A DNA stretch of 64,000 bases, from the NCBI GenBank assembly GCA_016841185.1, contig JAENZQ010000005.1, forward strand, positions 62,001 to 126,000, in the 5' to 3' direction. Every line of letters starts with the position of its first letter. Within the stretch, counting starts at the first letter, position 1. This DNA comes from Anaerovorax odorimutans. Lineage in GTDB: Bacteria; Bacillota; Clostridia; Peptostreptococcales; JAAYPU01. This document shows, piece by piece, positions 1-64,000 of the stretch. Made by a program: the position numbers and the translations under genes. The notes beneath the pieces are model-generated. The model saw nothing but the letters and a program-made list of their open reading frames with translations. It had not been told where the DNA came from and searched no databases.

Positions 1-2616
1 AATAATAATGGGGTAGTCTACAATCTCTATCAGGAAGTGTTAGCGGAGAAAGGTTATTATAACGATTATTATTCTTTGGTATATGGCACAGATACTTCTG
101 ATATGGCCCGAAATATCGACTTGCTGGTTTATAAAATGGGTGTTTCCAGAAGTTTAAAAAATGTTGCTATTATTGGTGATGACGAGGTCGTTCCTTTTGC
201 CAGAAGAAGCGACCCCATAGACTGGGAAAAGGGTTATTATAATGATATGAGTGGTGGTGGTGGAAATCCTACCATAGTGGATTCGGGAGACGGATTCATC
301 ATGTCGGATATTCCTTACGGGTCATATGATTGCTGGCATCCCGATGATGAACATATGCCACGTCTGGATGCAGGTGTAGGGAGAGTGTTTGCGGACCATC
401 CCATGGATTTGATCAATATAATCGATGGGTATCAGATGCCTGTTCTGTTAAACAATGCGGCCATTTACCAGGCAGAAGATGACTCGGAAGTGAGTTTTGT
501 AAGCTTAGTGGAACATACGTTACTTCCTATTTTAGGGAATCATTACGATTTTGAAATTTTTGGTGGAACCTTCGATTTAGGGGATTGTTATCATTATGGT
601 TATTATCCACCACAAGAATGGAATGCCCTTGACTTTACAGACGCACTTTCAAATGTGGGGCTTAATATGCTTTGGACTCATGCGGATCACGGTTCGGCAC
701 ATACCTATAAAAACAGTTCTATTACCGCTAATAATACGATTAAAATAATGAAGGATTCTCCAGGGCATATTTTGCTGACACCGGCATGCCACTCCGGTTA
801 TTCCCTATCTCATAATTCGCCTGATGGTAATTTTGGTTATTACGATAATGCAATGGTAAAGGAATTTTTGAAAAAACAGGTCTCCTACTTTGCGTCTACA
901 ACATATGGCTGCGTCGTCAATGATTTTGTTGCTTATCATGAAAGGATATTCCAAAAATATCTTGAAAACCTGTTAAATCCGTCAAACGCTACGGTAGGAG
1001 ATGTTCTGGTAAAAGCGAATTCGGATTTTTGGAAGTCTGTTGACAGGTACAATATTGATCCAACAGATACTTATGCTGCTTATGGTGTATGTTATTATGG
1101 GTTGCCAACCCAGCCTATACAGCACAACAGTGTTTTCAAAATGACACGGAGTCGTGATGTTGGAGTGATGTCTGAAAAAGATCTAGAAGATCAAGATACT
1201 GTACCGGTCAAACTATCCATTGAGATGGATCCGGTATTTAACATAGAGGAGGAAGACGGGAAAAAGCTCTTTAAAGTAGAAGGACAAAAGGATTTATATA
1301 TTCACGCCTTTGCGCCCGTGATGCCTATCATTATTGAATCTTATGAACTGCCAAGGGATGCGATGGTTGAAGAGGTTAACCTCATAGATTTTGATACGAC
1401 TGAGTATTTCGAAGAAGTGGAGCTTCCCGAAGCAGTACCTATTAGTATTTCGACCAATCCTGCTCTGACATTAGAAGATACATTTGAAATGCCTGACTTG
1501 TATCCTGAGAATATGTATTGGTGGAGTACTGAAGAAGATGGGAATAATACCATATTAAATCTCAGTGTTGTTCCCATGCAGTATAACCATGAAGAACGGC
1601 AGGCTATTCTTTTCAATCATCTGGAGTTTGAAGTGGTTCGAAGTCATGCAGCATTAACTATTGACACAACAAGCTTACCCGCTGGAAATGAAAGAGAATC
1701 ATACAATGTTGATTTAAAAGCAAGCGGCGGAGTGGAACCTTATACATGGAATACCGAAGGATTACCTGAGGGACTTAGTGTTAGAACGAATGGCGCTATT
1801 ACTGGAATACCGACTACATTTGGAACATCAGAGGTGCGGGTTACCGTATATGATTCAGAAGGTACTGAAGCCAGTAAAACATTCAGTCTAACAATAAATC
1901 AAAAAACTCAAGAGAGCTTAACCATTGATACGCAAAGCCTGCCTTCAGGAAAGGTTGGTAGGGCTTATAGCGTAAATCTGGCAGCCAGCGGTGGGATAGA
2001 ACCATACGTCTGGAGTGCCGACTTATTACCTGAGGGGCTGGCCATCAGAACAGTAGGAGCTATCAGCGGCACTCCTGAACAATCTGGGTCATCAGAGGTC
2101 ACTATCACTGTGACGGATAATGATGGTACCAGTGAAAACAAAATCTTTAATCTAATAATCAGTAAAAAATCCAGTTCAAGTAGAAGAAATACATCGGTTG
2201 TTACAGAACGGCCATCAGTTACACAAAAAAGAATTAAACTTATGATCAGCAGTAGGCAAGCAGATATTGATGGAGAAGCTTTTATGATAGATGCAGAACC
2301 TTTTATCGATGTTGAATCAGGCAGAACGTTGGTACCTCTTAGATTTATTGGAGAAGCTTTGGGAGCGGAAGTAAGCTGGAATCAGGAAACGATGCAGGTG
2401 ACCATCAAGGATGGCATTAAAGAAATCATCCTGACCATCGGCTCTAAAGATGTTCTGGTTGACGGTGAAATAATCACTATTGACTGTGTGCCTCTTCTGA
2501 TGCCGCCGGGACGGACCTTCGTACCGTTGCGTTTTATCAGTGAGACTCTGGGAGCTGAAGTGGAATATAACCATGAGACCAAAGAAATTGAAATAATCAA
2601 ACGGGCTTTAAATTGA
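1..2616 (+). CDS. Gingipain-like (C25 family) cysteine peptidase with Ig-like and copper-amine-oxidase-N modules, 5' partial
   Basis: The frame is open from base 1 with no stop, so the gene starts upstream of the window; the GTG at 37 is only the first internal start codon. Residues below count from that GTG. The N-terminal half looks like a clan CD peptidase of family C25: an IPYG/PRLDAGVGRV segment typical of the family, then THADHGS (His218) and TPACHSGYS (Cys251). The 33-residue His-Cys spacing equals that of the gingipain R catalytic pair. Two putative-Ig (He_PIG type) repeats follow at about 539-625 and 627-715, then a Ser-rich linker. A C-terminal copper-amine-oxidase-N-like stalk domain lies at about 733-859 with two VPLRFI repeats. 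It is probably an exported surface protease; the signal peptide would lie outside the window. The same C-terminal layout recurs in the beta-helix protein at 4895-7816. Activity is inferred from motifs only. Confidence 0.8.
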   Translation, partial: NNNGVVYNLYQEVLAEKGYYNDYYSLVYGTDTSDMARNIDLLVYKMGVSRSLKNVAIIGDDEVVPFARRSDPIDWEKGYYNDMSGGGGNPTIVDSGDGFIMSDIPYGSYDCWHPDDEHMPRLDAGVGRVFADHPMDLINIIDGYQMPVLLNNAAIYQAEDDSEVSFVSLVEHTLLPILGNHYDFEIFGGTFDLGDCYHYGYYPPQEWNALDFTDALSNVGLNMLWTHADHGSAHTYKNSSITANNTIKIMKDSPGHILLTPACHSGYSLSHNSPDGNFGYYDNAMVKEFLKKQVSYFASTTYGCVVNDFVAYHERIFQKYLENLLNPSNATVGDVLVKANSDFWKSVDRYNIDPTDTYAAYGVCYYGLPTQPIQHNSVFKMTRSRDVGVMSEKDLEDQDTVPVKLSIEMDPVFNIEEEDGKKLFKVEGQKDLYIHAFAPVMPIIIESYELPRDAMVEEVNLIDFDTTEYFEEVELPEAVPISISTNPALTLEDTFEMPDLYPENMYWWSTEEDGNNTILNLSVVPMQYNHEERQAILFNHLEFEVVRSHAALTIDTTSLPAGNERESYNVDLKASGGVEPYTWNTEGLPEGLSVRTNGAITGIPTTFGTSEVRVTVYDSEGTEASKTFSLTINQKTQESLTIDTQSLPSGKVGRAYSVNLAASGGIEPYVWSADLLPEGLAIRTVGAISGTPEQSGSSEVTITVTDNDGTSENKIFNLIISKKSSSSRRNTSVVTERPSVTQKRIKLMISSRQADIDGEAFMIDAEPFIDVESGRTLVPLRFIGEALGAEVSWNQETMQVTIKDGIKEIILTIGSKDVLVDGEIITIDCVPLLMPPGRTFVPLRFISETLGAEVEYNHETKEIEIIKRALN

Positions 2617-2633
2617 CCATTTTCAAGATACTT

Positions 2634-2667
2634 AGTCGCCCCATTAGAACTAATGAGGCGACTTTTT
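2634..2667 (+). terminator. Rho-independent terminator of the C25 peptidase gene
   Basis: AGTCGCC at 2634 pairs with GGCGACT ending at 2662, and the inner arms CCATTAG and CTAATGA extend the stem with one mismatch around a two-base loop. A run of five T follows. It lies 17 bases after the stop codon. Confidence 0.9.
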
Positions 2668-2749
2668 GTATTTTCATGCGAACTAATGAATAGTTATTTT
2701 TTCTGATTTCAATATTATTTAATCAAGAAAAGTTGGAGGGAGTGTAGCG

Positions 2750-3118
2750 ATGAGCGTATTTGAAAAAATCAATAAAATCTTTTCGAAAAAGAAGGAGCAG
2801 AACAGTACTTTAGATATGAATGAGGCTTTTTCCGATATTCATGAGAAAAGCCAACATCTTCAATATGTTCCCAAAAATGTAAAGCTTCTTGATTTGAGCC
2901 ATGATGAAAAGTCAGAATGTATTGCCGGCTTGTCTGAAAGAGAACGGGAAACTTTTCTACTTTTACTTGAAGGATTTACTCTGAAAGAATGTGCAAAACA
3001 AATGGGCATCAAGTATCCTACTGCTAATACGTATATGACAGCTGTTTATAAAAAACTTCACGTTAACACACGGGCAGAACTCATCATCAATTATAGGGGG
3101 GGGAATGGCAAAGAATGA
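2750..3118 (+). CDS. Small LuxR/GerE-type helix-turn-helix protein
   Basis: This 122-residue protein has a charged N-terminal half without a recognisable domain and a LuxR-type HTH at about residues 62-117. The HTH starts LSERERETFLLLLEG, continues LKECAKQMGIKYPTANTY as the turn and recognition helix, and ends KLHVNTRAELI, which is the usual layout of the family. There is no receiver or autoinducer domain, so it resembles GerE-like stand-alone regulators. A strong GGAGGGAG precedes the ATG by about 7 bases. The gene stands alone between a terminator and a short degenerate frame. It probably binds DNA; its target is unknown, although neighbouring surface protein genes are candidates. Confidence 0.8.
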   Translation: MSVFEKINKIFSKKKEQNSTLDMNEAFSDIHEKSQHLQYVPKNVKLLDLSHDEKSECIAGLSERERETFLLLLEGFTLKECAKQMGIKYPTANTYMTAVYKKLHVNTRAELIINYRGGNGKE

Positions 3119-3139
3119 TGATATGTTATGGAATAAATA

Positions 3140-3289
3140 ATGGTTCAACAAGCAGCAGAAAAAACCTTTATGTATATCTCTTTGAAGGAGGAAACCTATG
3201 TGCTGGCATTTGGCGGCTTGTCAGACAGTTTTGATTCTCTCGCTGCGGATTATGAAGCAATTTTAAAAAATATCCAATTTAATCAGTGA
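3140..3289 (+). pseudogene. Possible 3' remnant of a lipoprotein-like gene (49 codons)
   Basis: A 49-codon frame from ATG 3140 to TGA 3289 has no convincing ribosome binding site and a TAA just upstream. Its product ends with YVLAFGGLSDSFDSLAADYE and then a short ILKNIQF-type tail. That is the kind of ending seen on PsbP-like or DUF lipoproteins of Clostridia (tail FxxIxxSFKF), so it may be the end of a gene whose 5' part has been lost. The family assignment is a guess from the tail pattern. It could also be a small functional peptide. Confidence 0.35.
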
Positions 3290-3352
3290 CAGTAATGTTG
3301 TGTTGGAATAGAGGTCCTTGGTACCACAAGAATAATTTAAGGAGGAAAGAAT

Positions 3353-4825
3353 ATGAGGAAGATATTATTAAGTACAATAATTTTAGTTTTATTGAATGTT
3401 GTTACAGCTTATGCTGATGCTGAGCCGCCTACAATCTACGGAGCTCCAGAAAATGTGGCTGTTACATTTGAGTACTATGGAGAAGATTTTGGTTTTAATA
3501 TAGGCTATAACGCATCACAGGAAGTTCGAGATTTAGTGAAGGGTATTGAAGAAGAATGTTATAGTGGCTACAGCAGCTTTGGTATTTCCGTCAGAGGTGA
3601 TTACAGGATAGACGGGGGTTCATGGCGAAGCGAAAAAAATAATTATGAAAACTGGGTGGATTTAGACCAAGACACATCTTTTTCATATGTTGACGGTCAT
3701 TGGGACAGCGGATATGGTTTAGCAAGCTATAGGTTTGAGGACGTATTTACAGGAGGAATTCTGCCTGGGGGAGAAAGTTACTTCGATGATCATTCTATGG
3801 ATTTTAGATTAAAATTTAAGATAAACTACTTTGACGAAAATAGTGGAACCCATCACGAATACTACTCTGATTGGTCTGATATTGTAACCTATTCAAATAA
3901 TCAAGAGGTATACAACCCCGAAGAATTGATTAACCATGCACCTGCGCTGATAAGTGCAGAACTAAAAGAGCGTAATGACGGAACACCCTTCATAGACTTT
4001 AGAGCAAACGAAGCCCACGAAGACATTAAACTTTTAAACAGTATTTCTAATGGAAGAATAATGACAAACGTATGGATTAAAGTGGGAAACGGTAACTGGA
4101 CGGATGCATCTACGTACAATTTCTTTGCCGAGCAGTTTGATATTGAAGCGGGAGAATATTTTACATCAAGCAGTGAAACAAACTTTGAGGTGAAATTTCG
4201 CTACAGCTTTGACAATGCTTACTATCCTCAAGGAGGAAAAAGTGGAAGTATACATTCACCGTTTTCAAATGTGATATCAAAGGGTATGCCGGCATACGAG
4301 GGAGCCAGTAACTGGGCTAAAGACGAGCTTGACAGAGCTAATAAACTGGGACTTATCACTCCGCGAATTAAATCTAATATGAGCGGCAACGTAACGAGAG
4401 AAGAATTTGCGGAAATAGCAGTTAAACTCTATGAAGCTTATACAGGAAATATTCCTGTCGCAGGAAACGCATCCTTTACCGATACAACAAACGCCGAGGT
4501 ACTGAAAGCGGCTAATTTAGGGCTTGTTAAAGGTGTAGGCAACGATAAATACAATCCTAATGCATTGGTAACAAGAGAGCAAATGGCTACAATTTTACAG
4601 CGAGCATTAGCAGTTTTAGAGCCAAATGAAGACTTTTCGGCAAGCGGTGTAAGTAATTTTGCTGATGATGATAAGATAGAGAGCTGGGCAAATCTTGGAG
4701 TATATTACTGTGCAAAAACAGGGATAGTTACAGGTATCGGGGATAATATGTTTAACCCGGACGGAAACGCAACCAGAGAACAGGCAGTTATCGTCTGTTT
4801 AAGAGCGTATGAGTATTTTAAGTAG
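3353..4825 (+). CDS. Secreted SLH-domain surface protein
   Basis: This 490-residue protein has a clear Sec signal peptide (MRKILLST, hydrophobic core, AYADA cleavage region). Residues about 25-310 form an aromatic- and acid-rich region that looks beta-rich but matches no family I recognise. The C-terminus from about residue 322 carries three SLH motifs. Visible anchors are WAKDELDRANKLGLI with a degenerate VTREEFAEI, then AANLGLVKGVGNDKYNPN with VTREQMATIL, and GVYYCAKTGIVTGIGDN with ATREQAVIV. SLH domains bind secondary cell-wall polysaccharide and hold proteins on the cell surface. AAGGAGG lies 7 bases before the ATG. No terminator is visible before the next gene, so the two may be co-transcribed. 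Confidence 0.88.
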   Translation: MRKILLSTIILVLLNVVTAYADAEPPTIYGAPENVAVTFEYYGEDFGFNIGYNASQEVRDLVKGIEEECYSGYSSFGISVRGDYRIDGGSWRSEKNNYENWVDLDQDTSFSYVDGHWDSGYGLASYRFEDVFTGGILPGGESYFDDHSMDFRLKFKINYFDENSGTHHEYYSDWSDIVTYSNNQEVYNPEELINHAPALISAELKERNDGTPFIDFRANEAHEDIKLLNSISNGRIMTNVWIKVGNGNWTDASTYNFFAEQFDIEAGEYFTSSSETNFEVKFRYSFDNAYYPQGGKSGSIHSPFSNVISKGMPAYEGASNWAKDELDRANKLGLITPRIKSNMSGNVTREEFAEIAVKLYEAYTGNIPVAGNASFTDTTNAEVLKAANLGLVKGVGNDKYNPNALVTREQMATILQRALAVLEPNEDFSASGVSNFADDDKIESWANLGVYYCAKTGIVTGIGDNMFNPDGNATREQAVIVCLRAYEYFK

Positions 4826-4894
4826 GTGAATGATGAAAGTATGAAAAGAATAAACAAATAGCGAAAATTAATGATAAGAAAGGTGTGTTTTAAA

Positions 4895-7816
4895 GTGAAA
4901 AGAATAACATCAATGTTTATGGCGACGGCCATTGCGCTTGCGTGTCTGTTTACCTTTCCAATGACTGCTCATGCGGCGGATAGTGTAGGGTCATGGGGCG
5001 ATTTTCTTTTAGCGTTTGAAAACATGAAAGATACGGGCGGAGAGATTATACTTACGGATAATATAACTAAAATCTCCGGGGATGATGTGGAACTCTCCGC
5101 AAGTCAACCGGTTAAAGTTACCACCGGCGATTACGGCATTACAGTAGCCGGTGGTACGCTGACGATAGACGGGGAGATTGAGATAGAAAAAAACACCTCC
5201 GGTGCGCCCGTCAAGGTGTACAACGGCGCAAGCCTTGTTTTGGACGGCAACGCCTGCATCAATGTCAGTGCGGGTGCAACCTTTGGATTGATCATCGAAG
5301 GCGGGGGGCTTGCTATACTGAATGATAATGCAATTATTCAGGGAACGGATGATATAACGACTGTTGCAATAAGGGAAAGCGGAGGCAACCGAGGAAAGCT
5401 GATAATGAACAGCGGCGGCTGTGGGGTTGAAGGCGGGTCCATTGGTGTTTTCTGTGCCGGCGATCTGGAAATGAACGGAGGCGTTGTGCGCGTAACCCAA
5501 GCCGGAGCCAGAGCCATATATGTGAAAGGGGATCTGGGTGATACGGGCAACGCAGATATTTCCGGCGGAACTGTAGAATCAGGCGGAAGCAGCGGTATTG
5601 CCCTGTCCATTAGCGGCGACAATGCAGAGGCTACGGTCAGCGGTGGAACAATCAGAAGCACGAACTCTCACGGTATCGAAGTTCTCAGTGGAGGTACGGT
5701 TTACGTCAGCGGAGGCGAAGTAACGGGAAGATATTATGGAATAAATGCAAACGGCGAAAGTCTGGTGGATGTCTCAGGCGGCGAAGTGAAGGCAACGCAT
5801 AGTATGGGCGGCGCGGGCATTGGTTTGACGGCAGATAGTACCGCCGGCATCAGCGGAGACGCCATAGTTACCGGCGGGTCCGGCGGCACTGCCTGTGGCG
5901 TTTTGGTGGAGGATCAAAACTGCGAGGCCAATATATCCGGCGGCACGATTTCCGGCTCAGACGGTGTTAAGACAGCAGGAGAAGTGAATATCAGCGGCGG
6001 AAGAATTGAAGGAACAGGCGGCAGTGGCATCCGTGCAGAAAGCACAGCCGAAGTAACGATTACGGGCGGCAGGGTTAGCGGTACTATCAACGGCATCATA
6101 GATAATGGCGGAACGCTTAATGTCTCCGAAACAGCTGGAGAGACGACTCGTATAACCGGCGATAGCTGCGGCATTTCCAGCTATTCCGGCAGCATTACTT
6201 TTTCCGGCGGCATTATTACTGCAACCGGAGAGGGCGGCAGCGGCGTTTATGTCTTGGGCGGCGGCTCTTTTGAAAATCACGGCGGCACCATACGGGGCAC
6301 AGGTTCCGGCAGTATCGGTGTTCTGGTTGGCGGAGACGGCAGCACGCTGACGGCTTACGGCGGCCTGATGGAAGGTACGGACAACGGCTTGAGCATCGAT
6401 GCCAACGCCGATAACGTTATCCTGTACAATGGCACCATCCAGTCTACTTCACAAGGAAACCCGCACATCTATCTGGAGGGAGATACACCTCTATGGGTGT
6501 ACAGTATCACAGGACTGGCAGAAAGTGATATCTATTGGGATATCCAGGGAGGCCCCCAAAATTATGCGGAACGGGAATCCTTTACCATAACGTCGCCATC
6601 TCCGCTGAAGGTGGAGCTGACGGAGGGAGGGCAGGAAACGGTGGGCTTCACAGTCACAGGAGAAAAACTTGACGGAAGCCACGTGACCCTTCAGGATCAT
6701 TTAGGAACTTCCGGTACATTGAATAACGCTTCCTACACGGTTTCCGGCGATGAAATAACCTTTACTCCTTCCTTGGCAGGAAGTGACGTTCTATCCATTA
6801 TCGACGACATTACTTACAACGGACAATGGACTGTTGACATAACGGTAAATGCGGCGACGCCAACCGGCACAGTCCCTACCATCACTACAGACAGTCTGCC
6901 TTCAGGTAAGGTTGGCAAGTCATATAATGTAACTCTGACAGCAAGCGGTGGTACTGAACCATATTCCTGGACTGCAAGCGGATTACCTGAGGGCCTTGAA
7001 ATCAGAACCCATGGGGCAATCATCGGTACGCCTACAACATCAGGAACATCAGATGTAACTGTTACGGTACAGGATGCGGAAGACGGGAGCATCAGTAAAG
7101 TCTTCAGCCTGACAATAAGTAAGGCATCCAGTAGCGGAGGAGGCGGCGGAAGCAGTTCGAGGAATCCGTCTATCGGCAGATCAGATCCTCCTGACGGTAC
7201 CGCAGGCAGTGAGTATACTTATGCTTTTACTGCAAGTAGCGGAAGATCGCCGTATACCTTTGAAGTTACGGATGGTGCCCTTCCTGACGGGCTGAAGCTT
7301 TCCGGTAAAGGTACTTTAACCGGTACACCAACTAAAGAGGGAACTTATAATTACACCATTACTGTAACAGACAGCAGAGGGAAAACCTCCAGTAGTGATT
7401 ATAAGCATGTGATTAAAGAAGGTGCTTCATCAGCAAGAAGGCAAATAAACCTTACTGTCAACAGCCTGCAGGCTGAGATCAATGAACAGCCTTATACGCT
7501 TGATGCTGAACCTTTCATAGACGTTGAAGCAAGCAGAACACTGGTGCCTTTGAGATTTATCAGTGAAGCTTTAGGAACTGAAGTAAAGTGGAATCAGGAA
7601 AGTAAGCAGGTAACCATTAAAGATGGTGACAGAGAAATTCTCATGACCATTGGTTCTAAAGATGTTTTGGTTGACGGTGAAATAGTCACCATCGATTGTG
7701 CTCCTTTATTGATGCCGCCGGGACGGACATTCGTGCCGCTCCGTTTTATCAGTGAGACGATAGGAGCTGAAGTGGAATATGACGATAAAACAGGAGAAAT
7801 TAAAATAATCAAATAA
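4895..7816 (+). CDS. Large secreted beta-helix protein with Ig-like repeats and copper-amine-oxidase-N module
   Basis: I chose GTG 4895 because AGGTG lies 9 bases upstream and the product then starts with a normal signal peptide (MKRITSMFMATAIALACLF, ending AHAA). An in-frame ATG at 4871 has no ribosome site. The protein is 973 residues. About residues 90-560 are many short SGGTI/SGGEV-type turns, the signature of a right-handed parallel beta-helix. Then come a linker domain, a putative-Ig repeat near 661-745, a Gly/Ser spacer, a second Ig-like repeat near 760-845, and a copper-amine-oxidase-N-like domain at about 851-973. The last module closely matches the one in the C25 peptidase gene. The helix region is visibly richer in G+C (many GGC codons) than its neighbours, which suggests repeat-driven or acquired sequence. 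Role is probably surface adhesion or glycan binding; no catalytic residues were recognised. Confidence 0.82.
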   Translation: MKRITSMFMATAIALACLFTFPMTAHAADSVGSWGDFLLAFENMKDTGGEIILTDNITKISGDDVELSASQPVKVTTGDYGITVAGGTLTIDGEIEIEKNTSGAPVKVYNGASLVLDGNACINVSAGATFGLIIEGGGLAILNDNAIIQGTDDITTVAIRESGGNRGKLIMNSGGCGVEGGSIGVFCAGDLEMNGGVVRVTQAGARAIYVKGDLGDTGNADISGGTVESGGSSGIALSISGDNAEATVSGGTIRSTNSHGIEVLSGGTVYVSGGEVTGRYYGINANGESLVDVSGGEVKATHSMGGAGIGLTADSTAGISGDAIVTGGSGGTACGVLVEDQNCEANISGGTISGSDGVKTAGEVNISGGRIEGTGGSGIRAESTAEVTITGGRVSGTINGIIDNGGTLNVSETAGETTRITGDSCGISSYSGSITFSGGIITATGEGGSGVYVLGGGSFENHGGTIRGTGSGSIGVLVGGDGSTLTAYGGLMEGTDNGLSIDANADNVILYNGTIQSTSQGNPHIYLEGDTPLWVYSITGLAESDIYWDIQGGPQNYAERESFTITSPSPLKVELTEGGQETVGFTVTGEKLDGSHVTLQDHLGTSGTLNNASYTVSGDEITFTPSLAGSDVLSIIDDITYNGQWTVDITVNAATPTGTVPTITTDSLPSGKVGKSYNVTLTASGGTEPYSWTASGLPEGLEIRTHGAIIGTPTTSGTSDVTVTVQDAEDGSISKVFSLTISKASSSGGGGGSSSRNPSIGRSDPPDGTAGSEYTYAFTASSGRSPYTFEVTDGALPDGLKLSGKGTLTGTPTKEGTYNYTITVTDSRGKTSSSDYKHVIKEGASSARRQINLTVNSLQAEINEQPYTLDAEPFIDVEASRTLVPLRFISEALGTEVKWNQESKQVTIKDGDREILMTIGSKDVLVDGEIVTIDCAPLLMPPGRTFVPLRFISETIGAEVEYDDKTGEIKIIK

Positions 7817-7837
7817 CCTTATATTTGTATATACGGT

Positions 7838-8056
7838 ATGGAAACCCCTATTAAGTCAACAGGGGTTTCCTTCAGGCAGTTGAAAATCTCCGAATTTCTG
7901 CGTTGCTGCTTTCAAGCGAACATGCTCACTTACCTGAAGTAAGCTCCGCTGCTCGCTCTCAGCGCGCCTTGAACTTCGGATTTTTCAAAAGCCTGGAGAT
8001 TGTAGGCTTTTTCAACAATCTCATGGAAACCCCTATTAAGTCACAGGGGTTTCCTT
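7838..8056. repeat. 150-bp palindromic element bracketed by two copies of a 34-35-bp hairpin
   Basis: A hairpin (GGAAACCCCT pairing with AGGGGTTTCC) occurs at 7838-7872 and again at 8023-8056, the copies differing by a one-base indel. Between them, 7873-8022 is strongly self-complementary. TTGAAAATCTCCGAA near its left end mirrors TTCGGATTTTTCAA further right. CTTAC/GTAAG forms an inner hairpin. GAGATTGT and ACAATCTC form a perfect inverted pair at the right. The segment is richer in GC than the surrounding intergenic DNA and encodes no gene I can support. The right-hand hairpin can serve as a terminator for both converging genes. The bracket could be a target-site-like duplication around an inserted repeat or a duplicated terminator. 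Confidence 0.7.
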
Positions 8057-8095
8057 TATTCTTTATACTTTCATGTGAACTGAATTTGAAGGATG

Positions 8096-8404
8096 CTATT
8101 TCTTTTTCAGTTCTTGTATTTCCTCTTCAACTTCCTCTGCACCTTCTGCATAGAATTTTTCCTCATCAGGTGCCAACTCTTTTAATAAACGAAGGAATTC
8201 TCCGGCATGAACCCTTTCTTCGTCTGCAATATCCTTTAATACATTTATGGCTAACTGATTGTCTGTTGATTCTGCTAATTGCATATAGATCTGAATGGCT
8301 TCATATTCGGCAGCTATCATAAATCGAATAGACCGGATTAATTCTTCATCTGTCAATTTTCGCTCTTTGGCGAGTCCTGAAAACGCATTTCCAAAATCGG
8401 GCAT
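8096..8404 (-). CDS. Short ferritin-like (rubrerythrin/EncFtn-type) diiron protein
   Basis: The 102-residue protein is a two-helix half-ferritin. Helix one carries RFMIAAEYEAIQIYMQLA with metal-ligand-type Glu, and helix two carries DIADEERVHAGEFLRLL with the ExxH motif. A full rubrerythrin or ferritin has two such pairs, so this one must dimerise to build a diiron site, as described for encapsulated ferritins. The Glu/Lys-rich C-terminal tail shows no encapsulin targeting peptide, and no encapsulin gene is present in the window. AAAGGAG precedes the ATG. It is likely cytoplasmic, with a role in iron or peroxide handling. It is transcribed alone and converges on the hairpin repeat. Confidence 0.78.
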   Translation of the reverse strand: MPDFGNAFSGLAKERKLTDEELIRSIRFMIAAEYEAIQIYMQLAESTDNQLAINVLKDIADEERVHAGEFLRLLKELAPDEEKFYAEGAEEVEEEIQELKKK

Positions 8405-8553
8405 AATATTTCTCCTTTCTTTTATTTTGTTATGTACTAACTTATTAGTATTATACTATAGCAAGATGATTTTTTCAAAATTCACTTAATGAAATTATTA
8501 ATTTAAATATTTTAATAATTCCATTAAAATTATTAAAATATTTAAGAAAACTA

Positions 8554-8590
8554 TTGACAAAATTAATATATATTAATAATATTAATATAT
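8554..8590 (+). promoter_or_regulatory. Promoter overlapped by a 23-bp AT palindrome
   Basis: TTGACA (8554-8559) and TAATAT (8577-8582) are spaced 17 bases apart. ATATATTAAT (8568-8577) and ATTAATATAT (8581-8590) form perfect 10-base arms around AAT, covering the -10 element. This is a likely operator for the regulator encoded downstream; the start site would be about 35 bases before the first gene. Confidence 0.6.
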
Positions 8591-8625
8591 AAATTAAAAT
8601 TATTAATAAATGAGGTGAAACTCCT

Positions 8626-8886
8626 TTGAAGGCTAAAAAAATGAGAATCTATATCAGTATCAATAGTTTCAGAATTCCTATTCCCTCATTAAGATTCAAA
8701 ACCATACATAGACTCATTAGTTTTGGATTCAAGCACTACAATGAGAAAACAGTAGACAAAGAAGTACTTGATTCATATATACGCGAATTATTTGTTATGC
8801 TGGCAGATTCTGAACCATTTGAAATAGTTTGTATCGAAGCAAAACATGAAGGGAAAAGGGTTAAAGTCATAATAAGTACAATTTAA
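8626..8886 (+). CDS. Conserved-looking hypothetical protein, first gene of the DUF2089 operon
   Basis: The 86-residue product is read from TTG 8626, which has GAGGTG 7 bases upstream. I do not recognise a family. The first half is basic (MKAKKMRIYISINSF, RFKTIHRLISFG), the middle acidic, and the end is a beta-like segment (EIVCIEAKHEGKRVKVIIST). There is no signal peptide and no clear membrane helix. It sits 14 bases before the DUF2089 gene, behind the same promoter, and probably works with it. Confidence 0.6.
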   Translation: MKAKKMRIYISINSFRIPIPSLRFKTIHRLISFGFKHYNEKTVDKEVLDSYIRELFVMLADSEPFEIVCIEAKHEGKRVKVIISTI

Positions 8887-8900
8887 CGGAGGTGATGTTA

Positions 8901-9263
8901 TTGAATAAAGAAGTGTTAGGAAGGTGCCCTGTATGCGACAGCCATCTGAAGGTGACAGAGATTACTTGCGGAAGCTGCGGGACATCTATAAGAGGTAAAT
9001 TTGATCCGTGTAAATTCTGTCAGCTTTCTAAAGAACAAAAATATTTCATTGAAGTATTTATCAAAAACAGGGGCAATATCAAAGAAATTGAGAAAGAATT
9101 AGGGATTTCTTATCCTACTGTCAGAAATAAGCTGGATGAAGTTATTGAATCCATGGGGTATAAGGTTGAGGATAAAATTAAAGTTAATAGAAAAGAGATT
9201 CTTGACAAATTGGATAAGGGTGAAATTGACAAAGATGAAGCATTAAGATTATTAAGTGAATAA
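8901..9263 (+). CDS. DUF2089-family zinc-ribbon/HTH regulator
   Basis: TTG 8901 is preferred because GGAGGTG lies 6 bases upstream and the product then begins MNKEVLGRCPVC, as DUF2089 proteins do. The in-frame GTG at 8892 is inside the ribosome site. Two CxxC pairs (CPVC, CGSC) form an N-terminal zinc ribbon, with a third pair CKFC near residue 37. Residues about 55-85 read GNIKEIEKELGISYPTVRNK, a clear helix-turn-helix, and the C-terminal 30 residues form a charged SHOCT-like helix (EILDKLDKGEIDKDEALRLL). It is a likely DNA-binding autoregulator of this operon. The next gene begins with the same kind of short helical segment, which suggests that the two proteins interact. Confidence 0.82.
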   Translation: MNKEVLGRCPVCDSHLKVTEITCGSCGTSIRGKFDPCKFCQLSKEQKYFIEVFIKNRGNIKEIEKELGISYPTVRNKLDEVIESMGYKVEDKIKVNRKEILDKLDKGEIDKDEALRLLSE

Positions 9264-9281
9264 AAATGGAGGTATAATAAA

Positions 9282-9659
9282 ATGTCTTTGAAAGAAGAAA
9301 AAATGCAGATATTAAAAATGATTGAGGAAGGTAAGATAACTTCCGATGAGGGAATGGAACTTATGGATGCGCTTGGAAAACAAGAGAATAATATTACCGG
9401 GAAAGGTCCGGCCAAATGGTTGAAAGTAAGGGTAATGGATGAGAAGGATAATGTGAAGGTGAAAGTTAATATCCCCCTGAGACTGGTGGACATTGGCCTT
9501 AAATTGGGAACGGCCTTTTCTCCGGAGTTAAAGGAAGCAGGACTCAGTCAGGAAGATATTCAGGAAATTCTGGAAGCAGTCAAAAATGGCGAAGAAGGTA
9601 AGATTGTCGATGTAGAAGACGAAGAATCCAAAACAAAAGTCGAAGTGTTCGTAGAATAA
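9282..9659 (+). CDS. SHOCT-like domain protein (YvlB-type N-terminus)
   Basis: This 125-residue protein opens with MSLKEEKMQILKMIEEGKIT and a following EGMELMDAL helix, the short helical module found at the start of YvlB-like and DUF4097 proteins. The rest is a small alpha/beta domain (KWLKVRVMDEKDNVKVKVNI) ending in an acidic tail with a VEVFVE strand. It ends the operon; a GGAGG lies 9 bases before the ATG and a terminator follows. Proteins with this module are often linked to envelope-stress operons, but the function here is unknown. Confidence 0.7.
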   Translation: MSLKEEKMQILKMIEEGKITSDEGMELMDALGKQENNITGKGPAKWLKVRVMDEKDNVKVKVNIPLRLVDIGLKLGTAFSPELKEAGLSQEDIQEILEAVKNGEEGKIVDVEDEESKTKVEVFVE

Positions 9660-9664
9660 AATAT

Positions 9665-9713
9665 AAAAAATCAGCTGATTCTATTTTGAAATCTTAAATC
9701 AGCTGATTTTTTG
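9665..9713. terminator. Bidirectional terminator
   Basis: AAAAAATCAGCTGATT pairs with AATCAGCTGATTTTTT around a loop of about 17 bases, with A and T runs on either side. It serves the DUF2089 operon and the convergent lipoprotein gene. Confidence 0.85.
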
Positions 9714-9725
9714 TTTCCTAAATGA

Positions 9726-10298
9726 TTATTCCTGTAGCTTTTGTTCTCCTGTTACTTCACTGGTTTCATCCATTGTAAAAGTGTCCTGTGCTTCCGAGGA
9801 AGTAAAGTATACATTGCCATCCACTTTCGTATCAACCAACTGGAAATCGGGAACTGCAACGTACAAATCACCAACGAAAGTTCCGCTTTGAATACGGGCA
9901 TTTGGACTGCTGACAGTAAGCTTAGGGGCAGTCAGTGTGAATCGTGCGGTTACATTACGATCCTCATCCTGGGTATATAGAGCTATTTTTCTCTGGATAA
10001 TATCCTGCCCGTCTTCGTCTTTCTTTCCATTTGTATACTCACCTTCAAGAGCCAGTTCCTTATCAAAAGTCAGATCATTCAATGTGCATATAATCCACGT
10101 GCCATTAGGACCAATGGCTTTTTCAAAGTCAGCTTCATTATCAACAATAGATGCTGTGGTGATTACATCCGGTGTAGTTTCAGGGGGAGTTGTTTCATCA
10201 TTTTGACCTGTATCATCTGGGGTTTCGGGCTCCTCTGCGCAACCGGGAATACATGTCATGGCCAGAATCAATACTAATATCATCAGTCTAAATTTCAT
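9726..10298 (-). CDS. Hypothetical lipoprotein
   Basis: The 190-residue product has a lipoprotein signal (MKFRLMILVLILAM, then IPGC with Cys20 as the lipidated residue), a low-complexity Glu/Pro/Thr linker, and a beta-rich domain with repeated short strands such as PKLTVSSPNARIQSGTFVGD and VPDFQLVDTKVDGNVYF. The stacking pattern suggests a small beta-solenoid like bactofilin or polymer-forming domains, but I do not recognise the family. GGAGG lies before the ATG. It is a single gene. Confidence 0.65.
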   Translation of the reverse strand: MKFRLMILVLILAMTCIPGCAEEPETPDDTGQNDETTPPETTPDVITTASIVDNEADFEKAIGPNGTWIICTLNDLTFDKELALEGEYTNGKKDEDGQDIIQRKIALYTQDEDRNVTARFTLTAPKLTVSSPNARIQSGTFVGDLYVAVPDFQLVDTKVDGNVYFTSSEAQDTFTMDETSEVTGEQKLQE

Positions 10299-10550
10299 TT
10301 TATTAGCCTCCTTGTAAATAGATTAAGTTTAGTATCATTATTTCCAAAAAGAAAAAAAATAACACACTCTGTAATAATCTAATCAGCAATAGCAAAAAAA
10401 AATATAAAAATAATTACAATAAAAGGAAAAAAGAGTAGATGTGCAGAATAAATATATAACAATATGTTATGAATTACAGAACCGGATAAGAGCTATTTGA
10501 AACAGAATGAAAGTCAAGCAGTTATTACTGCGGAAAAAGGAGAGATGGTA

Positions 10551-10814
10551 ATGAGTGTTTTTGATAAGGTGAAAAAAGGTATGAGTGTTGCCGGTGAAAA
10601 ATCAGCAGCTTTAGTAGAAACCGGGAAGTTGCAGGCTGAAATTGCTTCTTTGAAACAAAAGAAAAAATCAAAATTTCAGGAAATGGGTGAATTGGTTTAT
10701 CAGATGATAAAGGAAGAAAATCTGGATGAAGAAAAGCTGAAAGGGATTTTTGAAGAAGTTCAAGAAATAGAAAGCAAGATCGAAGAGAAAGAAAAAGAAA
10801 AAAGTGAGGTATAG
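10551..10814 (+). CDS. Small coiled-coil protein
   Basis: ATG 10551 is preferred because AAGGAGAG lies 6 bases upstream; an in-frame ATG at 10497 has no ribosome site. The 87-residue product starts MSVFDKVKKGMSVAGEKSAA and then runs as a continuous charged helix rich in Lys and Glu to its end, predicting a coiled coil. Related clostridial proteins carry a C-terminal zinc ribbon that is missing here. No signal peptide or membrane segment is visible. The role is unknown; it may be a scaffold. Confidence 0.65.
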   Translation: MSVFDKVKKGMSVAGEKSAALVETGKLQAEIASLKQKKKSKFQEMGELVYQMIKEENLDEEKLKGIFEEVQEIESKIEEKEKEKSEV

Positions 10815-10850
10815 AATCAAATATAATTTAAAATAGAAAATTGACAGTTA

Positions 10851-10887
10851 AGGATAGAAATTCGCTTAAGCGAATTTCTATCCTTTT
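10851..10887 (+). terminator. Terminator formed by a perfect 34-bp palindrome
   Basis: Bases 10851-10884 are an exact palindrome (left arm AGGATAGAAATTCGCTT) and run into TTTT. It ends the coiled-coil gene and could also act on the opposite strand. Confidence 0.8.
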
Positions 10888-10913
10888 AAATAGTTTTGCA
10901 GGACAAAACTTCA

Positions 10914-10948
10914 TTTTACTTGCACTTATACTTACACTTTTACTTAAA
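10914..10948. repeat. Degenerate hexamer tandem repeat (ACTTNN)
   Basis: The unit ACTT plus two bases is repeated about six times (ACTTGC, ACTTAT, ACTTAC, ACTTTT, ACTTAA). It is the complement of the AAGTGT-type repeats at 34061 and 55571, so it belongs to a dispersed family. Confidence 0.65.
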
Positions 10949-10949
10949 T

Positions 10950-12320
10950 TTATTTTCTCATTTTCCCTCTTGATAGAGAAAAGAAGACACCGGCAGTACA
11001 TAATACAGATAAAATAGAAAATATCAATTTTGAACTTATCAAGAATTCGGGGTGATACTGAGGCGTTATTTGAGCATTGCCAATGATAATGGCAAAGACT
11101 ACCATGGTGATACCAAGACTCATATTCTGACCCAGAACTCTCATGGTAGCAAGAAGGCCTGAAGCAATCCCATAATATTTTTTATGTACGGAGCTCATAA
11201 TGGCATTGGTGTTAGGAGATGAAAATAATGCAAGCCCTATACCCAGAAGTATTAAGGCAGTGATAATATAAGGCAGATTTGTGGCATGGTTCAGGAAAAT
11301 AAATAAAATTAGTGCACCTGCCGTTATAGACATTCCAAGGGATGAAAGCCGGGAAGGTTCGACTCTGTCCGATAACCCTCCTGCAAAAGGAGATAGCAAA
11401 GCCTGAACTGCAGGCTGAGCAATCATGATGATGCCGGCAGTTTGAGGTGTAAATCCCTTAATATATTGAAGGTATAATCCAAGTAAAAAACTTACTGAAA
11501 AAGTAGCGCTGTAATTGATCAGTGCTGCCAGAGATGAAAAAATAAATACTCTGTTATTTCTAAAAATGGCTATTTGCAAAATAGGGCTTGGATTGTAGTA
11601 TTCAAATACTCCAAAGGCAGCCAAGCCTGCTGCGCCCATGCCCACAAAAACAAAACCCAACATTTCGGGGAGTCGAGACAGACCATAGATCAATAAAAAT
11701 ATGGATACACCGTAAATAAATGAACCTGCAAAATCAAATTTTTCTCCTCCTGCTTCAACCCATTCTTCTTTCATTTTCCAAATGGTTATTATAATGATGA
11801 GAATGCCAATGGGAACATTTAAATAAAAGACACTTCTCCACCCTAAATATTGAGTGAAAACACCCCCTAAAAAGGGCCCCATAGAAAGACCGATATAGAC
11901 AGCAGCCACATAGATGCCCATAATCTTGCCTCTTTCCTCCTTTGGAAAAAGAGAAGTCAGTATAGCAACAGCTGTACTGTAAATCATGGCACTTCCTATT
12001 CCCTGCAAAACGCGAAACATAATCAGCGGCAAAGAAGAGGAAGAAAATGCACAGAATAAAGATGACAAGGTATATACAATAATGCCATATAAAAATATTT
12101 TCTTTCGCCCAAACATATCTGAAAGCCGGCCCAAGGGCAAAAGAACGATAACAGTTGAAAGTAAATATGACGTTGCTACCCAGCCCAAAACAACTGCATT
12201 CACATTCAATTCCTCTCCAATGGTAGGAAGGGCTATGTTTATGGATGAACTCATATAAGGCATTAAAAAAGAGGCTGCAATGGTAATAAATAATACTGCT
12301 TTTCTATTATTATGTATCAT
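10950..12320 (-). CDS. MFS multidrug exporter, DHA2 (EmrB/QacA-like) group
   Basis: This 456-residue polytopic membrane protein has the DHA2 opening (SSSINIALPTIGEEL followed by WVATSYLL), the MFS signature GRLSDMFGRKK between helices 2 and 3, and motif C-like GPFLGGVFTQYLGWRSVFYL at helix 5. Later loops include GGLSDRVEPSR. Proteins of this group export drugs or other hydrophobic compounds with proton antiport. The length is slightly short for the usual 470-510. GGAGGAG lies 8 bases before the ATG. It is a single gene with no regulator next to it, so the substrate is unknown. Confidence 0.85.
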   Translation of the reverse strand: MIHNNRKAVLFITIAASFLMPYMSSSINIALPTIGEELNVNAVVLGWVATSYLLSTVIVLLPLGRLSDMFGRKKIFLYGIIVYTLSSLFCAFSSSSLPLIMFRVLQGIGSAMIYSTAVAILTSLFPKEERGKIMGIYVAAVYIGLSMGPFLGGVFTQYLGWRSVFYLNVPIGILIIIITIWKMKEEWVEAGGEKFDFAGSFIYGVSIFLLIYGLSRLPEMLGFVFVGMGAAGLAAFGVFEYYNPSPILQIAIFRNNRVFIFSSLAALINYSATFSVSFLLGLYLQYIKGFTPQTAGIIMIAQPAVQALLSPFAGGLSDRVEPSRLSSLGMSITAGALILFIFLNHATNLPYIITALILLGIGLALFSSPNTNAIMSSVHKKYYGIASGLLATMRVLGQNMSLGITMVVFAIIIGNAQITPQYHPEFLISSKLIFSILSVLCTAGVFFSLSRGKMRK

Positions 12321-12607
12321 GCATTTAACTCCTCCTTCTCTATACCTGTTATGTAATCCATTAAAGTATCTTATTTATAGCATTTTACTATTTTTTATTA
12401 TAATGCAAATTTACATAAAAATCTTCCCGACTCAAAAAATATATATGAGAGATATATAGATGAAGCGATATTTTATTTAAAAGAAATGAATATAAAATTT
12501 TGTAAATAAAATTCATATAAATTATCTGCAAAAAATATATTTATAAAGGACCAAAACAGGAATAGGTTTTTCGTATTCTATACTAAAATCAAATTGAGGA
12601 GGAATAG

Positions 12608-14248
12608 ATGATGAGAAAAATTTTATGCATTTTTTTGATTTTAACAATGATGATAGCTTCTGCAACTACGGTAGCATTTGCAGACCCATGGAAAAATGAA
12701 AGCGGGCATTTCCCTCCGGGACTATTAAAAACAGGTGGAATGCCGCCGGGTATTGCAAAGAAATTTCTGGATATTGACGGATACAAGTGGGCACAAAAGG
12801 CAATAGAAAAAATGGCAGAAAAAGGTGTCATAATGGGAATCGGACAAGGAAGATTTGCACCTCAACGCTCAGTGACAAAATTGGAAGCCGTTGTAATGGC
12901 CTTGCGAGTGATGGGAGAAGATGATTTGGCGAAGAATTACCTGCAAGATGTTCTGACAGGAAAAAGGAGATTGAAATTCAAAGACAGGTTACAGGAATGG
13001 GCATATGGTTATGTAGCTTTGGCAGAAGAAGAGGGTATTTTGGATGATGCAGATATACTGTATTTCAAGCTGAATGATCCTGCTACAAGACATGAGGTTG
13101 CAAAATATCTTGTCAGAGCCATGGGAGAAGAAGAGGCTGCCCAGGATCATATGGATGCGGAGCTTGATTTTATAGATGCCTCGTTTATTCCACAAGGTTC
13201 TGTAGGTTATATTTATTTGGCGGAAAGGGAAGAGATCATTACAGGTTATGAAGATGGTTCGTTTCGGCCTTTTAATTCGGTGACCAGAGCAGAGATGGCC
13301 GTTATGGTGGACAGATTGGACGGCACGGTGGATGATAATGATGATGACACTTATGATATATACAGGGGAGAAATAACAGATATAGACAGTGACGACGATT
13401 GGATAGAAATTGATGATGATGAAAGATTTGAAATAACCGATGATACAGAAGTGTTTTTTGAAGATAATGAAGAAGGAGCGCTTTCTTATCTGGAAGAAGG
13501 AGATAGGGTCAGGCTCAGGGTAAACTCAAAGGATGAAGCGATTATTATTAAAGTATACCGAAACTTATATGAAGAATATGAAGGAGAAATCTCTAAGATA
13601 GACAGCGATGGCGAATGGATGGATATTGAAACTGAAGATGATGAAGAGCGATTTGATATATCTGATGATGCGGATGTATTCTTTGATGACGAAGAAGGCA
13701 GCGTAGAAGATTTAGAGGTAGGAGATGAAGTAGAAATCAGAGTCAGCACAGATGACGAAATCATATTGATTAAAGTAGACAGGGAACTGGAAATAAGAGA
13801 ATATACGGGGTCCGTTTTCTCGATTGAAGCAGATGACGATGAATATGAAATTTCAGTTTATACACCTAACGGGAAAACTGTCGAGTTTGAAATCGATGAG
13901 GACTTTGAAGTTGAATTTGATGATGAAGAGGGTACTGCAGAAGATTTGAGAATCGGTGACCGGGTAGAGGTCATTATGGATGAAGGCCAAGTTGATGAGA
14001 TCATTGTCAGTAGAGACTTGGATGAGGAAATCATCAGCGGCATTATATTTGATCTGTATGCTCAGGAAATGAAAATTGCATTGAAGAATAATATGAATAA
14101 TGAGGTTGAAATATATTCATTAGATAATAATGTGAAGATCTATCTCAATGATGATGAAGCGGAATTATCCGATCTTGAAAAAGAGGACTATGTGGGGCTG
14201 GAAATTGAAGATGATGAGGTTGTAAAAGTCAAAGCATACAGAAATTAG
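12608..14248 (+). CDS. SLH-domain protein with four acidic C-terminal repeats
   Basis: Two ATGs (12608 and 12611) follow GAGGAGG; the second has the better spacing. The 546-residue product has a signal peptide ending VAFADP, a Pro/Gly-rich spacer, and three SLH motifs between residues about 55 and 245 (AIEKMAEKGVIMGIGQGRF, YVALAEEEGILDD, YLAEREEIITGYEDGSFRP). From residue 250 on, four repeats of about 70-75 residues follow, each with the pattern GEI..ID..., FEIxDDxEVFF and LEEGDRVRLRV, rich in Asp and Glu. The repeats resemble small beta-barrels (OB or S1-like in rhythm) and could bind calcium. It is surface-anchored; the function is unknown. A terminator follows. Confidence 0.82.
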   Translation: MMRKILCIFLILTMMIASATTVAFADPWKNESGHFPPGLLKTGGMPPGIAKKFLDIDGYKWAQKAIEKMAEKGVIMGIGQGRFAPQRSVTKLEAVVMALRVMGEDDLAKNYLQDVLTGKRRLKFKDRLQEWAYGYVALAEEEGILDDADILYFKLNDPATRHEVAKYLVRAMGEEEAAQDHMDAELDFIDASFIPQGSVGYIYLAEREEIITGYEDGSFRPFNSVTRAEMAVMVDRLDGTVDDNDDDTYDIYRGEITDIDSDDDWIEIDDDERFEITDDTEVFFEDNEEGALSYLEEGDRVRLRVNSKDEAIIIKVYRNLYEEYEGEISKIDSDGEWMDIETEDDEERFDISDDADVFFDDEEGSVEDLEVGDEVEIRVSTDDEIILIKVDRELEIREYTGSVFSIEADDDEYEISVYTPNGKTVEFEIDEDFEVEFDDEEGTAEDLRIGDRVEVIMDEGQVDEIIVSRDLDEEIISGIIFDLYAQEMKIALKNNMNNEVEIYSLDNNVKIYLNDDEAELSDLEKEDYVGLEIEDDEVVKVKAYRN

Positions 14249-14280
14249 AGTAAATCAATTACACAATTATAATTAAACAC

Positions 14281-14324
14281 ATCACCTGTTTTGGACATTA
14301 TAGTGTTCGGACAGGTGATTTTTT
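14281..14324 (+). terminator. Rho-independent terminator
   Basis: ATCACCTGT (14281-14289) pairs with ACAGGTGAT (14311-14319), followed by five T. It ends the acidic-repeat SLH gene. Confidence 0.88.
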
Positions 14325-14452
14325 CTGGTACAAAAAAATAACTGTAATGCAGATATAAATTGGGTTAGTATGCTAAAATATAAAGAGAAAATATTTTGGT
14401 TGTTATTGTTGAATTCCAATTTCAGAAAGGCAGTCAGCAGGAGAAAAATAAG

Positions 14453-16147
14453 ATGTTATTAGAATTGATGAGAAGTTTATTTAATAAATTAGGGATTATT
14501 ATTTTAATTGCATTTTTACTATCAAGGTCTAAACTGATTAAACGTTATTTGTTAAAGTCAGATTTATCACTTAATGATAAAATAATTTTTTCTTTAGTTT
14601 TTGGAGGATTAGGAATTATTGGAACATATTCAGGTGTTCATATTAACAATGCTATTGCAAATTCAAGATCTATCGGAGTTATCGTGGCAGGATTATTTGG
14701 AGGACCTGTGATTGGAATTTCAGCGGGACTCATTGCAGGTCTTCATAGAATTTTTATTCCTATTGGAACATTTACCGCGTTAGCCTGTGGTATTTCCACT
14801 ATTATAGGAGGGATTATTGCAGGATACTCCAAAAAATATATTGACAGTAAATCTAATAAATGGGTGTATGGTGCATTATTGACAGTCATTATAGAAACGA
14901 TCCAAATGGGGATAATATTGTTGATTTCTCGGCCCTTTGACGAGGCTTGGCTTTTGGTTAAAATTATATTTTTCCCCATGGCATTTATTAATTCTTTTGG
15001 GACAGGTATATTTATTTTATTGATGCAGCAGATATTTGAGGAAAATGAAAAAGCTGCGGCTGTTAAAGCACAACTTGCTTTGAATATTGCAACCAGGACA
15101 TTACCGGTCCTTCGACAAGGTTTGAATGAACATTCGGCCATAGCTGCTGCACAAATGATATATGAAGCAACGGATTTTTCTGCCGTATCATTTACGGATA
15201 CAAACAAGGTGTTGGCTTTTGTCGGGGAAGGGGAAGATCACCATGTTTCCGGTCGTTCCATCAATACTGAAATCACAAAGAAGGCCATTCTAATGAATAA
15301 ATACATTATTGCGCAAGGACAGTCGGAAATTGAATGCCAAAATGAGTCATGTGCATTAAAGTCAGCTATTGTTGTTCCTCTGAACATGAAAGATCAGGTA
15401 GAAGGGACATTAAAGCTATATAAGACCACACAAAATAGCATTACTTCTTCCGATATTGAGCTGGCAAAAGGTTTAGGTCATTTGTTTTCAACACAGTTGG
15501 AGTTGAGCCGGATTACCTATCAGGAAGAATTACTGACAAAAACGGAATTGAGAATGCTCCAGGCTCAGATACAGCCGCATTTTTTATTTAATGCATTAAA
15601 CACTATTATTGCGTTTTGTAGAACGGACGCCTTAAAGGCCAGAGATCTGCTTATAAAGCTCAGTTTCTATTTGCGGACAAGCTTTAAAACCAATGAAAAT
15701 TTCATACCCTTAAAGCAGGAAATCGAACATATTGAAAGCTATCTGGCTATCGAAGAGGCCAGATTTTCAAATCGGCTTAAAGTGGTGTATGACATCGATG
15801 AGCACATAAATTGCATGGTACCGCCCCTTATCCTTCAACCCATTGTTGAGAATGCTTTAAAGCATGGATTGATGCAGACTAATTCTCAAGGACTTCTGAC
15901 CATTGAAGCCAAAGAGGATAAAACGAATGTCATTATAAGAATAGCGGATAATGGAGTGGGCATAGCTGAAGACAGATTAAGCTGTTTATTTGATCAAACA
16001 TGTAGGAGTAAAGGGATTGGGATCAATAATGTCAATGACCGATTAATGAGTATCTATGGTACTGCATTGGAGATACAAAGCAATTTAGGCAAAGGTACAT
16101 CTGTTACTATGAAGATTCCAAACTCGGAAGGGAAAGAAAATGATTAA
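14453..16147 (+). CDS. LytS-type sensor histidine kinase
   Basis: ATG 14453 follows AGGAG by 9 bases; an upstream in-frame TTG at 14396 lacks a ribosome site. The 564-residue protein has an N-terminal 5TM-LYT sensor region (about residues 1-195, with FGGLGIIGTYSGV and GLIAGLHRIFIPIG), a GAF-like middle domain and a His-kinase domain with LQAQIQPHFLFNALN, where His376 is the expected phosphorylation site. A HATPase domain follows (IVENALKHG, IADNGVGI). It overlaps the response regulator gene by 8 bases. In E. coli the homologous BtsS/BtsR pair senses pyruvate and controls a CstA-family importer. The cstA gene next door makes the same role likely here. Confidence 0.9.
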   Translation: MLLELMRSLFNKLGIIILIAFLLSRSKLIKRYLLKSDLSLNDKIIFSLVFGGLGIIGTYSGVHINNAIANSRSIGVIVAGLFGGPVIGISAGLIAGLHRIFIPIGTFTALACGISTIIGGIIAGYSKKYIDSKSNKWVYGALLTVIIETIQMGIILLISRPFDEAWLLVKIIFFPMAFINSFGTGIFILLMQQIFEENEKAAAVKAQLALNIATRTLPVLRQGLNEHSAIAAAQMIYEATDFSAVSFTDTNKVLAFVGEGEDHHVSGRSINTEITKKAILMNKYIIAQGQSEIECQNESCALKSAIVVPLNMKDQVEGTLKLYKTTQNSITSSDIELAKGLGHLFSTQLELSRITYQEELLTKTELRMLQAQIQPHFLFNALNTIIAFCRTDALKARDLLIKLSFYLRTSFKTNENFIPLKQEIEHIESYLAIEEARFSNRLKVVYDIDEHINCMVPPLILQPIVENALKHGLMQTNSQGLLTIEAKEDKTNVIIRIADNGVGIAEDRLSCLFDQTCRSKGIGINNVNDRLMSIYGTALEIQSNLGKGTSVTMKIPNSEGKEND

Positions 16148-16895
16148 AATTATGATAGTCGATGATGAAAAAGCGGCACTGGATGAATTGAATTACATGC
16201 TCAGTGTGTATGAAGATGTCGACGTTGTCAATACTTTTACCAATCCGATGAAAGCATTAGAAAAGATATTGGTTGTAGAGGTTGATGTGGTTTTTTTAGA
16301 TATTTCCATGCCGGAAATGGACGGGTTTATGTTAGCAGAAGCAATTTTAAAACTAAAAAGCCCTCCTTATATTGTTTTTGCAACGGCCTATGATGACTAT
16401 GCAATCAATGCCTTTGAAATAAATGCGGTAGATTATTTGTTAAAACCGGTGAACGAAGATCGATTAAATATGACCGTAGAAAGAATCAGACAAAAAATAA
16501 ATAATAATAACAAAAATCAAGCCGGCGTAGATGCTTTTCTAAAAAGCAGCCGTGTTGATAAACGATTTTCAAGGCTCCCTTTATGGAAAAATGACAGGAT
16601 ATATCTTATTAAACCGGAAGATATCATATATTGTACAAGTTTGGGAAAAGAGACGACAATTATTACAAAAGAAGAAAAATATATTTCAACAGATCCTCTC
16701 AATCATTTTGAAACCATATTGGCACCGTACAATTTTTTCAGATGTCATAGAAGCTTTCTGATTCATATAGATCAGGTTAAAGAAGTAGTCCCTTGGTTTA
16801 ATAATACTTATGCAGTCAAGCTTAATCATTGCAATGATTCTATTCCCATCAGCCGGCGAAAGTCAAAGGAGTTCAGAGAGATAATAAAAATATAA
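16140..16895 (+). CDS. LytR/AlgR-family response regulator
   Basis: The 251-residue protein has a receiver domain (VDDE at residues 7-10, phospho-acceptor Asp54 in FLDISMPEMDG, and Lys of LLKPV) and a C-terminal LytTR DNA-binding domain beginning near residue 145 (RLPLWKNDRIYLIKPEDI, FFRCHRSFLIHIDQVKEV). Translation is coupled to the kinase gene by an 8-base overlap. It is the likely activator of the downstream cstA gene; I could not identify a convincing LytTR direct repeat in the 190-base gap. A terminator separates the two units. Confidence 0.92.
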   Translation: MIKIMIVDDEKAALDELNYMLSVYEDVDVVNTFTNPMKALEKILVVEVDVVFLDISMPEMDGFMLAEAILKLKSPPYIVFATAYDDYAINAFEINAVDYLLKPVNEDRLNMTVERIRQKINNNNKNQAGVDAFLKSSRVDKRFSRLPLWKNDRIYLIKPEDIIYCTSLGKETTIITKEEKYISTDPLNHFETILAPYNFFRCHRSFLIHIDQVKEVVPWFNNTYAVKLNHCNDSIPISRRKSKEFREIIKI

Positions 16896-16909
16896 CCGTT
16901 TATACTCTT

Positions 16910-16937
16910 ATCACAACCGTTTAGGTTGTGATTTTTG
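16910..16937 (+). terminator. Rho-independent terminator
   Basis: ATCACAACC and GGTTGTGAT form a perfect 9-base stem around GTTTA, followed by TTTTG. It closes the kinase-regulator operon. Confidence 0.9.
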
Positions 16938-17087
16938 TATTTTGTCCTAAAAATGATGAATCATTTGATAGAAGACTATAATTAATTTATAAAAAGAATT
17001 TTTATTGTTCTTTGGATTTATATCCATTTATTTGGGAAACGCTGATAGTGTTCAAATTCTAAATAATTATTGACAGGAGGTTTTTTG

Positions 17088-18491
17088 ATGGTATCATTTC
17101 TATTATCTGTTTTAGCACTTATTCTTGGTTATGCCGTTTACGGTAAATTTGTGGCTAAAATTTTTGGTGTAGATGAGAACAGAGATACGCCGGCATTAAC
17201 TATGCAGGATGGTGTAGACTATATGCCACTTGAATGGAAAAGAGCATTTTTGATTCAGTTTCTAAATATTGCAGGGCTGGGGCCTATTTTTGGAGCTATT
17301 TCGGGAGCGTATTGGGGGCCTGTAGCATTTCTATGGATCGTTTTGGGTAGTATTTTTGCCGGAGCGACTCATGATTTTTTTGCAGGGATGCTGTCGGTAA
17401 GACATAACGGTGAAACTGTTGCTGAAATTGTTGGCCGTTATTTAGGCACAACTGCTAAGAATGCAATGAGGATTTTTTCTGTGGTATTATTGATTTTAGT
17501 TGGTGTTGTATTTGTAAACGGTCCTGCAGGAATTCTTGAAAACATTACAGGTATTCAAAGAATGACATGGGTTGGGATTATAATTATTTATTATCTGCTT
17601 GCCACAGTACTGCCTATAGATAAAATCATAGGAAAGATTTATCCGGTGTTTGGCGCGGCTTTATTAATTATGGGATTTGGCATTATTCTTGGAATCTTTT
17701 TTAAGGGATATACGATTCCTGAAATCCAACTTGCCAATTTCCATCCTACAGGTCAGGCAATTTTTCCATATTTATTCATTACCATAGCATGTGGTGCTAT
17801 CAGCGGTTTTCATGCGACTCAATCACCCATTATGGCACGTTGTATAACCAATGAAAAAATGGGAAGAAGGATTTTTTATGGATCAATGATTGCTGAAGGA
17901 ATCATTGCATTGATTTGGGCTGCAGCTGCAATGGCATTTTTCGGAAGTACGGAGAATCTATCTCAAGCCGGTACGGCTGCCGTAGTTGTCAGTACAATCT
18001 CCATATCTTTGTTAGGTACTGTAGGAGGCGCTTTGGCTGTTTTAGGCGTCGTAGCTTGCCCCATAACGTCCGGTGACACAGCGTTCAGAAGTGCAAGGCT
18101 TGCTATAGCAGATGCTATTCATTTTAAACAAGGTGCTTACAGAAACAGGTTTGTCATTGCTATTCCGATATTTGTCATTGGTATTGCTCTTTGCTTTATA
18201 GATTTTGGGATTATCTGGAGATATTTTGCATGGTCAAATCAAACTTTGGCAATGATCATGCTTTGGACAGGTGCGGCATTTTTGTCTCGGAATAAAAGAT
18301 TCCATTATATTTGTTCAATACCTGCTGCTTTTATGACAGCTGTTACAACAACTTATATCATGATTGCCCCCGAAGGGTTGAAACTGTCAAGCAGCTTTGC
18401 TTATCCGGCAGGTATTGCATTGGGAATATTAGCATTTATCTGGTTCTTATTTAAAATTTCCAAAGATTCGCAGAGTAAAGTACAGGTATAA
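17088..18491 (+). CDS. cstA: CstA-family carbon-starvation transporter (pyruvate or peptide uptake)
   Basis: ATG 17088 follows AGGAGG by 7 bases; an in-frame TTG at 17070 lies before that site. The 467-residue protein is a short CstA, without the C-terminal extension of the 700-residue E. coli protein. It has many hydrophobic helices and the family signatures QFLNIAGLGPIFGAISGAYWG, GATHDFFAGMLSVRH, SGFHATQSPIMARC and CPITSGDTAFRSARL. CstA and BtsT proteins import pyruvate or peptides. Its position right after a LytS/LytTR pair argues for control by that system. A strong palindromic terminator follows. Confidence 0.92.
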   Translation: MVSFLLSVLALILGYAVYGKFVAKIFGVDENRDTPALTMQDGVDYMPLEWKRAFLIQFLNIAGLGPIFGAISGAYWGPVAFLWIVLGSIFAGATHDFFAGMLSVRHNGETVAEIVGRYLGTTAKNAMRIFSVVLLILVGVVFVNGPAGILENITGIQRMTWVGIIIIYYLLATVLPIDKIIGKIYPVFGAALLIMGFGIILGIFFKGYTIPEIQLANFHPTGQAIFPYLFITIACGAISGFHATQSPIMARCITNEKMGRRIFYGSMIAEGIIALIWAAAAMAFFGSTENLSQAGTAAVVVSTISISLLGTVGGALAVLGVVACPITSGDTAFRSARLAIADAIHFKQGAYRNRFVIAIPIFVIGIALCFIDFGIIWRYFAWSNQTLAMIMLWTGAAFLSRNKRFHYICSIPAAFMTAVTTTYIMIAPEGLKLSSSFAYPAGIALGILAFIWFLFKISKDSQSKVQV

Positions 18492-18513
18492 AATACAAAG
18501 GATACCCTTGATA

Positions 18514-18547
18514 AAAACAGATTGGTAATTACCAATCTGTTTTTTTA
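18514..18547. terminator. Bidirectional terminator
   Basis: ACAGATTGGTAA and TTACCAATCTGT form a loopless perfect palindrome flanked by A5 and T7. It separates cstA from the convergent M23 peptidase gene. Confidence 0.9.
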
Positions 18548-18554
18548 GGATAGA

Positions 18555-19583
18555 CTAATCTCGAAGTTCAGGAATAATTCGGATATCATGAAGGCGATTA
18601 TATTCTTTTGTCTCTTCATTTTTATATACTTCGGAACGGTTACTTTCTAACAATTCAACAATATGGTAAACATTTATCCATATTTCATTATTTCTTGCCC
18701 GTTGTGCTTCATTAAAAATCAATTCCATGCCGAAATGAAGATGTGCGGTTCGGATGTTGTTTGTGTTTTCCGTGGTGCTGTAACCGGATCTGCCGACATA
18801 ACCGATGACATCACCTGCCTTAACCTCCTTGCCAATGAACAGGCTTTTATGGTAAGGGTAGTTTTTTCTTAAATGAGCATAATAATAGTACCGCCTGCCG
18901 TCAAAACTTCGGATACCAATACGCCAACCGCCATATCGATTCCAGCCTAAAGCTTCAATAATCCCTGATTCCACCGCTATTACAGGAGTTCCGATGTTTG
19001 CAATGAGATCGTTGCCCTGATGCCTCCGGGTAAATCCATATGTCCTGCTGTTTCCAAAATCATCATAATGGCTGTAATAAAAACCTTTTGCAATAGGTGA
19101 AAAGGCTCTCAGCCCATATTTTATTTCAAGTTTTTTTTTGCCATCATTATCGGTAACTTCCATTTGGTATTCACCGACAAATTCACCGAGCACAGCCATA
19201 TAAGCTTCTTTATAATAACCATAATACTTCAAATTTTCAGTAAGATCGTCCATGGTCTTTCCATTTTCCAATTCATCTATAATTTTATCCATATCTTTTG
19301 AACGATAGTTTGAAAAATTACCGCCGTTTTTGGCAGCAAGGCATGCCAGTATTTCTATCCAGTTGATTCTCGGAGAAGCGCCATAAGATTCTATATCATA
19401 TTTCAAGGCATCCTTCATAGCTGAGTGCGGTACAGTAAAATCGACCCATTTAATAAAATATTCGTCATTATCATTCAGAGTATATATATAGGAGGTTAAT
19501 AAAGTGGAACTGCTGTTTAATATGAAGGACATAAGCAAAAGAAGAAGGAATATCCATTTTTTCTTTTTATTATGATTTGCCAC
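18555..19583 (-). CDS. M23-family (LytM) zinc metallopeptidase, membrane-anchored
   Basis: The 342-residue protein starts with a basic tail and one hydrophobic helix (WIFLLLLLMSFIL), so it is either secreted or anchored. The middle region (about 55-150) is unassigned. The C-terminal M23 domain shows RRHQGND (His188, Asp192) and TAHLHFGME (His281, His283), which are the complete zinc and catalytic residues, so an active peptidoglycan endopeptidase is likely, in contrast to degenerate SpoIIQ-type proteins. It is a single gene. The substrate bond and a sporulation role cannot be deduced. Confidence 0.88.
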   Translation of the reverse strand: MANHNKKKKWIFLLLLLMSFILNSSSTLLTSYIYTLNDNDEYFIKWVDFTVPHSAMKDALKYDIESYGASPRINWIEILACLAAKNGGNFSNYRSKDMDKIIDELENGKTMDDLTENLKYYGYYKEAYMAVLGEFVGEYQMEVTDNDGKKKLEIKYGLRAFSPIAKGFYYSHYDDFGNSRTYGFTRRHQGNDLIANIGTPVIAVESGIIEALGWNRYGGWRIGIRSFDGRRYYYYAHLRKNYPYHKSLFIGKEVKAGDVIGYVGRSGYSTTENTNNIRTAHLHFGMELIFNEAQRARNNEIWINVYHIVELLESNRSEVYKNEETKEYNRLHDIRIIPELRD

Positions 19584-19740
19584 AATATCACCCTTCTATT
19601 TTATTAAGAATATCTACTTTATAAGATATGCTTACAATCATCATATCAAACCAAAAAAATTTATTAATTTATATCTTTCATGGAGATTTTATATTTGCAT
19701 AAACCAAAAATTTAAAAGGGAAAAAACATTAAAACTGCAG

Positions 19741-20205
19741 CTATTGCTGCCGCTTTATGATTCTCTCCATGCAAATTTCATCGCAGTTTGGGAACTTAGG
19801 GCAGTTGATGCATTCCTTCCAGACCTTATGGGGCATATCTTCTTTGACAACGGTGTTGAAACCGCATTTATCAAAAAAACCAGGCTGATAAGTCAGTGTA
19901 AATACTTTTGGTATATCTAATTCTTTGGCTTCATTAAGGAAGAAATCCACTAAGTCCTTTCCGATACCTTTGCCGAAAAGCTCTTCTTTTACGGCTAAAG
20001 CTCGAATTTCTGCCAAGTCGATCCATAAAATATGCAAAGCACCTGTTCCTACTATTTCACCATCTAATTCAGCTACTGCAAAGTCACGGATATATTCATA
20101 AAGCACGCTTCTTGAGCGTGAAAGCATCAATCCCTTTTCTGCATAATAATTCACAAGTTGATGTATTTTTTCAACATCGGACAATTTAGCTTTTCGAATA
20201 ATCAC
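19741..20205 (-). CDS. GNAT acetyltransferase, short ArgA-like (N-acetylglutamate synthase type)
   Basis: A GTG start at 20205 has GGAAGGTG about 8 bases upstream. The 154-residue GNAT protein has the acetyl-CoA loop GKGIGKDLVDF and the family-typical stretches YYAEKGLMLSRS, DLAEIRALAV and LTYQPGFFDKCGF. The Cys-rich tail (ECINCPKFPNCDEICM) is characteristic of the stand-alone short N-acetylglutamate synthases of Clostridia and other bacteria. It would acetylate glutamate at the first step of arginine synthesis, but no arg genes are nearby, so the exact substrate is inferred. Confidence 0.75.
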   Translation of the reverse strand: MIIRKAKLSDVEKIHQLVNYYAEKGLMLSRSRSVLYEYIRDFAVAELDGEIVGTGALHILWIDLAEIRALAVKEELFGKGIGKDLVDFFLNEAKELDIPKVFTLTYQPGFFDKCGFNTVVKEDMPHKVWKECINCPKFPNCDEICMERIIKRQQ

Positions 20206-20437
20206 TTAGTGTTCACCTTCCTGTTCTAATAATCTTGTATTCCATCATAGCAGAAATAAATTTAAAAGACAATAAAAAAATGAATTTTTATGCAAAAAAA
20301 TTTATATTAATTCATTTCTGATATTACTCAGATATTTAGCCATCAAAAATGTTGATTTCTGATGGTTGAGGGTATAAATTGGTAAAGAAGAATTTAAATA
20401 GAATAAATAATAGATAATTGTGAGAGGAAGTGATTGG

Positions 20438-21253
20438 ATGGAAATGAATCATGTATTTTTTGCCATGGGGCTAACGGTTTTAGCCGGGATTTCTACCGGC
20501 GTAGGAAGCGCTATAGCGTTCTTTGCCAACAGGACCAACACCAAATTTTTATCCGCTGCTCTGGGGTTTTCTGCAGGTGTTATGATCTATGTTTCCATGA
20601 TAGAAATTTTTGTAGAAGCAAAAAATTCATTAAATAATGCAATGGGAGAAAGTACCGGAGGATGGATGACAGTCATATCTTTTTTTGCAGGTATCGTGTT
20701 TGTTGCAGTTATTGACAGACTGGTGCCGGAACAAGGGAACCCCCATGAGGTCAAAACCATAGAAGATGCTGTGAAAGCAGATGAAAGAACAGAAACAAAA
20801 AAGCTTATGAGAATGGGGACCATGACAGCCTTGGCAATTGCCATCCATAACTTCCCCGAGGGTCTGGCGACTTTTGCCTCGGCTCTTCAGGATCCTTCTC
20901 TTGGAATTGCCATTGCTGTTGCCATTGCCATCCATAATATTCCGGAAGGCATCGCTGTTTCTATTCCTATTTACTATGCAACCGGTGATAAGATGAAAGC
21001 TTTCAGGTTGTCCTTCCTTTCGGGATTATCCGAGCCATTGGGCGCTTTGATAGGATATTTGATATTGATGCCTTTTCTAAATGAAATGGTATTTGGAATA
21101 ATATTTGCTATGGTCGCCGGGATTATGCTGTTTATTTCATTGGATGAACTGCTTCCCACGGCTCGGGAATATGGTGAAGCGCATCTGTCTATATATGGCT
21201 TAACTCTGGGAATGATGGTGATGGCAGTCAGTTTGTTACTTTTTATTAATTAG
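20438..21253 (+). CDS. zupT: ZIP-family divalent metal transporter ZupT
   Basis: ATG 20438 follows AGAGGAAG by 7 bases; a GTG at 20420 in frame sits before the ribosome site. The 271-residue membrane protein has about eight helices and the two ZIP metal motifs HNFPEGLATF and HNIPEGIAVSI in helices 4 and 5. A hydrophilic loop (VKTIEDAVKADERTETKKL) lies between helices 3 and 4. ZupT imports zinc and also iron, manganese or cobalt. It is monocistronic, with a terminator about 100 bases downstream. Confidence 0.92.
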   Translation: MEMNHVFFAMGLTVLAGISTGVGSAIAFFANRTNTKFLSAALGFSAGVMIYVSMIEIFVEAKNSLNNAMGESTGGWMTVISFFAGIVFVAVIDRLVPEQGNPHEVKTIEDAVKADERTETKKLMRMGTMTALAIAIHNFPEGLATFASALQDPSLGIAIAVAIAIHNIPEGIAVSIPIYYATGDKMKAFRLSFLSGLSEPLGALIGYLILMPFLNEMVFGIIFAMVAGIMLFISLDELLPTAREYGEAHLSIYGLTLGMMVMAVSLLLFIN

Positions 21254-21355
21254 GACCATCAATTGAAAAAAATTCAATTCATGAACCTCTGGATGAAAAC
21301 GGCAATTTAAAATAAAAACAAAGAAATAATTATTAAACTGCTGGCTTTTCAATGA

Positions 21356-21396
21356 TTTCAGCCTTTGCAGGTACATACTGCAAGGGCTGAATTTTT
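21356..21396 (+). terminator. Rho-independent terminator
   Basis: TTCAGCCTTTGCAG pairs with CTGCAAGGGCTGAA (one mismatch) around GTACATA, followed by TTTTTG. It lies about 100 bases after zupT. Confidence 0.8.
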
Positions 21397-21482
21397 GTAT
21401 TAAATTGTTGTAAGCTTTTTAGTAATATTCTTTACATTAAAGAATACATTTTATTAAATTTAAATACACATCGGAGGTTCAA

Positions 21483-22592
21483 ATGAAAAAAAAGATAATA
21501 ATGACCATTGTCTTTCTGGTTCTCATCATAGGAATGGCCGAAATATTAGCAGACACTTATTATTACAATCACTCGATTGGTTACATGACAACCGTTGAGA
21601 GAGGGCGTATTATTGAATTATTACCTGAAAATAATGAAGAATATCTCAAAATTAAAATACTATCAGGAAAATATAAAAATAAATATTGTGTGATAGAAAA
21701 TAGCTTTTATCAAAGTGATTATTATAATATGCCATTTAAAAAAGGAGAGAAAGTCATAATAGAAATAGATGACAGTTCCGAAAAACCTGCTGTTACGCTT
21801 ATAAATATCGGGCGGGATACATATACGGTCTATCTTACTTTATTTTTTCTTTTGCTACTGGTTCTGATAGGAAAAAAGCAAGGGGCAAAATCGGCAATAT
21901 CTTTGGTTATTACTATTACCATCATTATTAAATGGATGATCCCATTTATATTGAATGGTTACAATCCGGTGATCACAGCGATTATAGCATGTATCGTCAT
22001 TACAATGGTTACACTCTTTATTGTGGCAGGTGTCAGCAAAAAATCCATTGCAACAATCCTTGGAACGAGTTTTGGTGTAGTTACGGCAGGATTGCTTGCT
22101 TTTATTACCGGAAACCTATCGCATTTTTCAGGGCTGAGTGGACAGGATGCAACTTCGCTGATGCTGTTGGAGCAGGAACTTCCATTTGATTTTACAGGCA
22201 TTCTGTTTGCAGGGATCATTGTAGGGACTTTAGGTGCCGTAATGGATGTGAGTATGTCCATTGCTTCCTCTATGAACGAAATGAAAGATAACAATCCGGA
22301 TATCCGTAAAATAACTTTGATCAAATCAGGCTTAAACATAGGAAAAGATGTCATGGGGACCATGACCAACACGCTTATATTAGCATATACAGGTGCATCG
22401 ATTCCTTTATTGATGGTCTTGATGGCAAAGCATACACCGTTGGTGATTATTTTAAACACAGAGCTGATTACTACGGAGATCATAAGAGCGTTATCCGGCA
22501 GTATTGGTATCATATTATCCATACCTGCTACATCGGTGATATCCGGTATATTATTAAATAGAAAAAACTTCTATAAAGAATGCCGGTATTGA
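21483..22592 (+). CDS. YibE/F-family membrane protein
   Basis: The 369-residue protein has an N-terminal membrane anchor, an extracellular beta-rich domain (about 40-115, with VERGRIIELLPENNEEYLKI), and then seven or eight hydrophobic helices with the YibE/F signatures AGIIVGTLGAVMDVSMSIAS and GKDVMGTMTNTLILAY. The function of the family is not established; membership is clear from these motifs. GGAGG lies 6 bases before the ATG. It is transcribed alone, just upstream of the iron operon promoter. Confidence 0.88.
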   Translation: MKKKIIMTIVFLVLIIGMAEILADTYYYNHSIGYMTTVERGRIIELLPENNEEYLKIKILSGKYKNKYCVIENSFYQSDYYNMPFKKGEKVIIEIDDSSEKPAVTLINIGRDTYTVYLTLFFLLLLVLIGKKQGAKSAISLVITITIIIKWMIPFILNGYNPVITAIIACIVITMVTLFIVAGVSKKSIATILGTSFGVVTAGLLAFITGNLSHFSGLSGQDATSLMLLEQELPFDFTGILFAGIIVGTLGAVMDVSMSIASSMNEMKDNNPDIRKITLIKSGLNIGKDVMGTMTNTLILAYTGASIPLLMVLMAKHTPLVIILNTELITTEIIRALSGSIGIILSIPATSVISGILLNRKNFYKECRY

Positions 22593-22661
22593 TTTTATAA
22601 TACATCCAACGGGAATGTCCTGAGGAGACAAGTATTATTTTTATTTTTTGTATTTAAAGTA

Positions 22662-22723
22662 TTGACAATCAGGTGAACTGGGGCTAAAATGTTAGATAGA
22701 ACTAACAGTGATAATGATTATCA
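22662..22723 (+). promoter_or_regulatory. Sigma-A promoter with perfect 7-1-7 Fur box
   Basis: TTGACA (22662-22667) and TAAAAT (22685-22690) are spaced exactly 17 bases apart. Bases 22709-22723 are TGATAATGATTATCA, an exact match to the 7-1-7 Fur operator, placed about 12 bases after the predicted transcription start, where a bound repressor would block initiation or early elongation. The first gene starts at 22783. Confidence 0.82.
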
Positions 22724-22782
22724 GTTATACTCATCTCAGAATGTTAGATATAAGTATACATGAATATCAGGGAGGTAATAAA

Positions 22783-23472
22783 ATGACAGGATTGCTGAAT
22801 ATATCTGCTTCCATGCAGGATTACCTGGAAGCTATTTTGGAAATTTCTGAAAGTGAAAGAGTTGTTCGTATAACGGATATTGCCAATAGACTAAATATCG
22901 CAAAAGCAAGTGTCAATCAGACCATTGGTAAATTAAAGGAGATGGGGCTAGTAACACAGCAGATATATGGTCCGGTGGAACTGACGGGTAACGGAAAAAA
23001 ACTGGCGGATAAAGTCAGGCAGCGGCACAGAAAACTTTTGACATTTCTCGTGGATGTTCTTGGAGTAGAGCCAAAGATTGCAGAAAAGGATGCCTGTCTT
23101 ATGGAGCATGTTGTAAGTTCACAGACAATGGAAAGATTGACGGAGTTTCTTGTTGCGAACAGCTCCTATAATGACAGCGTCAAATCAACAGTTGATCATA
23201 GAGAAGAGTCTTATGGAAAGGAGGCCGGGCTAAAACCAATGAAGACAAGAGCTTTATCAGAATTGAAAATAGGACAGAAGGGAAAAGTGATAAAAATAGC
23301 TTCAAAGGGGACTGCAAGAAAACGTATTCTGGAAATGGGCATTACTACAGGAACCGAAATAAGTGTAAAAGGTCTTGCACCTTTTGGAGATCCAATGGAA
23401 CTGATAGTCAAAGGTTATAGTTTAAGTTTGAGAAAAGAAGAAGCAGCGGATATATTTGTGGAGGTGCAGTAA
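22783..23472 (+). CDS. DtxR/MntR-family metalloregulator with C-terminal FeoA domain
   Basis: ATG 22783 follows GGGAGG; an upstream in-frame ATG at 22708 would lie inside the Fur box. The 229-residue protein has a winged-helix domain (about 5-65, ITDIANRLNIAKASVNQTIG), a DtxR dimerisation and metal domain (about 66-130, with EKDACLMEHVVS), and a FeoA/SH3-like domain (about 155-228, RKRILEMGITTGTEISV). It should be a metal-dependent repressor, probably iron- or manganese-responsive. It is the first gene of the feo operon, 2 bases before feoA, so it may regulate its own operon together with Fur. Confidence 0.9.
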   Translation: MTGLLNISASMQDYLEAILEISESERVVRITDIANRLNIAKASVNQTIGKLKEMGLVTQQIYGPVELTGNGKKLADKVRQRHRKLLTFLVDVLGVEPKIAEKDACLMEHVVSSQTMERLTEFLVANSSYNDSVKSTVDHREESYGKEAGLKPMKTRALSELKIGQKGKVIKIASKGTARKRILEMGITTGTEISVKGLAPFGDPMELIVKGYSLSLRKEEAADIFVEVQ

Positions 23473-23474
23473 AA

Positions 23475-23711
23475 ATGGAAAAAGCTTATCCCTTAGGATT
23501 TATGCAAAGAGGCCAGGAAGGAATCATAAGAGAAATGGCGGGAGGTTTGAAAATGCGCCAGCGCCTGACTGAAATGGGCATGGTCAAGGGTTCGGAAATA
23601 AAAATTATCAGAAACGATTCTCACGGCCCGCTGATCATTTCACTGGGTGAAGAACGTTTAGCGATTGGGCGGGGTGTGTCTCATAAAATATTGATAGAGG
23701 AAAAGAAATAA
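23475..23711 (+). CDS. feoA: Ferrous iron transport protein FeoA
   Basis: A 78-residue SH3-fold FeoA with the family core MRQRLTEMGMVKGSEIKIIR and a terminal RGVSHKILIEE. FeoA is a small cytoplasmic partner needed for FeoB function. It follows the DtxR gene directly. Its sequence is related to the C-terminal domain of that regulator, so the operon carries two FeoA-type domains. Confidence 0.93.
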   Translation: MEKAYPLGFMQRGQEGIIREMAGGLKMRQRLTEMGMVKGSEIKIIRNDSHGPLIISLGEERLAIGRGVSHKILIEEKK

Positions 23712-23762
23712 AAAATTTTACTTGGAGAGTTAGGCAAAGCTAACAGACGGAGGTGTAAGAAT

Positions 23763-25808
23763 ATGGAGGCTGTTAAAAGTATTCGGGATGTATCAAAAAT
23801 CGTAATCGCATTAGCGGGAAATCCAAATTCCGGAAAAACTACAATGTTCAATGAGTTGACCGGTGCCCGCCAGCATGTGGGAAACTGGCCTGGTGTTACC
23901 GTAGAAAAGAAAGAAGGCATGTATCATTATCAAGATTTTCAGGTTCAGGTAGTAGACCTTCCCGGCACATATAGTTTAAGCGCTTATTCAGAAGATGAAG
24001 CCGTAGCAAGAGACTACATTGCATTGGAAAAGCCGGATGTTGTGGTTAACATCGTTGATGCCGCCAATTTAGACAGAAATTTATATTTGACGATGCAACT
24101 TATAGAGATGGGTGCTAATGTAGTGGTGGCACTGAATATGTATGATGAAGCACAGAAAAGGAATATAGAAATAAATATTGAGCAATTGGCTAAATTGCTT
24201 GGCGTACCTGTAATTCCTACCATTTCTGTAAAAGGGAAAGGACTGAAAGAACTTTCCCAACAGATTACCGTATCAGCAAATAATCCGAATAAAAGCAGGA
24301 TCAGAATAGATTATGGAAAAGAAATCGAAGAGGTTTTGAGAGAAATACAAGAAAAAATAAGTGCATGCGGAGGTATTGCCGAAAACTTCAATCTTAGATG
24401 GCTTGCTGTTAAGATTCTGGAAGGCGACGAGGGGGTAACAAAGTCCGTACAACTTCCTGATGAGCTTATGAAGATGCGTAATAATGCTGTTCAAAAGCTT
24501 GAAGCCATGTGGGGGGATGACATGGAATCGGTTATGGCGGAAAGGCGGTATGGTTTTATAGGCGGCGTTACAAGAGAAGTTGTAACCCGGCATCGTTCCG
24601 TCGAGGAGAAGATGTCATTATCGGATAAAATTGACGGAATTGTAACCAACCGTTTCTTGGGTATTCCAATCTTTCTGGCAGCTATGTGGGTGGTATTCCA
24701 GTTTACATTTGCATTAGGAGATCCCATGATCGGCTGGATTGAAGGATTATTTGAATGGTTCGGCGGTCTGGTTGGAACAGGCCTTGACCGTATCGGTGCT
24801 TCAGAGATGATTATATCTTTAGTGGTAGACGGTGTTATCAATGGGATTGGATCCGTATTGGTATTTGTTCCGAATATATTTCTCCTGTTCTTTGCCATTT
24901 CCATACTTGAAGACAGTGGGTACATGGCGCGGGCTGCTTATATCATGGACAGATTTATGCATTCATTAGGACTTCATGGAAAATCATTTATTCCCATGAT
25001 CATAGGGTTTGGATGCAGTGTACCGGCCATTATGGCAACCAGAACGCTGGAAAATAAACGGGACAGAATGATTACCATTCTCATTTCCCCTCTTATGTCA
25101 TGTTCTGCAAGGCTTCCGGTGTATATATTATTTGTAAGCGCCTTTTTCAGCGCCAATCAGGGTTTGGTCATCTTTTCACTATACTTTTTAGGGATTGTTT
25201 TAGCCATTATCATGGGTGTTTTATTCAAAAAGTTTCTTTTTAAAGGTGAGACATCGCATTTTGTTATGGAACTGCCGCCTTATCGAATCCCTACTTTGAA
25301 AAGTACCCTTATTCATATGTGGGAAAGGGGTAGCTCTTATATCCGTAAGGCAGGGACCATCATATTTGCAGTGGTCGTTTTGATATGGGTGCTTTCCAGT
25401 CTGCCGGCAGGAGTGGAATATGCAAGCCAGGAAAGCTGGCTGGGGCAGATCGGAAGTTTTACGGCACCTGTGTTTAAACCGGCAGGATTTGGAACATGGG
25501 ATGCTTCGGTGGCACTAATCTTTGGTATACTGGCAAAGGAAGTAGTGGTAGCTACTCTTGCGGTGATTCATGGCGTAGGAGAAGAAGCACTGACACAGGT
25601 TATTGCCAATACCTGGACACCTTTAGCAGCGTATGCTTTTATGGTGATGACGTTGATTTATATTCCCTGTGCCGCTGCTATCGGTGCAATAAAAAGAGAA
25701 ACAAATTCCTGGAAATGGGCGGGTTTTGCTGTATTATATACCCTTATACTGGGATGGTTGATGGCGGTCCTTGTTTATCAGGGAGGAAGTTTATTGGGAT
25801 TTAATTAA
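23763..25808 (+). CDS. feoB: Ferrous iron transporter FeoB
   Basis: The 681-residue protein has an N-terminal GTPase domain (G1 [12 protein letters not shown] at residues 19-30, G3 DLPGTYS at 65-71, G4 LNMYDEA), a helical insertion domain to about residue 280, and a membrane part with two gate regions ([64 protein letters not shown]). It imports Fe2+. GGAGGTG precedes the ATG. It belongs to the Fur-controlled operon with DtxR-FeoA and FeoA. Confidence 0.96.
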
Positions 25809-25823
25809 AGAAAGGATAGGGAA

Positions 25824-25961
25824 ATGAACGGTGAATTAATATTTCTAATTGGTGTCGGATTAGCTGCAGCCGGGTTAATTGTATGGCGAATTGTTAAAGC
25901 TTCAAAGCAGGATGGCTGCAGCAACTGCAGTTCATGTAATAATAGTAGCTGCCACAGGTGA
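25824..25961 (+). CDS. FeoB-associated Cys-rich membrane protein (45 residues)
   Basis: Only 15 bases after feoB, an ATG preceded by AAAGGATAGGG opens a 45-codon frame. The product starts MNGELIFLIGVGLAAAGLIV, one membrane helix, followed by a short basic segment and a Cys-rich tail (DGCSNCSSCNNSSCHR, four Cys plus His). Small proteins of this design sit after feoB in many Firmicutes and may bind iron or redox-tune FeoB. It is too short for most ORF filters. Confidence 0.87.
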   Translation: MNGELIFLIGVGLAAAGLIVWRIVKASKQDGCSNCSSCNNSSCHR

Positions 25962-25994
25962 AAGGATTGGCAAACATCCTGAAATAAATATAAA

Positions 25995-26042
25995 TTGGAT
26001 TACAAAGAGTTTAGAGAAGTTTTCTGCTTTTTGTAATCCAAA
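25995..26042. terminator. Probable terminator of the feo operon
   Basis: TTGGATTACAAA (25995-26006) pairs with TTTGTAATCCAA (26031-26042), a perfect 12-base stem, with a smaller hairpin in the loop. There is no strong T run, so efficiency is uncertain; it may also protect the 3' end. Confidence 0.55.
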
Positions 26043-26144
26043 CTAATTTTACCGGTTGGAATGAACCAAATTTGATGCGGATTTGCTTATTAGTTTTTAA
26101 CTGATGAAATGAGTTTTTCAACGACCAGAGAGATTTTAAAAACC

Positions 26145-26708
26145 TCAATGATAATGTTCTTTAGTGAATTGGGTGAAGCTCTTGAGCTGTTTATCCTTAT
26201 CTGACAGGATAACTTTCTGCAAGTCTGCTATGGGCCACTTTATGTTTAGAAATGTATCATTCCATACAACACCATCATCATCTTCAGGGTAATAGAAATC
26301 TGTGCACTTATAGGTAAAATCCGCTTCTTCCGATAGGACGAGAAAACCATGCAGAAATTCCTCCGGGATATAGAACATTTTCATGTTTTCATCAGACAGC
26401 AGGATGCCATACCACTTTCCAAAAGTATTGGAATCTTTTCTTGTGTCCACAGCAACATCGTAAACTTTTCCTTTTAACACGCGTACAAGTTTTCCTTGAG
26501 GGTGTCTTTTTTGCATGTGAAGTCCTCTTAAAACACCTTTGTATGAGTGAGAATGGTTATCCTGGACAAAGGACATATTTAAACCGATTTTTCTAAAGGC
26601 ATTACGATTGTAAGTTTCCAAAAAGAATCCCCGGTCATCTCTGAAAACGGCAGGTTGAATAACCATTAAGCCGTTGATTTCTGTCTCATATATTTTAAAG
26701 TTGGACAT
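26145..26708 (-). CDS. rfbC: dTDP-4-dehydrorhamnose 3,5-epimerase
   Basis: The 187-residue cupin has the RmlC motifs RDDRGFFLETYN, a catalytic His64 in LRGLHMQ, GKVYDVAVDTR, and an active-site Tyr in ADFTYKCTDFYYPE. It epimerises dTDP-4-keto-6-deoxyglucose at C3 and C5 on the way to dTDP-rhamnose. In B. subtilis the homologue SpsL is part of the spore-coat polysaccharide operon. AGGAAAGG lies 9 bases before the ATG. It lies in the same direction as the GT2 gene 70 bases upstream. Other dTDP-rhamnose genes (rfbB, rfbD) are not in this window. Confidence 0.9.
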   Translation of the reverse strand: MSNFKIYETEINGLMVIQPAVFRDDRGFFLETYNRNAFRKIGLNMSFVQDNHSHSYKGVLRGLHMQKRHPQGKLVRVLKGKVYDVAVDTRKDSNTFGKWYGILLSDENMKMFYIPEEFLHGFLVLSEEADFTYKCTDFYYPEDDDGVVWNDTFLNIKWPIADLQKVILSDKDKQLKSFTQFTKEHYH

Positions 26709-26777
26709 AAAATAGAAACCTTTCCTATTTAAAATTCTTAATACTGCAGATCATATGATGATAGAATACGCTATATT

Positions 26778-27770
26778 TTATTCCTGCAAAGGCGTGAAAT
26801 TATGGATATCCGGTTTTTTGCCGGCTTCTTTAATTTTATTCTGAAGCTTGTTATATTCCGGCCCAAGAAAAGGATGTTTTTTTATCTCAGAACATCCATC
26901 AGCCTTTCGGCCATAGATTCGATAATCTCTATCTATTTCATAAAGCATTTCCAGCATAACCGGTTTTGGGAGTGTATAATGATCTATGATAAAATTCTTT
27001 ACTAAAAACAAATCATCATAAAAGGCTGAAGACTGTCTGTTTTTTGCAATGATGCTGTCGGTATGGCGCATATGAAAATTCATGGCATCTGAACAATAAC
27101 TGATTTTCCCGGACTGCAGTACATATGCATAAAGCATCCAATCATAGAATACTTTAAATTTTAATATATTCTTTTCAACTCCTATCAATGCAGTTTTTCG
27201 AAAGACAGCGGAACTAATATCATAAATGGTATTTTTGATGCATAGTCCGTTTATCATTTCCTGAAGGCCATCTATACAATAATTCCGGGATGGGCATGTT
27301 TCTTTATAATAGTGCTTGAGCTCAATGTGATTTTGATCTATGGGGATGGATTTGCAATAAGAAAGATTAACACTGCCATCTTCAAAGATTTCTTTCATTT
27401 TTGCCAGAAATTCTTTACTGCAATAATCATCCTGTTCCGTAAACCAGATGAAATCTCCCTGTGCTGATTCAAGTCCTTTAAGCAATTGGGACCCGACACC
27501 GGAATTATGATTATTAGAAAGAATACTGTATTTTACCCCTTGAGTTTTTAATAAATCTTTTGCAATACTTACACTGTTATCTGCCGATGCATCATCTAAA
27601 AATATTATTTCATATGGCTTGAAAGACTGTTGAAGAATGCTTTCCAACCTCTTTTTGATATATTTTTCTCCGTTATAACATAAAACCACGGCGCTTACTT
27701 TAAAGTCTTGTTTTGGATTGGTAATTCTGCTTTTTAAAACAGAGATATCCTTTAAAAGTGATTTAAACAT
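26778..27770 (-). CDS. Family 2 glycosyltransferase
   Basis: ATG 27770 is chosen because GGAGGTG lies 9 bases before it; an in-frame TTG at 27788 overlaps that site. The product is 330 residues with a GT-A fold: VSAVVLCYNGEKYIKKRLES, IIFLDDASADNS (nucleotide-binding DD), FIWFTEQDDYCS (DxD-like metal site) and a C-terminal region with MRHTDSI. The N-terminal 25 residues are basic and amphipathic. The acceptor sugar is unknown. It is paired with rfbC at the left end of the polysaccharide locus. Confidence 0.85.
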   Translation of the reverse strand: MFKSLLKDISVLKSRITNPKQDFKVSAVVLCYNGEKYIKKRLESILQQSFKPYEIIFLDDASADNSVSIAKDLLKTQGVKYSILSNNHNSGVGSQLLKGLESAQGDFIWFTEQDDYCSKEFLAKMKEIFEDGSVNLSYCKSIPIDQNHIELKHYYKETCPSRNYCIDGLQEMINGLCIKNTIYDISSAVFRKTALIGVEKNILKFKVFYDWMLYAYVLQSGKISYCSDAMNFHMRHTDSIIAKNRQSSAFYDDLFLVKNFIIDHYTLPKPVMLEMLYEIDRDYRIYGRKADGCSEIKKHPFLGPEYNKLQNKIKEAGKKPDIHNFTPLQE

Positions 27771-28057
27771 TTTCTTTTCCACCTCCAAAGATGGTTTTTA
27801 TATTTTACATTTAGGTATTATATAAACTTAATGAGAAGTTTTCCGGTGATGGAAAACATATTGGTTTCAGTACTAATATATGAAGAAAATATCAGGGTGT
27901 TACCATTTCAACAATACCGGATTAACATGTTAAATCTGCAATTCATACTATAAAAGTGTAAGCAGGGTTATTAGAGTATGAATCAAAGGCAGAGTTTAAG
28001 CGAGGTGAGAGGGGAAGTTGCAGTAAGAATTATATTATACAGGAGAGGAAAAGAAAA

Positions 28058-28921
28058 GTGAAAGGAATTATTCTTGCCGGAGGTAGCGGTACAAGGCTGT
28101 TTCCACTTACCCTTGTTTTATCAAAGCAAATACTTCCTGTTTATGATAAGCCGGTCATATATTATCCCTTATCTGTTTTAATGTTAGCCGGGATTCAAGA
28201 AATTCTCATTATTTCAACAGATATTGATTTGCCCTTATACCAAAGGCTTTTCGATACAGGTGAGCAGTTGGGAATGTCGTTTTCATATAAGATTCAGCAT
28301 GAACCGAAAGGGATAGCAGAGGCGTTCATAATAGGGGAAGATTTTATAGATGGGGATCAGGTTGTTCTGATCCTGGGTGATAATATTTTTTATGGCAATG
28401 AACTTGAGTCGGTAATACGAAAAGCCATGAAGAGAAAAACAGGCGCAACTGTTTTAGGATATCCTACAGACAGTCCCGGTTCTTTTGGAATTGTTGAGCT
28501 GGGAGACCATGGAAAAGCACTGAGCATAGAAGAAAAACCGGAGAATCCGAAATCCAAATATGCGGTTCCGGGGCTTTATTTCTATGATAATCAGGCAGTA
28601 GAAATTGCAAAAACAATTACCCCTTCTAAAAGAGGAGAATTGGAGATTACAGCAGTTAACGAAGCTTATCTTAAAAAAGGCCAGCTTTATGTAGAACTGT
28701 TGAAGAATGGGACGGCATGGTTTGATACAGGAACTCATGATTCTCTTTTGAATGCTGCAAATTATATTAGAAATATCCAGAAAAACAATAGGCTCTATAT
28801 TGGATGTATTGAAGAAATTGCATACAGAAAGGGATTTATCGACAGAGAGCAGCTGCTAAAATTAGCGGGGCCGCAGCAAAATTCTGATTATGGAAAATAC
28901 CTGATGAACATTGAAGAATAA
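28058..28921 (+). CDS. rfbA: Glucose-1-phosphate thymidylyltransferase
   Basis: A GTG start follows AGGAGAGG. The 287-residue enzyme shows LAGGSGTRLFPLT, KQILPVYDKPVIYYPLS, LGDNIFYG and EEKPENPKSKYAVPGLYFYD, all diagnostic of RmlA. It joins dTTP and glucose-1-phosphate into dTDP-glucose, the precursor for dTDP-rhamnose and dTDP-amino sugars. SpsI is the B. subtilis counterpart. It is transcribed away from the rfbC/GT2 pair and ends in a strong hairpin, so it forms its own unit. Confidence 0.94.
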   Translation: MKGIILAGGSGTRLFPLTLVLSKQILPVYDKPVIYYPLSVLMLAGIQEILIISTDIDLPLYQRLFDTGEQLGMSFSYKIQHEPKGIAEAFIIGEDFIDGDQVVLILGDNIFYGNELESVIRKAMKRKTGATVLGYPTDSPGSFGIVELGDHGKALSIEEKPENPKSKYAVPGLYFYDNQAVEIAKTITPSKRGELEITAVNEAYLKKGQLYVELLKNGTAWFDTGTHDSLLNAANYIRNIQKNNRLYIGCIEEIAYRKGFIDREQLLKLAGPQQNSDYGKYLMNIEE

Positions 28922-28923
28922 AA

Positions 28924-28957
28924 GAAAATGATTCTCTTAAAAGAGAATCATTTTCCA
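28924..28957 (+). terminator. Terminator after rfbA
   Basis: GAAAATGATTCTCTT and AAGAGAATCATTTTC form a near-perfect stem with a tiny loop, starting 3 bases after the stop codon. The 3' arm contains the T run. Confidence 0.75.
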
Positions 28958-29022
28958 CAAATTTGCTAATTTAATTAATTACTTAAGGGGCTTCTTTGAA
29001 AGGATTGAGAAGTAAATAGATA

Positions 29023-30069
29023 ATGAAATTAAAGATATTATTTATATATTCAAACGAATCAGACCCGTGTACACAATTACATTGCTTTGAGCTGGCAAAG
29101 GGATTGGAAAGATATGCAGGTACCTCGATCGTGCATTTTAAAGATTTAGTTGAAAGTATCCTTTTGGATTATCATGTTGTTATTTTTCAACGAATCGGAG
29201 CAACCGGAACAGAAGTAGCAAAGAAAGATTTTGATTTTATTTCCTTTTTAATAAAAAAATATAGAACAACAAAGGTTTTTATATACTTTTTGGATGATCT
29301 GGTGGTGGAGGATCAGGGCGGAATGCCTAAAGAATTCATGAGGATGTGCCATGCTGTCATATGTACTACTGAGAGACTAAAAAAGAATCTATCTTCGTTT
29401 AATGAAAGAATTTATGTTCTTAGAAATTATGTGGATTTAGATTTCGTAAAAGCTGTTAAAAAGAGAAAACTGAAAGGGTTCAATGCAATATGGATCAGCA
29501 CTGCAGGGCTTGGGGCTGATATGATGAAGCAAATAATTAATCAGGTAAATAAGGATATGCCCATTTCCTTTTTTTATTTTGGAGGAATGCATAAGAGTTT
29601 AGCGGATATAGAGGGCATTTTCAGCTATCCTTTCCAACCTTTCAGAGATATGATTTCATGGCTCAAGGGGTGCGACATCTTATTAAATCCAATGTCTCCC
29701 GACCAAGAATATAAAACAATGCTTGAGAACAGAACAAAAAGAAATATAGAAGAATTTTTGCAGTGCAAATCAGAAATAAAGTATATATTGGCAGGGGCAA
29801 CAAAAACGGCTTTTATATCCAGCATAACAGAATCCAACCTCTATGCGGTCACAAGCAATTGGAACGGATTATTATTGGAAGATACGGTTACGGATTGGGT
29901 AGATGCCATAAAGCGGTTGTATCATGATGCAGAACTTAGAAAGACAATGATTAAAAATGCCTATGCAGACGTCATGGACCGGTATACGTTGAAGGATGCA
30001 GCCCGGAATGCCATGGAAATATTTACCGGATTGCTTGGCTGTCATTTAGAAAATCACAGTTTAAATTAA
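29023..30069 (+). CDS. Putative glycosyltransferase, GT-B fold
   Basis: The 348-residue protein shows two Rossmann halves: an N-terminal half with the segment VFIYFLDDLVVEDQGG, and a C-terminal half with a glycosyltransferase-family-1-like end (WNGLLLEDTVTDWVDAIKRL followed by KNAYADVMDRYT). The middle holds DILLNPMSPDQEYKTM, reminiscent of the donor-binding region. It is probably a sugar transferase in the surface polysaccharide pathway; donor and acceptor are unknown. The ribosome site is weak (GAAAGG, about 20 bases upstream). It heads a run of three glycosyltransferase genes. Confidence 0.72.
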   Translation: MKLKILFIYSNESDPCTQLHCFELAKGLERYAGTSIVHFKDLVESILLDYHVVIFQRIGATGTEVAKKDFDFISFLIKKYRTTKVFIYFLDDLVVEDQGGMPKEFMRMCHAVICTTERLKKNLSSFNERIYVLRNYVDLDFVKAVKKRKLKGFNAIWISTAGLGADMMKQIINQVNKDMPISFFYFGGMHKSLADIEGIFSYPFQPFRDMISWLKGCDILLNPMSPDQEYKTMLENRTKRNIEEFLQCKSEIKYILAGATKTAFISSITESNLYAVTSNWNGLLLEDTVTDWVDAIKRLYHDAELRKTMIKNAYADVMDRYTLKDAARNAMEIFTGLLGCHLENHSLN

Positions 30070-30083
30070 TAAGGAGAAAGTTG

Positions 30084-31094
30084 ATGAAAATAGGTCTGCC
30101 CATAGAATTGCAAGGCCCGGGGGGGATCAGATCCTGGGCCCGGACTTTCAGTAAATGCTGTTTGGCGAAAGGCTGGGATGTTTGCTATTCCGATGATATT
30201 GAAGTAGATGTTTTTATAGCAATGGCTAATTTAACTGCTTTAGAAGTAATAGAGAAGAAGAAAAGAAGGGGAACGAAGATTCTTTACAGGATGGACGGTC
30301 CGTTTTTTGAGTATTTCGACCATAAGACCAAGCATCTGAAGGAGGCAAACCAAGTCATTAAGGACTGCCTTGAAAGTGCGGATAAGGTCATATATCAAAG
30401 CAGGTTCTCAAAATATGCGGCAAGCTGGCTGCTGGAAGGCAAAGAAATTCCGGGTAAAATTATTTATAATGGGGCGGATAATAAGCTATTTCGGCCAGAG
30501 GGAAAAACTTTGTCCAAACCTGAAAACAGAAAAATTGTTTTGTCTATTGCTTATTGGGGAACACCCTTGATGGCAGAATACAGTGTCAAAGTCATATTGG
30601 ATGCGGCTGAGAAATTATTGTCAGAAAGTTATATAGAATTCTGGATTCTCGGAGAGGCTTATCCTGAAACGGAAGACATCATTAAAAAGGCTGATTTGCC
30701 AAATGTCACACGATACGATTTGCACAGCCCGATAAAATATGAAGATATGAATGTATTTATCAGAACGGCTGATCTGATACTTCATACCCGCCCCAATGAT
30801 GCATGTTCAAATCTGATCATAGAAGCAATGAATGTAGGAACACCGGTCGTCGGTCTTGATTCGGGGAGTACACCTGAATTGATCGGTAATGCCGGGCTGC
30901 TGGCAAATTGCACATCTTCATTTGAAAAAGCCCCTATGGTGGATGTGGAAGATCTTGCAGGAAAAATTGTGAGTACCTTTCATAGATATGATATGTATAA
31001 AAGCAAAATTATGAAAAGAGGAAGGGCATTTACTCAAAAAATCATGTGTGAAAATTATTTTGAATTAATTAAAGAACTTTTAATGGAGAAATAA
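30084..31094 (+). CDS. Family 4 glycosyltransferase
   Basis: ATG 30084 follows AAGGAG; the TTG at 30081 is too close to it. The 336-residue GT-B enzyme has IELQGPGGIRSWARTF near the start, the acceptor-side YQSRFSKYAASWLL, and the GT4 donor site NACSNLIIEAMNVGTPVVGL with DSGSTPELIGNAGLL. The EX7E-type motif is recognisable (EAMNVGTP through ELIG). It lies 14 bases after the previous gene, so they are probably co-transcribed. Confidence 0.88.
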   Translation: MKIGLPIELQGPGGIRSWARTFSKCCLAKGWDVCYSDDIEVDVFIAMANLTALEVIEKKKRRGTKILYRMDGPFFEYFDHKTKHLKEANQVIKDCLESADKVIYQSRFSKYAASWLLEGKEIPGKIIYNGADNKLFRPEGKTLSKPENRKIVLSIAYWGTPLMAEYSVKVILDAAEKLLSESYIEFWILGEAYPETEDIIKKADLPNVTRYDLHSPIKYEDMNVFIRTADLILHTRPNDACSNLIIEAMNVGTPVVGLDSGSTPELIGNAGLLANCTSSFEKAPMVDVEDLAGKIVSTFHRYDMYKSKIMKRGRAFTQKIMCENYFELIKELLMEK

Positions 31095-31115
31095 GATTTG
31101 TAAAGGAGTGAATTT

Positions 31116-32126
31116 GTGGAGATTAAATTTTTTCTTTCTGATAATGAGATGGCACCTACCACCATTTCAGGAAAGTTGTTTGCAAATGCTTTGAAAGAGG
31201 CCGGATATCCGGTAGAGATTATTCAAAATAAAGAGGATAAAAAGCGCCTGCTAAAAACAGGAGATAGTGATGCTATATTTTTTCAGAAGTGTTTTTACGA
31301 AGGCCACCGGTATGAAGATGTCAGGCATCTCAAGGGAAAAGTGTTTTTGATTTATATTGATGATGATTTTATGGAAATGAATGACAGAGGCCATCTTGAT
31401 GTATTAAAGATAGCCGATCTGATCATTGTGGGCAACAGGGCACATGCCGAAAGATTAAAAGAATATACAAGCACACCGTGTGAAGCAGTATATACGTTGG
31501 CCGATTACAAGAATTATCCTTATACTCCTTTTGAAAAAAGAAATAATAATCCTATGATCATCTATTGGGAAAAAAATTTAGCGGACGTCTACATTGATGA
31601 TTTATTGATGATCAAAGAGCCTCTCGATATGATTCATAAAAAATACGGCGCAGCGGTGCGTTTGTATGGATGGCATAAAGGAAAACATTATGGATTAGCG
31701 GATAAAAGTCCCATCATAAAGAAAGCCTTTCCCTATGCTGAATGTATTCCGTTTCAGGTGCCGGAAATCTATGTAAAAGAATTGGTACCGGAAATTGCTA
31801 AATCGGATATATGTATTGCACCCTGTATAGATATACCGGACCGGTACGGAAAATCCGGTTTTGGACTAAAACACACCATGCTTTTAGGAGTTCCGGTCAT
31901 CGCATCTAATCTTGGAATTTATCAGGAGTTGATTCAGGACGGTGAAAATGGTTTTTTGGCTTCTACAGGGGAAGAATGGTATGAAAAGCTGGAAATTATG
32001 ATTTTACAACCAACTTTAAGAAAAGAATTTTCCATGAATGCCAGACATGTTATGGAAACAAAATATGACTATGATACATGTGTCGGCGTATTTGTAAATG
32101 CTGTAAAAAAGCATGTATTACTTTGA
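31116..32126 (+). CDS. Glycosyltransferase, GT-B fold
   Basis: GTG 31116 follows AAGGAG by 9 bases. The 336-residue protein contains FLIYIDDDFMEMND in the first half and a GT1-like second half (DICIAPCIDIPDRYGKSG, KHTMLLGVPVIASNLGIYQE, DGENGFLA). The IDDD segment recurs in the genes at 29023 and 32118, suggesting paralogues. The stop codon overlaps the 3' end of the converging gene by 9 bases, with no terminator between them. Confidence 0.82.
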   Translation: MEIKFFLSDNEMAPTTISGKLFANALKEAGYPVEIIQNKEDKKRLLKTGDSDAIFFQKCFYEGHRYEDVRHLKGKVFLIYIDDDFMEMNDRGHLDVLKIADLIIVGNRAHAERLKEYTSTPCEAVYTLADYKNYPYTPFEKRNNNPMIIYWEKNLADVYIDDLLMIKEPLDMIHKKYGAAVRLYGWHKGKHYGLADKSPIIKKAFPYAECIPFQVPEIYVKELVPEIAKSDICIAPCIDIPDRYGKSGFGLKHTMLLGVPVIASNLGIYQELIQDGENGFLASTGEEWYEKLEIMILQPTLRKEFSMNARHVMETKYDYDTCVGVFVNAVKKHVLL

Positions 32127-33164
32127 ATTGGTTCTTTGATTGTGGCAGGCCTTGTCAATGGCGTTTTCAAATTTAGGTGCCAATACCTCTGTTGTATATT
32201 GTTCTTTAATAAGAAAAACAGCATTTTCATGTATTTGATTGCGTTTCATTTTATTCATATGGATGATCTTTTTGATTTTCCTTTTCCATGCCTGCTTTAC
32301 ATTATCGACTTTAAAGCCGGTGTTTCCATCTACGACGATTTCATAAGGGGAGACATCTGAAAAAAGACCGCATGCACCACATACAGAAGCTTCAAGAAAT
32401 TTAATAGGGCTTTTTCCTTTTTTAAAATCATTGTGGAACAAAGGGCATAAAACCAAATCAAAAGCAGACTTAGACAAACATGTTAAGTATTCTTCATAGT
32501 TTGCAGTGAATCTTTTAGTGAAAACCTTGCTGTAATGATACAAATTATCACTTTGTTCAGGCTGAAATCCCCAGAAGTGAAATTCAACCCTGTTTTTATA
32601 TTTTTGTGCTATTTCCACAAGATCACCTGATATCAGGTCAAACTCTTCTTTCTTTTCACCACCAAGATAGGCGATCCTGAAAACATTTCCTTTTACATCT
32701 TTAAAAGAGTGATGGAAATATTTTGATAAAATGTTAGTATGCAATTCATATATTTTATCTGTATATACGCTAATGGATTTTGTAATAGATTTGGAAAAGC
32801 TTAATACAAGGTCTACATTAGACAGCAAATAACATAAATTATAATATCTTTGCGTATCCGGTCCAAAATCCAAAGTTTTTTCGCTTTTATAAAAATTGAG
32901 CAAGTCGTCATCAATGGCATACAAAGCAGGAATGTTTGATGCCATGCATAGATCAAGAAGCTCTATAGATTGGATTTCAAAGGTTCTGCAGAAAATAACC
33001 AGATCAATATTGATTAATGAACGAGTACTCAGAAGGCGTTCGGGAATAAATACCATACGAAATTTATCATTCAAAAGCTGAATAAAGTTTTGCACCATAA
33101 TAGTAACGGAAGCATCATAATAACGCTTGGTAACTAAAATGTATTTAATATTTTTATTATCCAT
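32118..33164 (-). CDS. Glycosyltransferase, GT-B fold, paralogous to the preceding one
   Basis: The 348-residue product has ALYAIDDDLLNFYKSEK early, then FRIAYLGGEKKEEFDLISGD and the C-terminal SPIKFLEASVCGACGLFSDV with VVDGNTGFKVDNV, which fit a GT4-type donor site. The transferred sugar is unknown. It overlaps the upstream GT2 gene by 8 bases, so translation is probably coupled. It ends the - strand operon starting with the DegT aminotransferase. Confidence 0.8.
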   Translation of the reverse strand: MDNKNIKYILVTKRYYDASVTIMVQNFIQLLNDKFRMVFIPERLLSTRSLINIDLVIFCRTFEIQSIELLDLCMASNIPALYAIDDDLLNFYKSEKTLDFGPDTQRYYNLCYLLSNVDLVLSFSKSITKSISVYTDKIYELHTNILSKYFHHSFKDVKGNVFRIAYLGGEKKEEFDLISGDLVEIAQKYKNRVEFHFWGFQPEQSDNLYHYSKVFTKRFTANYEEYLTCLSKSAFDLVLCPLFHNDFKKGKSPIKFLEASVCGACGLFSDVSPYEIVVDGNTGFKVDNVKQAWKRKIKKIIHMNKMKRNQIHENAVFLIKEQYTTEVLAPKFENAIDKACHNQRTNSK

Positions 33165-34041
33165 TTTTCCGGTCTAACCAAGGCAATATTTGTTTTTTAA
33201 AGATTTCTTTTTTATAGCCTTCATCTGTGAGAAAATCAAGATTGTCTATGCAGTAATTATGAATATTATTTAACTTTAAAGTTTCCCATCTGTTTAAAGA
33301 ATAATAAATCCTGAAAAGCTGTTCATCAAACACACAGTCAATGCCGATAGAATTTTCATGATTGTATTCTGCGATACTGACAATTTTATTGACAAATACA
33401 AAAGGAATTTTTTGTATCCATCTTAGCCATAGGTCCCAGTCACAGGATCGTCTCATGGTGATATGACAGTCATAAGTGCCGAAATCATAGCTCAACGATT
33501 TGGAATGAAGTACTGAGTTATTGATAACACGGTTGTATTCCAGCAATTCATGGTATTCAACCGGTGCACCAAGTTTAAGTTCCTCTTTTGTACGCACATT
33601 TCTCCATATTCCTATTCCATATACCATGCATTCTTTTTTTTGATTTTTGATCTCCTCATATAATACTTCAAGGGCATTTTCCATCCATAAATCATCATCA
33701 AACTGATAAGCAATATATTTCCCGCGTGCATGCATCAGCCCCTGATTTACCCGGATGGCAGGTAAGCCGGAATAAGTGTGATTTCTGATATATACGATCC
33801 GGGAATCATTTTTGAGATATTTTGTGACAATCTTTTCAGTATCATCAATGGAGTGGTCATCAACAATAATAAGTTCAAGATTCGAAAAGGTCTGATTTAA
33901 TACGGAATCTACTGCACGTGCCAATAAACCGTTATTTCCGCGGCAGAAGGTCGGCAGGATAACACTTGTCTCCGGATTTTTAATAAGATTTTTAGATGTA
34001 TGGATATCAAAGTTATTTAAGAATTCCTTTACAATAGCCAT
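33157..34041 (-). CDS. Family 2 glycosyltransferase
   Basis: The 294-residue GT-A enzyme shows TSVILPTFCRGNNGLLARAV, LELIIVDDHSIDDTEKIV, and YIAYQFDDDLWMENALEVLY, the DxD-like metal site, followed by RRSCDWDLWLRWIQ. AAAGGAG lies 9 bases before the ATG. It belongs to the same - strand operon as the aminotransferase and acetyltransferase, so it may transfer the sugar they build. Confidence 0.88.
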   Translation of the reverse strand: MAIVKEFLNNFDIHTSKNLIKNPETSVILPTFCRGNNGLLARAVDSVLNQTFSNLELIIVDDHSIDDTEKIVTKYLKNDSRIVYIRNHTYSGLPAIRVNQGLMHARGKYIAYQFDDDLWMENALEVLYEEIKNQKKECMVYGIGIWRNVRTKEELKLGAPVEYHELLEYNRVINNSVLHSKSLSYDFGTYDCHITMRRSCDWDLWLRWIQKIPFVFVNKIVSIAEYNHENSIGIDCVFDEQLFRIYYSLNRWETLKLNNIHNYCIDNLDFLTDEGYKKEIFKKQILPWLDRKNG

Positions 34042-34060
34042 AAAACGGATACTCCTTTAG

Positions 34061-34110
34061 AAATATAAGTGCAAGTGTAAGTGGAAAACAGCTTATAGTT
34101 TATGGAGTTA
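34061..34110. repeat. Degenerate hexamer/heptamer tandem repeat
   Basis: AAGTGC, AAGTGT and AAGTGG units follow each other, then ATAGTTTATGGAGTTA. Both motifs recur at 55571-55650, so this is another copy of a dispersed repeat family in the gap between two operon genes. Confidence 0.55.
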
Positions 34111-34114
34111 AAGG

Positions 34115-34648
34115 TTAGGGACCTCCTATCCTTGCGTCCTTTTCCAGTATCATGAAAATAGTTGGTACATTATCTTTAATATATGTTTTTTTTGCAGTAA
34201 AGCCTGCCTGTTCATATATTCTGATAGCTCTGGAATTATTTTCATATACTTTTAGATGTATTTTGTTTAAGTCAAGATGCTTGAAGCCAAAATTACAGAC
34301 AGCGGCTGTGCATTCCAGCCCAAACCCTTTACCCAATGCATTTTTATTCCCGATCATTAACCGTCCAAATTCGGCGTGTTTTTTTTTAAGATTCAGATGA
34401 TAAAGGCTAACAGCACCTATTGAGGTTTTTAAATCAAATTTTTCATCAATAATGAACATTATGTCGGTGTCATTTTTCAGATAGTTTTCATACCACAGAG
34501 ATTGTTGCTCCAAAGTGATGATCTTCTTGTCAAAAAACCACTTTCGGATATTATCATCATCTCTCCATAGAACCAGGTTATTTAAATCGCTCTCTTCCAC
34601 CTGTCTGAGATTCAGGCGGTTTGTTTCTATTAAAAAACTATGCTTCAA
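34115..34648 (-). CDS. GNAT N-acetyltransferase (RimJ/RimL, SpsD/PseH-like)
   Basis: A TTG start at 34648 overlaps the aminotransferase stop by 4 bases and has AGGTG 6 bases upstream. The 177-residue protein has the RimL-like opening ETNRLNLRQVEESDLNNLV, the acetyl-CoA loop NALGKGFGLECTAAVC and KVYENNSRAIRIYEQAGF. Coupled to a sugar aminotransferase, it most likely acetylates the new amino group of a nucleotide-linked amino sugar. The B. subtilis equivalent pair is SpsC/SpsD. Confidence 0.83.
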   Translation of the reverse strand: MKHSFLIETNRLNLRQVEESDLNNLVLWRDDDNIRKWFFDKKIITLEQQSLWYENYLKNDTDIMFIIDEKFDLKTSIGAVSLYHLNLKKKHAEFGRLMIGNKNALGKGFGLECTAAVCNFGFKHLDLNKIHLKVYENNSRAIRIYEQAGFTAKKTYIKDNVPTIFMILEKDARIGGP

Positions 34649-35784
34649 CTTGACACCTGCTTTGCATTTCTGATAATGATTTCACTGATCATATGGACCT
34701 CTTTTTTTGCCATTTTTAAATGAATGGGTAAAGAAAGGATTCTGTTTGATTTAAATTCAGCATTGGTGCATATGCCATTCCCGTAAGCATACATGGGATA
34801 TTCCGTATTGTCTCTGTAATGCACACCGGGATATATTTCATTTTCATTGAGAATATTTAATAATTCGTCCCGGTTATCCACTTCAATAATGTATAAATGC
34901 CGGGAAGTGTCGCATCCCTGACCTATAGGGACCGGGGAGATATTTTGTGAGCTTTTAAATTTTTCATCATACCAGTTTGCAATCTTACGCCGATATTGAT
35001 TATCGGCATCCAGATATTTCAGCTGTACAAGTCCTATCGCCGCCATAATCGAATTTCCGTGGTATTTATAACCCAAATAATCCACATCGTATTTCCATTT
35101 ATAAGCACCGGATTCATTTGTACGGGTGTAGGTATCTTTATTAATGCCCAGCCAGGTATATTTTCGGCAGATGTCATCCAACTCTTTTAGTGCAAAGCAT
35201 ATCATTCCTGAATCTGCCGTAGGGAGATTCTTCACAGCATGAAAAGAATAGATAACAGCATCGGCTTCTTTGCCCGGAATGTTTCCGTTAAGCCTTGTTC
35301 CTGCCATATGGGCGGCATCTAAAATCAGTTTCAGATCGTATTTTTTGCACAACTTGACAATTTCCGGATAACGCCCGGTATTGCCACCCAGTCCGACAAA
35401 CATAACCGCCCGTGTTCTGGGGCCAATTTTTTTCTCAACATCTTCAGGATCAAGGCATAAATATTCATCTACATCTGCAAAAACGGCTTTCATCTTTTCG
35501 TGGGTAATGGCATGGTTTGTGGAAATAAAAGTCAGTGGGGTGGATATAATTTCATCATCGTCGTTCCATGAGTATGTTTCTTTTAAGATTTTGACTGCCA
35601 AATGAAGCCCTGCTGTTGCAGAATTCAGGAAATGAGCGTTATTGAGCCCTGTATAATCTCTCCACTTTTCTTCGAATTCTACCGTTTTAAATCCCAGACC
35701 CGTCCAGCCTGCTTCCAGGCATTCTCTTATCTGATCCAGACATTCCTCTACTCTGTAGGAAGGTATAAAAAGCTGCACAGCCAT
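34645..35784 (-). CDS. DegT/DnrJ/EryC1-family sugar aminotransferase (SpsC-like)
   Basis: The 379-residue PLP enzyme has HFLNSATAGLHLAVKIL, LILDAAHMAGTRLNG (PLP Asp), and YSFHAVKNLPTADSGM, where the Lys forms the Schiff base. YLGYKYHGNSIMAAIGLVQL and PGVHYRDNTEYPMY are typical of the C-terminal half. It transfers an amino group from glutamate to a keto sugar nucleotide. It is the first gene of a four-gene - strand operon with an acetyltransferase and two glycosyltransferases. The likely substrate is a dTDP- or UDP-4-keto-6-deoxyhexose, but this is inference. Confidence 0.9.
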   Translation of the reverse strand: MAVQLFIPSYRVEECLDQIRECLEAGWTGLGFKTVEFEEKWRDYTGLNNAHFLNSATAGLHLAVKILKETYSWNDDDEIISTPLTFISTNHAITHEKMKAVFADVDEYLCLDPEDVEKKIGPRTRAVMFVGLGGNTGRYPEIVKLCKKYDLKLILDAAHMAGTRLNGNIPGKEADAVIYSFHAVKNLPTADSGMICFALKELDDICRKYTWLGINKDTYTRTNESGAYKWKYDVDYLGYKYHGNSIMAAIGLVQLKYLDADNQYRRKIANWYDEKFKSSQNISPVPIGQGCDTSRHLYIIEVDNRDELLNILNENEIYPGVHYRDNTEYPMYAYGNGICTNAEFKSNRILSLPIHLKMAKKEVHMISEIIIRNAKQVSS

Positions 35785-35955
35785 TTTTTCACTCCATTCT
35801 CAATCCTGTATTAGCCTTTATTACCGTGCGAGGCTCAGTACAGTATATGTTACCTGTTTTTATAGAGTTCCTTCATTGGGGAGGGCCTGAACAGAACCGG
35901 GATTTACGTCATAAGATATAAAGGAGCAGAGAATTTTTTTGATGGAGGAATTGCA

Positions 35956-38190
35956 TTGTGTAAAGTTTCAATTATTATGACCAGCTATAATAAACCTAAA
36001 TATATAGGAAAGGCCATTGAGGGTGTTTTAAATCAAACTTTTAAGGACTTTGAACTGCTGTTGATGGATGATAACTCGGATGAAGAGACCCGGAATATCA
36101 TCCAGGGGTACTTAAAAGATAAACGAATAAGATATTACTGCAGCGATGTAACCAGTGTTGAAGAAAGAACTGAAAAAGTGCGTTATGCGGTATTGATCAA
36201 TAAGGCTTTGGATATGATTAAAGGTCAATATGTTTCTTATGCAACGGATGATAATGTCTACCGACCGGAACGTCTTGAAAAAATGGTTGATTTCATGGAC
36301 CGGCATCCGGAGGTAAAGATTGCTTATTCAAGTTCGAAAGTGCAGTATCTGGATAAGGATGGCGTTTTTGTAAGAAGCATTGAAAGAGAGGCTAAAGCAG
36401 AAACTTGGTTGGCACCATGTATGGTAGATCATTGTTCCATTATGCACAGAACAGATATTTTACCGGTTATTTTTGATAAGTGGGGTTCTTATTGGGATGA
36501 AGATCCTCAGTTTTATTTTCTTGGCGATGCCAGGTTTTTCTGGAGGCTCAACCATTTCTGGCCATTTCACCCAATTCATGAAATATTGGATGATAACTAT
36601 ATGACGGAAATATCCCTTCATACTCATATGAATTCTGAAGAGCACCCTTTGATTAAGCTTTTGCCGGAGCAGCGTATCTGTAAAGAAATAAGAGATTATT
36701 TAAGGTGTTTAAGGAAAGAAAACCTGGAGAAAGAGGAGAGGCGTTTAAAAGAAGAACAGTCACAGAAAGAAAAAAGCAACTATTTAGAGAATTACTGGCT
36801 GCTTTTTCTTGATTTCATAGATCTGTTTCATGAACTGATTTTTGAAAAGATCCCTTTACCGTTATTATCGAATTTTTATCAATATATTGATACTGACCTG
36901 CGTGAAGAGATGAAAAAAACATCTTTTAAAGAACATTTAACAAGAAAAAAAATTACTCTTAATGAAATACAGCCTCAATTTGAATGTTGGCTGCATTCCT
37001 TTAAACAGCCTGCAGCATGCAGACTATTGGATTCTTCAAAATGCAAGCCCATGAAGGGAAAGATATTGCTGAATCTTGAGTATCTGAGGTTTTCCCATAA
37101 TAGTTTTAAAGTTTATGATCCGGAAGAAACGATTATTTTCACTCAGTTTAAAAGAAAATTAGGTATTCCGGTTCATTGTATTCAGGATTATAAAGTTGAA
37201 GTTCAGGACTCAATAGATAAGCTTGTTAAAAGAGCTGAAAGTATTTTTTCACCTATTCAGAAGCATTATGTTTTACAAAATGATTTTTTTTCTCATTCAT
37301 TTTTGAACAATATTCCTAAAATGGTAGAGACAATAGCTGCAGTCAGAAAATATTTTCAGGATAATTTGATTTCTTGTGTTGTTGTAGGAACAACGGAAGA
37401 CTTAACCAGCCGCATTCTTACCATGGTAGCAGGTGAAAAAGGAATTCCCAGCATTTGCCTGCAGCATGGCATTTTAGGCGGAGAAGAAGCTTATCTGCCG
37501 GTATTTGCTACTGTTGAGGCGGTTTACGGCCAGTATGAAAAAGACTGGTATCGGGAAAGAGGGGTTTCTGAAGAATATATTGCGATTACAGGACATCCCC
37601 GGTTTGATGATATTTTTGATCAAAACCATATGCCAAAAGAAACATTCATAATGAAGTACGGTTTGGATGCCGGCAAAAAACATGTGCTCGTAGCAACGCA
37701 ACATATATGTTCGTCTTTATGCCGGGAATTTATTGATATTGCAGCGACGATACCGGGAATTGAGATCATTATTAAACCACATCCCTGGGAGCTCAATCAT
37801 GGAAATTATATAGAAGAATATAAAAATTTAGAAAACAAATATAAATCAGTGAAACTTATAGCGGAAAGAGGCGTGAATCTTTATGATCTATTGTCTAATA
37901 CAGATGTTGTCATCATCAATGCATCTACCGTAGGTCTGGAAGCTGTATTGGCCAATAAACCTTTATGTATACTGTATGAGGGGTCTTTTAAGTATTATGA
38001 CAGAATGGGCGATTTTAAATTTTCTAATCCTGCAAAATTGGCGGAGTTTATTCCCAGGTTGCTCAAGGACGAGGAATTACAAGAAAAATCAAAGGCGGTA
38101 AATCAGGAGTTTTTAGCATACGCTTATCCCCAGAGGCTGGCAGGGGGCTGTTTAATAGAAGAAATCAACAGGATAATCGGAAGAAAATAA
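35956..38190 (+). CDS. Two-domain glycosyltransferase: GT2 fused to an SpsB/CDP-glycerol-transferase-like domain
   Basis: TTG 35956 has GGAGGA 6 bases upstream. The 744-residue product begins with a GT2 domain (residues 1-235: VSIIMTSYNKPKYIGKAIEG, LLMDDNSDEETRNI, VSYATDDNVYRPERLE). A charged, coiled-coil-like linker at about 240-275 follows, then a 450-residue GT-B-like domain with ICLQHGILGGEEAYLP, ITGHPRFDDI, IIIKPHPWELNHGNY and INASTVGLEAVLANKPLCIL. The second half resembles polysaccharide-type transferases such as SpsB/TagF or KpsS. B. subtilis has adjacent separate spsA (GT2) and spsB genes, so this looks like their fusion. It is cytoplasmic or membrane-associated. Confidence 0.8.
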   Translation: MCKVSIIMTSYNKPKYIGKAIEGVLNQTFKDFELLLMDDNSDEETRNIIQGYLKDKRIRYYCSDVTSVEERTEKVRYAVLINKALDMIKGQYVSYATDDNVYRPERLEKMVDFMDRHPEVKIAYSSSKVQYLDKDGVFVRSIEREAKAETWLAPCMVDHCSIMHRTDILPVIFDKWGSYWDEDPQFYFLGDARFFWRLNHFWPFHPIHEILDDNYMTEISLHTHMNSEEHPLIKLLPEQRICKEIRDYLRCLRKENLEKEERRLKEEQSQKEKSNYLENYWLLFLDFIDLFHELIFEKIPLPLLSNFYQYIDTDLREEMKKTSFKEHLTRKKITLNEIQPQFECWLHSFKQPAACRLLDSSKCKPMKGKILLNLEYLRFSHNSFKVYDPEETIIFTQFKRKLGIPVHCIQDYKVEVQDSIDKLVKRAESIFSPIQKHYVLQNDFFSHSFLNNIPKMVETIAAVRKYFQDNLISCVVVGTTEDLTSRILTMVAGEKGIPSICLQHGILGGEEAYLPVFATVEAVYGQYEKDWYRERGVSEEYIAITGHPRFDDIFDQNHMPKETFIMKYGLDAGKKHVLVATQHICSSLCREFIDIAATIPGIEIIIKPHPWELNHGNYIEEYKNLENKYKSVKLIAERGVNLYDLLSNTDVVIINASTVGLEAVLANKPLCILYEGSFKYYDRMGDFKFSNPAKLAEFIPRLLKDEELQEKSKAVNQEFLAYAYPQRLAGGCLIEEINRIIGRK

Positions 38191-38208
38191 TAAAAAGGAA
38201 AATGATTT

Positions 38209-39141
38209 ATGAAATATATTTATAAACACGGATATAATGTCTCACGATTTACTCTGGGTACAGCTCAGTTTGGTTCGGATTATGGTATTGCAAACAAATA
38301 CGGAAAGCTTACAGAAAGAGAAATAAAAAAAGTTTTAGATAAGGCTTTTGAAAAAGGAATCAACTTAATAGATACTGCATCCTCTTATGGCGTAAGTGAA
38401 AAAACTATAGGAAATATTTTATGCAAGTCGCCGTATAAGTCCGGTGTTATTGTTGAAAGTAAATTACCTTACCTTAAGAATACAAATGATCTTCAAGCAC
38501 TGAATCGGGAAATAGAGCAGGCAGTTACCCGATCTCTTAACCGTCTCCGCTTGGATAGCCTGCCAATATATTTATTGCATGATGAAAACAACCTGTTTTT
38601 TTATGACGGGTATATCATCGATATTTTAAGGAAGGAAAAGAAGAAAGGAAAGATTAACCTTTTAGGCGTTTCGGTATATTCTACTGAAGCAGCAGAAGCA
38701 GCATTAGATAATTTGGAAATGCAGGTGATCCAAGTGCCTTTCAATCTTTTTGATCAAAGGTTGAATAAAATCAATTTTTTCAACAGAGCTGCAGAAAAAG
38801 GCAAATTGGTTTTGGTGAGGTCTGTTTTTTTGCAGGGATTATTTTTCATGGCAGAAGATGAAATTTTACCGGAAAAATTTTGCATATATTCTCCGTATTT
38901 TAAAAAACTGACGGAGATAGCGGATCATTATTGCTTTAAAGTTGGAGAATTAGCATTGAAATATGCCTGTCAAAAATCTCAGGGATCTGTAATTCTCGGA
39001 GTAGATAGCTGTAAACAATTGGAAGAAAATCTGAATTTTTGCTCTAATAAAAATAAACTGAATTCGGAGATTATAAAATCCATTGAAAAAGCCTTTCAGG
39101 ATATTCCTGTAAATTTAATAGACCCCAGAAAGTGGTGCTGA
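38209..39141 (+). CDS. Aldo/keto reductase
   Basis: The 310-residue TIM-barrel protein has FTLGTAQFGSDYGIA, GINLIDTASSYGVSEKTIGN (catalytic Asp and Tyr), VIVESKLPYL (Lys) and PIYLLHDENN (His), the full AKR tetrad, and the NADPH-site region SVILGVDSCKQLEENL. Such reductases accompany nonulosonic-acid and spore-polysaccharide clusters in Clostridia, where the substrate is unassigned. It lies 18 bases after the fused glycosyltransferase and 16 bases before an SDR gene, so the three form a unit. Confidence 0.87.
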   Translation: MKYIYKHGYNVSRFTLGTAQFGSDYGIANKYGKLTEREIKKVLDKAFEKGINLIDTASSYGVSEKTIGNILCKSPYKSGVIVESKLPYLKNTNDLQALNREIEQAVTRSLNRLRLDSLPIYLLHDENNLFFYDGYIIDILRKEKKKGKINLLGVSVYSTEAAEAALDNLEMQVIQVPFNLFDQRLNKINFFNRAAEKGKLVLVRSVFLQGLFFMAEDEILPEKFCIYSPYFKKLTEIADHYCFKVGELALKYACQKSQGSVILGVDSCKQLEENLNFCSNKNKLNSEIIKSIEKAFQDIPVNLIDPRKWC

Positions 39142-39157
39142 TATGAGGAGAGAGTCC

Positions 39158-39943
39158 ATGATAAGTGAATTATTTAGTCTAAGGGATCATATTGCGGTTG
39201 TGACCGGAGGTGCCGGATATTTGGGTTATCACATTTCCTCAGCCCTTGCTGAAGCCGGCGCACGTGTTTATATTGCCAGCTCAAATCATAAAAAATGTCA
39301 GGAGGCAGCAGAAAAAATATCCAAAGAGACAGATGCTTATGTTAAAGGAGTATTTACAGACATATGTTCCGTAAAAAAAATCCATGAAACATTTCAACAG
39401 ATTACGGCAGAAAATCAGAAGATTGATATACTAATTAACAATGCTGCCTTTAGCAGAGGAAAAGATTTGGATATGGAGGAAAAAGACTGGATGGCGGGTA
39501 TAGATGGAACCATTAACGGTGTTTTCAGGGCTACCCAGGCAGTGATACCCTTTATGGCTGAAAGTGGCGGGGGAACTATTGTTAATATTGCATCCATGTA
39601 TGGAATCGTTTCTCCGGATCCATGGCTTTATAATAAAGAAGAGTATGTGAATCCGCCGAACTATGGGGCCGGAAAAGCTGCAATTTTACAATTCACCCGT
39701 TATGCTGCCTGTCATCTGGGGACAAAGGGTATAAGGGTAAACGCCATATCTCCAGGACCTTTCCCTAAAACAGATATTCAGAAAGACAAAGAATTTATTG
39801 CTAATTTAGAAAAAAAAGTTCCCTTAGGGAGGATTGGCAGGCCGGATGAACTAAAAGGGGCAGTGGTTTTTCTGGCATCAGAGGCTTCAAGTTACGTTAC
39901 AGGGACGAATATTTGTGTTGACGGAGGTTGGACTGCATGGTAA
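39158..39943 (+). CDS. Short-chain dehydrogenase/reductase
   Basis: ATG 39158 follows GAGGAGAG; an in-frame ATG at 39143 precedes that site. The 261-residue SDR has the cofactor loop VVTGGAGYLGYHISSALAEA, INNAA, a catalytic Ser in NIASMYGIVS, YGAGKAAILQF with Tyr and Lys intact, and the C-terminal VTGTNICVDGGWTAW. It reduces or oxidises an unknown, probably sugar-derived, substrate in this locus (PtmA-like proteins of nonulosonic-acid clusters are comparable). Confidence 0.87.
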   Translation: MISELFSLRDHIAVVTGGAGYLGYHISSALAEAGARVYIASSNHKKCQEAAEKISKETDAYVKGVFTDICSVKKIHETFQQITAENQKIDILINNAAFSRGKDLDMEEKDWMAGIDGTINGVFRATQAVIPFMAESGGGTIVNIASMYGIVSPDPWLYNKEEYVNPPNYGAGKAAILQFTRYAACHLGTKGIRVNAISPGPFPKTDIQKDKEFIANLEKKVPLGRIGRPDELKGAVVFLASEASSYVTGTNICVDGGWTAW

Positions 39944-40128
39944 ACAGCTTCTGAATTGATTTCAGATTTGGGCATTTGAAGCAATTCTTTTATTCAGCAC
40001 ATATTATGTAAGTGAAAGAGAGCAATTTTTACAATTATAAACTGAAACTGACAGTAATTTAAAACATTTTCTACAATTATGAGAAACAGAATTATTAAAT
40101 TGCTTCATTACCTTTCAGGGGGAAGAAA

Positions 40129-41133
40129 ATGTTCTTTGAAAATAAAAAAATATTGATTATTGGAGGGACCGGTACCATCGGGGAAAGGTTACTCCAACAC
40201 ATTTTAGCAGAAAACCCCAACGTTGTAAGGATTTTAAGCAGAGATGAGCATAAGCAGTATATGCTGCAAAACAGCTTGGGGTCAAGGAGAGACATGCGCT
40301 ATTTAATCGGAGATGTAAGAGATTATGACCGGGTTTTAAGTGCGATGGAGGATATTGATTATGTATTTCATGTAGCCGCTTTGAAACATGTACCTGCCTG
40401 CGAATATAATCCGTATGAAGCAGTGCTGACAAATGTTGTGGGGACTAATAATGTAATAAAAGCTGCAAGAGAGCAGAATGTGAGAAAAGTCATATTTACC
40501 AGTTCGGACAAAGCCATTTCTCCTACCAATACCTATGGGGCTACCAAGCTGACAGCAGAGCGTATGCTTGTGGCTTCCGAAAATAATAAAGGAACCAGCA
40601 GAACGATTTTTTCAATTGTCAGATTTGGTAATGTCATAGGGTCACGTGGTTCGGTCATTCCTTTGTTTATCAACCAAATCGTAAATGATAAAAGGATAAC
40701 CGTTACCAACCAGGAAATGAGCCGGTTTATGATGACAATGAATCAGGCCACTCAATTGACTATAAAGGCCATGAAGGAAGCAAAAGGAGGAGAAATATTC
40801 GTTTTGAAAATGCCGGTTATCTTGTTACGGGATCTGGTCAGGGTAATCACAGAAGAAACCTGTAAAAAATACCATATAAATGCTGATGAAGTGAAAATTC
40901 AGGAAATTGGGATGCGACCGGGGGAAAAAATGTATGAAGAACTGATGACTTATGATGAGTCATTAACAGCGTGGGAATTACCGGATATGTTTGTTATTCC
41001 CTCTATAGAAGGAAGTCAGAAAGGCTATGAAAATGCCGTAAAGGCAAAAGAAGGAACTTACAGTTCCGCTAACCAGAAGGTTATCTTGCCGGAAGAGGTT
41101 AGAGAACTTATTGTAGAGCAGAATTTGATTTGA
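40129..41133 (+). CDS. pseB: UDP-N-acetylglucosamine 4,6-dehydratase (PseB/CapD type)
   Basis: The 334-residue extended SDR has IIGGTGTIGERLL, FHVAALKHVPACEYNP, the active-site run TSSDKAISPTNTYGATK (Asp-Lys pair plus YxxxK), IVRFGNVIGSRGSVIPLF and IGMRPGEKMYEELM. PseB converts UDP-GlcNAc to the 4-keto-6-deoxy-L-arabino sugar, the first step of pseudaminic acid. The surrounding PseC, PseG, PseH and PseI genes support that choice over CapD. A ribosome site GGGGG precedes the ATG. It starts the longest operon in the locus. Confidence 0.9.
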   Translation: MFFENKKILIIGGTGTIGERLLQHILAENPNVVRILSRDEHKQYMLQNSLGSRRDMRYLIGDVRDYDRVLSAMEDIDYVFHVAALKHVPACEYNPYEAVLTNVVGTNNVIKAAREQNVRKVIFTSSDKAISPTNTYGATKLTAERMLVASENNKGTSRTIFSIVRFGNVIGSRGSVIPLFINQIVNDKRITVTNQEMSRFMMTMNQATQLTIKAMKEAKGGEIFVLKMPVILLRDLVRVITEETCKKYHINADEVKIQEIGMRPGEKMYEELMTYDESLTAWELPDMFVIPSIEGSQKGYENAVKAKEGTYSSANQKVILPEEVRELIVEQNLI

Positions 41134-41147
41134 AGGAGGATTTTTAA

Positions 41148-42104
41148 GTGAAAATACTTGTGACCGGAGGGGCAGGATTTATTGGGAGATGGGTGGTCAA
41201 AAAACTTTTGGAAGATAAACATCAGGTTTGGGTATTGGATAATTTATCAAATGGAAGATGGGAGAATATAAATGAATTTATTAATAATTCTTATCCCCTT
41301 AATTTTATAAAAAAGGATATAAATAATGAGCAAGCCCTGGATGACCTTTTTAAAAATCAATTTGATCTCTGCTATCATTTGGCAGCAAGTATCAATGTTC
41401 AGGATAGTATTGATGATCCTAAAACCACTTTTGCCAACGATACCATTGGAACATTCAATGTCTTGGAAAAGTGCAGGATGTATTCTACCAAAATAGTTTT
41501 TATGAGCACCTGCATGGTTTATGATAAAGCGTATGACACCACAGGTATTACCGAAGAACATCCTGTTAAACCGGCTTCACCCTATGCAGGGTCAAAGATT
41601 GCTGCTGAAAACATGGTGCTTTCATACTATTATGCTTATGATTTACCTGCAGTCGTAATTCGCCCCTTTAATACCTATGGGCCTTTTCAGAAGAGCAGCG
41701 GTGAAGGGGGCGTCGTAGCGATATTTATCAAGAATAAGCTGACAAATGAGATTCTGAAAGTTTATGGTGACGGGATGCAAACCAGAGATTTATTGTATGT
41801 GGAGGACTGTGCCGAATTTGTAGTAAACTCAGGTTATTCGGATAAAGCAAACGGCCAGATTATTAATGCCGGAATTGGAAAGGATGTTACGATCAATGAA
41901 TTAGCCCGGCTGATTGCACAGAATGATGATAAGATTCAACATGTTACGCATATCCACCCCAAAAGTGAGATTCAAAAATTACTATGCAATTATAGCAAAG
42001 CAAAAAATATTTTGAATTGGGAACCAAAGATCAGCCTGGAAGAAGGTATCAAAAGAACAGAATATTGGATACTGGAGGAGATGTTCAATCATAGATATTC
42101 ATAA
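41148..42104 (+). CDS. NAD-dependent nucleotide-sugar epimerase/dehydratase
   Basis: GTG 41148 follows AAGGAGG. The 318-residue extended SDR shows TGGAGFIGRWVVKKLLED, CYHLAASINVQDSI, MSTCMVYDKAYD, SPYAGSKIAAENM (YxxxK) and VIRPFNTYGPFQK, then YGDGMQTRDLLYVEDCAEF. It is like UDP-glucose 4-epimerase or LegB-type dehydratases. In the middle of a pseB-pseC pair it might serve a second sugar nucleotide (for instance a legionaminic-type precursor). The substrate is uncertain. Its 3' end overlaps the expected start region of pseC. Confidence 0.85.
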   Translation: MKILVTGGAGFIGRWVVKKLLEDKHQVWVLDNLSNGRWENINEFINNSYPLNFIKKDINNEQALDDLFKNQFDLCYHLAASINVQDSIDDPKTTFANDTIGTFNVLEKCRMYSTKIVFMSTCMVYDKAYDTTGITEEHPVKPASPYAGSKIAAENMVLSYYYAYDLPAVVIRPFNTYGPFQKSSGEGGVVAIFIKNKLTNEILKVYGDGMQTRDLLYVEDCAEFVVNSGYSDKANGQIINAGIGKDVTINELARLIAQNDDKIQHVTHIHPKSEIQKLLCNYSKAKNILNWEPKISLEEGIKRTEYWILEEMFNHRYS

Positions 42105-43299
42105 AAACCAGCCGGCAATTATAGGAGGAGAACCTGTTAGAAAGCATTTCCTTCCTTATGGACGGCAGTGGCTGGATAAGGAAGATATTAAAGCTGTAAC
42201 AGAGGTACTTGAAGGAGATTATCTGACAACGGGGCCTGCCATTGAATGCTTTGAAAAAGAAATAGCAGAGTATACAGGGACCGGATATGCGGTTGCTTTT
42301 TCAAATGGGACTGCAGCCCTTCATGGTGCCTGTTTTGCAGCAGGTATTAAAGAAGGTGATGAAGTTATTACCACACCATTGACTTTTGCAGCCAGTGCAA
42401 ATTGTGTCCTTTATCAGGGAGGGACTCCGGTTTTTGCCGATGTAAGTTCCAAGACCTATAATATAGAGGCACAGGCTGTAGAAAGATCAATAACCAAAAA
42501 CACTAAAGCAATTATACCTGTTGACTTCACAGGTCAGCCTGCAGATATCGATGCAATAAAATCAATTGCAAAAGAGTATGATCTGGTAATAATCGAAGAT
42601 GCTGCCCATGCGTTAGGGGCAAAATATAAAAGTAAAAAAATAGGCGGGCTTAGCGATATGACCGTTTTCAGTTTTCATCCGGTAAAGCATATCACCACAG
42701 GAGAAGGGGGAATTGTTACCACAAATAATGAAAGCTATTGCCATAAACTGAAACAATTCAGAATTCACGGGATAACCAGAGAACCCGATGAATTAACCGT
42801 TTGTCAGGGCCCGTGGTACTATGAAATGAAGGAGCTGGGCTTTAATTATCGTATGACGGATATTCAAGCGGCTTTAGGAATCAGCCAGCTTAAAAAATTA
42901 GAAAGTTTTATTAAAATACGGCAGAATTATGCTCAAGCATATGATAACGCCTTCAGAGATATGGAAGAGATCATATGCCCTATGCAGCTTTCGGATACGG
43001 TTTCCAGTTGGCATTTATATGTCATTCGCTTAAAACCGGAAAAATTAAAAGTTGGGCGCCGGCAAATATTTGAGGCCCTGCAAAAAGAAAATATCGGTGT
43101 ACAGGTCCATTATATTCCGGTATATTACCATCCTTATTATCAGGCTTTGGGTTATTCCAAAGGCTTATGCCCCAATGCGGAAAAGCTTTATGAGGAAATA
43201 CTGACGCTACCTCTTTTTCCTGCAATGAGTATGCAGGATTTGAAGGATGTCATCCATGCTGTTGATAAAATAATATCTTATTATCGAAAGAGGATGTAA
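42088..43299 (+). CDS. pseC: UDP-4-keto-6-deoxy-amino-sugar aminotransferase PseC, with non-canonical start
   Basis: The aminotransferase homology extends upstream to IIGGEPVRKHFLPYGRQWLD, which fits the start of Firmicute PseC proteins, but the frame from 42016 to 42378 has no ATG, GTG or TTG. A perfect GGAGGAG at 42074-42080 points to ATC 42088 (or ATA 42091) as the start. TTG 42379 would delete about 97 residues including the YLTTGP and SNGTAALHGACF parts of the fold. The rest is complete: VIIEDAAHALGAKY, FSFHPVKHITTGEGG (PLP Lys), LGFNYRMTDIQAALG and VQVHYIPVYYHPYY. It would aminate the PseB product at C4. Possible explanations are a rare start codon, a start-codon mutation or a sequence error. 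Confidence 0.8.
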   Translation: MIDIHKNQPAIIGGEPVRKHFLPYGRQWLDKEDIKAVTEVLEGDYLTTGPAIECFEKEIAEYTGTGYAVAFSNGTAALHGACFAAGIKEGDEVITTPLTFAASANCVLYQGGTPVFADVSSKTYNIEAQAVERSITKNTKAIIPVDFTGQPADIDAIKSIAKEYDLVIIEDAAHALGAKYKSKKIGGLSDMTVFSFHPVKHITTGEGGIVTTNNESYCHKLKQFRIHGITREPDELTVCQGPWYYEMKELGFNYRMTDIQAALGISQLKKLESFIKIRQNYAQAYDNAFRDMEEIICPMQLSDTVSSWHLYVIRLKPEKLKVGRRQIFEALQKENIGVQVHYIPVYYHPYYQALGYSKGLCPNAEKLYEEILTLPLFPAMSMQDLKDVIHAVDKIISYYRKRM

Positions 43300-43304
43300 A
43301 GCCA

Positions 43305-44336
43305 ATGGGTATCATAGATAAAATACTCATACGCGCGGACGCTGCCAATAAAATAGGTACCGGACATGTAATGAGATGTTTTTCTCTGGCACAAGGTATA
43401 AAAGATGCCGGGACACAAGTGGCATTCCTCTGCTTTGAAATACCTGATAAACTGGAAAAACTACTTCAAAATGAAAAAATAGAATTGATCAAGGTTTCAG
43501 GTCTGATTATCGGAAGTAAAGAAGATGCCCGATTGACTTATGATTATGCTAAAAGACTGGGGGCTGACTGGATTATTGCCGACGGATATCGGTTTGGAGG
43601 GGATTACCAAAGATTTATTAAAGAGCAAGGGAAAAGATTGCTTGTTTTAGACGATTATGGCCATTCCGATTTTTATTATGCCGATATTATTCTGAATACG
43701 GGTTTGGATTCATATGACAATATGTATTCCAATAGAGAAGCCTATACATGCTTGCTGACAGGACCCAAATATATATCATTGCGGCGGGAATTTTTAAATA
43801 AAGAGAGAGAGAAAAGAGAAATCCCTGAACAGGGTAATAAGCTGTTGGTGACTATGGGTGGATCTGACCCCGAAGAAGTGACGATAAAAGTAGTAAAAGG
43901 ACTGAAAAATCTGGAAAATGATATACAGGTCAAGGTGGTGGGAGGGCCATCCTGCGTTTTTTTTCAAAAATTAAAGGATTTTGAGAAGGAAGGAAACATT
44001 TCAATCATACAGGATACGGAAGAAATGGCGGGTTTAATGGAATGGGCGGATATCGGAATTTCTGCAGGAGGCGGAACTCTGGCAGAGATGGCTTATATGG
44101 GATTACCCAGTATTATAATAAAAACGGCAGAAAACCAATATGCAAGCATCCTTTATGAAAAATACGGTGCTTCTTTGTATTTAGGAGATGCAGACAAAGT
44201 CAGTGAAGAGGAAATCAGCCGTTGTGTTAAGTTGCTGAGCTGGGATCCTAAAAAGCGCCTGCAAATGAGCGGAAATGGGAGAAAGCTTCTGGACGGAAAA
44301 GGCGGGCGGAGAATCTTTGAATACTTGAAACAATGA
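43305..44336 (+). CDS. pseG: UDP-sugar hydrolase PseG
   Basis: The 343-residue GT-B-fold protein shows ILIRADAANKIGTGHVMRCF with the catalytic His, WIIADGYRFGGDYQ, LVTMGGSDPEEVTIKVVKGL, and ISAGGGTLAEMAYMGLPSII, all typical of PseG/SpsG. PseG removes UDP from 2,4-diacetamido-2,4,6-trideoxy-altrose, giving the free sugar used by PseI. It lies 5 bases after pseC. The separate hydrolase is the hallmark of the pseudaminic rather than the sialic-acid route. Confidence 0.92.
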   Translation: MGIIDKILIRADAANKIGTGHVMRCFSLAQGIKDAGTQVAFLCFEIPDKLEKLLQNEKIELIKVSGLIIGSKEDARLTYDYAKRLGADWIIADGYRFGGDYQRFIKEQGKRLLVLDDYGHSDFYYADIILNTGLDSYDNMYSNREAYTCLLTGPKYISLRREFLNKEREKREIPEQGNKLLVTMGGSDPEEVTIKVVKGLKNLENDIQVKVVGGPSCVFFQKLKDFEKEGNISIIQDTEEMAGLMEWADIGISAGGGTLAEMAYMGLPSIIIKTAENQYASILYEKYGASLYLGDADKVSEEEISRCVKLLSWDPKKRLQMSGNGRKLLDGKGGRRIFEYLKQ

Positions 44337-44440
44337 AGAGTTAATTAAAGAACGCTGCATAAGGGCGGATTTTATTTTGTGTCAAATTTATTCAGAAGAC
44401 ATAAATATATCATATAAAATCATGTTAGGAGGGTGAAAGA

Positions 44441-45229
44441 GTGAATAGCAAGAAAAAGCATACCGCCTTAATTCTGGCAAGTTCAAGCGGGCTTGGCTTT
44501 GCAGCCGCGAAGGCTTTATGCGAGGATGGACACAATGTTATTATAGGCAGCAGAAGTGAAAGGCTTTATAATGCTGAAAAAGAATTAAAAATGATTCACA
44601 GCGAGGCAGGGATACTGGCTATTCCTACAGATGTAACACAAATTAAAGATTTGAATCATTTGGTTAATGAAAGCCAGGAAAAATTTAAAACAATAGATAT
44701 TCTGTTTACTAATGGACCCGGACCTAAGCCCGGAAACATAAATGAACTGGATCTTAAAGATTTTTCTAAAGCACATGATGACATACTATTTCCTGTCATA
44801 TACCTTGCTAAACGGCTGATTCCTGGAATGATATCAAATGGATGGGGGCGAATAATCATAAATACCTCTATTACGGCTAAAGAACCGTCTGAAAATATGG
44901 TTTTATCCAATATATATAGAGCGGCACTTGTGTCCTTTGCTAAAACCCTTTCAGCCCAATTGGCTGTTAAAAACATTACAGTCAATGCAGTTGGTCCGGC
45001 ATCTTTTAAAACCGAAAGAGCAGAGGAGCTTTTGCAGGAAATGTCCCGAAACCAGAGGCGGCATATTGACGAGATCGAAAGGGAGATAACTGAAAAACTG
45101 CCTATGAAGAGATATAACGATCCTGAAGAGTTTGGAAAAGTAGTTGCTTTTTTAGCCGGTGAAGCATCCAGTGCTTTAACAGGTTCATATATTGCAGTTG
45201 ATGGAGGTATGTCCCATGGCATATTTTAG
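44441..45229 (+). CDS. SDR-family protein lacking the usual Tyr-Lys pair
   Basis: GTG 44441 follows AGGAGGG. The 262-residue SDR has the cofactor loop ILASSSGLGFAAAKAL (TGxxxGxG replaced by ASSSGLG), TNGPGP in place of NNAG, and INTSITAKEPSENMVLSN around the active site. Aligning on the later AKTLS, the positions normally held by catalytic Tyr and Lys read Ser and Arg. The end TGSYIAVDGGMSHG is standard. Such variants occur in an FabG-like branch and may not be classical reductases. Its role in nonulosonate synthesis is unknown. Confidence 0.82.
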   Translation: MNSKKKHTALILASSSGLGFAAAKALCEDGHNVIIGSRSERLYNAEKELKMIHSEAGILAIPTDVTQIKDLNHLVNESQEKFKTIDILFTNGPGPKPGNINELDLKDFSKAHDDILFPVIYLAKRLIPGMISNGWGRIIINTSITAKEPSENMVLSNIYRAALVSFAKTLSAQLAVKNITVNAVGPASFKTERAEELLQEMSRNQRRHIDEIEREITEKLPMKRYNDPEEFGKVVAFLAGEASSALTGSYIAVDGGMSHGIF

Positions 45230-45266
45230 ATGACGAGCAGAATTCAATTATATGGGAGGCTTAATG

Positions 45267-47069
45267 ATGATAACTTTTAAAGTTGGCCGGCGGGGCATAG
45301 GTGAAAATGAGCCTATTTTTATTATTGCTGAGGCAGGGATTAATCACGCCGGCTCATTCAGTGAAGCGCAAGAAATGGTGGAAGCGGCAAAAAATGCAAA
45401 AGCAGACGCTGTTACTTTCCAGCATATTGCCTGGAATGAAATAAATAGTATAAATATGAGTATTGATGACAATAACGAATGGGATAATTGGCGGTTAACA
45501 GATCAACAAATAGCTCAATTGTTTAAGCAAGCCCACTTTTACAATATGGCTGTTACAGCATGTGTTGCTGATTTTGATTCTTTAGAGTTCATTGTAGAGG
45601 CAGGTGCTGATTTTATAAAGATTGTGAGTGGAGATATTACTTGCCATCCTTTTTTAGCGAAGTGTGCAGCTACCGGGCTGCCAATTTTTCTTTCCACAGG
45701 AAATGCATTGATTCAAGAGGTTGATACTGCTTTGAGAGTTATTGAAGAAGCAGGAGGGTCCAAAATAGTTCTTTATCACACAAACAGTAAATATCCGACG
45801 CCTCCTGATGAGGTAGATCTCAGAGCTCTGGAGGTTCTTAGAGCCTATAACTATCCAATCGGTTTTTGTGATCATACAGAAGGAACGGCGATTCCTCTGG
45901 CAGCTTCTGCCCTTGGTGCTCGGGTTATAGAAAAGCATTTTAGTCTGAACCCGGCAATCATAAGGCCGGATTATGAAGTATCCATTGGTCCGGAGGAGTT
46001 GAGACAATTTGTTTTTGATATAAGAACCATTGAAAAAGCATTAGGAGAACCCATTAAAAAACGGTACTCCGAAGGCGGTGGTTATATGTTGGTAAGAAGG
46101 TCTATTGCTGCGAGGGAAGATTTAAAAAAAGGCAGTTTGATCAAGGGGGAAGATTTAGCATATAAACGGCCGGGTACAGGTATATCTCCAATAGAAACTG
46201 AAACGGTTGTAGGAAATATTCTGGATTGTGATGTGAAAAAAGGAGAACTGTTAGCTGAAAACATGCTCAAAAGACCTGTTATTTCAATAGTGGTAATCTG
46301 CCGGTTAAAATCCACCAGATTACCCCAAAAAGCCCTTCTTTCTATTCATGGAGTTGCTTCAATTGAAAGATGCCTGATCAATTGTTTAGCCGTACCCAAT
46401 ATCAATCAGGTTGTGCTGGCGACTTCGTGCTTGGCTGAAGATGATCCTTTAGAGCAATTCACTATGGGAGGCAAAGTGAAAGTGCTGAGGGGTGATCCGG
46501 ATAATGTTGCAATGAGGATGGTGCAAGCAGCACAAGAAACACGAGCAGATATTGTCCTGCGGGTAACCGGTGACAGCCCTGCGGTATCACCTGAAATATT
46601 GAGGATTCTCATTGATGCACATTTAAAGACAGGAAAGGATCTGACATTACCGACAAAGGATCATGCACCCGGTACTTCGGCAGATGTCTATACGGTGGAA
46701 TCGCTTTATAACTTGTTAAGGCAAGAAAAACCCCTGACTCATACGGAATATTTATCCTTTTATTATCTTAATAATCCGGAAATTTTCTCAGTCAACAGAG
46801 TTGAGCTTGCTCAAGCATTCCGCTATCCACAGTGGCGGCTGACACTGGATGAGCAAAAGGATCTGGAGCTGCTTGATACCATATATTCCGGTTTGGATAT
46901 AAAAAGGGCACCACTGTATTTTGAAAAGCTGAGGGACTATTTATTGAACAATCCACAGATTCCTAAAATCAATTCTGATGTGTCACTGAAATGGGAAAAA
47001 AACAGACAGCTGAGCAAAGAAATATCAGAAGCAACAAATTTGAAGGTGAAATTTAATGAGCAAAATTGA
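45267..47069 (+). CDS. Fused nonulosonic-acid synthase (NeuB/SpsE-like) and cytidylyltransferase (SpsF/PseF-like)
   Basis: ATG 45267 follows GGGAGG by 7 bases. Of 600 residues, 1-250 are a NeuB-type TIM barrel (FIIAEAGINHAGSFSEAQEM, PIFLSTGNALIQEVD, YPIGFCDHTEGTAIPLAA, GARVIEKHFSLNPA). Residues about 270-333 are the SAF/antifreeze-like domain (RRSIAAREDLKKGSLIKGED). About 334-570 form a second domain with SIVVICRLKSTRLPQKALLS, VLRGDPDNVAMRMVQA, IVLRVTGDSPAVSPEI, the SpsF/CMP-sugar synthetase pattern. It should condense a hexosamine with phosphoenolpyruvate and then activate the product with CTP. B. subtilis has these as separate spsE and spsF. It overlaps pseH by 14 bases. Confidence 0.87.
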   Translation: MITFKVGRRGIGENEPIFIIAEAGINHAGSFSEAQEMVEAAKNAKADAVTFQHIAWNEINSINMSIDDNNEWDNWRLTDQQIAQLFKQAHFYNMAVTACVADFDSLEFIVEAGADFIKIVSGDITCHPFLAKCAATGLPIFLSTGNALIQEVDTALRVIEEAGGSKIVLYHTNSKYPTPPDEVDLRALEVLRAYNYPIGFCDHTEGTAIPLAASALGARVIEKHFSLNPAIIRPDYEVSIGPEELRQFVFDIRTIEKALGEPIKKRYSEGGGYMLVRRSIAAREDLKKGSLIKGEDLAYKRPGTGISPIETETVVGNILDCDVKKGELLAENMLKRPVISIVVICRLKSTRLPQKALLSIHGVASIERCLINCLAVPNINQVVLATSCLAEDDPLEQFTMGGKVKVLRGDPDNVAMRMVQAAQETRADIVLRVTGDSPAVSPEILRILIDAHLKTGKDLTLPTKDHAPGTSADVYTVESLYNLLRQEKPLTHTEYLSFYYLNNPEIFSVNRVELAQAFRYPQWRLTLDEQKDLELLDTIYSGLDIKRAPLYFEKLRDYLLNNPQIPKINSDVSLKWEKNRQLSKEISEATNLKVKFNEQN

Positions 47070-47622
47070 GCATTATAAATTGACAGACGTATCGGAAAAT
47101 CATAAAAAATTGATTTTAAATTGGCGTAATGCTGAGCATATCCGCAAAAATATGTTTGATGAACATGTGATCACAGAGGAAGAACATACCAGATGGTTCG
47201 AGAACCTTAAAACAGATAAAATGATCATTGGAAAAATTCTTTTATATAAAGGATTGCCCATAGGCTTTGTCAATTTTACCGATCTGGATTATAAAAACAA
47301 TAAAGGCTATTGGGGGTTTTACATTGGTGAAAGAAAAGCGCCTAAAGGTTCGGGAAAAGCGATGGCATTATTGGCTCTGGATTACGTTTTTGAAGAATTC
47401 AAGCTCAGAAAATTATGCTCCCAAATTTTTGAGTTTAATGAGATCAGTATTCGTTACCATTTAAAAATAGGTTTTTCAGAAGAAGGGAGGCTGAAACAGC
47501 ATATCTTTAGAAACAACAGATATTATGATGTGATTGAGATGGCATTGTTTAGAGAAGATTGGGAGCAGATTGAAGGAAAATTGTTAGAGGAGTTGGAAGG
47601 AACCTATGTTGAGGCAAATTAA
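47056..47622 (+). CDS. pseH: N-acetyltransferase PseH
   Basis: The 188-residue GNAT protein has LILNWRNAEHIRKNMFDEHV and EEHTRWFENLKTDK near the start, GFYIGERKAPKGSGKAMAL (acetyl-CoA loop) and KLCSQIFEFNEISIRYHLKI. This is the PseH/SpsD pattern. It acetylates the 4-amino group made by PseC. It overlaps the fused synthase gene by 14 bases and pseI by 17 bases, so translation of the three is likely coupled. Confidence 0.9.
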   Translation: MSKIEHYKLTDVSENHKKLILNWRNAEHIRKNMFDEHVITEEEHTRWFENLKTDKMIIGKILLYKGLPIGFVNFTDLDYKNNKGYWGFYIGERKAPKGSGKAMALLALDYVFEEFKLRKLCSQIFEFNEISIRYHLKIGFSEEGRLKQHIFRNNRYYDVIEMALFREDWEQIEGKLLEELEGTYVEAN

Positions 47623-48658
47623 CATTTATAACAGAAAAATCGGGGAGGGCTGCCCGCCTTTTATCATAGCTGAAATGTCCGGTAACCATAACCAGTCCCT
47701 AAAAAGAGCATTGCAGATCGTTGAGGAAGCGGCCAAAGCAGGTGCACATGCTTTGAAACTGCAGACCTACACGGCTGACACCATGACTCTTGATATCCAT
47801 AGTGGGGATTTTCGTATCCATGATTCTGAGAGCCTGTGGAAAGGATATTCCCTTTACGATCTTTATAAAGAGGCTTATACACCCTGGGAGTGGCATAAAC
47901 CGATATTCGAACGTTGTAAAGAACTGGGGATCATTGCATTCAGCACGCCTTTTGATGAAAGTGCAGTAGACTTTTTAGAAACATTGGAAGTACCCTGTTA
48001 TAAGATTGCTTCTTTTGAGAATACAGATGTCTCGCTGATTCGTAAGGCAGCCGGAACCGGAAAACCTATGATTATTTCAACCGGAATGGCTACGGCAGCT
48101 GAATTGGATGAGGCCGTGAGAACTGCCAGAAAATCCGGCTGTAAAGATCTGATTTTGCTCAAATGCACCAGCTCTTATCCGGCTTCTCCGGAAAATTCAA
48201 ATATCCTGACCATTCCCCATTTGCGGCAGGCTTTTGACTGCGAGGCCGGCCTGTCAGATCATACATTGGGCATTGGTGTTGCAGTTGCAAGTATCGCTCT
48301 GGGGGCGACTGTCATAGAGAAGCATTTTACCCTGAACAGAGCGGAAGGCGGTGTGGATTCAGCTTTTTCTCTTGAACCTGAAGAAATGAAACAACTGGCA
48401 GGTGAGGCCTATCGGGCTTGGCAGGGCTTAGGGAAGGTATCTTATGGTCCTTTGAAGGATGAAGAAAAGTCATTGGATTTGAGAAGATCGTTGTATATTA
48501 CCCAGGATATGCAGAAGGGTGATTTTTTTTCAAAAGACAATCTTCGCCCCATTCGACCCGGGTTGGGGCTGCCGCCTAAATACTATGATGTGCTTATTGG
48601 TAAGCAGGTAAATCAGGATGTTAGAAAGGGTACACCAATGAGCTGGAAGCTGATATAG
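47606..48658 (+). CDS. pseI: Pseudaminic acid synthase PseI
   Basis: The 350-residue protein has FIIAEMSGNHNQSLKRALQI, ALKLQTYTADTMTLDI, GIIAFSTPFDESAVDFLE, CYKIASFENTDVSLIRKA, LLKCTSSYPASPENSN and AGLSDHTLGIGVAVASIALG, followed by VIEKHFTLNRAEGGVDSAFS and a SAF domain (RRSLYITQDMQKGDFF). The EGGVDSAFS region is characteristic of PseI compared with NeuB. It condenses the PseG product with phosphoenolpyruvate. It is the last gene of the operon. Confidence 0.93.
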   Translation: MLRQINIYNRKIGEGCPPFIIAEMSGNHNQSLKRALQIVEEAAKAGAHALKLQTYTADTMTLDIHSGDFRIHDSESLWKGYSLYDLYKEAYTPWEWHKPIFERCKELGIIAFSTPFDESAVDFLETLEVPCYKIASFENTDVSLIRKAAGTGKPMIISTGMATAAELDEAVRTARKSGCKDLILLKCTSSYPASPENSNILTIPHLRQAFDCEAGLSDHTLGIGVAVASIALGATVIEKHFTLNRAEGGVDSAFSLEPEEMKQLAGEAYRAWQGLGKVSYGPLKDEEKSLDLRRSLYITQDMQKGDFFSKDNLRPIRPGLGLPPKYYDVLIGKQVNQDVRKGTPMSWKLI

Positions 48659-48783
48659 CAGCAAGTTATTATTTAAAGTTGAAGAATGATACAGGTCTGT
48701 GATATAACATTCATATACAGTAGTTTTCTATTTTATCTATAATTTCGACTCTTTGATTAGCCAAAGGGCAGGAGGCGGATTTT

Positions 48784-50124
48784 ATGAAAAAGCACGGTAA
48801 TGCATTATTAATAATTGGTTTATTTCTGATACTGAACCTGTATCTGATATTTATACGGAGGACCGGTTCAAATCCTGATTTATACGGTGGATTAAACGGT
48901 TTGTACGCCATGATGACAGAGCATACCAGATGGCTCTTGCAGGAATACTCTTTCGCATGGACGGGTCTAATTGTTTTCTGTATGCTTTTTGGTGTGCTTG
49001 CCACTGTGATTTTATATCAGCTGATGTTGTGGATTCGGATAAAAGAAAGTAAATATTTTTTTTCCTTATTGTTTTTTTTATTTTTACTTATCCATCAGAC
49101 TATTGCATCAGGATTCATTTCATTTATTAATATTAAGGCGGACAAGTATCTGTATGAAAACATCGATGTTTTAATGAATTTTCTTATGCTGTCTTTTATT
49201 TCTTTTGCCTGTTCATTTTTAAGTACTTCTGTTAAAACACCAGGCTACCATAAAATTTTGCGTGTTTTTCAATTTATGCATTTCATAAATATTTTGTTAT
49301 GGGTGACAAGCGCAGGGATGAATTGGAGCATATCCGTAAATACATATCTGTTGCTTATAACAGAATGGACGATCATTTCCAGAGTGAGTATACTTGCTAA
49401 ACGGGATAAAGCAGCAAAGATATTCTTTATTGCAATAATGGTCCTGTTGGCAGGGTTTGTTTCCGAGATTTTCTGCAAGGAGGTTTCAGTCCATGCTTTG
49501 CTGATTGCTTCTGCTGTGGCTTCTATTTTGATTGCATATTCCTTCATGGAACAGTTGTTTTTTATCCATGATAAAAATGTTCAATTTGAACAAGTTGAAA
49601 AATCTTTAACTGAGCTAAGTCTTACAGACGAATTGTCCCAATTATATAACAGAAGATTTTTTAACGAGAAGATTAAATATGAGGTTGAAAGGGCCCATCG
49701 TGAAAATAAGCCCCTTTCTCTTTTGCTATTGGATATCGATCACTTTAAAGATTATAATGATGCCTATGGACACCCGGAAGGGGATAAGGCCATTATGAAA
49801 ATTGGAAAAATTATTAAAAGAAATATAAGAGATACCGACTATGCCTGCCGGGTTGGAGGAGAAGAGTTTGCCATTATTCTCACCGGAACAAATAAGTATG
49901 CGGCAGAAAAACATGTGGCAGAGCGACTTCATTCAAGTTTATCCAGACAGGTTTTTATGATAATGCGAAACAGAAAAGTACTTCTCACCGTAAGTATCGG
50001 TATCGGGCAGCTTCAGAAGGAGGAAAATGCGGACAGCCTCATTGGACATACGGACAAAGCAATGTATAAGGCTAAGGAATTAGGACGAAACCGGACTGTT
50101 TTGTACGATGAGAACCTCAAATAA
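48784..50124 (+). CDS. Membrane-bound GGDEF diguanylate cyclase
   Basis: About the first 265 residues are a membrane domain with seven or eight hydrophobic helices, of unrecognised type. The GGDEF domain follows (LTDELSQLYNRRFFNEKI, LLLDIDHFKDYNDAYGHPEG, CRVGGEEFAIIL). The active-site GGEEF and the Mg-binding Asp residues are intact. RDTD lies five residues before GGEEF, forming a complete RxxD inhibitory site. It should make c-di-GMP with product feedback, sensing an unknown membrane signal. A strong GGAGG lies before the ATG. It is a single gene between the polysaccharide and germination loci. Confidence 0.9.
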   Translation: MKKHGNALLIIGLFLILNLYLIFIRRTGSNPDLYGGLNGLYAMMTEHTRWLLQEYSFAWTGLIVFCMLFGVLATVILYQLMLWIRIKESKYFFSLLFFLFLLIHQTIASGFISFINIKADKYLYENIDVLMNFLMLSFISFACSFLSTSVKTPGYHKILRVFQFMHFINILLWVTSAGMNWSISVNTYLLLITEWTIISRVSILAKRDKAAKIFFIAIMVLLAGFVSEIFCKEVSVHALLIASAVASILIAYSFMEQLFFIHDKNVQFEQVEKSLTELSLTDELSQLYNRRFFNEKIKYEVERAHRENKPLSLLLLDIDHFKDYNDAYGHPEGDKAIMKIGKIIKRNIRDTDYACRVGGEEFAIILTGTNKYAAEKHVAERLHSSLSRQVFMIMRNRKVLLTVSIGIGQLQKEENADSLIGHTDKAMYKAKELGRNRTVLYDENLK

Positions 50125-50154
50125 TTTTTTTATAAATAAAGGTGAAATATAACT

Positions 50155-50240
50155 TTTATCTCTTATTTATTATCTCTTATCTATACCTTCTATAATCCAT
50201 ACTCCTACTCCATACTCCATACTCTATATTCTATAATCTG
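50155..50240. repeat. Degenerate heptanucleotide tandem repeats
   Basis: TTATCTC-type units occupy 50155-50188, followed by units of the form TACTCCA, TACTCTA, TATTCTA and TAATCTG at 50191-50240, mostly with a strict 7-base period. The complement of this second family (ATGGAGT) is found again at 55613-55650. Confidence 0.75.
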
Positions 50241-50245
50241 TTTCT

Positions 50246-50275
50246 TGCATATTATTCCCAAACCTGCATATTCTA
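50246..50275 (+). promoter_or_regulatory. Possible forespore sigma-G promoter of the first ger operon
   Basis: TGCATA (50246-50251) and TATTCTA (50269-50275), spaced 17 bases apart, match the B. subtilis sigma-G -35 (TGAATA) at 5 of 6 and -10 (CATACTA) at 5 of 7 positions. The start site would lie about 20 bases before gerAA. ger operons are forespore-expressed in known species; this assignment is tentative. Confidence 0.4.
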
Positions 50276-50302
50276 AGGTTAATCAGATGCGGGGGAGATA
50301 GT

Positions 50303-51838
50303 ATGTTTTTTGATGAGAATAATAGAAAAGAGCAGCAGGAAAAACCGGTGACTTATAAAAAACATTTAAAAAAATCATTGGAATATAACATTCAATTATT
50401 CAAAGATATATTCAATAGCGATGAGACACTGGTAACTCGAAAGTTTAAAGGTCCGACAGAACAGCAGTCGGAATGCGGGATCATTTTTATTGAAGGTATG
50501 ATAGATGTAGATGTAGTTAACAAAAATATCATACAGCCGGTTTTAAGGAAAAAGATTTTGACTCGGGAAGTGTCCCTGGAGACTTTACAGGAACATGTGA
50601 TTGCTGCCCATAAAATAGAAAAAACAGCTGATATAGAGAAACTGATCCAGGGTATCCTCATAGGAAATACGGTATTTCTTCTTGAAGGTGCTTCTGAAGC
50701 GCTGATCATTACCACCAAGGGGTGGAAACACAGGGAAATTACCGAGCCGCCCTCCGAAAAGACGATCCGAGGGCCCAGAGAGGGTTTTACAGAAGCTTTT
50801 TTAACTAATTTATCTTTAATAAGACGAAAAGTGAAAACACCAAAGCTGAAATTCAAATATCTTACTTTAGGAGTACAGACAAATACTAAAGTCTGTATCT
50901 GTTATATTGAGGGCATAACAAATGACAAGATTCTGGAAGAAGTTGAGAGAAGATTAAAAAATATTATCATGGACGGTATCATTGATTCGGGCTATATTGA
51001 AGAGCTTATTAAAGACTGCCCCCTTTCACCTTTTAAGACCATAGGCAGCACGGAAAGGCCCGATGTAGCAGCATCCAGACTCCTTGAAGGGCGTATTGCC
51101 GTTGTATCCGACGGGTCGCCCAATGTTTTGACAATGCCTTATGTTTTTCAGGAATATTTTCAATCCAATGAAGATTATTATATGGATTTTATATTCGGCT
51201 CCATCAACCGCCTGTTGCGTATTCTCGGTTTTCTCCTTACCATCAGTGTGACAGGTATCTATGTGGCAATTTCCACTTATCATCAGGAAATTTTCCCAAC
51301 ACCGCTTGTTTTGAGTATTTCTGCAGCCCGGCAGGGTGTTCCGTTTCCTACAGTGGTAGAAGCCATTCTTTTGCTTTTTATATTTGAAGTGTTGAGAGAA
51401 GCCAGTGTCAGAATGCCGGAAGCTATCGGACAGACCATCAGTATTGTAGGGGCACTTGTTTTAGGTCAGGCGGCTATAGATGCGAGGCTTTTCAGTGCTC
51501 CTATAGTTGTTGTAGTAGCTTTGTCGGGTATTACAGAGCTGATCGTTCCCCGGTTCAAAGGAGCCAATATTATCGTGCGGATGATGCTGCTGTTTTTGTC
51601 TGCTTTTTTAGGGCTTTATGGTTTCATTTTTGGGGTTCTTATATTACTGATTCATTTATTTGGGCTGCGGTCATTCGGGGTTCCGTATATGCAGAATTAT
51701 AGGTCTCTTGAATTTCAGGACTTTAAAGATACTGTCGTCCGTGCGCCCTGGTGGTATATGATACTTCGGCCCCAATTTATTGCCTCTGAGAATAAGAAAC
51801 GAAGAAGCCTGATAAGGGATACCGGAGGGGAGCAATGA
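50303..51838 (+). CDS. Spore germination receptor subunit A (GerAA family)
   Basis: The 511-residue protein has a soluble N-terminal half (YNIQLFKDIFNSDETLVTRK, KTIRGPREGFTEAFLTNL, SGYIEELIKDCPLSPFKTIG, TERPDVAASRLLEGRIAVVS) and a C-terminal membrane half with about five helices (GVPFPTVVEAILLLFIFEVL, EASVRMPEAIGQTISIVGAL, VLGQAAIDARLF). This is the layout of GerAA, the subunit that forms the germinant-gated pentameric channel in the spore inner membrane. The gene is the first of four in this operon and overlaps the next by 4 bases. The germinant is unknown. Confidence 0.95.
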   Translation: MFFDENNRKEQQEKPVTYKKHLKKSLEYNIQLFKDIFNSDETLVTRKFKGPTEQQSECGIIFIEGMIDVDVVNKNIIQPVLRKKILTREVSLETLQEHVIAAHKIEKTADIEKLIQGILIGNTVFLLEGASEALIITTKGWKHREITEPPSEKTIRGPREGFTEAFLTNLSLIRRKVKTPKLKFKYLTLGVQTNTKVCICYIEGITNDKILEEVERRLKNIIMDGIIDSGYIEELIKDCPLSPFKTIGSTERPDVAASRLLEGRIAVVSDGSPNVLTMPYVFQEYFQSNEDYYMDFIFGSINRLLRILGFLLTISVTGIYVAISTYHQEIFPTPLVLSISAARQGVPFPTVVEAILLLFIFEVLREASVRMPEAIGQTISIVGALVLGQAAIDARLFSAPIVVVVALSGITELIVPRFKGANIIVRMMLLFLSAFLGLYGFIFGVLILLIHLFGLRSFGVPYMQNYRSLEFQDFKDTVVRAPWWYMILRPQFIASENKKRRSLIRDTGGEQ

Positions 51839-52992
51839 AAAAAACGGTAAAGGCGGTTATTCTTCTTTTGTTAGCAGTATCTGTCTTGCAGCTGACCGGC
51901 TGCTGGAATTACAGGGAGATAGATAAGGTTTCCATTGTGGCGGGGGCAGCGATTGACAAAGAAAGAGACCGATACGTAGTAACGGTTGAAGTTATAGATA
52001 TGAAATCAGGAAAAGAATCTGTCGTTGAATCTAAAATCATCGAAGGAAGAGGGCAGTCTATTTTTGATGCTGTCCGCAATATCATACAGATATCCGGAAA
52101 AAGACTTTATTGGGCACACTCGAAAATACTGATTATCAGTCAGGAAATTGCCAGAGAAGGGGTTGCGGATGTAATAGACTTTTATGCCAGAGACAGCGAG
52201 CCGAGGTTTGCACTGTATCTTTTGATTTCCAAAGAAGAAACAGCAAAGGATATCTTTCTGATGGAAAGCTTTGCAGAAGATATCAAATCTTTTGATATTG
52301 AGGATATGCTGAGCAGTGAAGAAAGCGTTTTGAAAGTATCCGGCATAGTTTTATATGAGTTTATTAATGATCTTGGTGCGGAAGGAAAGTCCGCCACATT
52401 GCCCTCCATAAGCCTTATATTGAATAATGATCAAAAAAGGCCTGAATTGTCCGGCGAAGCCGTTTTTAAGAAAGACAGGCTGATCGGTTTCCTGGACGGT
52501 AAAGAATCAAAAATTCTGCATTATATTTTAGATGAAACTCAAGGGGGATTACTGGTGGGCGAGGAGATTTCCCAGGATGTCGATAAAGAGTTGACTTTAG
52601 AGGTTTTTGAAAATGGGACCACGACTAAAATCAAACCGGAATACGTAAGTGGTGATTTGACCATAAACATAGAGGTGGATATAACGGCTGCAATTGCAGA
52701 AAATAGAGGCGGAAATTATTTTGTGACAAAGGAGTCGGTGGATCAGATGAAGAAAGAAGTCGAAAAAGCAATGGAAGAAAAAATCAAAAATTTGATTCTG
52801 AAAGTGCAGAGTGAATATGGCAGTGATATATTCGGATTTGGCCGTACTGTAAAAGCAGATATGCCGAAAACATGGAAGAAAATTAAAAATAACTGGGGCG
52901 ATATTTTTGAAAACCTTGAAGTCAAAGTAACAGTAGATTTTAAGATTGTCAATAAGGCTATGCTGTCTCAGCCGATAACGATAGGGGATTAG
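51835..52992 (+). CDS. Spore germination receptor lipoprotein subunit C (GerAC family)
   Basis: The 385-residue protein has a lipoprotein signal (VLQLTGCWNYREIDK, with Cys24 lipidated) and Ger(x)C landmarks such as VVESKIIEGRGQSIFDAVRN, LYWAHSKILIISQEIAREGV and the C-terminal YGSDIFGFGRTVKADMPKTW. Subunit C sits on the outer face of the inner spore membrane. The gene order here is A-C-D-like-B, unlike the common A-B-C. Confidence 0.94.
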   Translation: MKKTVKAVILLLLAVSVLQLTGCWNYREIDKVSIVAGAAIDKERDRYVVTVEVIDMKSGKESVVESKIIEGRGQSIFDAVRNIIQISGKRLYWAHSKILIISQEIAREGVADVIDFYARDSEPRFALYLLISKEETAKDIFLMESFAEDIKSFDIEDMLSSEESVLKVSGIVLYEFINDLGAEGKSATLPSISLILNNDQKRPELSGEAVFKKDRLIGFLDGKESKILHYILDETQGGLLVGEEISQDVDKELTLEVFENGTTTKIKPEYVSGDLTINIEVDITAAIAENRGGNYFVTKESVDQMKKEVEKAMEEKIKNLILKVQSEYGSDIFGFGRTVKADMPKTWKKIKNNWGDIFENLEVKVTVDFKIVNKAMLSQPITIGD

Positions 52993-52994
52993 AG

Positions 52995-53216
52995 ATGATC
53001 CTGTTTATATTATCATGTCTGATCGTGACTATTTTCTTTATCAATGATGCTATTCCCATGTATTTTAATAAAAAATGGAAACAGTTTTTGATTTATACAT
53101 CAATGATGGCTTTCATATTGCTGCTGATTATCCTTGAGCAGCTGTTCAATATATCTATGCCCAGCCCTGCCGAGCCAATAAAAGAAGTTCTTATTATATT
53201 ATTCGGGAAACAATGA
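52995..53216 (+). CDS. Small two-helix membrane protein, GerD-subunit-like
   Basis: The 73-residue product has two hydrophobic helices (ILFILSCLIVTIFFIND, LIYTSMMAFILLLIILEQL) joined by a basic loop and a short polar tail. It sits 2 bases after gerAC and 19 bases before gerAB. Such two-helix D subunits of about 75 residues are known to modulate germination receptors in some spore formers. The assignment rests on size, topology and operon position; it is not a homologue of the separate lipoprotein GerD. Confidence 0.65.
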   Translation: MILFILSCLIVTIFFINDAIPMYFNKKWKQFLIYTSMMAFILLLIILEQLFNISMPSPAEPIKEVLIILFGKQ

Positions 53217-53235
53217 ATATCAAAGAGGTAGACTA

Positions 53236-54333
53236 ATGAAGAAAGAAATCATTTCCGATCCAGAGAGCATAATAACAATGATTACCTTTATTTTTGGCAG
53301 CACATTAATTTTAGGATCTGCCGGCGATGCAAAGCAGGATGCCTGGATTTCTGTTTTAATCGCTGTGGCTATGGCAGTACCGGCTCTCTTTATTTATGCA
53401 AGGTTGCTTTTCCTATACCCCGGGCAGGATTTGTTCGACATATTAAAAAGAGTGTTCGGTAATATTACGGGAAAAATCATTGGCCTTCTGTTTATCTGGT
53501 ATGCTTTTCATCTAGGCGCGATGGTGGTTCGAAACTTTTCGGAATTTATGGCAATTGTCGCCATACCCGAAACACCACCGATGGTTGTTATTTTATTAAT
53601 GGGAATGGTCTGCATTTTCGCCATAAAGGATGGTATAGAACTGCTGACCCGTATTACCACATTTTTATTTCCTTTAGTTTTATTATTGATACTGATTGTT
53701 GTAATCCTTTCACTGACAGAAGCAAATCCGGAAAACCTCAAGCCGGTCCTTTATGACGGATGGAAACCGGTATTCAAAGGGGCCTTTTCGGCGTTTTCCT
53801 TTCCTTTTGCTGAAACGGTGATATTTACCATGGTTTTCAGCGGTTTTAAAAATAGAATAAGTGTATATAAAACTTATTATTATGCTCTCCTGATAAGTGC
53901 GGTCGTCATATTAATTATTTCAATCCGGAACATCATGGTTTTGGGACAGGTAGGATCAATCGTTTATTTCCCGTCTTATGTGGCGGTCAGTGTTATTAAT
54001 ATCGGACAGTTCATACAGAGAATCGAAGTGACGGTTGCCATGGTGTTCTTGCTTGGTGGCTTTGTTAAAATCAGCGTTTGCCTCTATGCCGCCTGTAAAG
54101 GGATAGCGAAAGTTTTCACCCTTGGGGATTACAGGCAGTTTGTGGCACCTATAGGTTTGTTTATGCTGATATTTGCCGACAATATTTATGAAAGCACTAT
54201 GGAAATGCTGGAATGGATCAAATACTATCCGTACTATGCTATACCCTTTCAGATCATTCTTCCTGTCATTATTTTGATCGGTGCGGAAATCAAAGTGAGA
54301 CAGGAGACAATTCAGGGGACAGGTGACAGGTGA
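53236..54333 (+). CDS. Spore germination receptor subunit B (GerAB family permease)
   Basis: The 365-residue protein has about ten membrane helices in the APC-like fold of GerAB, with SDPESIITMITFIFGSTLIL, GDAKQDAWISVLIAVAMAVP, LYPGQDLFDILKRVFGNITG and FSFPFAETVIFTMVFSG as landmarks. Subunit B carries the germinant-binding pocket. The last codons (encoding QGTGDR) and the stop are supplied by a GGTGACA heptamer repeat, so the C-terminal tail appears to have been replaced by repeat sequence. Confidence 0.94.
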   Translation: MKKEIISDPESIITMITFIFGSTLILGSAGDAKQDAWISVLIAVAMAVPALFIYARLLFLYPGQDLFDILKRVFGNITGKIIGLLFIWYAFHLGAMVVRNFSEFMAIVAIPETPPMVVILLMGMVCIFAIKDGIELLTRITTFLFPLVLLLILIVVILSLTEANPENLKPVLYDGWKPVFKGAFSAFSFPFAETVIFTMVFSGFKNRISVYKTYYYALLISAVVILIISIRNIMVLGQVGSIVYFPSYVAVSVINIGQFIQRIEVTVAMVFLLGGFVKISVCLYAACKGIAKVFTLGDYRQFVAPIGLFMLIFADNIYESTMEMLEWIKYYPYYAIPFQIILPVIILIGAEIKVRQETIQGTGDR

Positions 54334-54378
54334 CATCGAGGGAAGAAAGATAAGAGATAAAAAATAAAAGATAATAGT
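54313..54378. repeat. Heptamer repeats overlapping the 3' end of gerAB
   Basis: GGGGACA, GGTGACA and GGTGACA (54316-54336) run through the gerAB stop codon. AAGATAA, GAGATAA, AAAATAA and AAGATAA follow at about 54345-54375. Their complements (TGTCACC, TTATCTC) occur near 55700-55760 on the other side of sleB. Confidence 0.7.
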
Positions 54379-54511
54379 TATCGAGGATTTTGTGAAACAA
54401 AATCTTCAATCATGTTAAATGCAAGATTGCTTCGCTTTGCTCGCCTTTAAATGGACAGCAGAAAGGGTTGTCCCTACAAGAATAGAGATTTCACCATTGG
54501 TAAAATCTCTA

Positions 54512-54556
54512 CCTTAAATCTTAAATCATAATTCTTAAATCTTAAATAACTTAAAA
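54512..54556. repeat. Heptamer repeats of TTAAATC type
   Basis: TTAAATC is repeated about six times at a 7-base period with variants (ATAATTC, TTAAATA), ending 5 bases before the 3' end of the sleB-type gene. Confidence 0.7.
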
Positions 54557-54561
54557 AAAGT

Positions 54562-55557
54562 TTAAAGATAAAAGTCGTGGTTTTCAATGGTCTTGTAAAA
54601 TTTGCGGTTGGAGATGATCCAGTCATAAACAGAGGTTTTGGGATTTAAAAAGAATAAGCTTTCAGCAATATTGTTTTTTCCTTCCAGAGCTTCTTTTGCA
54701 GCTTTGATGCTTTCCTCTGAGGGCTCGTTATAAATAGAACCGTTTTTCACCGGGGTAAATTGGTAATAGCCGTTGGCTTTTTGGAAAATAACTTTCTTGA
54801 TGGTATTTGGAAAGTCTGAGCTTTTCTTTCGGTTAAGAACCACATTGGCAACCGCCAATTTCCCTTCATAAGGCTCATCAGGGGCTTCAGATTCTACGAT
54901 CCGTGACAGCCAGTACAGGTCTTCTTCCGTATAATTCTCTATTGCGGAAGTGTAGGATGTTTTTGTTGAACTAAGTTGGTGCGGGCCGGTTGTGATGCTG
55001 ATCTGATAATTTTCTGCATCCCATTCAACGGTACAGTTTAAGGTTTCCGCAATAAAACGGACCGGTACGAACGTCCTGCCTTCCAGAATATTGACAGGAG
55101 CATCCAGTTCAATTTCCTTGCCGTTTATTTCAGCGGTTTGAGAGCCATAAGGAAGATTCAGTATCATCTCATCATCTTTTAAAATAGCGGTTTTTGATTC
55201 TTCATTCCAGGATATTTCTTTTATACCCAAAGCCTCTGCAATAGATCGAATGGGTACAAATGCACGGTTATTTTCCAGATAAGGGTCTGGATCAGATTTA
55301 ACAGGTTTGCCGTTGATTTCGATAGAGATGGCTCTGGGTAAAGGCTGAATCCTGATAAAAGCCCCTTCCAATAGCAGATCGTCCGAGGCATTATTTATGG
55401 ATTTAATTTCATCTATGTGCTTATTATGTTCCTGTGCGATTTCCCAATATGTATCTTTCGGCCTGACGGTATGCATCTCGAAAGAGTCCGCATATCCGGT
55501 GAGGCTTGTAAAGCTCCAGAATAATCCGGAAAGAAGAATTATTATTAATTTTTTCAT
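54562..55557 (-). CDS. sleB: SleB/CwlJ-type spore cortex-lytic hydrolase with LysM and stalk domain
   Basis: The 331-residue protein has a signal peptide (MKKLIIILLSGLFW), one LysM domain (about 28-75, VRPKDTYWEIAQEHNKHIDE), a copper-amine-oxidase-N-like domain (about 80-190, with FVPIRSIAEALG and FVPVRFIAETL), and a C-terminal Hydrolase_2 domain (about 210-331: YWLSRIVESEAPDEPYEG, LAVANVVLNRKKSSDFPNTI, YYQFTPVKNGSIYNEP). The Glu of RIVESEA fits the catalytic acid of SleB. It should degrade cortex peptidoglycan after germination is triggered. SleB proteins normally carry a PG_binding_1 domain; here LysM plus the stalk domain replaces it. GGAGG precedes the ATG. Confidence 0.9.
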   Translation of the reverse strand: MKKLIIILLSGLFWSFTSLTGYADSFEMHTVRPKDTYWEIAQEHNKHIDEIKSINNASDDLLLEGAFIRIQPLPRAISIEINGKPVKSDPDPYLENNRAFVPIRSIAEALGIKEISWNEESKTAILKDDEMILNLPYGSQTAEINGKEIELDAPVNILEGRTFVPVRFIAETLNCTVEWDAENYQISITTGPHQLSSTKTSYTSAIENYTEEDLYWLSRIVESEAPDEPYEGKLAVANVVLNRKKSSDFPNTIKKVIFQKANGYYQFTPVKNGSIYNEPSEESIKAAKEALEGKNNIAESLFFLNPKTSVYDWIISNRKFYKTIENHDFYL

Positions 55558-55570
55558 TAAATAACCTCCA

Positions 55571-55650
55571 AGTAATGTAAGTGTAAGTGTAAGTGTAAGT
55601 GAAAGTAAAATCAGTTTATAGTTTGTAGTTTATGGAGTATGGAGTACGGA
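55571..55650. repeat. Hexamer and heptamer tandem repeats upstream of sleB
   Basis: TGTAAG units occupy 55576-55603 (period 6), followed by AGTTTAT, AGTTTGT, AGTTTAT, GGAGTAT and GGAGTAC (period 7) at 55613-55650. They lie about 15-90 bases before the sleB start codon, where its promoter should be, and may affect its expression. Confidence 0.7.
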
Positions 55651-55725
55651 TTTTAGGGACAGTCCTTGAGGCTTTTCAAAAACTATTATCACTTATTTTT
55701 TATCTCTTATCTGCCTTAACTCTCT

Positions 55726-55761
55726 GTCACCTATCACCTGTTCCCTGTCCCCTGTCACCTG
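55726..55761. repeat. Five-unit GTCACCT heptamer array
   Basis: GTCACCT, ATCACCT, GTTCCCT, GTCCCCT and GTCACCT follow in exact 7-base register. It is the reverse complement of the GGTGACA repeat at 54313. TTATCTC units lie just to its left near 55699. Confidence 0.8.
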
Positions 55762-55837
55762 ATATAATTTTACCTTAAATCACCCTTCCGGTGGGTATGT
55801 AATGATTTCCATGTCAGGCAGGTGCTTGGAGAATCAG

Positions 55838-56017
55838 TTATACGAACCTGAAAAACATAAGATATAAGGGAAATAATAGGACAGCTAAAGCCACTATAAA
55901 TATCATAAATCCGCCGGGTTTGTTTTCATTTTGCCATGTCCAGATGCCATAACCCGTTGTGCGGACAGAAATCCCAATGATAATGATAAGTATTAACATA
56001 TTTAAGAAAGTATTCAT
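55838..56017 (-). CDS. Small two-helix membrane protein at the end of the second ger operon
   Basis: ATG 56017 overlaps the gerAC stop by 1 base (TGATG), so translation is coupled. The 59-residue product has two hydrophobic helices (MNTFLNMLILIIIIGISV and MIFIVALAVLLFPLYLMFF) around a polar loop WTWQNENKPGG. It has the size and topology of a D-type subunit, like the 73-residue protein in the first ger operon, although the two sequences are not obviously alike. Confidence 0.65.
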   Translation of the reverse strand: MNTFLNMLILIIIIGISVRTTGYGIWTWQNENKPGGFMIFIVALAVLLFPLYLMFFRFV

Positions 56018-57300
56018 CAATCCATCACATCTCCTTCGGAGCTCTTGGCAGGGGCTGTTTTGACCATAAGGCCGGGCCTGCGTATTTTTAATTCAACTTT
56101 TACATTGAATTTGGATTGAGCGTATTTTTTAAGCCATTGGACTTTTCCCCAATCTTCCCATAAAAGATATTTCATTTTCAGATCTCTTCCGAAGCCGCAT
56201 AAATCTGCGTGCATAGGACGGGTCTTTTCCAGAAATTTCAGTATCCCTTTTTCAAGAAAGTCTTCTGCGGTTTTTTCAAGGATAGGAATATTTTCCTTGC
56301 TTTCATAGTTGATGCCGCTTTGAATGGATAATATATCCGCTTCAAGCTTTATTTCGGCGCTGTTTACAGGAGCATTGTTTACCATTTCAACATGATGGGA
56401 AGGCTTTCTGGATTGCTTTACATCCAGCAGGATGAAATTCTCCGGCTGTTTCGGGTCCGGCACTGATATATGCGAAGACTGGTAGGTCCCGTAAAGCATG
56501 GAGTGGTACAAAGCATCCTGGCCATCAAACTGTCCCACCATCTTTCCGCCGTCAAAGGCGGCAATGCCCATGACTTCAGCCTTAATGTCATACACCTTGG
56601 GAATCTGACCTGCATAAAAATCCCCTTCAAGAGGCCGGTCCCGCCCTCGTTCTTTGTAAGTAGAATTATTATTGTCAAATTCATGAGATTTTTCATATTT
56701 GTTGACACCGACTAAAGTGGCATAGGCTTGCCGGCATGAGCATTCTTCCAGTAAATAGAAGTTTGTAAGCTTAGTATCTCCCGTAAATCCAGTATATTGG
56801 TAGGAATTAAAATTCATTTCGAAATATTTCGCCGGATTGGCTTCCAGGGTAGGTGTTACATTTTGGATATATTCTTCGGCGCTTTCCAAAGCAACGGCTA
56901 CGTACATGCTGCCTCTGAATTCACGGCCCCTGACCATGGCGTGGATATATTTATGGATTCCTTCCTGAGCCAGCTCTTTAGAAAAGACCACTACTTTACA
57001 GTGGGACAAGTCAATTTCCTTGCTGATATAAGTATTGATCATATTCAGCCCGGCGTAAAGGGTAGGGGTTTCAACTGTGGTGATGGCAGTGCCGGCGCCT
57101 GGTTCGCCTCCGCCTTCTCCCGATGCAATTTTAGACGGAATGGCTATTTGAAGGGTCATTTTTAAAAAATTGTTTTCTCCCTTGTCGAAGCCGAGAGCGA
57201 CCACATAAGCTTTTTCATCGACTTCCTTGCTGTCGAAACAGGCGGTGAGGAAAAAAGTTAAAAATACCGGTAATATAAAGAATAAAATTTTTCTATTCAC
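56017..57300 (-). CDS. Spore germination receptor lipoprotein subunit C (GerAC family), second operon
   Basis: GTG 57300 is preferred because the product then begins MNRKILFFILPVFLTFFLTAC, a clean lipoprotein signal, and a GGGGG lies about 9 bases upstream; TTG 57324 is possible. The 427-residue protein shows the Ger(x)C landmarks DLSHCKVVVFSKELAQEGI, PVNSAEIKLEADILSIQSG and ADLCGFGRDLKMKYLLWEDW. A polar insertion (YEKSHEFDNNNSTYKERGRD) makes it longer than the C subunit of the first operon. It overlaps gerAB by 8 bases. Confidence 0.92.
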   Translation of the reverse strand: MNRKILFFILPVFLTFFLTACFDSKEVDEKAYVVALGFDKGENNFLKMTLQIAIPSKIASGEGGGEPGAGTAITTVETPTLYAGLNMINTYISKEIDLSHCKVVVFSKELAQEGIHKYIHAMVRGREFRGSMYVAVALESAEEYIQNVTPTLEANPAKYFEMNFNSYQYTGFTGDTKLTNFYLLEECSCRQAYATLVGVNKYEKSHEFDNNNSTYKERGRDRPLEGDFYAGQIPKVYDIKAEVMGIAAFDGGKMVGQFDGQDALYHSMLYGTYQSSHISVPDPKQPENFILLDVKQSRKPSHHVEMVNNAPVNSAEIKLEADILSIQSGINYESKENIPILEKTAEDFLEKGILKFLEKTRPMHADLCGFGRDLKMKYLLWEDWGKVQWLKKYAQSKFNVKVELKIRRPGLMVKTAPAKSSEGDVMD

Positions 57301-58399
57301 TTTTCCCAGCCCCCTTTTTTTCAACCGGTTTCACAAAACCTGCAATGCTGAGAAGAATAATTGGCAGCAGGAAAGTCACAAGCCATGCAAAATTTCTGAA
57401 GTGTTTTTCAAGTTCAATGGTCGAAGTCAAATTTTCAGGAAAAAACGCCAAAGCGTAGACAATAATTGCAAAAGGGAGAATCAAAGGTTTATAATATTTG
57501 AGTTTAAATGTTTTTTTAAAAACATAAGGTATTAAGAATAAGTTAATGCTTAAATGCAGCAGAGCCGATGCGACCCATATAATAACAAACATAGACTCAA
57601 CCCTTTGAAAAAACCTTCCGTAATCCACCAGTCTTGATAGCTGGTAGATGGGCAGAAAATTTTCTGTTCCCGTAGGATATTGGTATACCAATGCAAAAAC
57701 AAGTACGCCCGTAAAAAAGAAAATTCCCGAGAGGATAATGCTTCGGTACCCCACGGTTTTAAAAAGGCTTTTTTTACGGATAAAGGGATATAAAAAATAG
57801 ACCAGTATGATGCCGACAAATACCGAAATTCGGGGCATTCCTTTTATAAAGATCTCATAAGGCCCGTTGCCCAGCCATGGCGTTATCCTGGAAACATCAC
57901 AATATCTGAGAGCGCCGGTAATGATTATAATATATCCTCCAGCGATAAGCGGAACGATAATGGCACTGAACCGGACGATAGATTCAAGCCCCGCATAGGC
58001 AGCGATGATCATGCATGTAATAAAAAAAAGCATGACGAAACTGAGGGGTGATTCAGGAAGCGCAATGATTTTTATGTTTTCGCAGAATTCTCTTAAAATA
58101 ACAGGATTGATATATAAAAAGAAGAATATAAAAATTAACCCAACGATGATTCTGCCGGTATTTCCAGCTATGTATTCTCCCAAATCCAATAAATCCTTTC
58201 CTTCAAAAGGTCTGTAAAGCCTTTCTATAACGAGAAATAATATCAAAGCAAGCACAGTAATATAGACTGTCAGGAGCCATCCGGCAGTCCATGCAGCTTC
58301 CATCATGGATCTGGGTAGATTGAGGAAAAGCTGCGTTGTAATCAGTGTAATGGTAATACAGATAGCTTCAAAGCTGCCAAAAGTAATTTTATTTTTCAT
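57293..58399 (-). CDS. Spore germination receptor subunit B (GerAB family), second operon
   Basis: ATG 58399 follows AAGGAAAGG; a longer frame from 58468 would overlap gerAA far more than usual. The 368-residue protein has ten membrane helices with KITFGSFEAICITITLITTQ, LYRPFEGKDLLDLGEYIAGN and LFPYVFKK-like late loops, the GerAB/YndE pattern. It overlaps gerAA by 11 bases. The start FGSFEAICI differs from the first operon's B subunit, so a different germinant is plausible. Confidence 0.92.
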   Translation of the reverse strand: MKNKITFGSFEAICITITLITTQLFLNLPRSMMEAAWTAGWLLTVYITVLALILFLVIERLYRPFEGKDLLDLGEYIAGNTGRIIVGLIFIFFFLYINPVILREFCENIKIIALPESPLSFVMLFFITCMIIAAYAGLESIVRFSAIIVPLIAGGYIIIITGALRYCDVSRITPWLGNGPYEIFIKGMPRISVFVGIILVYFLYPFIRKKSLFKTVGYRSIILSGIFFFTGVLVFALVYQYPTGTENFLPIYQLSRLVDYGRFFQRVESMFVIIWVASALLHLSINLFLIPYVFKKTFKLKYYKPLILPFAIIVYALAFFPENLTSTIELEKHFRNFAWLVTFLLPIILLSIAGFVKPVEKKGAGKSE

Positions 58400-60149
58400 T
58401 TTCATCCTTTCCTTCATTCTGATTGTAATTGATCCATTTTCTGCTGACCTTCGGCTGTTTGTTTTCATTTATAGTATTGAGATAATCTGCTCTTCTTTCC
58501 TGTTTCCAGATGGGAAGTCTTATGAGCTTGTTGCTGCTTGCCGATGCGGATGTTTTCGGGCCTGTAGGTACGGTAATGGGAACGCCGAAGGATTTTGAAT
58601 TTACAAAAAGGATGCCCTGAATAAAGAGACCTGCAGTAATGCCTAAGAATCCTGCCATGGCTCCTAAGAAGATGTATCCAAATCGAAGAACGCGAAAGGA
58701 GAGGCCTAAAGCAAAATTAGGCACTGCAAAAGACCCGATACCGGTGACCGCTACGATAATGATCAGAATGGGACTGACGATACTGGCTTCAACAGCAGCT
58801 TGACCCAATATCAGAGCTCCGATAATACCCAAAGTAGGTCCTATGGGTCCGGGAATTCGAATACCTGCTTCCCTAATCAATTCAAACATAACTTCCATAA
58901 GCAGCAGCTCGATCAACGAGGGGAAGGGCACCTGTTCTCTTGATGCTTCTATGGCAAAGACCAGATCCGTCGGGATCATTTCCTGATGAAAGTTAGTAAT
59001 GGCAATGAATAATCCCGGAAGAAGAAGAGAGAGCAAAATACCTAAAAATCTGATAAAACGCAGCAAATGGGCATAAGGAAGCCTTACATAGGCATCTTCG
59101 GGGGACTGCAGTAAATCTGCCAGAGTGACAGGTGCTAAGAGAACAAAAGGGCTGCCGTGGACAACAACACCAATTTTACCGTCTGCAATGTGTGCGGCTA
59201 CAATATCCGGCCTTTCGGTTGCCATCAGTTGGGGGATAAGGGAGAAGCTGCTTTCTTCCAGGAGCTGTTCCAATTCTCCGGAATCTATCATGTAGTCTAC
59301 TTTTATGTTTTTCAATCTTCGTCGCATTTCTTCCACCAGGGATTTATTGGTGATATCTTTGATATACAGCATGGAGCAGGGTGTTTTACTTCTTTTGCCG
59401 ACTATGATGTCTTCTACAATAAGATTTTCATCTTTCAGAATTTTTCGGACAAGAGCGGTGTTGATTCTTATTACTTCCGTAAATCCCTCCTGAGGGCCCC
59501 GCAGCACCTGTTCGCTGTTGGGGCGCTCAACACCTCTGTGTTCCCAGCCTTTTACATCGGCGGCAAATGCCCTGTCAAGTCCGTCTATAAAGATGCCGCA
59601 TCCGCCAAAATTGATTTCATCTATGACATCCACATATTTTCTCGCTTCCTTTAATTGATTTTGGGGGAGCAAGTGATTTTTTATATAATGAATAATGCTT
59701 TTTGGGTCATCCTTTATATCCAGATTGGACAGCAGCATTAAAGGTGTCAGGATATAATTGTTGATGATTTCCCGATCGGTCATACCGTCATAAAAAAGTA
59801 TAAAAGCCGGAATAGCTCTGTCTTTGACCATGATGTCAAATTCTCTTAAGATAATGTCGCCGTTTACCGGAATACTGTAGACTTTTTTCATATACGCCAG
59901 ATTTTTGGAGAGTTTTTTATCGATTTTTGATTCCTGCTTTGATTCTTCAGGTGTTTCTTCTTTCTTTTTATCATCTTGTTTCGAACCCAAAATTTTGTTC
60001 AGGAATGTTTCGCTGTTTTTACTTTCTCCATGGGAATCATCTTTTGCGCCAGTTTTGGTTTCTGTATCCTGTTTATTTTCTTTTAATATGAATTTCTCCG
60101 CTTTATTTGGTTCTTTAAACAAAAGCAGACTTTTTAAAAAATTTCTCAA
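58389..60149 (-). CDS. Spore germination receptor subunit A (GerAA family), second operon, with long hydrophilic N-terminus
   Basis: TTG 60149 follows AAGGAG. The 586-residue protein has a 75-residue Lys/Glu/Ser-rich extension (residues about 18-92, such as DTETKTGAKDDSHGESKNSE) ahead of the usual soluble half (EQVLRGPQEGFTEVIRINTA, TERPDIVAAHIADGKIGVVV) and membrane half (VPFPSLIELLLMEVMFELI, EAGIRIPGPIGPTLGIIGAL, ILGQAAVEASIV). Such tails occur in a subset of GerAA proteins and may mediate clustering in the germinosome. It is the first gene of a four-gene operon on the - strand. Confidence 0.95.
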   Translation of the reverse strand: MRNFLKSLLLFKEPNKAEKFILKENKQDTETKTGAKDDSHGESKNSETFLNKILGSKQDDKKKEETPEESKQESKIDKKLSKNLAYMKKVYSIPVNGDIILREFDIMVKDRAIPAFILFYDGMTDREIINNYILTPLMLLSNLDIKDDPKSIIHYIKNHLLPQNQLKEARKYVDVIDEINFGGCGIFIDGLDRAFAADVKGWEHRGVERPNSEQVLRGPQEGFTEVIRINTALVRKILKDENLIVEDIIVGKRSKTPCSMLYIKDITNKSLVEEMRRRLKNIKVDYMIDSGELEQLLEESSFSLIPQLMATERPDIVAAHIADGKIGVVVHGSPFVLLAPVTLADLLQSPEDAYVRLPYAHLLRFIRFLGILLSLLLPGLFIAITNFHQEMIPTDLVFAIEASREQVPFPSLIELLLMEVMFELIREAGIRIPGPIGPTLGIIGALILGQAAVEASIVSPILIIIVAVTGIGSFAVPNFALGLSFRVLRFGYIFLGAMAGFLGITAGLFIQGILFVNSKSFGVPITVPTGPKTSASASSNKLIRLPIWKQERRADYLNTINENKQPKVSRKWINYNQNEGKDENEK

Positions 60150-60452
60150 TTTTTTACTCCTTTTTTGTACTTCTATACGGATTTACAGAAAAAAATAAGG
60201 AATCCTGTCGGGTAAAATGCTATTTTACTCTTTATCTTTGATCTCAGATTTAGAACTCTAATTATTATTTGCGTATGCGAAAGAAATATGCAGGTTCAGC
60301 ATTACTAAGAACGGCTATCATGCAAAATTTTCTAAAAATATGTTATAATAATTCATGTTTTTTTGAATTATTCTTAATCCTTGACATTGCAGATCCTATG
60401 TTATATATTTATAACATAAAGTGATAATAATATAACATGAAGGAGGGTTTTT
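60150..60452. other. Divergent intergenic region between the ger operon and the DUF3796/XRE pair
   Basis: These 303 bases hold no gene. The left part (60150-60300) should contain the promoter of the - strand ger operon, which I could not pin down. The right part (60340-60438) holds the promoter and operator of the DUF3796/XRE pair, listed separately. Confidence 0.6.
60340..60438 (+). promoter_or_regulatory. Promoter with four ATGTTATA half-sites
   Basis: TTGACA (60381-60386) and TATATT (60404-60409), spaced 17 bases apart, form a sigma-A promoter. ATGTTATA at 60398-60405 and TATAACAT at 60410-60417 form a 20-bp inverted repeat over the -10 element. Further single half-sites are ATGTTATA at 60340-60347 and TATAACAT at 60431-60438. 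The likely ligand is the XRE protein encoded downstream. Confidence 0.65.
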
Positions 60453-60785
60453 ATGAGGGGAAACTGGTTAAAGTATTTGGGCTTATTAGGATTTTTAGGG
60501 CTTTTGGGGTATTTCACTTCTAATACCGGATTTTACGGTTTTTTCGGCTTCTTCGGATTTTTCGGCTTTTCAAAAATGAAGGATGATGAAAGGATGCATG
60601 CCAACATCAATAAATCCGCAAGAAATGCTTTTATAGCATCTATTTTGATATATGCTGCCACCATGGTGTGCGGTGCTATTATCGATGATTATATTGTGAT
60701 GGCATATGGATTTGCTATTAATTTTGCCGTTATTATTTTAGTATTTACTTTTTCATTTCAGCACTATGATCATTCGGGGAGATAA
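60453..60785 (+). CDS. DUF3796 membrane protein
   Basis: The 110-residue protein has a repetitive aromatic/Gly N-terminal helix ([25 protein letters not shown]), a short polar loop, and two further helices ([32 protein letters not shown]). This is the DUF3796 pattern. Members are commonly encoded beside a small XRE regulator, as here, 2 bases away. The function is unknown. AAGGAGGG precedes the ATG. Confidence 0.82.
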
Positions 60786-60787
60786 AA

Positions 60788-60985
60788 ATGGTATTAAAAA
60801 CACGTATGAAGGAATACAGGGCAAAATTGGATTTAACCCAGGAAGATCTGGCACAGCTTGTTCATGTCAGGAGAGAAACCATTATCCATCTGGAAAAAGG
60901 GAAATACAACCCTTCGTTAAAATTGGCTCATGATGTTGCAAAAGCCCTGAATGCAAGTATTGATGAAATATTTTATTATGAATAG
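60788..60985 (+). CDS. Small XRE-family DNA-binding protein
   Basis: The 65-residue protein is a minimal HTH_3 domain: [20 protein letters not shown], then [20 protein letters not shown] and a helix ending IDEIFYYE. It belongs to the group of short XRE regulators (YozG/CopG-like operon partners) that control the membrane protein gene next to them. It probably binds the half-sites upstream of the pair. Confidence 0.92.
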
Positions 60986-60995
60986 TCTGTTGGTT

Positions 60996-62105
60996 TTAAG
61001 CGATTTTCTTTTTGAATTTTGCTGCGCTTACTGCAAGAAATACAACAGAGAACACTAATAAGGCGATGACCTGGCTGAATAGGTAACCAAATCCTATTCC
61101 CTTGAGGACAATGCCGCGAATGATATCGAGATAGAAAGTAAGGGGAATCAGATTTCCGATAAAGTAAATGATTTCAGGCATGGCATCTCTGGGAAACATG
61201 AAGCCGGAAAGCAGGATGCTTGGCATCATGACAAAAAATGACATCTGCATGGCCTGCAGCTGAGTTTTGGCGACATTGGATATAGCAATACCCATTCCTA
61301 AAGATGCGGTAATAAAAAACAGGGTAAGAAAATATAATTCCAGCAGGCTGCCCCTTATGGGAACATCGAAAACAGTTGCTGATAAGATTAAGGCTACGGT
61401 AATCTGCACATATCCCAAAGCAATATATGGGATTATTTTCCCAAGCATTAATTCAAAAGGACGTATGGGTGTGACCATAAGCTGTTCCAGTGTACCCCGT
61501 TCTCTTTCTCTGACGATTCCGATAGAAGTCAGTATAACCATGGTCATAGTAACCAGGATACCCAATATTCCCGGCACAATATAAAAGGCGGTGACACCAT
61601 CCGGATTATACCAGGACCGAATCCGGATATCATAAGGTGGTGAAAACCCGGATATCTTACTTTGCAATATTTCCTGGTTTTTAATTAAACCAATGGAATT
61701 TGCTATCGAGACGGCTTGAGCTGCAACCATATTATCGCTGGCGTCAATTAGAATTTGGGCATTTGACGGCTCGCTTCTGTGAAGTGTTTTGCTGAAGTCG
61801 GGAGGAATGATGATGCCGACTTTTGCTTTGCCGCTGTCAATAAAGCTGTTGATCTCATCATAACTTGAGGCAATGTACTTTACATCAAAGTACCCTGAAG
61901 CCGTAAAGGAATCAATCAGATCTCTGCTTTCATATGATAAAGACTGATCAAATACAACGGTAGAGATATGTTTGACTTCTGTCTGGATTCCAAAACCAAA
62001 GATAAGCAATTGAACAATTGGAAGCATAAATGCAAGGGCTAAAGTAAGGCGATCCCTTTTCATTTGAAGAAATTCTTTATATATAATTGCTTTAATTCTG
62101 CTCAA
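60996..62105 (-). CDS. ABC-2 type transporter permease (YbhS/YbhR-like)
   Basis: TTG 62105 is preferred because AGGTG lies 6-7 bases upstream and the product then starts near SRIKAIIYKEFLQMKRDRLT, the family's usual opening; the frame itself extends back to 62150. The 369-residue protein has one N-terminal helix, a large extracytoplasmic domain (about 45-165), and five C-terminal helices with TSIGIVRERERGTLEQLMVT and PSILLSGFMFPRDAMPEIIY. It forms an exporter with the two ATPase genes upstream and overlaps the nearer one by 14 bases. Confidence 0.9.
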   Translation of the reverse strand: MSRIKAIIYKEFLQMKRDRLTLALAFMLPIVQLLIFGFGIQTEVKHISTVVFDQSLSYESRDLIDSFTASGYFDVKYIASSYDEINSFIDSGKAKVGIIIPPDFSKTLHRSEPSNAQILIDASDNMVAAQAVSIANSIGLIKNQEILQSKISGFSPPYDIRIRSWYNPDGVTAFYIVPGILGILVTMTMVILTSIGIVRERERGTLEQLMVTPIRPFELMLGKIIPYIALGYVQITVALILSATVFDVPIRGSLLELYFLTLFFITASLGMGIAISNVAKTQLQAMQMSFFVMMPSILLSGFMFPRDAMPEIIYFIGNLIPLTFYLDIIRGIVLKGIGFGYLFSQVIALLVFSVVFLAVSAAKFKKKIA

Positions 62106-63021
62106 AAGAGTCACCTGCTTTCTTTTGTTTTGAGAGAGCGAGAAAAACATCTTCGAGAGAGGGTGTTATGATTTTCGCATGCCCTCTCGTAATCTTTTCT
62201 AATTTATCAATATAGCTTTCGTTTTTCAGAATAACATGTAAAAATGCACCGTGAATGTTACACTCCTTAATATAGGGGAGTTGTTCAATACGGCTGATTT
62301 GCTCCATGGCATGATCCAAAGAAAGCTGAACAAGAGTACCTTCCAGTACATTGTTTTTTAAATTTGCGGGCGTATCAGCAGCAATGAGGTTTCCGCCGGA
62401 AATAAACATTATTTTATTACAGCGTTCTGCTTCGTCCATAAAGTGTGTCGTCACGATAACTGTGATGCCTTCTTCCGCCAAACTGTGAATGATTTCAAAG
62501 AACATTCTTCTGCTTGTAGGACTTACGCCGCTGGTAGGCTCGTCCAGAAATATAATGGAGGGATTAGATATAATTGCACATCCCAAAGCAAGCCTTTGTC
62601 TGAATCCTGAACTTAAGCCGTATGTCAAGTCATTTTCCCGTCCGCATAGGTCAGCCATCTTGACCATTTGCCTGAGCTTTTCTTTTTTTGTTTTCAAGGG
62701 AATTCCATAGACGCCCGAGTAAAATTCCAGATTTTCCATGACGGTAAGATCTTCGTAAAGACTGTATTTTTGAGACATGTAGCCAATTCTGTTTTTAATG
62801 GCTTCAGTCTCTTGAGAAAGATCCATTCCTAATACTTGAGCATTACCTGAAGTAGGTTCCAATAGTCCGCAGAGCATTTTGATTAAAGTGGTTTTACCGG
62901 CTCCGTTGGGGCCTAAGAAGCCATATATTTCACCGGGCTTTACCTGAATGTTTATGTTTCTAACAGCGGTGAAATTTCCGAATCGTTTTGTCAGGTTTTG
63001 AGTGGATATCGCGTATTCCAT
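62092..63021 (-). CDS. ABC transporter ATP-binding protein (second half of a YbhF-type pair)
   Basis: The 309-residue protein has Walker A GPNGAGKTTLIKMLCG, signature YGLSSGFRQRLALG (SSGF replacing SGGQ), Walker B SIIFLDEPTSGVSPTSR and the H-loop VTTHFMDEAERC. In E. coli YbhF the two nucleotide-binding domains are fused; here they are separate adjacent genes. The degenerate signature suggests that one ATP site of the dimer may be less active. Confidence 0.92.
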   Translation of the reverse strand: MEYAISTQNLTKRFGNFTAVRNINIQVKPGEIYGFLGPNGAGKTTLIKMLCGLLEPTSGNAQVLGMDLSQETEAIKNRIGYMSQKYSLYEDLTVMENLEFYSGVYGIPLKTKKEKLRQMVKMADLCGRENDLTYGLSSGFRQRLALGCAIISNPSIIFLDEPTSGVSPTSRRMFFEIIHSLAEEGITVIVTTHFMDEAERCNKIMFISGGNLIAADTPANLKNNVLEGTLVQLSLDHAMEQISRIEQLPYIKECNIHGAFLHVILKNESYIDKLEKITRGHAKIITPSLEDVFLALSKQKKAGDSFEQN

Positions 63022-63939
63022 TTACACCACCTCTTTCTTTGAATAAAGAACAAAGATATCTTCCATTGAAGGATTTACCATTTCCGGATCCTTTGTAATA
63101 AGGGTATTCTTTTTTAATCGGGAAAATAATTTATCCATGTATTTCAACTTTTCGTTACGAATGACTACATGACAGCCGTCTCCGAAAGTATAGGCATCTA
63201 TTAATTCATCGCCGAATAATTTTTTGAAGTCGGGCATATGTGTGATATTTGCACTTACTTTAAATACCGTACAGTCAAAATTCTTTTTGAATCCGGCAGG
63301 TGAGTCCTCTGCAATGATTTTGCCACTACTAATGAAGGCAACTTTGGTGCATAATTCTGCTTCGTCCATATAGGGAGTGGAAACAAAAACCGTCATCCCC
63401 GATTTATTTAAATCATAAAGTATTTTCCAGATTTCTTTCCGGGATTCCGGGTCCACGCCAAAGGTAGGCTCATCTAAAACAAGTATTCTGGGTCTGGTGA
63501 CCAGGGCACAGGTCAAAGAAAGTTTTTGCTTCATTCCCCCTGAAAGATTATCTGCGAAGCGGTCCTTATATTCGTAAAGGTTTGTTATTTCAAGGATTTC
63601 ATCTGCACGGCTTCTGATCGTCTCTGGTTTTAAACCAAATAAAGAGCCAAACAGATTAATATTTTCTATGACGGTTAAATCACCATAAAGACTGAAACGC
63701 TGCGGCATATATCCAAAACAATTATTTAAATGTGATTTATCGTCAGGCAAACTACCCATGATTTTAACCTGACCTGCATCCGGTGTTATAAGGCCGCATA
63801 TTATTCGGATCAGCGTTGTTTTCCCCGCACCATCAGGGCCCACAAGTCCGAAAATTTCCTTATGAGGCACCGTCATACTGATGCCGTTTACCGCTTTTAT
63901 CTTTCCAAAAACCTTACTGACGTTTTCTACACAAATCAT
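63022..63939 (-). CDS. ABC transporter ATP-binding protein (first half of a YbhF-type pair)
   Basis: The 305-residue protein has Walker A GPDGAGKTTLIRIICG, a standard signature NLSGGMKQKLSL, Walker B ILVLDEPTFGVDPESRKEIW and STPYMDEAELC (Ser-Thr-Pro in place of the H-loop His). The missing His contrasts with the intact one in the partner, so the two halves are complementary. GAGGGGG lies before the ATG. The 61 bases to the right edge hold no start; an upstream HlyD-type fusion protein gene would be expected outside the window. Confidence 0.92.
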   Translation of the reverse strand: MICVENVSKVFGKIKAVNGISMTVPHKEIFGLVGPDGAGKTTLIRIICGLITPDAGQVKIMGSLPDDKSHLNNCFGYMPQRFSLYGDLTVIENINLFGSLFGLKPETIRSRADEILEITNLYEYKDRFADNLSGGMKQKLSLTCALVTRPRILVLDEPTFGVDPESRKEIWKILYDLNKSGMTVFVSTPYMDEAELCTKVAFISSGKIIAEDSPAGFKKNFDCTVFKVSANITHMPDFKKLFGDELIDAYTFGDGCHVVIRNEKLKYMDKLFSRLKKNTLITKDPEMVNPSMEDIFVLYSKKEVV

Positions 63940-64000
63940 AAAAACCGCCCCCTCTATAGCTGATAAAGATAATAAATAACGGATAATAAAAAACAGTTAA

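Follow-up and report, generated by a model that had tools for sequence, protein, structure and literature searches.

We find that pseC, the gene for the transaminase of the pseudaminic acid pathway in Anaerovorax odorimutans, has no ATG, GTG, or TTG codon where its translation should begin. The gene is intact, and its start in this lineage is probably a non-canonical ATC at position 42088 that is placed by a Shine-Dalgarno (SD) site and initiates weakly. Coordinates without a prefix refer to the window, the whole 64,000-nucleotide stretch of DNA that was analyzed. The gene and its first canonical start codon are as follows.

42088..43299, + strand: pseC, UDP-4-amino-4,6-dideoxy-N-acetyl-beta-L-altrosamine transaminase; 403 codons and a stop codon, counted from ATC 42088
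42379..42381, + strand: TTG, the earliest canonical start in the pseC frame, 97 codons into the gene and inside the conserved PFAM/TIGR region; not a credible start

The open reading frame extends from stop to stop over 42016..43299 on the + strand (427 codons). From the preceding TGA at 42013 as far as TTG 42379, the first in-frame ATG, GTG, or TTG, it holds none of these three codons, in agreement with the original prediction. The TTG cannot start a working enzyme, because it lies well within the conserved region. The assignment to pseC, likewise made in that prediction, is borne out by 511 bits against TIGR03588 (cut-off, 423.5) over model positions 1 to 379 of 380, and the protein also scores 418 bits against PF01041. 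The PLP-binding lysine is kept (FHPVKH), and zero deviations at 71 near-invariant columns make this the cleanest of 132 aligned sequences, which indicates that pseC is, on sequence grounds, a gene under selection and not a decaying one. The TIGR03588 match opens at 42148, and relatives with an N-terminal AI.GG.PVR motif can be aligned to pseC from approximately 42112 to 42115; homology had been claimed to begin near 42109, which is right but for a few bases.

The gene is found in a pseudaminic acid neighborhood, in which pseB-like, pseG, pseH, and pseI genes form one cluster of open frames.

40129..41133, + strand: PseB-like UDP-GlcNAc 4,6-dehydratase (TIGR03589, 318.8 bits, below the cut-off of 407.75)
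41148..42104, + strand: NAD-dependent sugar epimerase/dehydratase gene, overlapping pseC by 17 nt, its end holding the pseC SD site
43305..44336, + strand: PseG (TIGR03590, 207.7 bits versus 153.55)
47056..47622, + strand: PseH (TIGR03585, 135.7 bits versus 93.1)
47606..48658, + strand: PseI (TIGR03586, 499.9 bits versus 340.25)

Taken as sequence evidence, the conservation of PseC and the open neighboring pse genes argue against a long-standing loss of function, but not against a recent mutation of the start. The epimerase/dehydratase gene at 41148-42104 is an extra member between pseB and pseC; the order pseB-epimerase-pseC also occurs in three loci from distant phyla (L008, L039, and L098), and the order epimerase-pseC in L012. 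A further observation concerns 45252-47069 of the window, where a NeuB-type synthase is fused to a CMP-sugar cytidylyltransferase domain, with the separate standard PseI at 47606-48658 in the same cluster.

Several codons around the junction with the epimerase gene come into question as the start, and one SD site lies ahead of them.

42074..42083, + strand: SD site GGAGGAG(ATG) of pseC, duplex of -11.8 kcal/mol
42088..42090, + strand: ATC, proposed start codon, 9 nt after GGAGG; coding signal from 42091; inside the range of orthologue starts
42091..42093, + strand: ATA, second choice, 12 nt from GGAGG
42097..42099, + strand: ATT, third choice, 18 nt from GGAGG and too distant from the SD site

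We checked the GGAGGAG at 42074-42080 and found it, as had been described, with 7 nt between it and ATC 42088; counted from the GGAGG core the gap is 9 nt. With the anti-SD sequence assumed to be that of Firmicutes, GGAGG and GAT can pair with it with one mismatch, and on the same assumption the duplex ranks in the strongest third of genes (first sample), which is not exceptional. Gaps in 274 SD-led NTG genes of this genome have their mode at 7, with 36 of the 274 at 9 and 3 at 12. GGAGG precedes 0.13% of in-gene ATN codons by 8 to 9 nt, and the chance of such a match among the three or four ATN candidates of pseC is approximately 0.5%. A coding scan trained on the genome itself sees the signal begin at around 42091. 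On SD gap, coding signal, and orthologue starts together, ATC 42088 appears to be the best candidate, because a gap of 9 is common and one of 12 rare, and because AI.GG.PVR relatives start at the equivalent place; the original choice of ATC as the best-placed codon is therefore retained. An N-terminus of (M)IDIHK, or (M)IDIHKNQPAIIGG, would match initiation there.

The SD site falls in the terminal codons of the epimerase gene, and its GGAGGAG could be partly coincidence, as it encodes Glu-Glu (within Leu-Glu-Glu) of the upstream protein. The epimerase stop, TAA at 42102-42104, lies 14 nt past ATC 42088, and the resulting 17-nt overlap belongs to phase 1, which among long overlaps is commoner than phase 2 (PMC10666635). 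An ATG nearby, at 42081, belongs to the frame of the upstream gene and is only 2 nt from GGAGG. With 53% of genes having more RNA structure at the start, pseC is average in this respect and gives no hint of a structural switch, and no Rfam elements were found in 36000-50000.

Among orthologues, 134 were usable for the comparison of starts (135 minus one cut by a contig end), and none of them has a non-canonical start, each carrying a canonical one ahead of the core. Where the AI.GG.PVR motif is present, the closest ATG lies between residues -7 and 7, most often at -1 and at 5-6, if ATC 42088 is numbered 1. The closest syntenic relative, G042 (66% identity in PseC and 73% in the epimerase), starts pseC with GTG. 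Since all 134 usable orthologues are canonical, the ATC start appears from these alignments to be lineage-specific, and most likely a recent substitution turned an ancestral NTG start into it. The ATC cannot be dated, because the closest genomes, G001 and G002 of the same family, lack a pseC orthologue; a search of IMG/VR for this junction, allowing either base at 42090/42093, gave no match. The suggestion that low-level initiation would throttle the pathway fared less well: an evolved, conserved throttle is without support, because the ATC is lineage-specific, and the throttle reading of the pseC start is unproven.

A survey of 1.48 Mb (41%) of the same genome, sampled as stretches and comprising 1,164 genes closed at the 5′ end, places pseC in a wider setting. 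It is the strongest outlier of the 1,164: ahead of its first canonical start codon the coding signal runs over 96 codons and amounts to 31 bits, against 13 bits in the next gene. The idea that it is the sole gene of this kind in the genome was dropped, as RNase Y, an NfeD-like gene, and a Na/Pi symporter also lack a well-placed NTG. With infC, they are the four further ATN-start genes that emerge from the survey and its follow-up, giving roughly 5 ATN starts per 1,164 genes.

L333:10155-11699 (G000:C13), - strand: RNase Y (rny), AAAGGAGGTGTATCAAT-ATT, gap of 9, without a usable NTG start
L123:9821-10276 (G000:C14), + strand: NfeD-like gene, GGGAGGTGATTTATT-ATA, gap of 9, without NTG at the site
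L136:11323-12969 (G000:C71), - strand: Na/Pi symporter, GGAGGAGATTGAA-ATC, gap of 8, no canonical start ahead of the conserved core

The infC gene starts with ATT at an SD gap of 8, a pattern that recurs in relatives. For RNase Y, G001 and G002 share this arrangement, and many members of the order’s other families have ATT, ATA, or ATC at that place with no NTG suitably placed, whereas in family f10 ATG or GTG stands there in most of the sampled members; going by these alignments, the non-canonical start of RNase Y is probably conserved. Across the relatives in L344-L372, ATT, ATA, or ATC stands behind AAAGGAGGTGT in several families of the order. Orthologues of the NfeD-like gene in G001, G007, G013, G018, G029, and G056 have ATA or ATT and no NTG at the site. 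Counting its relatives in L250-L254 and L268, ATA or ATT is conserved as the start (reading Ile-Phe-Gly or the like) across seven genomes of several families, with no canonical start at the site. The symporter of G001 (L220, 83% identical) has ATA 8 nt after GGAGG and no well-placed NTG, its in-frame GTG being upstream of the SD site; more distant relatives have an ATG two codons upstream. For pseC itself, the relatives show no conserved non-canonical start (0 of 134 usable orthologues), but lineage-specific cases, such as citZ of Staphylococcus aureus, are nonetheless known. Left out of the count were two prophage tail loci (L118) and a decarboxylase-like open reading frame at L312:14252, which look like prophage or frameshift cases; the latter (L312:14252-15355, + strand, G000:C62) has an N-terminal part that runs on upstream in another frame, a pseudogene or an indel error. 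We regard it as an unlikely, though conceivable, extension that infC, RNase Y, the NfeD-like gene, the Na/Pi symporter, and pseC form a group of SD-plus-ATN starts (gap, 8 to 9 nt) whose translation co-varies with IF3 activity, with pseC as a recent joiner.

Two other readings take the missing start as a defect. One wrong base in the reads or the assembly, probably within 42088-42090 or 42091-42093, may have replaced a normal start: one substitution is enough to restore a canonical codon, all 134 usable orthologues have one, and this draft genome consists of 88 contigs, with one frameshifted decarboxylase-like gene in the sampled part, so that indel errors or pseudogenes may exist. However, start codons make up only approximately 0.24% of the sampled bases, where a stray substitution rarely lands, just one of the 1,164 genes is clearly split once prophage-like loci are set aside, and the four other ATN-start genes are explained by biology. 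We therefore consider such an error improbable, because of those genes and because a substitution seldom hits a start codon; it had been proposed as the plain alternative, but with four other ATN-start genes in 1.48 Mb it is no longer the plain choice. It is also unlikely, though somewhat less so, that a recent start mutation nearly silenced pseC, leaving the surface sugar pathway off or very low in a first stage of decay. The loss of an NTG start in this lineage specifically would fit, and a 40% identical transaminase at C14:63124-64284 could in principle substitute, although its score of 371 is below the PseC cut-off of 423.5. Yet pseC carries no damage (0 of 71 columns), the pseB, pseG, pseH, and pseI frames are open, and AUC initiation is low but useful in other bacteria.

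The remaining readings keep the gene working and move its start or its frame. Initiation at ATA 42091 in place of ATC 42088 is very unlikely: the maximum of the coding signal begins exactly there and AUA outdid AUU in a Listeria reporter (PMC13068326), but its SD gap of 12 is rare (3 of 274), and the other ATN-start genes have 8 to 9. A start further in would give a shorter protein without IIDIHKNQPAIIGG, either from GTT 42136, with GGAGG 7 nt ahead of it in a second GGAGGAG at 42124, or from TTG 42379. The AI.GG.PVR extension is absent from many PseC proteins and a GTC start is known in Streptomyces sigR (PMC5472188), but the GGAGGAG at 42124 encodes the conserved Gly-Gly of the motif and is hence expected anyway, the coding signal extends upstream of GTT 42136, and a start at TTG 42379 would remove 97 conserved residues, all of which makes this reading highly improbable. 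Least probable of all is a +1 ribosomal frameshift or one-base indel by which the upstream gene, in whose frame ATG 42081 lies, would be joined to pseC; the frames do overlap at 42088-42104, but no recognized slippery site precedes TAA 42102, no relative shows such a fusion, the epimerase having its own stop in L008, L039, and L098, and GGAGG is just 2 nt away from ATG 42081. The missing slippery site, the separate stops in relatives, and the upstream coding signal led us to reject both frameshift fusion and starts further downstream.

Under the preferred start at ATC 42088, the 30S subunit would be positioned by the GGAGGAG site, 9 nt upstream counted from its core, and fMet-tRNA would read the AUC inefficiently. 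Ribosomes terminating on the epimerase gene would probably lift local initiation on pseC, and PseC would be made at a lowered level, with IF3 discriminating against AUN codons. We infer the use of ATC itself, the coupling, and the sensitivity of pseC to IF3 from these features, and the lower yield from published measurements on other bacteria, in which the literature backs each of these steps.

Since a few other genes of this genome also begin at ATT, ATC, or ATA, the ATC start of pseC is probably real, a further example of a rare class already known. Gene callers limited to ATG, GTG, and TTG would shorten pseC by approximately 97 residues or call it broken, and automatic annotation would miss or misplace the conserved ATT/ATA starts of RNase Y and the NfeD-like gene across several families of the order. 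Use of ATC would mean a low yield for the step that follows PseB, which could limit surface pseudaminic acid. The wider ATN pattern in this genome may be worth more attention than pseC.

Rare ATN starts of the kind seen in infC had been cited in the original prediction, and the comparison holds within this very genome, whose infC has ATT at nearly equal spacing. The infC gene, which begins with ATT, ATC, or ATA, is however self-regulated by IF3 and widely conserved, whereas PseC plays no part in initiation and a feedback loop is therefore not expected. In Listeria monocytogenes, rnhC begins at ATC, and changing the ATG of rsbW, which overlaps rsbV by 17 bp, to ATA or ATT lowers but does not abolish translation (PMC13068326). 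These are, like pseC, ATN starts in Gram-positive bacteria, and the rsbW overlap equals that of pseC in length, but they were tested by experiment in other genes, and the rsbW changes were selected under acid stress. The six fixed ATN cases per 2,265 conserved genes in that species (PMC13068326) are similar in size to the rate found here. In Staphylococcus aureus, AUU and AUA starts with extended SD sequences give about 10% of the AUG level; genes with such start codons there include ccpN (AUA), cvfC1 (AUU), and citZ (AUA, in the NCTC 8325 lineage only) (PMC13009471). These genes share with pseC an ATN codon behind a good SD, and citZ is also a lineage-specific case in a metabolic gene; they were mapped by ribosome profiling and reporters, and ccpN and cvfC1 are conserved, unlike the ATC of pseC, which is known from sequence. 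Finally, sigR of Streptomyces, with its IF3-repressed GTC start (PMC5472188), can be likened to pseC as a non-canonical start that holds one gene of an operon low relative to its neighbor, although its codon is GTC and not ATC and its regulatory role is proven.
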